Notes under the pieces: generated by a model
Seen by the model: only the letters and a program-made list of their open reading frames with translations
The model's database searches: none
Told to the model about the DNA's origin: nothing
Translations under genes and position numbers: made by a program
Source: a virus
Strand: one strand, 5' to 3'
Virus record (IMG/VR): IMGVR_UViG_3300026510_000013
Location: 1-29,474 of that record
Length of the DNA: 29,474 bases
Shown: positions 1 through 29,474 of the stretch, in pieces
Layout: each line of letters starts with the position of its first letter
Numbering within the stretch: position 1 is the stretch's first letter

Positions 1-80
1 CTATCCAAAGTATCTAAACTGGGCATTGCAGATTTCCGCTGCAACATTTCATCATATATAATCTCAATTGTTCTTGCCAT
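1..80 (-). CDS. Baseplate gp47/J-like protein, N-terminal fragment
   Basis: The reading frame starts at ATG (80-78) and runs off the left edge of the window, so only the first 26 residues are seen (MARTIEIIYDEMLQRKSAMP...). It lies directly after the LysM-like gene in the same operon. In Mu the gp46-like protein is followed by gp47, the J-like baseplate wedge protein, and the opening MARTIE...I..EM resembles the start of such proteins in Bacteroidetes Mu-like phages as I remember them. The function is therefore inferred mainly from gene order, and the fragment is too short to confirm a domain. Confidence 0.5.
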   Translation of the reverse strand, partial: MARTIEIIYDEMLQRKSAMPSLDTLD

Positions 81-82
81 TA

Positions 83-376
83 TTATCCTATTCTAAAATT
101 TGTTCCTATTATCATTGCCCCAATTCCTAATGGTATTGATTCTATACTAAGGTTAGACTGACCAGTAGTTGGCTTAATTAAATTCTTATTATAATACCCT
201 AAAGTGTCAGCATTAATATTATCGTTATTTGGTATCTCTAAAATTTGACCAGGCTGCAAATAATCCGTTATACTTAACTCGTTCGATAGGGCTAGTAAAT
301 ATATACCTTCAATAGTTCCATAAACTTGTATAGAAATATCCATTAAGGTCTGATTATCTAATACTTTTACAATCAT
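83..376 (-). CDS. LysM-like tail/baseplate protein
   Basis: A 97-residue protein whose first half has the LysM pattern: hydrophobic start (MIVKVLDNQTLMDISIQVYG), a central segment (GIYLLALSNELS) and the closing LQPGQILEIP that ends LysM repeats. In phage tails, single LysM domains occur in small baseplate or tail-hub proteins (P2 gpX and relatives) that bind peptidoglycan or stabilise the hub. The C-terminal part is short and has no recognisable domain. It sits between a membrane/coiled-coil gene, which it overlaps by 4 bases, and the J-like gene, so it is co-expressed with the baseplate genes. Confidence 0.65.
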   Translation of the reverse strand: MIVKVLDNQTLMDISIQVYGTIEGIYLLALSNELSITDYLQPGQILEIPNNDNINADTLGYYNKNLIKPTTGQSNLSIESIPLGIGAMIIGTNFRIG

Positions 377-690
377 TTTTCGTTACGTTTATACCCTTCA
401 AATTCTTCCTTTAATGTTTTGTATTTTGTTTTCCAAAGCTCTAAATTTTTACGTAATTGCTTAATTTCTTCGTCTAAATCATTAAATTTTTCGTCATATC
501 TCTTTTTTAAATCTGTCAGTGCTTCTTGGTACAAATCAACTACTTGCTGTTGGTGCTTAGTTTCAGTTTCTTGTATATTTTGTTCTGCTTTTTTCGACTC
601 TGCTTTTCTTTGCGTTCGCTCAAACAACCAAGCGAGTAACCCAGTAATAGTTGTTATAATTAAGCCTATATTATTTTGTAATAGTTCCAT
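373..690 (-). CDS. Membrane-anchored coiled-coil protein, holin or spanin-like
   Basis: This 105-residue protein has one N-terminal membrane segment (about residues 7-22, NIGLIITTITGLLAWLF) followed by a long, highly charged coiled coil (about 28-105, rich in K, E and Q). This is the topology of an inner-membrane spanin or of small holin-associated proteins. Its place among baseplate genes, far from the endolysin at 8.7-9.05 kb, is odd for a lysis gene, so a role as a membrane-tethered assembly factor is equally possible. It overlaps both neighbours by 1-4 bases, which implies translational coupling. Confidence 0.5.
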   Translation of the reverse strand: MELLQNNIGLIITTITGLLAWLFERTQRKAESKKAEQNIQETETKHQQQVVDLYQEALTDLKKRYDEKFNDLDEEIKQLRKNLELWKTKYKTLKEEFEGYKRNEK

Positions 691-965
691 TATTCTCTTG
701 TGTTAATTTCAATTTGATTTTTTAAGTCATTATAGCTTTTTCCATCGCGCGCTAAATGTAATTTTACTGTTTGCTCTATTTCTTCTTTATGGCTGTTGGT
801 TCTCATTTTACGAATCAAACTAGCCCCTAATATTGGATCACTTTTTAATTCGCCCTGGTTCATTTTAATTATTATCGCAACGTCCTGCCAAGTACTATCT
901 CCAATAGCAAAATCGCCATTAATTAATTTTACATCATCATTATAATCAAGCAATATATCAGTCAT
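690..965 (-). CDS. Baseplate wedge protein, gp46/W/gp25-like
   Basis: A 91-residue protein with the features of the small lysozyme-like baseplate wedge proteins (Mu gp46, P2 gpW, T4 gp25). It has an acidic start with a short beta hairpin (LLDYNDDVKLINGDFAIGDS), then a helix with QDVAIIIKMNQGELKSDPILGASL, the position where the family has its 'L.T..GE....P..G' motif. It follows the spike gene with one 68-residue gene in between and precedes the J-like gene, which matches the Mu order gp45-gp46-gp47. No catalytic activity is expected. Confidence 0.6.
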   Translation of the reverse strand: MTDILLDYNDDVKLINGDFAIGDSTWQDVAIIIKMNQGELKSDPILGASLIRKMRTNSHKEEIEQTVKLHLARDGKSYNDLKNQIEINTRE

Positions 966-1171
966 TATGTTATTATTAGGGCGTGTGTTGCGCCGTTACT
1001 ATCAGTTCCCGTTACTGTGCCAGTTCTAACAAAAATATCTACTTCGGTAGATATAAGTTCAGAAAGCTGTTCAGCAATAGTATTTACGTTGCTACTAGTT
1101 TGTGGGTTGTTAAATATTTGTAACATTCCAGTTTTTAAACTTGCTTTAAGTACTGTTTTATTTAATGGCAT
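965..1171 (-). CDS. Small baseplate-region protein of unknown function
   Basis: A 68-residue protein with no recognised domain. The N-terminus is basic (MPLNKTVLKASLKTGMLQIF), the middle is a helix rich in S, T and N, and the end is predicted to be beta (VDIFVRTGTVTGTDSNGATH). It abuts the spike gene (1173) and overlaps the gp46-like gene by one base, so it is part of the baseplate operon. The size and location suggest a small structural protein near the spike, but this is inference from position only. Confidence 0.45.
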   Translation of the reverse strand: MPLNKTVLKASLKTGMLQIFNNPQTSSNVNTIAEQLSELISTEVDIFVRTGTVTGTDSNGATHALIIT

Positions 1172-1172
1172 A

Positions 1173-1691
1173 TTATTCTATTAAAATACTGTTTAAATTA
1201 GGTTTAATTATTTGTTCTACTTTTTGCTCTATAATTTCTATTGCAGGAATATCTGGTGTTACTCCCATACTAACTACTACTTTTTTTAACTCACCTGCCA
1301 AATTCTTAAATTCCTCAAAAAAATCATTCCAGACTTCTTTCAGGCTATTGCTCCCTTGTTTAATAATAAAACCTGAACTCTTAATAGTAAATTTAGAATC
1401 TCCAGAAGTAAGTACCATTTCTTCAAATTCTAGCGCATCAATTAGTATAGTTGCGTTTGTACTTTCCAAACGAGCAATAACACACTTAGTGCCTTGTTTT
1501 GGCTTGCGATAATAAGAGCCAAGACCTAATAGCACATCATAATATTCCAAGCCATCAACAATACTCTTTACTGTCATAGTCTTTTTGTCCCAATCTATTA
1601 CTTCAGCAGTAACCCAAATTACTTCATTCACTATTTGTTCCTTAGTTTTTTTATGTAATAATTCGGTAAATTTATCTAAGTTATCACTCAT
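1173..1691 (-). CDS. Baseplate spike protein, gpV/gp45-like
   Basis: A 172-residue protein between the hub gene and the gp46-like gene, the position of the central membrane-piercing spike in Mu (gp45) and P2 (gpV). Residues about 22-110 look like an OB-fold: WVTAEVIDWDKKTMTVKSI, then short beta strands including YRKPKQGTKCVIARLES. The C-terminal half is helical with a long amphipathic stretch (about 115-155). It lacks an obvious histidine-rich iron-binding tip of the P2 V or Mu gp45 type (HxH), so the tip may be carried by another protein. It overlaps the hub gene by 4 bases. Confidence 0.6.
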   Translation of the reverse strand: MSDNLDKFTELLHKKTKEQIVNEVIWVTAEVIDWDKKTMTVKSIVDGLEYYDVLLGLGSYYRKPKQGTKCVIARLESTNATILIDALEFEEMVLTSGDSKFTIKSSGFIIKQGSNSLKEVWNDFFEEFKNLAGELKKVVVSMGVTPDIPAIEIIEQKVEQIIKPNLNSILIE

Positions 1692-2656
1692 TTTGCTTTA
1701 TCTCCTAATTGTATAGTTCTTCTAAATTGTGGGCTATCATCAAAAACAATTGTTGTTCTTTCTACATAATAAACGCCATTTCTATCTGGGTATAAATCGC
1801 TTTTTAGATCTACTTTATAACCGTGTCTAATAACTGGTGTGCCAAACAGCGTAACCGTACCGTCAAAGCCATCAACTTTGTATTTTTTATAATCTTCTTT
1901 GGCTAATTTTTCAAGCTCAGCCTCAAGTTTAATATTGTAATAACTAAGTTGCCGTTCTTCGCCATCATTATCGCCTATTTCTACCTCTATTTTGTTTCCG
2001 TTTTTTAATGTAGAAACTGCAATAATTTTTATAATAACGTCCTCTTTATTTTTATAATTTAGGTCATTATTAACTACATTTTTTTCTAGGTGTAATTTTA
2101 TTGGCTCTATATCTGTGTCATCTGCGTACACTTTACCTATTACAAGTTGCTTTCCTTTCATGTAGCTGTATAGGCTATACTCATCTTTAAAGTATTTTAA
2201 TACTTTTGCAACAGTTGATTTAGCATGCCGTTGCGACCCAACTTCTACCTCTAAAGCGTCAACCGAATAACCAGGAACAATCTTATTAAGTAAGTTTTGC
2301 AAACTGGTACTTTTTAAGCTTATATTTACTGGTATCTTTTTAAGCATATACATCTCATCTTCACACTCTATTTTAATGGGAATATCTGCACTTACTCGGG
2401 TAATATGCCCTTCAAACTCTGTTATTAATTTACCGTCATAGCCTAGTTCAATTTTTACGTTATCCCCTTTCTTAAAGGTTTCTCTTACATTATATTTGTC
2501 AAAGTACTTAACATTTCTTGGTAATATTATTGTAGCTGTATCGGTTAACATTTTCCAACTACTTTCAATTTTTACTGAGTTTATTTTCTTTACTATTATT
2601 TCTCCTCTAAAATCTGTTTTTGCAAAAGTTATTTTTGCTGTCATTACTAACACCAT
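1688..2656 (-). CDS. Baseplate hub protein, gpD/gp44-like
   Basis: A 322-residue protein in the position of Mu gpP (gp44)/P2 gpD, which forms the trimeric hub that holds the spike. The N-terminal part (about 20-95) is beta-rich with KKGDNVKIELGYDG..ITEFEGHITRVS, a pattern typical of hub proteins. The middle contains SLQNLLNKIVPGYSVD and the region that follows in this family. The ATG overlaps the stop of the upstream gene as TAATG. A second in-frame ATG four codons later (2644) is an alternative start. Identification rests on motif character plus order: tape measure, connector, hub, spike. Confidence 0.7.
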   Translation of the reverse strand: MVLVMTAKITFAKTDFRGEIIVKKINSVKIESSWKMLTDTATIILPRNVKYFDKYNVRETFKKGDNVKIELGYDGKLITEFEGHITRVSADIPIKIECEDEMYMLKKIPVNISLKSTSLQNLLNKIVPGYSVDALEVEVGSQRHAKSTVAKVLKYFKDEYSLYSYMKGKQLVIGKVYADDTDIEPIKLHLEKNVVNNDLNYKNKEDVIIKIIAVSTLKNGNKIEVEIGDNDGEERQLSYYNIKLEAELEKLAKEDYKKYKVDGFDGTVTLFGTPVIRHGYKVDLKSDLYPDRNGVYYVERTTIVFDDSPQFRRTIQLGDKAK

Positions 2657-3345
2657 TATAATACGAGTTCTAAAGGTTCGTCAGAGCTACATCTTAGGTA
2701 AAAAGGAATTACTCCAGGTTTGCCTTTTAATTGTGAAAACGTGAGCTCCTCAATAATTAAATTATCAATATTCAAATCTTTAAATAATGCTCCTTCAACT
2801 CTTATACTATCTACAGCTTGTTCAAATCTTGCCAACATTAATTTTTGATCATTGGCTGTAATTAGTTTTTGTGGCTGTGCAGGATCTCTCAAACATAAAC
2901 CACGAATATCGATTGTCCAATCTGTAAAACCGTAAGTTTCTTTAACTGTGCCATTGGCGGCAAGTGCCTTTGTTTTAGATACTATTTTTGAGCGTCTAAA
3001 GCTTGCCAAACTCACTACTGGCAACTCAAAATGAGAATAGTCATCCAACACCACATCGCCATTAAAATCGAATGTTTTATATTTCCCTCCTTTAAAAGTC
3101 ATTGTAAATAATATAGGCGTTCCCATATAACTCATTCTAGAAGGTTCTGCGATTGGATCTAGTATTTCTAAATTATTAAATTTAAAATTCAAGCCTTCAG
3201 TATTTTTTTCTTTTTTAACTTTAAAAGGAAAGTTAGCACCTGTATTTTCATCTTCACCTTCAGCAACTTTATAAACGGCAAGATTACCTTTGATACCAAA
3301 AGCCTGCTGCATTAAATCGCTTATATTATAGTTTATTTCTGCCAT
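2656..3345 (-). CDS. Tail-baseplate connecting protein, probably DUF6046 family
   Basis: A 229-residue protein between the tape measure and the hub, the position of Mu gpN (gp43). I recognise it as probably DUF6046, a family found in Bacteroidetes phages. It contains no catalytic motif. Features are a beta-rich centre (YMGTPILFTMTFKGGKYKTF) and a C-terminal VIPFYLRCSSDEPLELVL. A structural role at the tail tube/baseplate junction is inferred from gene order. It lies directly next to the tape measure gene and ends in a TAATG overlap with the hub gene. Confidence 0.55.
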   Translation of the reverse strand: MAEINYNISDLMQQAFGIKGNLAVYKVAEGEDENTGANFPFKVKKEKNTEGLNFKFNNLEILDPIAEPSRMSYMGTPILFTMTFKGGKYKTFDFNGDVVLDDYSHFELPVVSLASFRRSKIVSKTKALAANGTVKETYGFTDWTIDIRGLCLRDPAQPQKLITANDQKLMLARFEQAVDSIRVEGALFKDLNIDNLIIEELTFSQLKGKPGVIPFYLRCSSDEPLELVL

Positions 3346-5445
3346 TTATCCCGCAATTATTAATTCGTCACGTAAACGATCGTTTATTGTACCTACTACT
3401 TTATCGGCAATACGGTCTATACTTTCTCTAACATTGGCGCTCACTTTAAAATTGTTGGTTATATTAAGTGTCATGGTTATTGTTTTACCTGAGCCACCTC
3501 CTTCTGTATTATTACCTGATCCATTAGCTAAACTATTTGGAGATAAACTATTTTTATCTTTTATAATTGTAGATGTTGTTTGAGTAAGCTCATACTCATC
3601 TTGTGAGGCTCTCAATTTATCCACATCTGCAGACACTTTAATTTCTGTAGTTTCGCCAAAGCCAAAAAATGACTTTATTGCTGACCATACTTTTTTAATC
3701 GCTTCCCAAAATCCGAATACTAAATTTTTAACATAATTAAAAACAGCCTTCACGCCATTTTTAAAACCAGGGAATATCTTATCAACTAAATCTATAAGAA
3801 ACTTAAACGGGCTATTATTCCATATCCATTTAGTAAATGCTACAATGGCTGATTTTATTTTATCCCAATATTTAATCATTAAAACAATAGCTACAACAGC
3901 TGCAGCAATTCCAATAACAATCAGCCCAATAGGGTTTGCTGTTAATGCTATATTTAACCCCCATTGTGCAGCAGTAGCAGAAATCAATCCTACTATAAAT
4001 GAACCAAGCATACTTGCACCTGCCAAGACATAGCCTACAGCTTGTCCTGCTAGAGTTGCTACAATTCTAAATCCTGCTCGTACAAAGTTCCACGCAGCTA
4101 AAGATGCCTTTGCCATAGATTTTGTAAAAATGTTTGTGCCTAAAGATGCTCTTATCAATTTTAGATAAATTTTATCTAACTTTAAAGAAACTAATGCTAT
4201 TGCAGTTGCAACAAATATAGTTGTTCCAACAAGGGCAGTGGCAATAATTATAAACTTAGATAACACAGGATTAGCGCGCATAAAACTAGAAACTAGTTTA
4301 AACACTTTTGCAATAACCTTAAAAATAGTTACAGCAAAAGGAGCTAAAACAGAAACAACACCGTCCAGCATATTACTAAATGAATTTTTTAACAATAGTG
4401 TTTGGCTTTTGGTTGTTTTTGCCATTATATTAAATGCCTTATTAACAGATCCTGTTGCGTTCGCAATTTTGTTGGTGTTTGTGTTCCAACTATCCGATAA
4501 AGTTCCCCCTAAACCAATAACCAATTTAATAGCCTCTTGAGAGCCAAACAAGTCGCCTATAATAGACTCTTGAGTTTTACCAGTTAACTTTGAGTAGCTT
4601 GCTATTTTTGGCATTAGCTCATCTATGTAATTTTTTAGCCCACCAGATCTAGTAATACTTTTAGAGTCGAAAGCAATGCCCAGCTTATTTGCCATTTTTG
4701 TTGCTTCAGCGCCTGGCTTTAATAACGCGGATAAAACTGCATTTAATTGTGTTGCCACTTCAGCAGGTTTACCCATTACTCCAGATGCAGTTGCAAATGT
4801 TGCAAAAAGTTCTTCTTGTGAAACTTTTAATTTAGACGACACTGCAGTAACTCTTGGCAATGCAGTTGCTAAACTTTCTAAACTTGTAATTTGCCCCAAT
4901 TCTACAGTTTTTTGTAGCCTATCTTGTATATCAATTGCCGTATTCCATTCCGCGCCATAAGCTTTAATTATGGAGGCTGTTGTGTCTACAACAGTTCCTA
5001 TTTCTGCCATACCACCATAGGCAGCTTTTGAGCTATCTTTTAAAAAAGTAATCCAGTTATCTTTTGGAACTCCTGCCGATATTGTAGCAAAAAGACCATC
5101 CGATAAGGCAGCCTTTGATTTTGGTACTACCTCCGATATATCTCTTATTTGGTTAGTGTAATTAGCCAACTCTTTTGTGCCGACTTGAGCCATTGTGTTT
5201 GTTCTAGCCATTGCATGTTCAAAAGTGATTGAGCTTGCGGACAGGAAGCCTAGTGCGGCACCTGCAATTGCCATTCTTCTAAAATTACGGCTTAGTGTAT
5301 GGCTTCTACGGTTAACACGATCTAGCATTCTGTCAACGCCACCAAGTGAATGTTTTGTTTTATTACCAAAACTAGTAATATTACGCAATGGCTTGGTAAT
5401 CTTATCTACCAGTTCTAATATCCATTGTGTTTTAGTACTACTCAT
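3346..5445 (-). CDS. Tail tape measure protein, TP901-like
   Basis: A 699-residue protein that sets tail length and chaperones DNA ejection. Residues about 70-330 carry the TP901-type core with alternating helices (for example FATFATASGVMGKPAEVATQLN), and two long hydrophobic regions lie at about 395-422 and 503-525, with further apolar stretches between. The C-terminus (about 630-699) is polar and glycine-rich (GSGNNTEGGGSGKT), then helical. At the usual 0.15 nm per residue the tail would be about 105 nm. The start ATG (5445) lies inside the last codons of the frameshifted chaperone reading frame (stop 5438-5440), the same arrangement as in lambda and many other tailed phages. Confidence 0.9.
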   Translation of the reverse strand: MSSTKTQWILELVDKITKPLRNITSFGNKTKHSLGGVDRMLDRVNRRSHTLSRNFRRMAIAGAALGFLSASSITFEHAMARTNTMAQVGTKELANYTNQIRDISEVVPKSKAALSDGLFATISAGVPKDNWITFLKDSSKAAYGGMAEIGTVVDTTASIIKAYGAEWNTAIDIQDRLQKTVELGQITSLESLATALPRVTAVSSKLKVSQEELFATFATASGVMGKPAEVATQLNAVLSALLKPGAEATKMANKLGIAFDSKSITRSGGLKNYIDELMPKIASYSKLTGKTQESIIGDLFGSQEAIKLVIGLGGTLSDSWNTNTNKIANATGSVNKAFNIMAKTTKSQTLLLKNSFSNMLDGVVSVLAPFAVTIFKVIAKVFKLVSSFMRANPVLSKFIIIATALVGTTIFVATAIALVSLKLDKIYLKLIRASLGTNIFTKSMAKASLAAWNFVRAGFRIVATLAGQAVGYVLAGASMLGSFIVGLISATAAQWGLNIALTANPIGLIVIGIAAAVVAIVLMIKYWDKIKSAIVAFTKWIWNNSPFKFLIDLVDKIFPGFKNGVKAVFNYVKNLVFGFWEAIKKVWSAIKSFFGFGETTEIKVSADVDKLRASQDEYELTQTTSTIIKDKNSLSPNSLANGSGNNTEGGGSGKTITMTLNITNNFKVSANVRESIDRIADKVVGTINDRLRDELIIAG

Positions 5446-5994
5446 TTTTGCTAGTTAATTTATTTAACACTTCAGACAATGCGTTTTTGCAAACAATTTC
5501 TAAGGTCTCGTAATGCCTTTTTTCTAAAAACAAACAATCATTGTAATATTTATACCATTGCTTGTCTGTTAATTTTGTTGGGTCAATGCTATAATTCTTT
5601 CGGATTATAGCATTGACCTGATCTATATAATGTTTAGTTGGTTGAGACCTTTTTAAATGAACTTGGATTTCACTTTCTTTGTCTCCATGAACTTTCCCAA
5701 TTCGTCAAGAATACCTAAATAAACAGACACATCGCTTGTTTTGTCATCTTCGTTAATTGAATCCATATCACCTCCTAAAACACAGTTTTTAATTAATAAG
5801 TCTGTAACCTTATCTGCATCTTTATCTTTAGACGCTTCAGTCATGGCGCTTAAAACGCCACGGTGAGGCTTACAAATTATAAATTTGAATTCTTCGTCAA
5901 TAAGACCAGGAACAGTTATTGTTATTTCTTTTAACTTCCCGTTTGTTTGTTTCCACTTTGCAATTTGCTCTTTTGTTATATCTTTAAATGCCAT
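5438..5994 (-). CDS. Tail assembly chaperone, frameshifted G-T-like product
   Basis: Reading from 5994, a -1 slip at GGGAAAG (5698-5692) joins the 113-residue G-like protein to a reading frame that stays open from 5704 to a TAG at 5440-5438. The fused protein is about 185 residues. The added part contains LTDKQWYKYYNDCLFLEKRHYETL, a charged helical sequence of the kind expected in T domains, and this frame has no start codon of its own. The arrangement mirrors lambda G/GT and Mu gp41: a major short product and a minor extended product made before the tape measure gene, with the stop overlapping the tape measure start. I infer the fusion from sequence; protein-level proof is absent. Confidence 0.8.
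5581..5618 (-). other. Perfect 15-bp stem-loop inside the chaperone T-domain
   Basis: Arms at 5581-5595 and 5604-5618 are perfect complements (plus-strand left arm GGTCAATGCTATAAT) around an 8-base loop, CCGAAAGA in the mRNA. It begins 73 bases after the slippery heptamer, further than typical frameshift-stimulating structures, and no U-run follows it, so it is not a simple intrinsic terminator. Both arms are coding in the -1 frame. It may pause ribosomes or tune tape measure expression; the role is unknown. Confidence 0.7.
5653..5994 (-). CDS. Tail assembly chaperone, short G-like product
   Basis: The unshifted product is 113 residues and ends at TAA (5655-5653). It is small, acidic in the second half, and begins MAFKDITKEQIAKWKQTNGKLKEI, followed by a beta segment (EFKFIICKPHRGVL). 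Such proteins coat the tape measure protein and recruit tail tube subunits. It follows the tube gene by three bases and precedes the tape measure gene, which is the conserved position. The gene carries the slippery heptamer near its 3' end. Confidence 0.8.
   Translation of the reverse strand: MAFKDITKEQIAKWKQTNGKLKEITITVPGLIDEEFKFIICKPHRGVLSAMTEASKDKDADKVTDLLIKNCVLGGDMDSINEDDKTSDVSVYLGILDELGKFMETKKVKSKFI
5692..5698 (-). promoter_or_regulatory. Programmed -1 ribosomal frameshift site GGGAAAG
   Basis: On the minus strand the heptamer is phased G GGA AAG in the reading frame of the short chaperone, so both tRNAs can re-pair after a one-base backward slip (GGG AAA). GGGAAAG is the slippery sequence of the lambda G-T overlap. 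It lies 37 bases before the zero-frame stop and downstream of the last stop (TGA, 5707-5705) in the -1 frame, so it sits inside the only interval where a slip can join the two frames. Confidence 0.8.
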
Positions 5995-5997
5995 AAT

Positions 5998-6429
5998 TTA
6001 TACGTTCCAGTTTATATGTGATATTTTCATTTTTTGATCAGTGGCGACTGTTTTGTCGCCTTGTTTTACGTCTACACCTCTATTGGTAAATCTGCATCCT
6101 TCCATTACATCTTTGTAAATTTTGCCTTTATATTCATATTGGCTTATTGCAGAAAACATAGCAATGTCTTGTATCCTTGCTCCTGGAGGTAATGATGCTT
6201 GTAACGCTGTCATTTCTTCAAGTGTTAACTCTAAGGAGAATTCAGCCTTATAGTTACCCTCACCTTCACCAATATCCATTCTACCTGCTCCTTTTTCGTT
6301 TGTTATATCTAAGGAATCGGTATAAGAAACTTTACGAACTCCAACTAAGTCTCTACCTAAAATTCTACATGTAAATTTAGTCCAACCAATCATGGTACCA
6401 AGACTGTTTACTATTACTGTTTTACCCAT
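5998..6429 (-). CDS. Tail tube protein
   Basis: A 143-residue protein directly after the sheath gene, the position of the tube protein in contractile-tail operons (Mu gpM, P2 FII). Features fit a tube: compact size, beta-rich profile, a conserved-looking segment GEGEGNYKAEFSLELTLEEMTALQ, and a C-terminal KGDKTVATDQKMKISHINWNV strand. The assignment rests on gene order (sheath, tube, chaperone with frameshift, tape measure) more than on a motif. Confidence 0.75.
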   Translation of the reverse strand: MGKTVIVNSLGTMIGWTKFTCRILGRDLVGVRKVSYTDSLDITNEKGAGRMDIGEGEGNYKAEFSLELTLEEMTALQASLPPGARIQDIAMFSAISQYEYKGKIYKDVMEGCRFTNRGVDVKQGDKTVATDQKMKISHINWNV

Positions 6430-6433
6430 TTTT

Positions 6434-7645
6434 TTAAATTTTATTGGTTAAACCTAAATCCACACTAAATTCATGGATTATGTTATTAAATACAACTTGT
6501 GCCTTAACTATTAGAGGCACATCATTAGTTAGATCCTGTGTTGGATCTATATATACTTCGCTGCCAGAAATTTCAGACGCAGCTGTCATTCTACGGATTG
6601 CATTGTTCCCAAGCGTTTCTAATTCGGTCGCCTCAATTTCTCTTATGCTACCAGTATCAGGGTCTTTTAGTAAATTGCTTTTTACTCTTGGTAAAAGTGC
6701 TTGTCTTAATAAACCTGCTGCTTTATTCCAAACTCGGTTATTCTCTATTCTGGAATAGTCAGAACCTTTTTCAACACAGGTGTGCGAGTCGTTAAAATAG
6801 TAGCCTGCATAACCGTTATATGATCCAACATAAACGTAACCTCTTTTATTAAGTTCCTTAATTTCGTTGGCTTCTAGTATGTTAAAATCTATACCATTTT
6901 GTAATACTGCAGATATCCATCTAGATCTACCTTTATCTGTTAGTGGATAGTCTTTTTCCGCTTTTTTTGAGTTAGGTTTAGTTTCAATATCAACAGAGCC
7001 TATATTTTCATTTACCGATCTTATTGAAATTGCCCCTAAAACAGAACCAACTGCAGCATATTTTTCATGTGCTGGTTTTACATTTCTTATTATTGGATCT
7101 TGCCCAATAACAACAGAAACATTAGGGGCATTTAAGGTTCTTAAATCTAAATAATCGCTTATAGCAGTTGCACCATCAAAAACAATACCTTCAACAATAA
7201 CAGCATCAATTTTACGGCTTTCTTCTTTTAAAACATTAACTATATTTTGTTTAGCGCCAACATAGGCAGAAAAGTCGGCAGGAGCATCTCCATTTCTTAC
7301 AAAGCCTAAGCTTTTAATATTTTGGTTGGTTTTTAATATCGCTTTTAATTCAATATCAGTCATTGTGCCATCGTCTAACACAATAAATAAGTTACCATTT
7401 GGCGAAATTCTAAAGAATTCATCAATATGGTGGTTTGCTAGTATATTGTTTGTGTCATCATAACTTACCGTAATACCATCAGCTTCGGCGTTAGCCAAGC
7501 TTAAGTATTCTTTAGCATATTTTAATGTTAAACCTGAAGCTGCAGTAGCACCTCCAATTATTAAAAGGCAGGTACCGTCATTAGTTGAGTTATGTCTCCC
7601 TAAGTTCCCGTTTGATTTATTTACTTCTACTCCTTTAAATCCCAT
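6434..7645 (-). CDS. Tail sheath protein, DUF2586-like
   Basis: A 403-residue protein recognised as the contractile sheath type common in Bacteroidetes Mu-like elements (DUF2586). The N-terminus (MGFKGVEVNKSNGNLG) opens the fold, the middle has the sheath-like alpha/beta segment VEGIVFDGATAISDYLDLRT and SVVIGQDP, and the C-terminus contains a beta region (YIDPTQDLTNDVPLIVKAQV) consistent with the inter-subunit mesh of sheath proteins. It precedes the tube gene by four bases. Its start overlaps the upstream stop by one base. Confidence 0.8.
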   Translation of the reverse strand: MGFKGVEVNKSNGNLGRHNSTNDGTCLLIIGGATAASGLTLKYAKEYLSLANAEADGITVSYDDTNNILANHHIDEFFRISPNGNLFIVLDDGTMTDIELKAILKTNQNIKSLGFVRNGDAPADFSAYVGAKQNIVNVLKEESRKIDAVIVEGIVFDGATAISDYLDLRTLNAPNVSVVIGQDPIIRNVKPAHEKYAAVGSVLGAISIRSVNENIGSVDIETKPNSKKAEKDYPLTDKGRSRWISAVLQNGIDFNILEANEIKELNKRGYVYVGSYNGYAGYYFNDSHTCVEKGSDYSRIENNRVWNKAAGLLRQALLPRVKSNLLKDPDTGSIREIEATELETLGNNAIRRMTAASEISGSEVYIDPTQDLTNDVPLIVKAQVVFNNIIHEFSVDLGLTNKI

Positions 7646-8094
7646 TATTCATTAGTATTAAATGGTACAATTACCTTGTTCGGATTTTCCAAATAAGCAA
7701 TTACTGCCGTTCTTACTTCTTTTTCTTTTTTGCCATTTGGCAGCGCCACTTTATTGTCATTAACAAATTGCATTAACTCATTATATTTAGCCGTTTGTAC
7801 ATAATCTTTATCGGTAATTGTACTGGTGGTTTTGATTGGTGTAATATCGTTTCCCCTGTTTTGAGGCGAATTTTTAGGAAATTTATTAGTATCCGATGTT
7901 GATTTAGTTTTATTGTCTTTTACCTTTTGGTCAAAAGTAGTAATGCTTAATTTTTTAGATTTTGGATTACTATTAGCATGTAACTGGGCAGCGTTTTTTG
8001 ATAAAAACGGATATCCGTCAGATGTTATAAATACTTGTTTTACTTGTGGGTTTTCCTTTAGCGTTTTAGCGCCTATTTCTTTAATTTTTGTCAT
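7645..8094 (-). CDS. Structural-region protein of unknown function
   Basis: A 149-residue protein between the lysis cassette and the sheath gene. The N-terminal 45 residues contain a short conserved-looking block (VKQVFITSDGYPFLSKNAAQLHA); the middle is low-complexity and rich in S, T, N and K, suggesting a flexible linker; the C-terminal 50 residues (YVQTAKYNELMQFVNDNKVAL...) look like a small helical domain. It may be a virion or head-tail joining protein, but there is no motif to prove this. It overlaps the lipoprotein gene by 4 bases. Confidence 0.5.
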   Translation of the reverse strand: MTKIKEIGAKTLKENPQVKQVFITSDGYPFLSKNAAQLHANSNPKSKKLSITTFDQKVKDNKTKSTSDTNKFPKNSPQNRGNDITPIKTTSTITDKDYVQTAKYNELMQFVNDNKVALPNGKKEKEVRTAVIAYLENPNKVIVPFNTNE

Positions 8095-8627
8095 ACTATT
8101 ATTTTTAATAATGAAAGTCCTTTTTTAATAAGCCAATAAATTTCTTTTCTTAATAAGAAAACAACACCTGATATAAGCCACATTAGAGGTATGCCAGTCT
8201 TTTTTACAAATGAGTTTATTGTACTTGTTTCTGTAATGCTATCCTCTTTTTCGGTATTTATTTGCCTGTTTTTATCTTCTGTCGCACCAACTGTTATATT
8301 GGTTTCAATCTCCCTACGTTTTGGGTTGTATTTAATCTTATATCCATTACTCCCAGATTTTTTTTGGAAATTAATGGTTGCCAATATCTCGTCTAATCTG
8401 GCATCTAATATGCTATCATTTTGTTTATTGGCAGTATTGGATTTTGGTATGGTAAAAACCATTTTATCAAAAATGGCTTTATTACGTTCTACTTTTACTA
8501 TGCTATCATAACGAGCCACCTCACTGCGAACAGAAGTAGATGTACTTGTCTTTTGTTTTTTTACACTTTTTAACGCTGTACAAGAGCCAAAAAGAATAAT
8601 TACTGTTATGTAAAGTAGTTTTTTCAT
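8091..8627 (-). CDS. Lipoprotein with C-terminal membrane segment, candidate unimolecular spanin
   Basis: A 178-residue protein with a lipoprotein signal peptide (MKKLLYITVIILFGSC, lipobox cysteine at 16) and a C-terminal membrane segment (about 146-160, IPLMWLISGVVFLLR). The linker between them is about 125 residues, polar and partly helical. An outer-membrane lipid anchor plus an inner-membrane segment in one chain is the topology of u-spanins such as T1 gp11, which fuse the two membranes in the last step of lysis. It follows the endolysin and the 25-residue membrane protein. The function is inferred from topology and context. Confidence 0.65.
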   Translation of the reverse strand: MKKLLYITVIILFGSCTALKSVKKQKTSTSTSVRSEVARYDSIVKVERNKAIFDKMVFTIPKSNTANKQNDSILDARLDEILATINFQKKSGSNGYKIKYNPKRREIETNITVGATEDKNRQINTEKEDSITETSTINSFVKKTGIPLMWLISGVVFLLRKEIYWLIKKGLSLLKIIV

Positions 8628-8701
8628 AAATTTGATAACATTAATAATAGCCCTAGAGTTATTAAATAACAGATAACTGCTATTTTTTCAATCTTAGACA
8701 T
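8624..8701 (-). CDS. 25-residue single-span membrane protein, candidate mini-holin
   Basis: A very short reading frame (MSKIEKIAVICYLITLGLLL...) with a lysine-containing N-terminus and one hydrophobic helix (about 8-24). Its ATG lies within the last codons of the endolysin gene (AATGTCTAA) and its stop overlaps the start of the lipoprotein gene (TTATGAAA), so it fills the gap exactly. This interlocked arrangement supports real translation. Between an endolysin and a spanin-like gene, a holin or holin regulator is the natural guess, but the protein is shorter than known holins. Confidence 0.55.
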   Translation of the reverse strand: MSKIEKIAVICYLITLGLLLMLSNL

Positions 8702-9050
8702 TCATTTCAAAATGTGGCGTGTCTATAAATCCATCTTTTTTGTCATTCTTATTCCAATCTCCACCCCAACGGTTCGATGGGTGTAACGTTTCCCAATAAT
8801 CTCCAACTTTTTTAACAACCTCCCATTTATAGGTAAGTTGATTATTAACAAAAAAATTAAAATCAATAGCTAACCTTCTTAAATGGTTAGACTTCATTGT
8901 TTTGCTTTTACCTGTCTGTAAGTATATTAGTTGCTGCTCTCTGGTTCTATAAGCCTCCCCTAATGTTAGCTCAATACCGTTGTCGTATGCAAATAAAATT
9001 AATTTTGCTACATTTTTTGTAAAAACTCGTTGATGGCTACTTAATCCCAT
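8694..9050 (-). CDS. Endolysin, M15 family peptidase
   Basis: A 118-residue zinc peptidase of the VanY/M15 type, as in T5 endolysin, expected to cut the peptide stems of peptidoglycan. Visible motifs are GEAYRTREQQ (about 31-40), the first zinc block S-N-H-L-R-R-L-A-I-D (54-63, with His56 and Asp63 as ligands) and the third ligand His113 in TPHFEM. RWGGDW (95-99) is also typical of the family. There is no signal peptide, so release through a holin-type pore is expected. The protein is complete but near the short end of the family. Confidence 0.85.
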   Translation of the reverse strand: MGLSSHQRVFTKNVAKLILFAYDNGIELTLGEAYRTREQQLIYLQTGKSKTMKSNHLRRLAIDFNFFVNNQLTYKWEVVKKVGDYWETLHPSNRWGGDWNKNDKKDGFIDTPHFEMNV

Positions 9051-9067
9051 TTTTTTATATTTTTTTA

Positions 9068-9109
9068 ACTCCCGAAGGAGTGAGGCTCAATTGCAATAAT
9101 TGATGCCTC
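9068..9109 (-). other. Two adjacent hairpins between capsid and endolysin genes
   Basis: In the minus-strand RNA a longer hairpin comes first: GAGGC and TCAATT pair with AATTGA and GCCTC with one bulged base (9082-9109). It is followed by ACTCC-UUCG-GGAGT (9068-9081), with the very stable C(UUCG)G tetraloop. The minus strand continues with TTAAAAAAA and not a U-run, so termination is unlikely in that direction. The plus strand does have a T6 run after the longer hairpin (9112-9117). mRNA 3'-end protection for the abundant capsid transcript is a reasonable idea. Confidence 0.55.
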
Positions 9110-9138
9110 CCTTTTTTAATTAAAACAAACCTTATTTT

Positions 9139-10173
9139 TTATACTGTTCCAGATACTATTGCTCCTTGCCCTAATAAAGAGGTTGGTATTGCAATAAAAT
9201 ATAAGTCGAAACCTAATACTGTCTTTCTATATTCTGGGTTGTTTTTTGCATCTGCTTTGTAAGCTATTACTGAGCCTCTAGCCTTTCCTGACCTTTGTAC
9301 TAAAAACAATACAGAAGCCTCTCTACCTGCCACAACTGATCCAAAAGGTATCTTTTGTAATGCTGCGTTATATACTGGTGCAAAAATATCTTCATACAAT
9401 TCAAAACCGTAATAATTTTTACTAATGGCACCTTCTTTATGGTTATGGTACTGTACCTCTAACGCCTTATCCTCAAGCAATAAATCAGCTATATGCTCTG
9501 GGCTTAATACTAATATTCTCCCTTTTTTTGGTATTTTAAGTTTATCTAAATCCTTTTTATAGTTAATTAAATCTTTACTTATCAACCTTTTTCTGCCGTT
9601 GCCATCATCTGGTCCAGTTGTTTCAATAATTGGGGTTTTAGCAGTATTAGTAGTAGGCGCTAAACTATGAAGGGCGTGAGCCTGTGTTTCTTCTTCTAAA
9701 GTTAAACGGTGTTGCTGCTGTATTGAGCCTGTTTTGTCATAAGGCAATCCGTATAACTCATCATTAGTAATCTCTGTGTTTTCGGTAGAATACTTAAATA
9801 GGCTAATAGCTGTGCTTGAATCTGGTCTTGCAGCAACGGCAATAGGATATGTGTTGTTATTTATTAGTACATTTGGGTCTGCACCTATTTCGTTAAGTTT
9901 AATAACATCATTACCTACCCACTTGTTTTTAGATGGAACTCTTTCTAACCAAGTTCCTTTATGCCTAAAATGTTTAATTAACTCACGTTCCGTTAATTCT
10001 AATTTGGCAACTGCTGCCATTGCCATTGTAGGACCTCCCACATTTTTAGAAACTTCAATTAAGTTGCCTGTATTAATTACAGTATTAGTTACTAGATCTG
10101 GTGCGTTACTAAAAGCCGTGCTAACAAAAAATATAGCTATTAAGGCAAATAATGTTTTTATGATTTTTTTCAT
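9139..10173 (-). CDS. Major capsid protein with signal-peptide-like N-terminus
   Basis: A 344-residue protein directly after the head protease/scaffold gene, the usual place of the major capsid gene. Residues 1-22 (MKKIIKTLFALIAIFFVSTAF...) have the n, h and c regions of a Sec signal peptide, unusual for a capsid. The body starts near residue 50 (MAMAAVAKLELTERELIKHF) and ends in a beta-rich region. An internal start at Met50 is possible, but the upstream ATG follows an A-rich leader (CCAATAAAAATG) only 40 bases after the protease stop, which favours the long form. The capsid assignment is by order and size; I could not match a fold by motif. Confidence 0.7.
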   Translation of the reverse strand: MKKIIKTLFALIAIFFVSTAFSNAPDLVTNTVINTGNLIEVSKNVGGPTMAMAAVAKLELTERELIKHFRHKGTWLERVPSKNKWVGNDVIKLNEIGADPNVLINNNTYPIAVAARPDSSTAISLFKYSTENTEITNDELYGLPYDKTGSIQQQHRLTLEEETQAHALHSLAPTTNTAKTPIIETTGPDDGNGRKRLISKDLINYKKDLDKLKIPKKGRILVLSPEHIADLLLEDKALEVQYHNHKEGAISKNYYGFELYEDIFAPVYNAALQKIPFGSVVAGREASVLFLVQRSGKARGSVIAYKADAKNNPEYRKTVLGFDLYFIAIPTSLLGQGAIVSGTV

Positions 10174-10213
10174 TTTTATTGGTATTTAATTAGTGTTTAA
10201 ATTAGGTTTAAAT

Positions 10214-10657
10214 TTATTCTGTATAATATGCGTTAGCCAATGCATCTTGTTGTTCTTGCGGCAATTCCTTAAATGCTTCTGGTGCTTTTTCTTGATAGTC
10301 TTCATACTTCCAATCAGCTCTAGCCACTATGTCTGTGGTGCCTTTATTAACACTATCTGATACTGCAGTAATAGATTGCATAGCATCAATTATACTTTTA
10401 GCATTATCAAAATCTACGGCAGCTAAAGCTTCAAAAGATTTCCTTTGTGCTGGATCAATTTTTTTATCCTTTTCTGCAGCATCTAGTAATGTTTTAATAT
10501 TTTCCGCTTTAACAGCTTCAGAATTGCTAGTTAATTTTGCTTTTAAACTATCGGTTTCTCTGGCTTTTTCTTTATTTGCCTTAATGGCTGCTTTTACCTG
10601 TTCGTCAGTTGCTGATGGATCTAATCCTAACAGCGCAATTAATTCTAATTTGTTCAT
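10214..10657 (-). CDS. Nested scaffold protein from an internal start
   Basis: An in-frame ATG at 10657 (Met242 of the long protein) opens MNKLELIALLGLDPSATDEQ and would yield a 147-residue protein equal to the scaffold region alone. The sequence before it (AAACAAGATAATAAAATG) is A-rich, resembling other starts in this window. Mu Z and lambda Nu3 are made in this way from within protease genes. The internal start is predicted from sequence and precedent, not shown. Confidence 0.5.
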   Translation of the reverse strand: MNKLELIALLGLDPSATDEQVKAAIKANKEKARETDSLKAKLTSNSEAVKAENIKTLLDAAEKDKKIDPAQRKSFEALAAVDFDNAKSIIDAMQSITAVSDSVNKGTTDIVARADWKYEDYQEKAPEAFKELPQEQQDALANAYYTE

Positions 10658-11380
10658 TTTATTATCTTGTTTTTTATTATGTATGGTCGGTATTTTTGGA
10701 GCGCCACAAGCTTCTAGCTGTGCTATTGTGCTAGCGTCTATTTTGGCATCATCTTTTTCAATCTCATCAATTAGTCCAGCTTTTAAGGCATCTTTTGCTG
10801 TCAGCCAATAATCGCCCTTTGCCCATAAATCCTCTATCTCTTTTTCTGCTTGTTTCATTTTTTTAGCATACATGCTTTTGTATGATGCTGTCATATCTTT
10901 TAGCATTTTTAACGAAGCTTCCACTTCATCTTCATTTCCATGTACATTAATTGATGGCTTATGAATCATAAACATAGAGTTAGCCTTGGCTACTGTATAA
11001 AAGTTAGAACAGAATATTGTAGCTGCAGATGCACATAATGCACCAATACTAACTGTAACAGATGTAAAGCTATCTTTTATTACGTTTAGCATTTCATTAG
11101 CTTCAAACACGTTACCTCCACCCGAATTAACTTTAACAACTGCCTTTTTATACCCTTTTGTTATATATTCCGAAATTGTATTTTCTATGTTAGTAGATGA
11201 CGCTTTTGCCCACTCGTGTATATAGCCCTTAATAGATATGTACACAACTTTATCTTTGGCAGTTAGCTCAATTATTAATTTTGGCTTACTCTTATCAGAG
11301 GCAATTATTAAAAATGATTTCTTACAATTCATACTGCAAATAAAAAGCGATTTATTCGTGTATAAAAAAACTAGTACCAT
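10214..11380 (-). CDS. Head maturation protease (ClpP-like) with C-terminal scaffold region
   Basis: Up to 388 residues. The protease half has the ClpP/S14 signature: VNSGGGNVFEA (85-95), nucleophile Ser118 in LCASAA, His140 in FMIHKPS, and Asp205 in AGLIDE. Residues about 240-388 form a charged helical region typical of an internal scaffold. The fused layout matches Mu gpI/Z and many head proteases: the scaffold fills the prohead and is then cleaved. Met17 (11332) is the better start, because the first 16 residues are poorly protein-like and a -7 box at 11394-11401 would place the transcript start close to 11387. Confidence 0.85.
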   Translation of the reverse strand: MVLVFLYTNKSLFICSMNCKKSFLIIASDKSKPKLIIELTAKDKVVYISIKGYIHEWAKASSTNIENTISEYITKGYKKAVVKVNSGGGNVFEANEMLNVIKDSFTSVTVSIGALCASAATIFCSNFYTVAKANSMFMIHKPSINVHGNEDEVEASLKMLKDMTASYKSMYAKKMKQAEKEIEDLWAKGDYWLTAKDALKAGLIDEIEKDDAKIDASTIAQLEACGAPKIPTIHNKKQDNKMNKLELIALLGLDPSATDEQVKAAIKANKEKARETDSLKAKLTSNSEAVKAENIKTLLDAAEKDKKIDPAQRKSFEALAAVDFDNAKSIIDAMQSITAVSDSVNKGTTDIVARADWKYEDYQEKAPEAFKELPQEQQDALANAYYTE

Positions 11381-11393
11381 TATAGGTTATTAC

Positions 11394-11401
11394 CAAACTT
11401 A
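11394..11401 (-). promoter_or_regulatory. Candidate late promoter -7 box (leftward)
   Basis: The minus strand reads TAAGTTTG, an exact match to the Bacteroidetes -7 consensus TAnnTTTG. It lies upstream of the protease/capsid/tail operon. No good TTTG element lies 19-21 bases further upstream, which fits a promoter that needs a phage activator. The transcript would start near 11387. Confidence 0.4.
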
Positions 11402-11483
11402 TTACAATACAAATAGGAGTTATTAATGAGATAAACAGCAACCTGTAATGGGGTAATATTTTTTATTAACAGTACTATTAAAG

Positions 11484-11491
11484 CAAATTTG
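11484..11491 (+). promoter_or_regulatory. Candidate late promoter -7 box (rightward)
   Basis: CAAATTTG followed by TAC matches the extended pattern TAnnTTTGTAC, also seen before the 72-residue regulator, except for the first base. It lies 21 bases before the terminase small-subunit start at 11513. The -33 region is only T-rich. Like its leftward partner it looks incomplete, consistent with activator dependence. Confidence 0.3.
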
Positions 11492-11512
11492 TACTTAATT
11501 TTAATTAGAATA

Positions 11513-12004
11513 ATGGCAAAAGATAGCGAACGTAGAACCGCTAAAATCCTATTTTTAGATGGGAAAACGCAAAAAGAGATAGCCTCTATTGTAAATGTAC
11601 AAGAGAAAACTATTGGAGATTGGGTAAAAAAATTTGGTTGGAAAACAGAACGTGAAGCTCGGTTTGGCTCATCAAAAAAACAAATAGAAAATATACGATC
11701 TATTATTTCTGCTATGGCTGAGGATCGTTTCTGTATTCATAATAGAATCCAAAAGGCAAAAGAAGATGGTAATGCTATTGATATTAAGAGCCTGCAAAAA
11801 GAGGCTGCCGTTATAGACGATGGCGTGTCTAAATGGAATAAAACTTTAGAGAATTTAGACAAAGAAAATAAAATATCTTTAGCCACAAAAATTCAAGTTT
11901 TAGAAAATATCTTTTTAGAATTACAAAATTATGATCAAAAAATATTTTTAAAAACGCTCGATTTTCAAGAGCATTATTTAACCAAAATAGCAAGTACATA
12001 CTAA
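11513..12004 (+). CDS. Terminase small subunit-like HTH protein
   Basis: A 163-residue protein starting MAKDSERRTAKILFLDGKTQ. Residues about 18-42 form a helix-turn-helix (KTQKEIASIVNVQEKTIGDW), followed by KKFGWKTEREAR and then long helices. This layout is typical of small terminase subunits and of the Mu gp27-like DUF1804 group, which recognise the packaging site. I chose ATG 11513 over an upstream TTG (11489), since only the former starts a plausible N-terminus. The stop overlaps the next start as TAATG. Confidence 0.75.
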   Translation: MAKDSERRTAKILFLDGKTQKEIASIVNVQEKTIGDWVKKFGWKTEREARFGSSKKQIENIRSIISAMAEDRFCIHNRIQKAKEDGNAIDIKSLQKEAAVIDDGVSKWNKTLENLDKENKISLATKIQVLENIFLELQNYDQKIFLKTLDFQEHYLTKIASTY

Positions 12005-12372
12005 TGAAAGAGCAAATAAATTATAGGTTTAAAATATTCTGGTTAAATCTAATAAACTGGTTTTACTTTAAAAAAAATATGTTTCTATTATTTTGGGCTG
12101 ATGCTCCAAAAGAACAGCGTTGGCTAGAAATTGGTAATTATTATTTACGCAAAGGCGCTAAGGTGAAAGTTGGGCAGCCAATTAAGGTTCCTGTTGGTAA
12201 CGGAAAAATGAAGCAAATGTTCATAAAAAACTTGTATTTCAATTTTGATACAAATAAAGTAACTGCTAATTATACCGTTAAACCAATCAAAGGTAAGTCT
12301 GATCCATTTATCAAAACAAAAAATGAGTTAAAAGCTATTAAACTAAAAGCACTACTTAATGAAAAAAAGTGA
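12004..12372 (+). CDS. Unknown protein between terminase genes
   Basis: A 122-residue basic protein with an aromatic-rich N-terminus (residues 8-32: FKIFWLNLINWFYFKK..MFLLFW), perhaps membrane-associated, followed by a beta-like region (AKVKVGQPIKVPVGNGKMKQ) and a lysine-rich end. It overlaps the large terminase gene by 14 bases and the small subunit gene by one, so it is part of the packaging operon. I recognise no family. Confidence 0.5.
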   Translation: MKEQINYRFKIFWLNLINWFYFKKNMFLLFWADAPKEQRWLEIGNYYLRKGAKVKVGQPIKVPVGNGKMKQMFIKNLYFNFDTNKVTANYTVKPIKGKSDPFIKTKNELKAIKLKALLNEKK

Positions 12373-13873
12373 TAAAATAGCGATTGAAAGGTATAAAAAG
12401 AAGATTCAACTTGCAAGAAGTAGTGGATCTGTTAATGCCTTTGAAACCAAAGAAGAAAAGCTAAAAAGGATAGAGCGTGCAAAAAAAGATGTACGTTTTA
12501 TGGTGGAATATTATTTTCCGCATTATGCGACTGCACCATCTGCTGATTTTCAAATAGAGTGGGCTAATAAAGTTAAAAAGAATAAAGAATTTATTGGTTT
12601 TGCTAAATGGGGTCGAGGACAAGCAAAATCTGTTTGGAATAATATATTAATTCCTTTTTGGCTATGGATGAACGGTGAGCAAGTTTATTTTCTTTTAATT
12701 GGTCAAAACGAAAATAAGGCAAAACAACTACTAGAAGATTTAAGAGCTGAATTTGAGGCTAATCCTAGAATTATTAGTGATTTTGGAGAACAAAAGAATT
12801 TAGGTTATTGGGAAGAAGGGCAGTTCAAAACAAAAGGAGGATTTATAGGTCAAGCATTAGGGTTAGGACAATCTTGTAGAGGGCTTAGAATGGGAGCCTT
12901 ACGACCTAATTACGTTAATTGCGATGATTTAGAGACTAAGAAAACAATTAAAAATCTAAAAATTCAAGATGAGAATGTGGAGTGGTTTGAGCAGGAGTTA
13001 TTAGGTGGTATGGATGGCGATTTTGAGCGTGTAACAATATCAAACAACTGGTTTGCTCCAAAAATGTTTATTAAAAAATTAGCAGACCGTCATACCGATT
13101 GGATTGTTCACGAAGTGATTGCCTATAATACCGTTACCTATGAACCCGCTTGGAAAGGAAAGTATAAAAAGGACTATTTTAAGAAAAAAGAAAAGAAAAT
13201 GGGAACGGCATCGGCACATGCCGAATATTGTCATATTGTAATAGTTAAAGGCACAATCTTTTTGCCAAATCAGGTGCAATATAAAAAATTGCCAAGCCTA
13301 AATCATTTTAAAATAATCTATGGACATTGGGATATTGCTTATGCAGGCACTCCAACAGCAGATTATAATGCAGTACGTATTTGGGGACTAAAAGATGGCT
13401 ATTTTTATTATATAAATGGATTTGTTAAACAAACAAAGATGAGATCCGCTGTAGATTTTATGTGCCATATTCAAAAACAATTACCAAAAACCGTTACAAT
13501 TCATTGGCAATATGAGAGCCAGTTTTGGAATGACGAAGTTGAACGTACAATAACTGAAGCTGAAGAAGAAAGCGGTGTTAATCTTTTACTTTCACAAATT
13601 GACCTGCCAAAATCTAAAAAATATGATAGAATTCTATCACTTCAATCTTATTGGCAAAACAGTAGAATTTGGTTTAATGATGATTTAAAAAGCAACGTGG
13701 ATCACCAAACAGCTCTTGGTCAATATTATGGTTTTGGACCAGGATCATCTGAAAAGGATGATGCGCCAGATGCAGACCACCAATGTATTACAATTCTGAG
13801 TAAATATATTCCTAAAACAAGAGGAGCAACCAAGCCAAAAGTTGGTAAATACAAACGCAAACAAAGATTTTAA
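12359..13873 (+). CDS. Terminase large subunit
   Basis: A 504-residue packaging motor. The ATPase half has a variant Walker A, W-G-R-G-Q-A-K-S (84-91), a form with arginine and glutamine as seen in Mu-like terminases, and a Walker B at YVNCDDLE (185-191). The nuclease half has HWDIAYAG (323-330) with Asp325 as likely first metal ligand, Glu386 in WQYESQFW, and a C-terminal DDAPDADH (467-474). The protein is complete. The start is the ATG at 12359, overlapping the preceding gene. Confidence 0.9.
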   Translation: MKKSDKIAIERYKKKIQLARSSGSVNAFETKEEKLKRIERAKKDVRFMVEYYFPHYATAPSADFQIEWANKVKKNKEFIGFAKWGRGQAKSVWNNILIPFWLWMNGEQVYFLLIGQNENKAKQLLEDLRAEFEANPRIISDFGEQKNLGYWEEGQFKTKGGFIGQALGLGQSCRGLRMGALRPNYVNCDDLETKKTIKNLKIQDENVEWFEQELLGGMDGDFERVTISNNWFAPKMFIKKLADRHTDWIVHEVIAYNTVTYEPAWKGKYKKDYFKKKEKKMGTASAHAEYCHIVIVKGTIFLPNQVQYKKLPSLNHFKIIYGHWDIAYAGTPTADYNAVRIWGLKDGYFYYINGFVKQTKMRSAVDFMCHIQKQLPKTVTIHWQYESQFWNDEVERTITEAEEESGVNLLLSQIDLPKSKKYDRILSLQSYWQNSRIWFNDDLKSNVDHQTALGQYYGFGPGSSEKDDAPDADHQCITILSKYIPKTRGATKPKVGKYKRKQRF

Positions 13874-13876
13874 AAT

Positions 13877-14305
13877 ATGGCATTTCAATTTTTAACAAAT
13901 ACAGATCTAAATACGCGAGTGTTTGATGCATACATTAATAAATCTAACGATAATAATACATCTGAAGCTTTAGAAGGTATCGAAAAACAAAACATTGCCT
14001 TAATTAGTTCTAAATTATCTGGTAGATATGATACTGAAACTATTTTTACAGCCACAGAAGAGAATAGACACTACTTAATTATAAAATTACTAGTTACTCT
14101 AGTTGTTTATGATTTTATTCGCAGAAATGCTGCACGAAAAGTGCCTACCGATTATGTAAAAGATTGGGAAAATGCAATGAAAATTTTAGAGAGTATTAAG
14201 TCAGGTAAAGAAACTCCAGAGGGATTACCAAAACTAACAAATGAAAGTGGAAGTAGTTTTGGAATACGATATGGTAATAACACAAACAAAGATTTTTATA
14301 TATAA
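13877..14305 (+). CDS. Head-tail connector, Mu gp36/DUF1320-like
   Basis: A 142-residue, mostly helical protein. DLNTRVFDAYIN is followed by a helix over KQNIALISSKLSGRYDTETI and by HYLIIKLLVTLVVYDFIRRN, matching the pattern of DUF1320/Mu gp36 proteins (a helical protein with a conserved 'D...I...L..RY' segment and an apolar helix followed by 'D...R'). It lies between terminase and portal. Proteins of this group are connectors at the head-tail vertex. Confidence 0.65.
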   Translation: MAFQFLTNTDLNTRVFDAYINKSNDNNTSEALEGIEKQNIALISSKLSGRYDTETIFTATEENRHYLIIKLLVTLVVYDFIRRNAARKVPTDYVKDWENAMKILESIKSGKETPEGLPKLTNESGSSFGIRYGNNTNKDFYI

Positions 14306-14307
14306 AT

Positions 14308-15576
14308 ATGGCAAAATCATTTAAGCAAAAAATAACAGATAAACTCCTGTCACTTGTTCCAGATAATAGAGTAAGAGTAGAAGCTGCTTTGCGAAGTACT
14401 AAAAAAGGTAAAACGTTATCTGGCGAAATAAAACGAAGCTCTGTTTTGTTTCAGGCTAAAAACTTAAAAGATTGGAAAGATGCTATAGCTCTTGCTACTG
14501 ATGGTGAAAATCCTGATTTTATATTGTTGGCGGAATTATACCAGAATTTACTGTTAGATGGGCATACAATGTCCGTTATTGAGAGTAGAGTAATGCGTGT
14601 ACTACGTTCTAAATTCGTTTTAGTTACCGAAAATGGCGATGATGTGCCAGAATTAAAAAAATTATTTGAAAGACCGTGGTTTGAGGAATTTTTAAAACAA
14701 GCTTTATTATCTAAATTTACTGGTGTAAAAGTATTAGAACTTTTTGATTTAGATGATAATTTAGAATTAACCGATGTTACTCTAATACCGTTAGAACACA
14801 CTAAACCGAATAAAGGCATAATTATACAAAACGCAGGCGATGATAAAGGGTGGAACTATAAAGAGGGTAATTTATCACGGTTTTACATTCAAATAGGTAA
14901 AGATACCGATCTTGGAATGTTGAGTGATTTAGCACCGCTTATTTTAGCAAAAAAAATGAGTATGGGCGCTTGGCTTGATTGGATTGAAAAATACGGTATA
15001 GCAATGAGATACGCTATTACGGATAACATGACTACTGATAGACAAGAAGAATTATTTGATATGTTAATGAGCTCCATTAGTAATCAAGTAGCAGTATTAC
15101 AAGGTAAGGAACAGATTGTAATATCAGATACGCCTAACACAGATTCTTATAAAGTATTTTTAGAATTTTTAAAATATTTAGATAACTCTATTTCTAAAAG
15201 AGTTCTAGGGCAAACAATGACCACAGAAGATGGTAGCTCTAGAAGCCAAGCCGAAGTGCATGAGAAAGTAGCCAATGACAGGCATGAAAGCGATAAATTA
15301 TTTGCGCAATATATTATCAATAAAGTTTTAATTCCTAAATTATTGGAAATTAGTAGCTTTTATTCGCCCCTACAAGGTATTACTTTTGATTGGGACGAAA
15401 GTGAACAAATGGCCACCGATACTTTTATTGACAAAGCCGTAGCATTAAGTGGTGCAGGGTTTGAATTAGATTACAAGCTGTTAGCCGAAAAATCTGGAAT
15501 GCCAATTATTGGGTTTTCTAAAATAATATCAGAGCCAATTGTTAAGGAAAATGCCCCTAAAAAAAAAAGCCAATAG
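14308..15576 (+). CDS. Portal protein, Mu gp29/DUF935-like
   Basis: A 422-residue protein of the DUF935 family, the Mu-type portal through which DNA enters and leaves the head. Recognisable are DGHTMSVIESRVMRVLRSKF (around residues 80-100), the FLKQALLSKFTGVKVLELFD helix, and LGQTMTTEDGSSRSQAEVHEKV (about 305-326), the region before the C-terminal clip. The end of the frame is APKKKSQ followed by TAG and includes an A10 tract (15559-15568), discussed with the F gene. Confidence 0.85.
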   Translation: MAKSFKQKITDKLLSLVPDNRVRVEAALRSTKKGKTLSGEIKRSSVLFQAKNLKDWKDAIALATDGENPDFILLAELYQNLLLDGHTMSVIESRVMRVLRSKFVLVTENGDDVPELKKLFERPWFEEFLKQALLSKFTGVKVLELFDLDDNLELTDVTLIPLEHTKPNKGIIIQNAGDDKGWNYKEGNLSRFYIQIGKDTDLGMLSDLAPLILAKKMSMGAWLDWIEKYGIAMRYAITDNMTTDRQEELFDMLMSSISNQVAVLQGKEQIVISDTPNTDSYKVFLEFLKYLDNSISKRVLGQTMTTEDGSSRSQAEVHEKVANDRHESDKLFAQYIINKVLIPKLLEISSFYSPLQGITFDWDESEQMATDTFIDKAVALSGAGFELDYKLLAEKSGMPIIGFSKIISEPIVKENAPKKKSQ

Positions 15577-16871
15577 TTAAGGCAATATCTATAGCTAGCT
15601 ATTACGAAAATGTAAATGCGCCTAGTTGTGGGCATAGCCACAGTCATAGCGAAGTATTAGCCGTTGATTTAAGCCACTGGACTGCCACAATAAATAAGAT
15701 TGCCAAAGGTTTGTTTAAAGGAACTATTAAACCAAGCCACTTAAATTCATTTATTGTTACAGAAACTTATAATAATTTAGAAAAAGGCGCAGCAATAGGC
15801 TATGGTAATGATTGGGTAAAGTTCGACTCTGTAAATTCTAAAACAGTACAACAATTAAAATCTAATTTATATTTATTTAGTGGCGCTAAATGTTATGGGC
15901 AACTTATGGATATGAATAAGCAGCTTGTGGATGCTAATGGTAAAATTAGAACTTTTAACGAGTTCAAAAAGAAGATGTTTGAAATACACAAAAATTACAA
16001 TCGTAATTACCTGCAGGCAGAATACCAAACCGCCAAGGCATCAGCACAAAGAGCCAGAGAATGGCAAACTTTTGAGAACCAAAAACATTTATACCCAAAT
16101 TTAAAATACAAAACCATTGGCGATGATAGAGTGCGTGATGAACATGCCGCCCTTAATGGAATTATAAAAAGTATTGATGACCCTTTTTGGGATATCCATT
16201 ACCCACCAAACGGGTGGCGATGCAGGTGCTCTGTTACTAGTACTAAAAGTAATATTACCAAAAGTGATATTAAGATTAAAATTGACAAACGTTTTTCGCA
16301 AAATGTGGGTAAAACAAAACAGATATTTAACCAGGAGAATCACCCTTATTTTTCTATTCCAAAAAGTGATCAAAGAGAGGTTAGTAAAACACTAGAAAAT
16401 TGGAAAGAAAAATACCCACAATACAAACTAATCTATAAGGCAAAAAATGGCTCAAACCTACATGTTAGTGCTTTTGCAGATAATAGTACACGTGAGTTAG
16501 TTGCGAATTATGAGGTCGCAAAAACTATTGTTCATACACTTAAATTTGACGTAAAACTTACACCACATGTCTTAATTGATAAAGTTAAAAATCCTGAATA
16601 TTTAATTAAAGGTAAAGTTTCCGATAGAAAAACGCCAATCGGAAAAAACTTTAGAAGCTTATTAACTAAGGCTAGAAATCAAAAAGTTGAAATACTTGTA
16701 ATTGATTTGAATCATAGCATAATTACACAGCAAAAAATAATTAATCAACTAGCAGGTAGCTTTAAAAATAAAAGCAGCTACCCAACAATAAAGGAAATTA
16801 TTTTTGTATCTAAAGATAGAAAAAAAGTGACACACTTAAAACGATCAGAAATAAAAAAGAGCAAAGAATAA
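15551..16871 (+). CDS. Head morphogenesis protein, Mu F-like, with C-terminal nuclease-like domain; start out of frame
   Basis: The F body is open from 15561 to the stop at 16869-16871. The Mu F-type core is clear: ARQ-like helices, then GDDRVRDEHAALNG and DDPFWDIHYPPNGWRCRC, the family signature. The first 50 residues of this frame (KPIVKAISIASYYENV... with CGHSHSHS) look coding but contain no ATG, GTG or TTG until 15711. ATG 15551 would give MPLKKKPIVKAI... if the A-tract were nine. From about 16430 the protein has an extra domain (NPEYLIKGKVSDRKTP, LVIDLNHS, EIIFVSKD) resembling CdiA C-terminal tRNase-type toxins. Length would be 439 residues with A9. Confidence 0.8.
15559..15568 (+). repeat. 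A10 homopolymer at the portal/F junction
   Basis: Ten A residues occupy the last codons of the portal gene and the first codons after ATG 15551, the natural start of the F gene. With ten A the F start is out of frame with the F body; with nine A it would be in frame. A -1 slip on this tract would instead fuse portal and F. It is therefore a site where sequence error, slippage or phase variation would change which head proteins are made. Confidence 0.8.
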
Positions 16872-16882
16872 ATCCTTTGCTC
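16853..16882 (-). terminator. Intrinsic terminator of the candidate small RNA
   Basis: In minus-strand RNA GAGCAAAG pairs with CUUUGCUC (8 bp, arms 16882-16875 and 16866-16859) around an 8-base loop, followed directly by six U (16858-16853). On the plus strand no U-run follows, so it works only for leftward transcription. The F stop codon is in the loop. Confidence 0.75.
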
Positions 16883-16912
16883 ATTAACGTGGTTCGAGAT
16901 TTCTCAAGAAGC
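16853..16912 (-). ncRNA. Candidate small RNA opposite the head operon
   Basis: A transcript of about 60 bases is predicted from a minus-strand promoter (boxes at 16945-16948 and 16919-16926) to an intrinsic terminator (16882-16853). The 5' part can fold as AACG...CGUU enclosing UUGAG-AAAU-CUCGA. The RNA lies in the F-G gap and overlaps the last codons of F in antisense. Nothing about its target can be said. The evidence is the coincidence of a consensus promoter, a foldable body and a canonical terminator in 100 bases of otherwise unneeded intergenic sequence. Confidence 0.6.
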
Positions 16913-16918
16913 GTTATG

Positions 16919-16948
16919 CAAAGTTACAAAAAATAATTAAATGTCAAA
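16919..16948 (-). promoter_or_regulatory. Promoter of the candidate small RNA
   Basis: Minus strand TTTG (16948-16945), an 18-base spacer, and TAACTTTG (16926-16919). Both boxes match the Bacteroidetes consensus TTTG and TAnnTTTG exactly, and the spacer is within the range reported for Flavobacterium. It points away from the G gene, whose ATG is at 16941, so its -33 box lies over the first codons of G. Confidence 0.65.
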
Positions 16949-17465
16949 AATAAATAAAACACCAGACTTTTTAAAAATGGGCAAACAGCTCATTGCAGAT
17001 ATTCGTATTGTTGCCGAAAAGGAAGGTGTTGATTTTTTTAAAAGTTCATTTGATAATGAAGGCTGGACAGATGGTGGTTTTGAAAAATGGCAAAAAAGAA
17101 CAGACACTATTAACTATAAAATATTGAGTAAAACAGGCTATTTAAAAAATTCAATCCAAGTTTTTAATAGCAGTAATGAGCAAATCGTTTTTGGATCTGA
17201 TGCTGAGTATGCCGAAATACATAATAATGGTGGAACCGTTACCATACCAATTACGGCAAAATCACGAAAGTACTTTTGGTTTATGTTTAAAGCTACTGGC
17301 GTGGAACGTTGGAAGTGGATGGCACTTAGCAAAAAGGAAAGCATGAGCTTTGTTATGCCAAAAAGACAATTTATAGGCGAAAGTCAAAGCTTTATTAATT
17401 ATTTAGACGAGGAACTAAAGGAGCTTATTAATTCACGATTTAAACAGCTAAAAAACACAATTTAA
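16941..17465 (+). CDS. Virion morphogenesis protein, Mu gpG-like
   Basis: A 174-residue protein with the gpG pattern: FEKWQKRTD, LSKTGYLKNSIQVF (the 'TG.L..S' motif), then GSDAEYAEIHNNGG (the 'YA..H..G' motif) and MPKRQFIGES near the C-terminus ('P.R.F.G'). Relatives (Mu gpG, P2 gpS) act in head-tail joining or tail completion. It follows the F-like gene after a 69-base gap that holds the candidate small RNA, the largest gap in this operon. Confidence 0.8.
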   Translation: MSKINKTPDFLKMGKQLIADIRIVAEKEGVDFFKSSFDNEGWTDGGFEKWQKRTDTINYKILSKTGYLKNSIQVFNSSNEQIVFGSDAEYAEIHNNGGTVTIPITAKSRKYFWFMFKATGVERWKWMALSKKESMSFVMPKRQFIGESQSFINYLDEELKELINSRFKQLKNTI

Positions 17466-17477
17466 AACCTATTTAAA

Positions 17478-18023
17478 ATGGCACAATTTACAGGGTGGCA
17501 GCACCTATATAATGAACTAGCAGAAAAAGTAAAAGATAATATTACTGAAATAGAGTGGTTAGACCTTTGGCACAACCAAATTGGTTTTTTAGTGGAGGAG
17601 CATCCATTCCCTACACCTGCAGTCTTTTTTAGTTTTAGAATGTTAAGTGCTGAGAATTTAGCGGGTTTGGTTCAAGAAGCAAATATGCAAATTGACATGT
17701 ACTATTATTTTGAAACTTTTTTAGATACTAATTATGAAGCTTTTAATAAAGAAAGTGCTTTGAGTTTTTTAGAAGTTACCACCAAATTACATCAACTTTT
17801 TCACGGAACTACTGGCGATAATTATAGCGAAATGACACGTATTGGTTTTGCACCTGTTGATACTGGTAGTGCAGGTAACCTATACAAAGTAAGTTTTAAT
17901 TGTAAAATAATAGATGAAACGGCGTCAAAAAATTATGTTAGTGTTGTTCCTGGTGATTTAACAATTACTCCAGGATCAGATCCAAACATTACAGAGATAA
18001 ATAATGATTTTATTATATCTTAA
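17478..18023 (+). CDS. Tail completion/terminator-like protein
   Basis: A 181-residue protein at the end of the + operon. The first part (GWQHLYNELAEKVKDNITEI) and the following beta strand with PFPTPAVFFSF resemble small tail-terminator proteins (lambda gpU, Mu gp37 position), and a central helix covers FLEVTTKLHQLFHG. The identification is by position after G and general shape, not by a diagnostic motif. Its stop overlaps, tail to tail, the stop of the minus-strand regulator gene (18020). Confidence 0.5.
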   Translation: MAQFTGWQHLYNELAEKVKDNITEIEWLDLWHNQIGFLVEEHPFPTPAVFFSFRMLSAENLAGLVQEANMQIDMYYYFETFLDTNYEAFNKESALSFLEVTTKLHQLFHGTTGDNYSEMTRIGFAPVDTGSAGNLYKVSFNCKIIDETASKNYVSVVPGDLTITPGSDPNITEINNDFIIS

Positions 18024-18238
18024 AACATTTTTAATTGTGACTTGTCTACTAATTTAACACGGTAATACACTATGTTTTCAATTGTTCTCGGTGCTAAATA
18101 AAATTGTTCCGAAAGCTTTAAATAGATGTAATCATCTGTGTAAATTTGAATATTATTATACTTTTTATCTAGCCATTTGCTATACGATTTACGTATATCA
18201 CTATATTTTTTTTCGATAAGTGGTTTGCTGCTAGCCAT
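18020..18238 (-). CDS. Small helix-turn-helix protein, possible late regulator
   Basis: A 72-residue basic protein. Residues about 36-58 (DYIYLKLSEQFYLAPRTIEN...) fit a helix-turn-helix, with the N-terminus highly charged (KKYSDIRKSYSKWLDKKY). It has its own promoter, a short leader, and sits at the early/late junction. In Mu, Mor and C act at the corresponding step to switch on late promoters, and here both late promoters near 11.4 kb look incomplete. A late activator role is therefore an attractive inference; there is no clear homology to Mor/C visible by eye. Confidence 0.5.
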   Translation of the reverse strand: MASSKPLIEKKYSDIRKSYSKWLDKKYNNIQIYTDDYIYLKLSEQFYLAPRTIENIVYYRVKLVDKSQLKMF

Positions 18239-18254
18239 AAAAAAAGAAGTTGTA

Positions 18255-18285
18255 CAAATGTAAAACCTCTTTTTTTATTGTGCAA
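18255..18285 (-). promoter_or_regulatory. Promoter of the 72-residue regulator
   Basis: Minus strand TTG (18285-18283), 20-base spacer, TACATTTG (18262-18255) followed by TAC. It fits the Flavobacterium form TTG-N17-23-TAnnTTTG and gives a leader of about 10-15 bases before ATG 18238. It lies after the TPR gene, so the regulator can be expressed separately from the early operon. Confidence 0.65.
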
Positions 18286-18295
18286 GATGAATTTT

Positions 18296-18820
18296 TTAGT
18301 TTAATTTATTCTTAGCCTTAGCAATTATATTTTTTAATTCTATTTCTAAATCTGGACTAATTTGTATTGCTTTTTCATAATTAAGTAAAGCACTTTTATA
18401 ATTATCTTTTGCCGTTTTTAAAAAATTGGCTTTGGTATTATCCTCTTTTTTATCGCTAAAATCATCTTCGCTCTTTTTTGGTTTGTAATATCTAGCTAAA
18501 TCTGTTAAGTGTTCCGCTTTATAAAAATGAGCGCTACCTTTCCGTTTATACATTGCACTAGTAGGATTTTCTAAGCTTATTACTTTATTAACATCGGCAA
18601 TTGCCTTGTCATATTGTTTCTCATAAATCAAACATTTAGATCTGATCCAATAATATTTAGAGTTTGTACTGTCGGATTCAATTGCTTTATCTGCCTCTTT
18701 AACACAATATGAATATAAGCGGCGTTGTGAATAATCTTTTGCCTTTTTAATATATTCCTGTTGACTAAAAATTGATGTGGATAATGCAAGTAGTAATAAT
18801 AATAATAGTGTTTTTTTCAT
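18296..18820 (-). CDS. Secreted TPR-repeat protein, likely accessory (moron) gene
   Basis: A 174-residue protein with an N-terminal signal peptide (MKKTLLLLLLLALSTSIFSQ, cut probably after Ser19) and TPR-like helical repeats: YCVKEADKAIESDSTNSKYY, YEKQYDKAIADVNKVISLEN, and a C-terminal YKSALLNYEKAIQISPD. The signal peptide implies export to the periplasm or cell surface. It has no counterpart in the Mu plan, so it may be a cargo gene that alters the host. Upstream there is a partial -7 box (TACCTTTA). The function is unknown beyond protein-binding TPR repeats. Confidence 0.75.
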   Translation of the reverse strand: MKKTLLLLLLLALSTSIFSQQEYIKKAKDYSQRRLYSYCVKEADKAIESDSTNSKYYWIRSKCLIYEKQYDKAIADVNKVISLENPTSAMYKRKGSAHFYKAEHLTDLARYYKPKKSEDDFSDKKEDNTKANFLKTAKDNYKSALLNYEKAIQISPDLEIELKNIIAKAKNKLN

Positions 18821-18899
18821 GGTGGTTTTATTTTTTTTGTAAAGGTATTAAAAATATTTAATATTTGGGTTAAAGGATGTTACATGAATAAAAAGTAGC

Positions 18900-19046
18900 C
18901 TATATTAATTTTAATATTTCTTTAAGGCACGTAGCCTTATGTTCTTGCTGTCCTTTTTCTTTTTCTTCATCAGATAGATCTAAGCTTTCTATTAGCTCTA
19001 CGTGAGTAATTAATTCTTGTAATAATATTTCTATTTTTTTATTCAT
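18900..19046 (-). CDS. 48-residue acidic helical protein
   Basis: A short reading frame starting MNKKIEILLQELITHVELIE and ending LKEILKLI. It is strongly charged and looks like a single helical hairpin, with one cysteine. It comes after the ASCH-like gene (19064) with an 17-base gap, making it the last early operon gene before the TPR gene. I recognise no family. The AAAAATAG-rich leader before ATG (ATTTAAAACGTC) is compatible with Bacteroidetes initiation. Confidence 0.5.
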   Translation of the reverse strand: MNKKIEILLQELITHVELIESLDLSDEEKEKGQQEHKATCLKEILKLI

Positions 19047-19063
19047 GACGTTTTAAATTTTTA

Positions 19064-19561
19064 TTAATATATTTTATTTGTCCAATGTATTAGTTTACCT
19101 GTAAATTGTTTTTTTTGATTGTTTATTATTACAGGATAGAAGTAGTTAAAAAAGTCCTCCCAAGTATCAAATCCATCATTAATTGCAAATTTCAACCTTT
19201 CATCATAACCAAATAATTCTTTACCATCAATGGATATTTGTATTAAATCATTATATGCATAAGTCATAAATACATCTTGTATTGCCTTAACTTTTAATAC
19301 TGGTGCAAACTGAAACATATTTTTTTGTCTGCAGTTAATATAAAAGTGAATTTTTGTGCCAACTTTCCATCTGTTTTTTGCGTCCTGTCTAATGGTGTGT
19401 AATTTTGGTTGTACTTTTCCGTAAACATTCCAATTAAAATAGTTTTCAAAAGTAGCGTCTGCAAGTTCTTGAGTAATTTCGTGATGGCTTAATGCTTTCC
19501 ATATTTTTTCAACGAAGTAAGAAGGCTTTTTATTAATTATTGTACTGAATGGTAGTATCAT
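19064..19561 (-). CDS. ASCH/PUA-like domain protein
   Basis: A 165-residue protein that opens LPFSTIINKKPSYFVEKIWK and contains PKLHTIRQDAKNRWKVGTKI (about 54-73). The K.HTIR...W..G..I pattern is typical of ASCH-type PUA-like domains, thought to bind RNA or modified bases. FAPVLKVKAIQDV then gives the next strands. The role in the phage is unknown; possible roles are RNA binding or coactivation. It overlaps the upstream gene by 4 bases. Confidence 0.55.
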   Translation of the reverse strand: MILPFSTIINKKPSYFVEKIWKALSHHEITQELADATFENYFNWNVYGKVQPKLHTIRQDAKNRWKVGTKIHFYINCRQKNMFQFAPVLKVKAIQDVFMTYAYNDLIQISIDGKELFGYDERLKFAINDGFDTWEDFFNYFYPVIINNQKKQFTGKLIHWTNKIY

Positions 19562-19893
19562 CTTTTTGTTGGTATTTCGTTAATTTCATAGATTTTAATT
19601 ACTGAGTGTTCTGTAGATGGTGGATTTTTAAGCATATCTTTTGCTATTATTTTTATTTTATAAGGTTTTGGATTTCTACGTAAAATGTAATCTATAAAAC
19701 TTTGTCTTTGTGGATAAAAAATAAAGTCTTTTTCGCCTTTAATTCGTGTCGCTATATAAGTCTCTAAAGATGTTCGTAAACCATCATAAAAAGGGCTTGC
19801 GCTATCTAAAAACTGTTTTGAGTTAATAAAGTGTGGCGGCAATAATATTGGCTCTGTTCTTAACTGTTCAAGTTTGTATTCTATTTCATTCAT
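19558..19893 (-). CDS. Early protein of unknown function
   Basis: A 111-residue protein with a helical N-terminus (NEIEYKLEQLRTEPILLPPH) and a beta-rich C-terminus (PYKIKIIAKDMLKNPPSTEH...). No catalytic motif is visible and I recognise no family. It is coupled to the ASCH-like gene by a 4-base overlap and follows the 185-residue early gene after a gap of about 20 bases. Confidence 0.5.
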   Translation of the reverse strand: MNEIEYKLEQLRTEPILLPPHFINSKQFLDSASPFYDGLRTSLETYIATRIKGEKDFIFYPQRQSFIDYILRRNPKPYKIKIIAKDMLKNPPSTEHSVIKIYEINEIPTKR

Positions 19894-19914
19894 TATTTTA
19901 TCGTTTTACGTTTA

Positions 19915-20472
19915 TTAATTAAATTTACGAGCAGTTAAACGCTGTTTAACCACTATTTCATTACTTCTTTCTATATGTCTAATGCTTTTTTTTACTCTTT
20001 CATCAATATTACTTTCGCCTAAATTAGATTTTGCATCTTGGCTTTTTTGTTGGCTTAACTTTATTGCCATTTTCTCTCTACGCTCGGTATAAACTGCAAT
20101 TTGTCGCATTACTCTTGCAGGTGTTAGGTTATATATTTCGCTTTCTTTTAGTTCTACACAAATTGCCAAGATGTCTTCTAATTTTAAAGAGCGATATTCG
20201 TATTTTACTAATAATTCTTCGGCAATAATTTCAGATTGTTGTTCGTTTATTTCTTTGCCAAAATATAGAGATGTGCCTCTAAATAGGTTTGATATGCAGC
20301 GTATGGTTGCCTCTTCATCTTGCTTTGCCAATTGACCTATGCCTTTTGTTTTTGCGCTTAATGCTACAGACATTTCCATATTGCCGTAATGTTTTATTAC
20401 GTCTCTGTTTTTATAGTTCGACACTTCCGTTAGTGCCTTGAGCGTTGGTTTTACTTTGGTGCTTAACTGCAT
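19915..20472 (-). CDS. Early protein of unknown function
   Basis: A 185-residue, highly charged helical protein. A mid-protein segment (RSLKLEDILAICVELKESEI) precedes LTPARVMRQIAVYTERREKM, a region that looks like a helical nucleic-acid- or protein-binding part, and the C-terminus is basic (RHIERSNEIVVKQRLTARKF). It overlaps the preceding gene by 62 bases in another frame, a long overlap; an alternative later start could reduce this. No family is recognised. Confidence 0.5.
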   Translation of the reverse strand: MQLSTKVKPTLKALTEVSNYKNRDVIKHYGNMEMSVALSAKTKGIGQLAKQDEEATIRCISNLFRGTSLYFGKEINEQQSEIIAEELLVKYEYRSLKLEDILAICVELKESEIYNLTPARVMRQIAVYTERREKMAIKLSQQKSQDAKSNLGESNIDERVKKSIRHIERSNEIVVKQRLTARKFN

Positions 20473-20950
20473 AAACTATTTTGTTTAATTGTGAGTTTAT
20501 ATATTTTAAATCGGTGTTTTTTTGGTGAAAATCGCTTAATGTGTTCCATTTGCTCAATATGAGTTGCCATAAAACCAATGCTTCCTGTTCTGAGCCACCG
20601 AGTTTTTTTAGGTAGTTGATTATCATTTTTAAGGCTCTACCATCTGTGCCGTCAAATTTTGGTGTAAAGCCTACAAACTTGTTATAAAAAGCGTACCACT
20701 CGCTTAAAAATTGGCTGTAAATGGTTTTTGGTTTAGTTTGCTCTGCTGTGTAAATTACTTGGCTTTCAAATTCTGTTTTAAAGGCTTTAAAATTGGTTTC
20801 GTTCACTGGTATTATTCTACCAATGGCATTAAGCATTGTTTGGTCAAACTTTCCACGTAGGTGTTCTAACTTTCTAAATTTGTTATCTCGGTAGGTAACT
20901 TTTATATCTGTTTTTGTTTTTGATAAGTGTATGTTGTAGTGGTTTGTCAT
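20411..20950 (-). CDS. Early protein of unknown function
   Basis: A 179-residue protein. The first third is a beta-like region with many K/R (LSKTKTDIKVTYRDNKFRKL), followed by helices (KTIYSQFLSEWYAFYNKFVG and DGRALKMIINYLKKLGGSEQ, LWQLILSKWNTLSDFH). The helical part, with conserved-looking tryptophans, resembles small replication-associated domains, but I cannot name a family. It follows the zinc-ribbon gene by six bases. Confidence 0.5.
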   Translation of the reverse strand: MTNHYNIHLSKTKTDIKVTYRDNKFRKLEHLRGKFDQTMLNAIGRIIPVNETNFKAFKTEFESQVIYTAEQTKPKTIYSQFLSEWYAFYNKFVGFTPKFDGTDGRALKMIINYLKKLGGSEQEALVLWQLILSKWNTLSDFHQKNTDLKYINSQLNKIVYAVKHQSKTNAQGTNGSVEL

Positions 20951-20956
20951 TATTGT

Positions 20957-21187
20957 TTAATGTTTAAGTCCACAATTAGCGCAATATTTATCTCCTTTTA
21001 TATCTTTTATTGGCGTTTCTATTTCGCATTCAAAGCAAAATAATTTTACACTGCCTAATAACATACACTCTAATTTTTTGGCGAGAAATTCTTCAAGTAA
21101 CCTTTCTAAAGTAATTTCGTTTACTTTTCCTCCAATTATTACAATATCATTTAACCCTAATTTTAATAGAAATTCTTTTGCACTCAT
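20957..21187 (-). CDS. Zinc-ribbon protein
   Basis: A 76-residue protein starting MSAKEFLLKLGLNDIVIIGG. The C-terminus carries CFECEIETPI and YCANCGLKH, a C-x2-C...C-x2-C zinc ribbon. I chose ATG 21187, because an upstream start (21277) would overlap the previous gene by 80 bases and adds a low-complexity lysine-rich stretch; the chosen start has a leader AAGGAAATAAG. Phage early zinc ribbons often bind nucleic acid or polymerase. Confidence 0.6.
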   Translation of the reverse strand: MSAKEFLLKLGLNDIVIIGGKVNEITLERLLEEFLAKKLECMLLGSVKLFCFECEIETPIKDIKGDKYCANCGLKH

Positions 21188-21197
21188 CTTATTTCCT

Positions 21198-21584
21198 TTA
21201 TTTTTTTGCAAGGCTAATTTGGTAGCCACCTTTTTTGTTTTTTTCTTTAATATCAAATTGGTAGATGCCTTTGTCATCCGCTTTAAGTTTAAAACAGTTT
21301 ACAAAGTATTCTGCTAATGCTTTAGATGCAAAACGTAATCTTCTGTCCTCTTTGCCTTTTTGTTTTAATATAAAGGCATCATCTTCATCATCTTTTAAAA
21401 TGTAGGCGGTTTTTTCTTTGAAGTTAAAGCCAAACATTACACCTTCGTTGCTTTTTAACCCTATTTTATCAACTACTTTGTAGTTAAATATAAAGCGGTT
21501 ACCGTTTAGTTGTAGCGTTAAAATTGGCTTATGTCGGTTGTTTTTAGTGGTTCTTTTTACTATGACTAAATCGTCTATATTCAT
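21198..21584 (-). CDS. Early protein of unknown function, beta-rich
   Basis: A 128-residue protein with repeated short beta strands (PILTLQLNGNRFIFNYKVVD, EGVMFGFNFKEKTAYILKDD), an acidic middle and a lysine-rich end (KKGGYQISLAKK). The fold may be a beta-barrel or a small single-strand-binding-like protein, which is a guess. It lies between two small Cys-rich genes in the early operon. Confidence 0.5.
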   Translation of the reverse strand: MNIDDLVIVKRTTKNNRHKPILTLQLNGNRFIFNYKVVDKIGLKSNEGVMFGFNFKEKTAYILKDDEDDAFILKQKGKEDRRLRFASKALAEYFVNCFKLKADDKGIYQFDIKEKNKKGGYQISLAKK

Positions 21585-21585
21585 C

Positions 21586-21735
21586 TTAACAATCGGTTTT
21601 AGGTTTGGTTAATTCTTGTTTACACTCGGTACAAACAATAACAGTTGTTTCGCATGTTACAACGGTTGCTATTACTTTAATCCGTTGGTTTTTGTGCGAA
21701 CACAACTGCTTTTTATTTGTTTTAGTTTTAATCAT
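21586..21735 (-). CDS. 49-residue Cys-rich protein, possible zinc binder
   Basis: A short reading frame starting MIKTKTNKKQLCSHKNQRIK with CSH, a lone Cys, then VCTECKQEL and a terminal Cys. The C-x-H and C-x2-C pairs suggest a small zinc ribbon. Its start overlaps the end of the thioredoxin-like gene (GATGATTAA), and it ends one base before the next ATG (21584), which argues for real translation. Confidence 0.6.
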   Translation of the reverse strand: MIKTKTNKKQLCSHKNQRIKVIATVVTCETTVIVCTECKQELTKPKTDC

Positions 21736-22006
21736 CAGTTAGACGCATATAAGCACTTAAACCGTTGATACCTCTTAACTGTTCTACTTGTTTACCATCA
21801 ACAAACTTAATAGCAATTGGTATAGTTTGCAGACCAACATGTTTTACAATTAATTCATCTGGTAGGCATTCATAAAAAGCCAATTTAGTTTGATTTTTAA
21901 GGGTTTCTTTTACGTTTTTACAAACGCTACAAGTTTCTGAAGTAAATAGTATTACTCCTGTTCCGTTTACGATTTCCTGCGCTTCTTTTAATGTTATTTT
22001 TTTCAT
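21728..22006 (-). CDS. Thioredoxin-fold protein
   Basis: A 92-residue protein with an N-terminal helix, beta strand GVILFTS, then the active site ETCSVCKNV (Cys26 and Cys29) and a cis-proline at TIPIAI (Pro63), followed by FVDGKQVEQLRG. This is a minimal thioredoxin/glutaredoxin fold that reduces disulfides. Such a gene in a phage early region may keep host or phage enzymes reduced (T7 uses host thioredoxin for processivity), but no partner is apparent. Confidence 0.75.
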   Translation of the reverse strand: MKKITLKEAQEIVNGTGVILFTSETCSVCKNVKETLKNQTKLAFYECLPDELIVKHVGLQTIPIAIKFVDGKQVEQLRGINGLSAYMRLTDD

Positions 22007-22052
22007 TTTGTTTGTTTTAAATGTGTTTAGTTTTTTTGTTTTAGTTACTAAT

Positions 22053-22130
22053 TTATACTGTTGCTAAACTGCCTTCCAATTCTTTTAGGACCTCTTTTCC
22101 GAAGGCGGTCAAATATATTTCGTTATCCAT
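22053..22130 (-). CDS. 25-residue acidic peptide
   Basis: A short frame starting MDNEIYLTAFGKEVLKELEG. It overlaps the 39-residue frame before it by 8 bases and lies in a 290-base stretch with no larger gene. Codon use is like that of its neighbours, but the length gives little statistical support. No family. Confidence 0.35.
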   Translation of the reverse strand: MDNEIYLTAFGKEVLKELEGSLATV

Positions 22131-22242
22131 AATTTAAATGTTGTTTAATTATTGTTTTAATTTGTTTAAATTGCTGTACTATTTTCCTATATAAAGAGCA
22201 AATATTACTAGAGCTATAAAAGTAAATTTGTGTATCTGTCAT
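22123..22242 (-). CDS. 39-residue basic peptide
   Basis: A short frame starting MTDTQIYFYSSSNICSLYRK and ending in a basic helix (QIKTIIKQHLNYG). The ATG is preceded by AAACCAAAAAAA, a typical A-rich Bacteroidetes leader. It overlaps the 25-residue frame. No family is recognised and coding status is moderate. Confidence 0.35.
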   Translation of the reverse strand: MTDTQIYFYSSSNICSLYRKIVQQFKQIKTIIKQHLNYG

Positions 22243-22298
22243 TTTTTTTGGTTTATAATGTTATTCAGAGCTGATTTTTACTATTAAATTATTCCATA

Positions 22299-22736
22299 TT
22301 AATAAGTTGATTTTGATATACCCTCTAGTGCAGGTATTAGTTTACGTGATATTTGTAATGCAGTCATTTTTTTTAGCGGCAAATTAACTGGTGATTTATT
22401 AGATTTTAAAAATTGGCTTAATTTATATATATCTGCCACGTTACGTTTTTGAGTCTCATTATAGGTTGTCCAGCCTATTTCTTGTAAAAGGCTTAACACT
22501 TTCATGTGTGAGCCGTTTTTAACGTCAAACAAACCCCAATGTTCATAATTTACTGCCTTGCCGCCAAAGCGTATAATCATTATATTTGCTTGATAAAATG
22601 TTAGATCTTTAATACTTGTTTTAGCATACTCTTCAGTAAACTGATAGACAAGTTCTTTTTTTTGGTCTTTGTCTTTTTTATACACCTCTGGCAAAAGCGT
22701 ATGAATTATTTTAATTTGTTGGTTTGTTATGTTCAT
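22299..22736 (-). CDS. GemA/DUF1018-like early protein
   Basis: A 145-residue protein that matches the general layout of Mu GemA (gp16) proteins: NQQIKIIHTLLPEVYKKDKD at the start, then TSIKDLTFYQANIMI ('S.kdLT..qa..ml') and a glycine-containing turn, followed by LLQEIGWTTYN and LKKMTALQISRKLIPALEGI at the end. GemA modulates host gene expression and gyrase in Mu. The assignment is moderate because it rests on pattern and position only. Confidence 0.5.
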   Translation of the reverse strand: MNITNQQIKIIHTLLPEVYKKDKDQKKELVYQFTEEYAKTSIKDLTFYQANIMIIRFGGKAVNYEHWGLFDVKNGSHMKVLSLLQEIGWTTYNETQKRNVADIYKLSQFLKSNKSPVNLPLKKMTALQISRKLIPALEGISKSTY

Positions 22737-22755
22737 TGAGTTATTTTTTTATTAA

Positions 22756-22795
22756 GAAAGTGGGCGTAAAATAATACAGTAAAACACCCACTTTC
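22756..22795 (-). other. Long-stem hairpin between DUF3164-like and GemA-like genes
   Basis: Arms 22756-22766 and 22785-22795 pair over 11 positions (minus-strand GAAAGTGGGTG with CGCCCACTTTC, one U-G wobble) with an 18-base AU-rich loop. On the minus strand it is followed by TTAATAAAAAAAT, so it is not an intrinsic terminator. It could be an RNase processing or partial attenuation site separating the two parts of the early transcript. Confidence 0.6.
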
Positions 22796-22806
22796 AAGGG
22801 AAGTAA

Positions 22807-23478
22807 TTAAAATTTAATTTCTATTTCTTTAGTAAATGAGACACTACTTATTGATAGTGGCACGTTTTCTTTTGCTCCAGACTTTCCAATAACGGTTGCA
22901 TCAATAAAATAAACCGATTTAATAGGTTTGTAGGCTTTCATTAGTATATCAACACCATCTGTAAACAAATCACTGTTAAAATCCTCTGTAAGTTTGTATA
23001 ACTCAATAACTCTACTTGGTTTTAGATTGTCTTTTGCATCTTTCTTTAGCAATTGGTTGATGGTTTTAACTAATTTTGAAGTTGCTTCATCTTTTGCTAA
23101 TGAATTAATAAACTGGGTTACTTTGGCGATACCTTCGCCAATAGTATCATCGTAATTATCAGTTACACGATACCCCATTGTGACAGTATCTCCATTATTT
23201 AAACTAAAGGTGTGCGACTGTTGACTCGATTTAACACCATAAACTTTAGTTTTTAAATCCACTAATATTGCCAATTTTTCAAACACTTCAGTTTTTGCCT
23301 GTGCTAATTTTTGACTGACAAATTTCAATATTTCGATACTGTTTGGTAGCTCCTCTTGTACTAAACTTTTGTAAGCTTTTCGTTCATCACTTTTTGCTGA
23401 TTTTCTTTTTTTAAGTTCTAATTTTAATTCGCTATCGCTTAAACTTTTTATATCTAATGTTTTGGTTTCTTTTGCCAT
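22807..23478 (-). CDS. DUF3164-like early protein
   Basis: A 223-residue protein with a charged coiled-coil N-terminus (about 10-45), a central FSLNNGDTVTMGYRVTDNYD (about 110-129) and a C-terminal helical plus beta part. The 'G...M.YR..D.YDD' region is typical of DUF3164, found in the early regions of Mu-like phages. The biochemical role of the family is not established. It lies four bases downstream of the 66-residue gene. Confidence 0.65.
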   Translation of the reverse strand: MAKETKTLDIKSLSDSELKLELKKRKSAKSDERKAYKSLVQEELPNSIEILKFVSQKLAQAKTEVFEKLAILVDLKTKVYGVKSSQQSHTFSLNNGDTVTMGYRVTDNYDDTIGEGIAKVTQFINSLAKDEATSKLVKTINQLLKKDAKDNLKPSRVIELYKLTEDFNSDLFTDGVDILMKAYKPIKSVYFIDATVIGKSGAKENVPLSISSVSFTKEIEIKF

Positions 23479-23482
23479 AATA

Positions 23483-23683
23483 TTATTTTGTTTTAATTTG
23501 TTTTAATCTTAGTTTTAATTGATTTATTTCGTTTAGTGTAATTTTATATGATGGGTGTTGTTTTGATATACATTCTAAGTATTCCCTTTTTTCTTTTAGC
23601 CAATGCTTCGTAGTATCTATTTCTTTTTGGTTTGGACTAACTACCTCAAAATCGGTGTCTATGTTTTTAATTTCGTTGTTCAT
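23483..23683 (-). CDS. Small helical early protein
   Basis: A 66-residue, very charged protein (KHWLKEKREYLECISKQ... INQLKLRLKQIKTK) likely to form a helical hairpin. It overlaps the upstream gene as ATGA. No family. Confidence 0.45.
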   Translation of the reverse strand: MNNEIKNIDTDFEVVSPNQKEIDTTKHWLKEKREYLECISKQHPSYKITLNEINQLKLRLKQIKTK

Positions 23684-23961
23684 TTTTTTAGTATTTGCCA
23701 GTTTCCTGTGGTTGTATTTAATGTTTGTGTTTTAAGTTCACTAGTTAATCTTGTTATTGGTCTAGTCCAGTTTTCAACTTTTATTATTAGTTCTAATTTT
23801 TCTAATTTATCTTGTATGTTTTTTGATAATTTAGATCCCTTTTGCATATTTTGGTGTACTAATATTATTTCGAGAGTTGTTAAATCATAACCAGTATTGC
23901 AAACTCTTGAATAAGCTATTGCATTTAGCTTATCTTCATGCGTTAATTTTTCTTTATACAT
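23680..23961 (-). CDS. Small early protein of unknown function
   Basis: A 93-residue protein with an N-terminal helical part (LTHEDKLNAIAYSRVCNTGY, DLTTLEIILVHQNMQKGSK) and a C-terminal part ending LNTTTGNWQILKK. It shares one base with the stop of the gene before (TAATG) and an ATGA overlap with the gene after, so it is tightly coupled in the early operon. I recognise no family. Confidence 0.45.
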   Translation of the reverse strand: MYKEKLTHEDKLNAIAYSRVCNTGYDLTTLEIILVHQNMQKGSKLSKNIQDKLEKLELIIKVENWTRPITRLTSELKTQTLNTTTGNWQILKK

Positions 23962-24347
23962 TAATTTAGATTTAGTGGCTTGCCTGCATAATGCTCTAAA
24001 GTAAATCCGTTTTCAAACCTTTCTTTTCTGGCGGTTTTTCTTATCTCTATTAGTAGTTTTTTTGGATAAATATTTGATATTTTACCAACTGTTCCTATAT
24101 AAACACCATTAAGGTAAGGAACCGTGTTGTTTAGTGTTGTTGCATTACTTACTTTGTTTATAAACTCATTTTCTAATAAATTAAGTTGTTTTATATACCA
24201 GTCATATAATATTTGGCTGGCTATTAATTGCTGTAAATCTTTTTGACTTACTGAATTGAATTCACACCAAAATAAATAAATATCGAATTTGAAAACTTCA
24301 TATTCTGTTGGCGTTTTGTTAAGGACATGGTGTATAAATTGTTTCAT
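23961..24347 (-). CDS. Early protein of unknown function
   Basis: A 128-residue protein with an aromatic N-terminal helix (FKFDIYLFWCEFNSVSQ), a central helix (LIASQILYDWYIKQLNLLEN) and a beta-strand segment (LNGVYIGTVGKISNIY). It lies 12 bases after the RecA-like ATPase gene and may act with it, but there is no motif to define a role. Confidence 0.45.
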   Translation of the reverse strand: MKQFIHHVLNKTPTEYEVFKFDIYLFWCEFNSVSQKDLQQLIASQILYDWYIKQLNLLENEFINKVSNATTLNNTVPYLNGVYIGTVGKISNIYPKKLLIEIRKTARKERFENGFTLEHYAGKPLNLN

Positions 24348-24359
24348 GGTTTGTTTGTT

Positions 24360-24977
24360 TTAATTAATATTGCCCCAATATTCATCGGCTCCTTTTTGCC
24401 AAATGATGTATTCCTTTCCGCCACCTAAACGGCTCGTTGCTGTTAATTTGTATCCTTCAATAAATCCTTTTATATCGGCATCATATCTTACCGATTTTGC
24501 TAAACGTCCATCGGGATGTTTTCCTTCAGCATGGCTAATAAAAATGAATAGCTTTTTTGGAAAATCAGATATTAGTTTTTTATAGGTTTTTTTGTTTAAT
24601 TCTGTGTATTGAATACTATCTATTATTATAATTCTAGGGCTTTTTTGCTTACTTAATCGCTCTCTTAAATCGTCCATATTCTCCTTATTTAAAATCTGAA
24701 ATACTTTTGCTACTTCAAGCATATTAGTTTCTCTAACTGCTTTTTGCATACTTAATCGAGCCCCTTCTTCTAATGTGTTATAAACCACTTTTCCGAACTG
24801 AGACAAATATTTGGCTAGCTGTAAAACAAATCGTGTTTTCCCATTACCTGAATTTCCCCAAAAAATCCAACTGCCTGATAGTTCTGGCTTTCCAAACGTA
24901 TCAAACCAAACACCTGTGAATGGCATTATTTCAAACTTCTTTTTTAACAACTGATGTACTGATACTGCTCTTTTCAT
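24360..24977 (-). CDS. RecA-like ATPase
   Basis: A 205-residue ATPase with Walker A G-N-S-G-N-G-K-T (41-48), a Glu-containing segment NTLEEGARLS (68-77) and a Walker B RIIIIDS (115-121), followed by LFIFISHAEGKHPDG. The order and motifs match the RecA/DnaB-like ATPase core. It sits two bases after the MuB-like gene, which suggests a replication or transposition role, perhaps as a second ATPase that helps target or load the transposition machinery. It is not the MuB equivalent, which is the gene before it. Confidence 0.75.
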   Translation of the reverse strand: MKRAVSVHQLLKKKFEIMPFTGVWFDTFGKPELSGSWIFWGNSGNGKTRFVLQLAKYLSQFGKVVYNTLEEGARLSMQKAVRETNMLEVAKVFQILNKENMDDLRERLSKQKSPRIIIIDSIQYTELNKKTYKKLISDFPKKLFIFISHAEGKHPDGRLAKSVRYDADIKGFIEGYKLTATSRLGGGKEYIIWQKGADEYWGNIN

Positions 24978-24979
24978 AA

Positions 24980-25852
24980 TTAGGCTACTAATTGTTGTTT
25001 TTCAATTTCTGTTCTTACTTTTCGTAGTGATCCTTTTGTCTTAGCATACATCTTTACAGCTGATACATTTGATTTATTCGCCTGTGCTACCAATGCTACT
25101 TGCTGTTGGTTAAATTCAGTTAGTGCATCATTACCGTCTGGTGTTATTTTGTTGTAATTATTTCCGTAGCGGTCAAATATTTCGGTATAACCAACTTTTT
25201 TAAGGTCCTTTTGTCTCTGAATTTTTTGTTTTAGTCCATCTGCTCCCATCATATACCAAGCACAAGCGTATTCCGTAGCGTTCCAAAGTGCTTTTAATTC
25301 TAAAAATGCGGAATAATCTAAGTCACCTGCTTCATCTAAAATAACAAGTGGCGTAGTAATTGTGCGTATGTAAAACACCAAATCTTCATACACATCGGCA
25401 TATCTGCCTGTATGACCTACGCCAAATTCTCTTGCTATTTTTCTTATTAGTTTTTGTTTTGATTTTACTTGAGAGCAATCAATGTAAACCGCATTTTTAT
25501 GCTGTTTTACATAGTATTTAGCTGTATGTGTTTTGCCAATTCCTGCGATATCGCAAAGTATTGCCGAGAGCGATCTAGTTTGACAAGCATATAGTTGAGT
25601 TGTTATAAATAAAAACGTTTCCGTTTTAACTGTGGTCCAAGATCTAGTGTCATTTAATTTCACACTTAAAATTCGTGCCAATGAAACCCAATTGGAATCG
25701 CTTATCACCTTGTCTAATTCGCCTTTCTTTATACGTGAATATTGAGCGGAATTAATACCTAATACTCTAGCATGTTTGGAATCACTGGTATAGTTGTTTC
25801 GATTAGCTAATAGTTCGTTTAAAATCCTTTTTTTTAAGTCTGTTGTAATCAT
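24980..25852 (-). CDS. MuB-like transposition ATPase
   Basis: A 290-residue AAA+ ATPase. The N-terminus has a helix-turn-helix region (KHARVLGINSAQYSRIKKGE, 27-46), followed by Walker A G-I-G-K-T-H (104-109) and Walker B PLVILDEAGDL (168-178). This is the MuB domain order: MuB binds target DNA, activates MuA and confers target immunity. It lies directly after the transposase gene with a 22-base gap. The protein is complete, slightly shorter than Mu gpB (312 residues). Confidence 0.85.
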   Translation of the reverse strand: MITTDLKKRILNELLANRNNYTSDSKHARVLGINSAQYSRIKKGELDKVISDSNWVSLARILSVKLNDTRSWTTVKTETFLFITTQLYACQTRSLSAILCDIAGIGKTHTAKYYVKQHKNAVYIDCSQVKSKQKLIRKIAREFGVGHTGRYADVYEDLVFYIRTITTPLVILDEAGDLDYSAFLELKALWNATEYACAWYMMGADGLKQKIQRQKDLKKVGYTEIFDRYGNNYNKITPDGNDALTEFNQQQVALVAQANKSNVSAVKMYAKTKGSLRKVRTEIEKQQLVA

Positions 25853-25874
25853 AATTTGGTGTTTTAGTGATTAA

Positions 25875-27893
25875 TTATATAGCGTTTATTGCTCTATTTA
25901 TTTGATATTCTGTGTCAGGTTCTTTAAATTCAAAAGCATCGCTAGGTTCAATTGTTGGTATTACTTCTGGAGTTACATCTATAATTGTGTTATTTTTTTT
26001 CATTATTGATACTTTTTGCAAAGTAGTAGTGGTATCATCTTTTACCATTTTATCAAAAGTGCTGATGTATTTTGTAGCATTTGTGTAGCCTTTTGAATCT
26101 ACATCTGTTTGTTCGGCTGTTGCTTCATTAAATCTTGATACAGGTTTACACTCACATATAAATTCGTTATTTTGGTAAATAAATACTTCAGTAACTTGAT
26201 TATCTTCTGATGGTAAATAGTAAGCATCAACGTTAAAATTATTAGGTGCTAATCGGTTTAAAAGTTCTGGACTTGGTAATTCATACTTTCCATATTGAAC
26301 TGTTACATATTGACTTCTACGGATAGAAGTTTCTGTGTGATTACCGATATATTTTGCTAATTGTGATTTGTTGAATTTTGGTAAATTAGGATTAACATGG
26401 TGTATAAATACATCCATTCTAGTCATACCTTTATACTTTTTTTGGTTTGGATGCAATTGATTATTATAATCATTTTGCTCCTGTAATTCATTAGCAACGA
26501 TAGTGTCATAATCTGACTTTGCAAACTTGTAATTATCATTTTGAGCATCAAATATTTTCTGTCTTGTAATTCTGTTAGAATCTAATTTAGAATAGTGACG
26601 ACCAACATTTTGATTGTTGTTTTTTTCAACACCATATTTTTTAGTTTGAATAAAACGTTCAGCTCTTTTTTCTTGAGAGTTTGAAGGATTACACCATCTT
26701 ACAAATGGAAATATATTACCTGCTTTCATTAGTCCATCTTTAAAGTCCTTAACTAAATGATGTTCTACTTCCATTTCCATTGGTACGCCTAAATCTAAGC
26801 TAGTTGTAAATCGGAACATATTACGAATGCAATCAATGTATAATTTATGATCTTTAGTTTTTGAGTGAGATATGCCAATCATTGCAGTGCTCATTACATC
26901 AAAAGCATAATATGCCATTACTTTAGAACCATCATGTAGCCTTGTGTGCATTATATCTCTATCATCTAAAGTGATTTTACTCATTGAGTAGTTTGGTGCA
27001 GTTCTATGTACATGTGGTCTAACTTTATGGTTAAAGTCGTAAGCGCCATTCCGTGATTTTTTAATAATTAATTCATTTCGTGGATCTTTAACATAATTCC
27101 AAACTGTTGCTTCACTAATTGTAACAGGAGAACCGTTAGTATAAAATTCTTCACGATTAAATAATTCACCTGTTTTAATATCAAATACTTCAATTTCGCC
27201 GCCTAAAAATTGCAAATACATATCGTGTACACTACTTGAATAAGGCTTATTTGGTAAGCAGTAAAGGCTAATTATTAAACTTTCAATTTGTATTGTTACT
27301 TTACGGGAATTGTCATTTGAGTAGCCTTTATGTATTAGATCTGTTAAGCCGTTTTTTAGATAAGAATTGTATTTTTGTTTTAGTCTACGTTCGTTAGTCG
27401 GTAATGTGTGCGGATATCTATTAGTATCTAAATTATTAACAGCTTTGTTAATATTACCCCAAATTCCTTTGGTAGAACCGCCAAGTGATTTACGTTTAGA
27501 TTGAATGGTGTTTAATATAGATTGTATGGTATTTAAAACTTGTACATTAGCTATATACTCTCTTTGAATTTTAGAAGGTAAGTTTCTACCATCAGATAAT
27601 AAGTAATCTCTATAAAAATTAGATGCTTGTGCATCTGGCAAGATTTTATCAACGAATAAATTTTGTTTTACAAGTTTGTGCGGATTGCCATACATTTCTA
27701 GTATGCGTTCTTTGATCCACATTTTCATAGTGTCGAATTCTACTAGTGCTGGTGTTCCTTTACAGCCTCTACGAATTACATTTATAAAGCCTCGCTTTTT
27801 TAACGCATCGTAATTATACTTACTTAGTATATTGCCTTCATTATAAAGCCAACCACCTTGTACGCACATTATATTATTGTAGGATTCAAACAT
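25875..27893 (-). CDS. MuA-type transposase
   Basis: A 672-residue DDE-superfamily transposase that cuts the phage ends and joins them to target DNA. The N-terminal half (1-300) includes DNA-binding helices. The catalytic core has Asp332 in YYAFDVMST, a segment PMEMEVEHHLVKDF (371-384) where the second acidic residue is expected, and Glu412 in NSQEKRAERF. The final part (about 550-620) looks like the Mu C-terminal beta-barrel domain, ending with an acidic tail. It begins four bases after the small early gene. The apparent DEE instead of DDE triad is discussed in findings. Confidence 0.9.
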   Translation of the reverse strand: MFESYNNIMCVQGGWLYNEGNILSKYNYDALKKRGFINVIRRGCKGTPALVEFDTMKMWIKERILEMYGNPHKLVKQNLFVDKILPDAQASNFYRDYLLSDGRNLPSKIQREYIANVQVLNTIQSILNTIQSKRKSLGGSTKGIWGNINKAVNNLDTNRYPHTLPTNERRLKQKYNSYLKNGLTDLIHKGYSNDNSRKVTIQIESLIISLYCLPNKPYSSSVHDMYLQFLGGEIEVFDIKTGELFNREEFYTNGSPVTISEATVWNYVKDPRNELIIKKSRNGAYDFNHKVRPHVHRTAPNYSMSKITLDDRDIMHTRLHDGSKVMAYYAFDVMSTAMIGISHSKTKDHKLYIDCIRNMFRFTTSLDLGVPMEMEVEHHLVKDFKDGLMKAGNIFPFVRWCNPSNSQEKRAERFIQTKKYGVEKNNNQNVGRHYSKLDSNRITRQKIFDAQNDNYKFAKSDYDTIVANELQEQNDYNNQLHPNQKKYKGMTRMDVFIHHVNPNLPKFNKSQLAKYIGNHTETSIRRSQYVTVQYGKYELPSPELLNRLAPNNFNVDAYYLPSEDNQVTEVFIYQNNEFICECKPVSRFNEATAEQTDVDSKGYTNATKYISTFDKMVKDDTTTTLQKVSIMKKNNTIIDVTPEVIPTIEPSDAFEFKEPDTEYQINRAINAI

Positions 27894-27897
27894 TGTT

Positions 27898-28128
27898 TTA
27901 GTTTTTGGTTAACTGTGATGCCTTCTTTTTAATTGCTTCATTTGCCGCATCGTCCATTTCCTTATACTCTTTCATAAGTACGTCTGGCATTATACCAACA
28001 CGGTCACCACGTAATGATTTAACTATATAATTTATAGAATAATCATAACGATCTGCAAGTGCTTTTAAAATGGTTTGATTGTAAGTAGTTCTACTTCTTA
28101 CTTTTTTTGTAGTTTTGTTTTGTGTCAT
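27898..28128 (-). CDS. Small DNA-binding protein in the Ner position
   Basis: A 76-residue basic protein, the first gene of the early operon. Residues about 19-45 (TILKALADRYDYSINYIVKS...) look like a helix-turn-helix followed by a charged helix. In Mu the first early gene is ner, a negative regulator of the early promoter, so the position suggests the same role. Direct similarity to Ner is not evident. The leader is only about 15 bases. Confidence 0.6.
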   Translation of the reverse strand: MTQNKTTKKVRSRTTYNQTILKALADRYDYSINYIVKSLRGDRVGIMPDVLMKEYKEMDDAANEAIKKKASQLTKN

Positions 28129-28130
28129 TT

Positions 28131-28155
28131 ATTTGTCCTTAATTAGAGGACAAAT
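28131..28155 (-). promoter_or_regulatory. Palindromic operator candidate over the early start site
   Basis: ATTTGTCCT (28131-28139), seven bases, then AGGACAAAT (28147-28155): a perfect 9-bp palindrome with 7-bp spacer, which includes part of the -7 box and the predicted start site. A bound repressor or Ner-like protein would block early transcription. Confidence 0.6.
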
Positions 28156-28181
28156 ATATTAACAATATTTGAATTATCAAA
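28151..28181 (-). promoter_or_regulatory. Early promoter (leftward)
   Basis: Minus strand TTTG (28181-28178), spacer of exactly 19 bases, TATATTTG (28158-28151). Both boxes and the spacing match the Bacteroidetes consensus. It drives the transposase/early operon, with a transcript start near 28145. Confidence 0.8.
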
Positions 28182-28206
28182 AATATAATTCACTTTTTTT
28201 GAATTA
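28170..28206. promoter_or_regulatory. Operator array of three alternating half-sites
   Basis: TGAATTAT (28170-28177), ATAATTCA (28185-28192) and TGAATTA (28200-28206) are spaced by 15 bases and alternate in direction, giving two overlapping palindromes with 7-bp spacers. The first overlaps the -33 box of the early promoter, and the last lies 14 bases before the repressor ATG. This fits operators of the S24-type repressor that shut off the early promoter and tune its own gene. Confidence 0.65.
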
Positions 28207-28219
28207 AATTTATATAAAT

Positions 28220-28882
28220 ATGGAAAAGACAATAATTTTAGACAAAATAAAAAACCACTTAAACATCAATACTAATAAGGTTTTTGCGGAATTTTTAGGT
28301 ATAAAACCTACCACCTTATCAATGTGGCATAAAAGAAACACTTTTGACATTGAACTAATATTCAAAAAATGTGAATTTATTAACGCAAATTGGCTTTTAA
28401 CAGGAAAAGAGCCAATGCTAAAAAATATTGATAAAACTAATATTGTTAATGAACCTAGCGAGATTTATCAAGTATTAAAAAAAACAAACTCAATACCTTT
28501 AATACCGACAGAGGCATTTGCGGGATTAGGTGGCGGAGAAGTAAGTATTAAGGAAAGTGATATTCAGGACCACTATGTTGTACCAGAATTTACCAATGTA
28601 GATTTTATGATACGTATAAAAGGGTCGTCAATGTATCCAAAGTATAATAGTGGTGATGTAGTTGCATGTAAAATGATAACTGATAGTAATTTTATTCAAT
28701 GGAATAAAGTCCATGTTATTTCAAGTACAATTCAAGGCACATTAATAAAACGTTTAAAAAAAAGCACAAAAGAAAATCATTTATTAGCGGTATCAGATAA
28801 TCCGAGTTATGATCCTTTTGATATCCCAGAAGATGAAATAATAAACATTGCACTTGTCACTGGAGTAATACGCCTAGAATAA
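28220..28882 (+). CDS. Phage repressor, CI-like with S24 peptidase domain
   Basis: A 220-residue repressor. Residues about 20-60 form a helix-turn-helix (FAEFLGIKPTTLSMWHKRN) and about 95-215 a LexA/CI-type S24 domain with a probable cleavage site Ala101-Gly102 (AFAGLGG), Ser137 in KGSSMYPKYNSGD and Lys178 in TLIKRLK. Such repressors cleave themselves during the SOS response, so this phage is expected to be inducible by DNA damage, unlike Mu itself. The leader is AT-rich, with no clear consensus promoter; control by the operators just upstream is likely. Confidence 0.85.
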   Translation: MEKTIILDKIKNHLNINTNKVFAEFLGIKPTTLSMWHKRNTFDIELIFKKCEFINANWLLTGKEPMLKNIDKTNIVNEPSEIYQVLKKTNSIPLIPTEAFAGLGGGEVSIKESDIQDHYVVPEFTNVDFMIRIKGSSMYPKYNSGDVVACKMITDSNFIQWNKVHVISSTIQGTLIKRLKKSTKENHLLAVSDNPSYDPFDIPEDEIINIALVTGVIRLE

Positions 28883-28893
28883 TACAAAATGAA

Positions 28894-28911
28894 GTGTACA
28901 CCGCAATACAC
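28894..28911 (+). terminator. Weak hairpin after the repressor gene
   Basis: GTGTA (28894-28898) pairs with TACAC (28907-28911) around CACCGCAA, followed by ACTTTAATTTAT. It is placed 12 bases after the repressor stop and could end its transcript, but the T-run is interrupted. Confidence 0.3.
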
Positions 28912-29114
28912 ACTTTAATTTATAAAAAATTAGTATAAATACCTATTTTATAAATACTTATCTACTAAATAAACGTTTAAAATATAGTATTACACCCCTA
29001 TGTAAATCTATATAATAGTAGTATTTTATCCCTATAAATAACCGTAATTTACTGTTTTGTAGAGCAAAAAAGATAATAAGCATGTTTAAATACTACTTTT
29101 TAAAACTGTTTTTG

Positions 29115-29146
29115 TACGCCCATTTGTACGCCCAATAATACGCCCA
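29115..29146 (+). repeat. Three TACGCCCA repeats with 12-base period
   Basis: TACGCCCA occurs at 29115-29122, 29127-29134 and 29139-29146, separated each time by four AT-rich bases. A 12-base period puts the copies slightly more than one helical turn apart, as in iteron-like protein-binding arrays. Possibly a transposase-binding element or a host site. Confidence 0.6.
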
Positions 29147-29222
29147 ATTAAAAAAAACAGCAAAATCAAATTGTGCCTTTTTAACGTTTAAATACTCTTT
29201 AATTATTAATTAATTGACATAA

Positions 29223-29241
29223 AAAAAAGCCCTTTTTAGGC
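29223..29241 (-). terminator. Possible leftward terminator
   Basis: On the minus strand GCC(U) pairs with GGGC (loop AAAAA) and is followed by eight U (29228 down to 29221). The stem is only four pairs including one wobble, so it is weak. It could end a transcript coming from the right, probably outside the phage. Confidence 0.3.
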
Positions 29242-29296
29242 GTAGATAGTGCTTTTGGGGTATATTTGTACTACTAATAACGGTTAGTGGTTTAAA

Positions 29297-29474
29297 ATGG
29301 TAATAATGCCTTTTAAAAATAGCGGTAAAATAGCGGTAAATAGTAGTGAATGTACTTTTTGTTTTTTAATGGTGTTTACTTTAAAAAACCTCCAATCCTT
29401 TTGTTTTATTGGGTTTAATAGTTTTTTATTAATTATTTTTTATGTACTTTTTGTTTTTAGGGGTGTAGAGGGAA
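29297..29474 (+). CDS. Uncertain open frame running off the right edge
   Basis: A frame starting MVIMPFKNSGKIAVNSSECT stays open for 59 codons to the window end and includes a hydrophobic stretch (NSFLLIIFYVLFVF). A -7 box TATATTTG lies at 29261-29268, 28 bases before the ATG. The AT-rich, repeat-containing sequence makes chance a real possibility, and codon use is poor for a gene. Confidence 0.2.
   Translation, partial: MVIMPFKNSGKIAVNSSECTFCFLMVFTLKNLQSFCFIGFNSFLLIIFYVLFVFRGVEG

Follow-up and report, generated by a model that had tools for sequence, protein, structure and literature searches.

A putative RNA antitoxin gene opposite the MuF-nuclease gene of Bacteroidota phages

The gap between two head genes, F and G, of a Mu-like viral genome carries a compact leftward gene for a small RNA, and we propose that this RNA is likely an antitoxin (immunity RNA) for the putative nuclease toxin at the C terminus of F. 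The stretch of viral DNA analysed, here called the window, comprises 29,474 nt (IMG/VR record IMGVR_UViG_3300026510_000013, positions 1 to 29,474). Comparison of sequences brings out the architecture of an RNA gene, a family fold with covarying base pairs, a link between the RNA and an intact nuclease, and the use of the same slot by convergent protein genes.

The head protein F and its nuclease domain

The slot that holds the RNA gene is bounded by the following protein-coding features.

15561–16871, plus strand: F, a MuF head protein with a C-terminal nuclease (PF04233, 5.9e-20; PF18451, 4.8e-8; TIGR01641); the frame is open from 15561 and the start is approximate.
16404–16868, plus strand: CdiA_C / PD-(D/E)XK nuclease domain of F, a putative toxin, with the catalytic Glu codon at 16596–16598 and the catalytic Asp codon at 16623–16625.
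16941–17465, plus strand: G, a Phage_tail_S virion morphogenesis protein (PF05069, 4.9e-7), starting just behind the RNA promoter.

A Gp36-like gene and a portal gene (PF06074, directly before F) precede F and the Phage_tail_S gene follows it, an order that identifies a Mu-like head operon; by F, the nearest sequenced phage is Winogradskyella phage Peternella_1, of the Winoviridae. The CdiA_C match (PF18451) covers the last ~150 residues of F. A profile built from 31 relatives matches CdiA-CT of Burkholderia pseudomallei 1026b (4g6v) at 2.6e-7, and the AlphaFold2 model of the domain (pLDDT 91.4) finds the same structure in Foldseek with an E value of 1.3e-7 and aligns with it at a Z of 13.2 over 120 residues, the active-site acids NPE...D of F falling on NPD...D of 4g6v with equal spacing. 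The 1026b toxin belongs to the PD-(D/E)XK superfamily and acts as a tRNase (PMC9086364). With a MuF domain at its N terminus and a domain common to polymorphic toxins at its C terminus, F would belong to the MuF polymorphic toxins, its toxicity being putative.

A leftward RNA gene in the F–G gap

The gap itself contains these features, all on the minus strand.

16919–16948, minus strand: promoter, read from the sequence, with TTTG at 16948–16945, an 18-nt spacer and the −7 element TAACTTTG at 16926–16919.
16853–16917, minus strand: small RNA of ~62 nt, fold z −4.4; covariation was computed on relatives, not on the window RNA.
16885–16916, minus strand: 5′ hairpin, with outer helix UAACG/CGUUA (16916–16912 with 16889–16885) and inner hairpin 16910–16892.
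16853–16882, minus strand: intrinsic terminator with a 10-bp stem, 4-nt loop and U6; equivalents are found in relatives.

Every part of the leftward small-RNA gene envisaged by the original prediction, with its own promoter and terminator, is thus present in the sequence. The promoter, TTTG-N18-TAACTTTG, is of the Bacteroidetes type. The terminator reads GAGCAAAGGA-UUUA-UUCUUUGCUC at 16882–16859, then U6 at 16858–16853, and its stem overlaps the final codons of F (stop at 16869–16871); it ranks strongest among 7 candidates in 19 kb. Its U6 is as predicted, and its stem has 10 pairs rather than the 8 first given. The 5′ end, originally placed near 16912, more likely lies at about 16917–16913, because the outer helix seen across the family starts ~3 nt past TTTG. 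The whole RNA folds with a dG of −19.6 (z −4.4; equalled by 0 of 200 shuffles), and the 5′ hairpin, 16916–16885, reaches a z of −3.6 against shuffles when folded alone. The promoter pattern by itself, found 5 times in the window against 2.6 expected, is not significant; its significance comes from relatives, in which promoter and terminator occur jointly in 26 of 29 comparable gaps with CdiA_C on F, against 0.46 expected from dinucleotide shuffles. Elsewhere in the window, a second exact promoter, TTTG-N19-TATATTTG at 28151–28181 on the minus strand, lies to the left of and divergent from a rightward ORF (28220–28882) and is a candidate early or repressor promoter region.

The product of the slot would be a structured RNA rather than a protein. 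There is no ORF of at least 40 aa in the F–G gap of the window, in agreement with the earlier view that no protein is needed to explain it, and a hidden peptide in the slots was rejected: the longest closed frame has 29 codons, most have 17 or fewer, and the base pairs covary. Rfam gave nothing above the curated threshold for the window or for 20 relatives; a known RNA family was likewise rejected, the matches of a permissive Rfam search also lying far under threshold, and a DNA search of annotated phages gave no match. No paper describing the RNA was found in a literature search of partial coverage, so that in these sources the small RNA is, as had been supposed, undescribed.

Presence and absence of the RNA in relatives

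From viral and genome contigs having both F and G, 66 distinct F–G regions were collected, which fall into four patterns. Where MuF lacks an extension at its C terminus, F abuts or overlaps G, leaving no slot (L005, L043, L101, L079 and L082). Where MuF carries CdiA_C, a gap mostly of 64–115 nt contains two minus-strand signals, a TAnnTTTG and, where F stops, a terminator. Of the 29 relatives with CdiA_C on F, 27 have TAnnTTTG in the corresponding position, most commonly ~8 nt before G. A third pattern has MuF with other or unassigned C termini (ART in L072; Gln_amidase in L080 and others). The fourth, CdiA_C without the RNA, is seen only at L030, L104 and L051, where other residues stand in for the catalytic Glu of NPE (KST, FPY).

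By alignment, the catalytic acid is kept at all 28 distinct RNA-bearing loci and the toxin is dead at all 3 loci without the RNA. An exact count places this link at 1 in 4495 with L030, L104 and L051 taken as independent, and at ~1 in 435 with L030 and L104 counted as a single event, the link being made by three loci, two of them related. The usual lysine of DxK is missing from L002, L018 and L020, where the RNA is present; the active relative E479 likewise lacks this lysine (PMC9086364). L030 is the cultured Peternella_1 itself (MT732475), and two small rightward ORFs replace the RNA in its slot.

Phages that keep F and G and lack the promoter and terminator had been named beforehand as evidence that would count against the RNA gene. 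Such phages exist (L005, L043 and L101), but their F has no nuclease domain, and their lack of the RNA therefore points to an antitoxin and does not refute the gene.

Proteins and other RNAs in the same slot

At ten loci of the third pattern, the same minus-strand slot and TAnnTTTG lead to an ORF of 64–93 aa, most of these ORFs ending no more than 20 nt from the F stop. Because those of L066 and L070 are 45% identical, those of L067 and L078 are 57% identical and that of L055 matches DUF7675 (8.5e-32), at least several are real genes. From their position, we infer that these small proteins are immunity proteins; in several of these loci, beside the other MuF proteins, no known immunity domain was found in the slot ORF. 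At L055 (4270–4500), the convergent 76-aa DUF7675 protein stands next to a MuF protein with an unassigned C terminus, and DUF7675 is a candidate immunity protein.

Some slots are laid out differently. The slots of L007 (1915–2123) and L042 (4188–4468) each contain a pair of leftward promoter–hairpin units and may encode two immunity RNAs apiece. L085 (3357–3479) and L092 (2237–2343) have a longer slot RNA (>100 nt) with the common stretch GGUGSGRCGAUCGCYCGU, unlike the core family, adjoining CdiA_C-like C termini. At L009 (2922–2992), L074 (3987–4057), L081 (2132–2209), L083 (4098–4150) and L088 (4068–4117), where the MuF C termini are LPD3-like or unassigned, a leftward TAnnTTTG precedes a single long U-tailed hairpin at the F stop, perhaps a further class of RNA antitoxin.

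Fold of the RNA family

A covariance-model alignment of 19 members, a set that does not include the window RNA, shows 17 of 21 pairs to covary, that is, to have changed on both sides. Paired cells amount to 95.2%, compared with 80% in shuffled and 42–52% in slid controls. The core consists of a helix, a 2x2 internal loop, a second helix and a loop. Of 36 RNAs, 18 have a GC/AA internal loop and 5 a UC/UU one, 23 in total, compared with 0.4% in shuffles, and this loop stays while the helices around it vary freely. A single core hairpin is present in the window and at most loci, and two tandem cores only in L100.

The window RNA can be written in the family register as UUC-[UU]-GA-GAAA-UC-[UC]-GAA, from which its minimum-energy fold differs in pairing UUGAG with CUCGA. 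Neither covariance model detected it. The full-length model, R1, when run on whole genomes, matched mostly ordinary TTCG terminators and was replaced by R2, made of the core plus promoter. Since both models are silent and the fold differs, membership of the window RNA in the family is argued from its position, promoter and terminator and from intermediates L003, L099 (of Polaribacter marinus MSW13) and L024, which form with it a divergent group having the outer helix (U)AACG/CGUU(A).

Could the gap hold only promoter-like and terminator-like sequence with no function? By itself the promoter pattern is no rarity in the window, but the joint occurrence of both signals in relatives, the covariation and the fold of the whole RNA make chance hardly credible.

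Coevolution of the RNA with the nuclease

Across 25 loci, RNA distance correlates with distance in the nuclease at 0.51, in the MuF N-terminal part (MuF-N) at 0.30 and in G at 0.14. In partial Mantel tests the nuclease retains 0.456 (p 0.0005), with MuF-N at 0.06 and G at −0.16. On these comparisons the RNA sequence tracks the nuclease domain and not its neighbours, MuF-N or G. The window and L002 illustrate a swap: they are 80% identical in G, 71% in MuF-N and 43% in the nuclease, and their RNAs are unrelated by eye. A nuclease indel matching the class of internal loop (Fisher 1.4e-5) was rejected as a further sign of this kind; on the tree it comes down to 3–4 changes and loses its significance.

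The original prediction had offered regulation of F, G, the host or the early/late switch as the task of the RNA. Leftward transcription does run into F from a promoter near G, and convergent promoters can interfere. However, complementarity of the RNA to the start region and body of F is the same for own pairs as for pairs swapped with other phages, there is no coevolution with G, and the RNA is missing from relatives that have the same F–G order and no nuclease domain. The excess of complementarity toward G is a trivial overlap in cis, and the short overlap of the terminator with the F messenger is complementary by position. With both presence and sequence following the nuclease, an RNA that controls F, G, host genes or the lytic switch by antisense pairing or in trans has little probability, and regulation no longer stands as the main job.

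Scarcely more probable is a role in the virion, in which the RNA, bound by the nuclease-like domain of F, would serve head assembly or packaging much like the pRNA of phi29-like motors, with no antitoxin involved. RNA and domain do evolve as one module, the domain is RNase-like and F is a head protein. Yet close relatives often have a MuF protein with neither domain nor RNA, and the RNA goes with the catalytic acid, not with the fold alone; a separate leftward promoter of host type and the exchange of the slot with protein genes would be unexpected for such a partner.

Further loci and orphan RNAs

Further loci came from searches of ~790 Bacteroidota genome draws and of annotated phages. An RNA-like slot hairpin with a promoter lies beside an intact nuclease in L120, L129, L131, L133, L134, L136, L137 and L139, and the GC/AA core recurs in L120, L129, L133 and L134; L135 and L138, read by eye, have a U-tailed hairpin without TAnnTTTG. 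Among sequenced isolates, Elizabethkingia phage TCUEAP3 (L121) combines a strong slot RNA with a C terminus that by eye is nuclease-like.

In a covariance search of Flavobacteriaceae, of the kind proposed at the outset, R2 gave four matches in 149 genomes, L114, L116, L100 and L115. L114 adjoins a MuF-CdiA_C gene and L116 is probably a chance match. L100 and L115 are orphan RNAs with no toxin gene alongside, a placement that fits action in trans. In Mariniflexile gromovii (L100, 7284–7414), a Mu-like prophage without F ends with two tandem cores under a single TATATTTG promoter, a repeat layout resembling that of type III antitoxins. A full-length family RNA, with promoter, core and terminator, lies within a Cas9 CRISPR locus (L115, 1470–1551; L117, 9795–10076; genome G057). 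The L115 RNA sits between the CRISPR array and a degenerate repeat resembling a tracrRNA anti-repeat, and is possibly an orphan immunity RNA retained as defence.

Proposed function and relation to known systems

Because the slot is exchanged with small proteins and the RNA is lost with the catalytic acid, neutralization of the toxin by the RNA seems probable. Direct binding to the nuclease domain, argued from the conserved internal loop, the coevolution with the domain and the orphans, is a less secure step that we nonetheless favour. In this proposal, the host-type promoter would make the ~62-nt RNA independently of the late operon, and expression in lysogens is expected because the promoter is of that type. 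The 5′ hairpin would bind and block the PD-(D/E)XK domain, probably as a tRNA-like substrate decoy, and a prophage-bearing cell would be shielded against leaky synthesis of F as well as against nuclease imported by related virions. Late in infection, rightward transcription across the slot would oppose RNA synthesis, so that active F could be packaged and delivered. The decoy mode and delivery by virions are the weak elements of this scheme.

Type I antisense antitoxins such as RatA of txpA/RatA and SR4 of bsrG/SR4 are convergent RNAs, often prophage-borne, that overlap the 3′ end of a gene for a small membrane peptide, the toxin, and act on its messenger. The MuF RNA shares the convergent placement and the overlap with the final codons of F, and by analogy it could pair with the F messenger at its 3′ end and silence it through antisense pairing and RNase III, leaving the protein untouched. 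Loss of the RNA with dead toxins would be expected of any antitoxin, this kind included. But the overlap is short and inconstant (the L006 terminator lies entirely beyond the F stop), non-coding sequence lies opposite the core hairpin and the conserved internal loop within it, the RNA sequence tracks the nuclease protein, the orphans have no messenger in cis, and such an RNA would be powerless against toxin protein imported by a virion. Unlike type I, therefore, the evidence points to a protein target rather than a messenger; the antisense mode accounts for fewer facts than a direct antitoxin and is unlikely, though the strongest of the alternatives.

An antitoxin that binds its toxin directly recalls type III systems, in which the toxin is in most cases a ribonuclease. 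As in ToxIN, CptIN, TenpIN, AvcID (PMC10511110) and AbiF of C. difficile (PMC12373285), the neutralizer proposed to bind directly is a small structured RNA that has a terminator of its own. A type III antitoxin, however, is a tandem-repeat RNA whose gene precedes the toxin gene on one strand and is separated from it by a terminator, whereas the MuF RNA is downstream and convergent, has its own promoter and is usually one hairpin, and the toxin here is a PD-(D/E)XK domain fused to a phage head protein. Because gene order and repeat features fail, we do not file it under type III.

The setting is that of the MuF polymorphic toxins (PMC5576092; Bxa, PMC11699363; Apk2), in which a temperate-phage MuF protein carries a C-terminal toxin domain and the cognate element is directly downstream. 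The immunity factors described for MuF toxins are proteins (PMC5576092, PMC11699363); here, by contrast, an RNA read from the opposite strand occupies the slot, which has no immunity protein gene. For polymorphic toxins in general, too, every immunity factor of which a description was found is a protein. The F nuclease is like CdiA-CT/CdiI of B. pseudomallei 1026b (4g6v) in fold and in the spacing of its two active-site acids, but that toxin is delivered by contact-dependent inhibition and has a protein immunity factor, CdiI (PMC9086364). No description of RNA immunity for polymorphic toxins was found in a literature search with partial coverage.

On a broader reading, towards which we lean slightly, Bacteroidota phages would neutralize MuF nuclease toxins with dedicated structured RNAs of several unrelated folds, placed in the slot of immunity proteins and found as orphans too. 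As part of that joint reading, the folds would include the CdiA_C core, the long L085/L092 type and possibly the RNAs beside LPD3-like C termini. If the proposal is true, an RNA can serve as the immunity factor of a polymorphic toxin, exchangeable with a protein in one slot, which would link polymorphic toxins to type III systems and would explain the many MuF-nuclease genes that seem to have no immunity gene. With an RNA antidote to hand, it could also be asked cleanly if MuF toxins truly serve as weapons.
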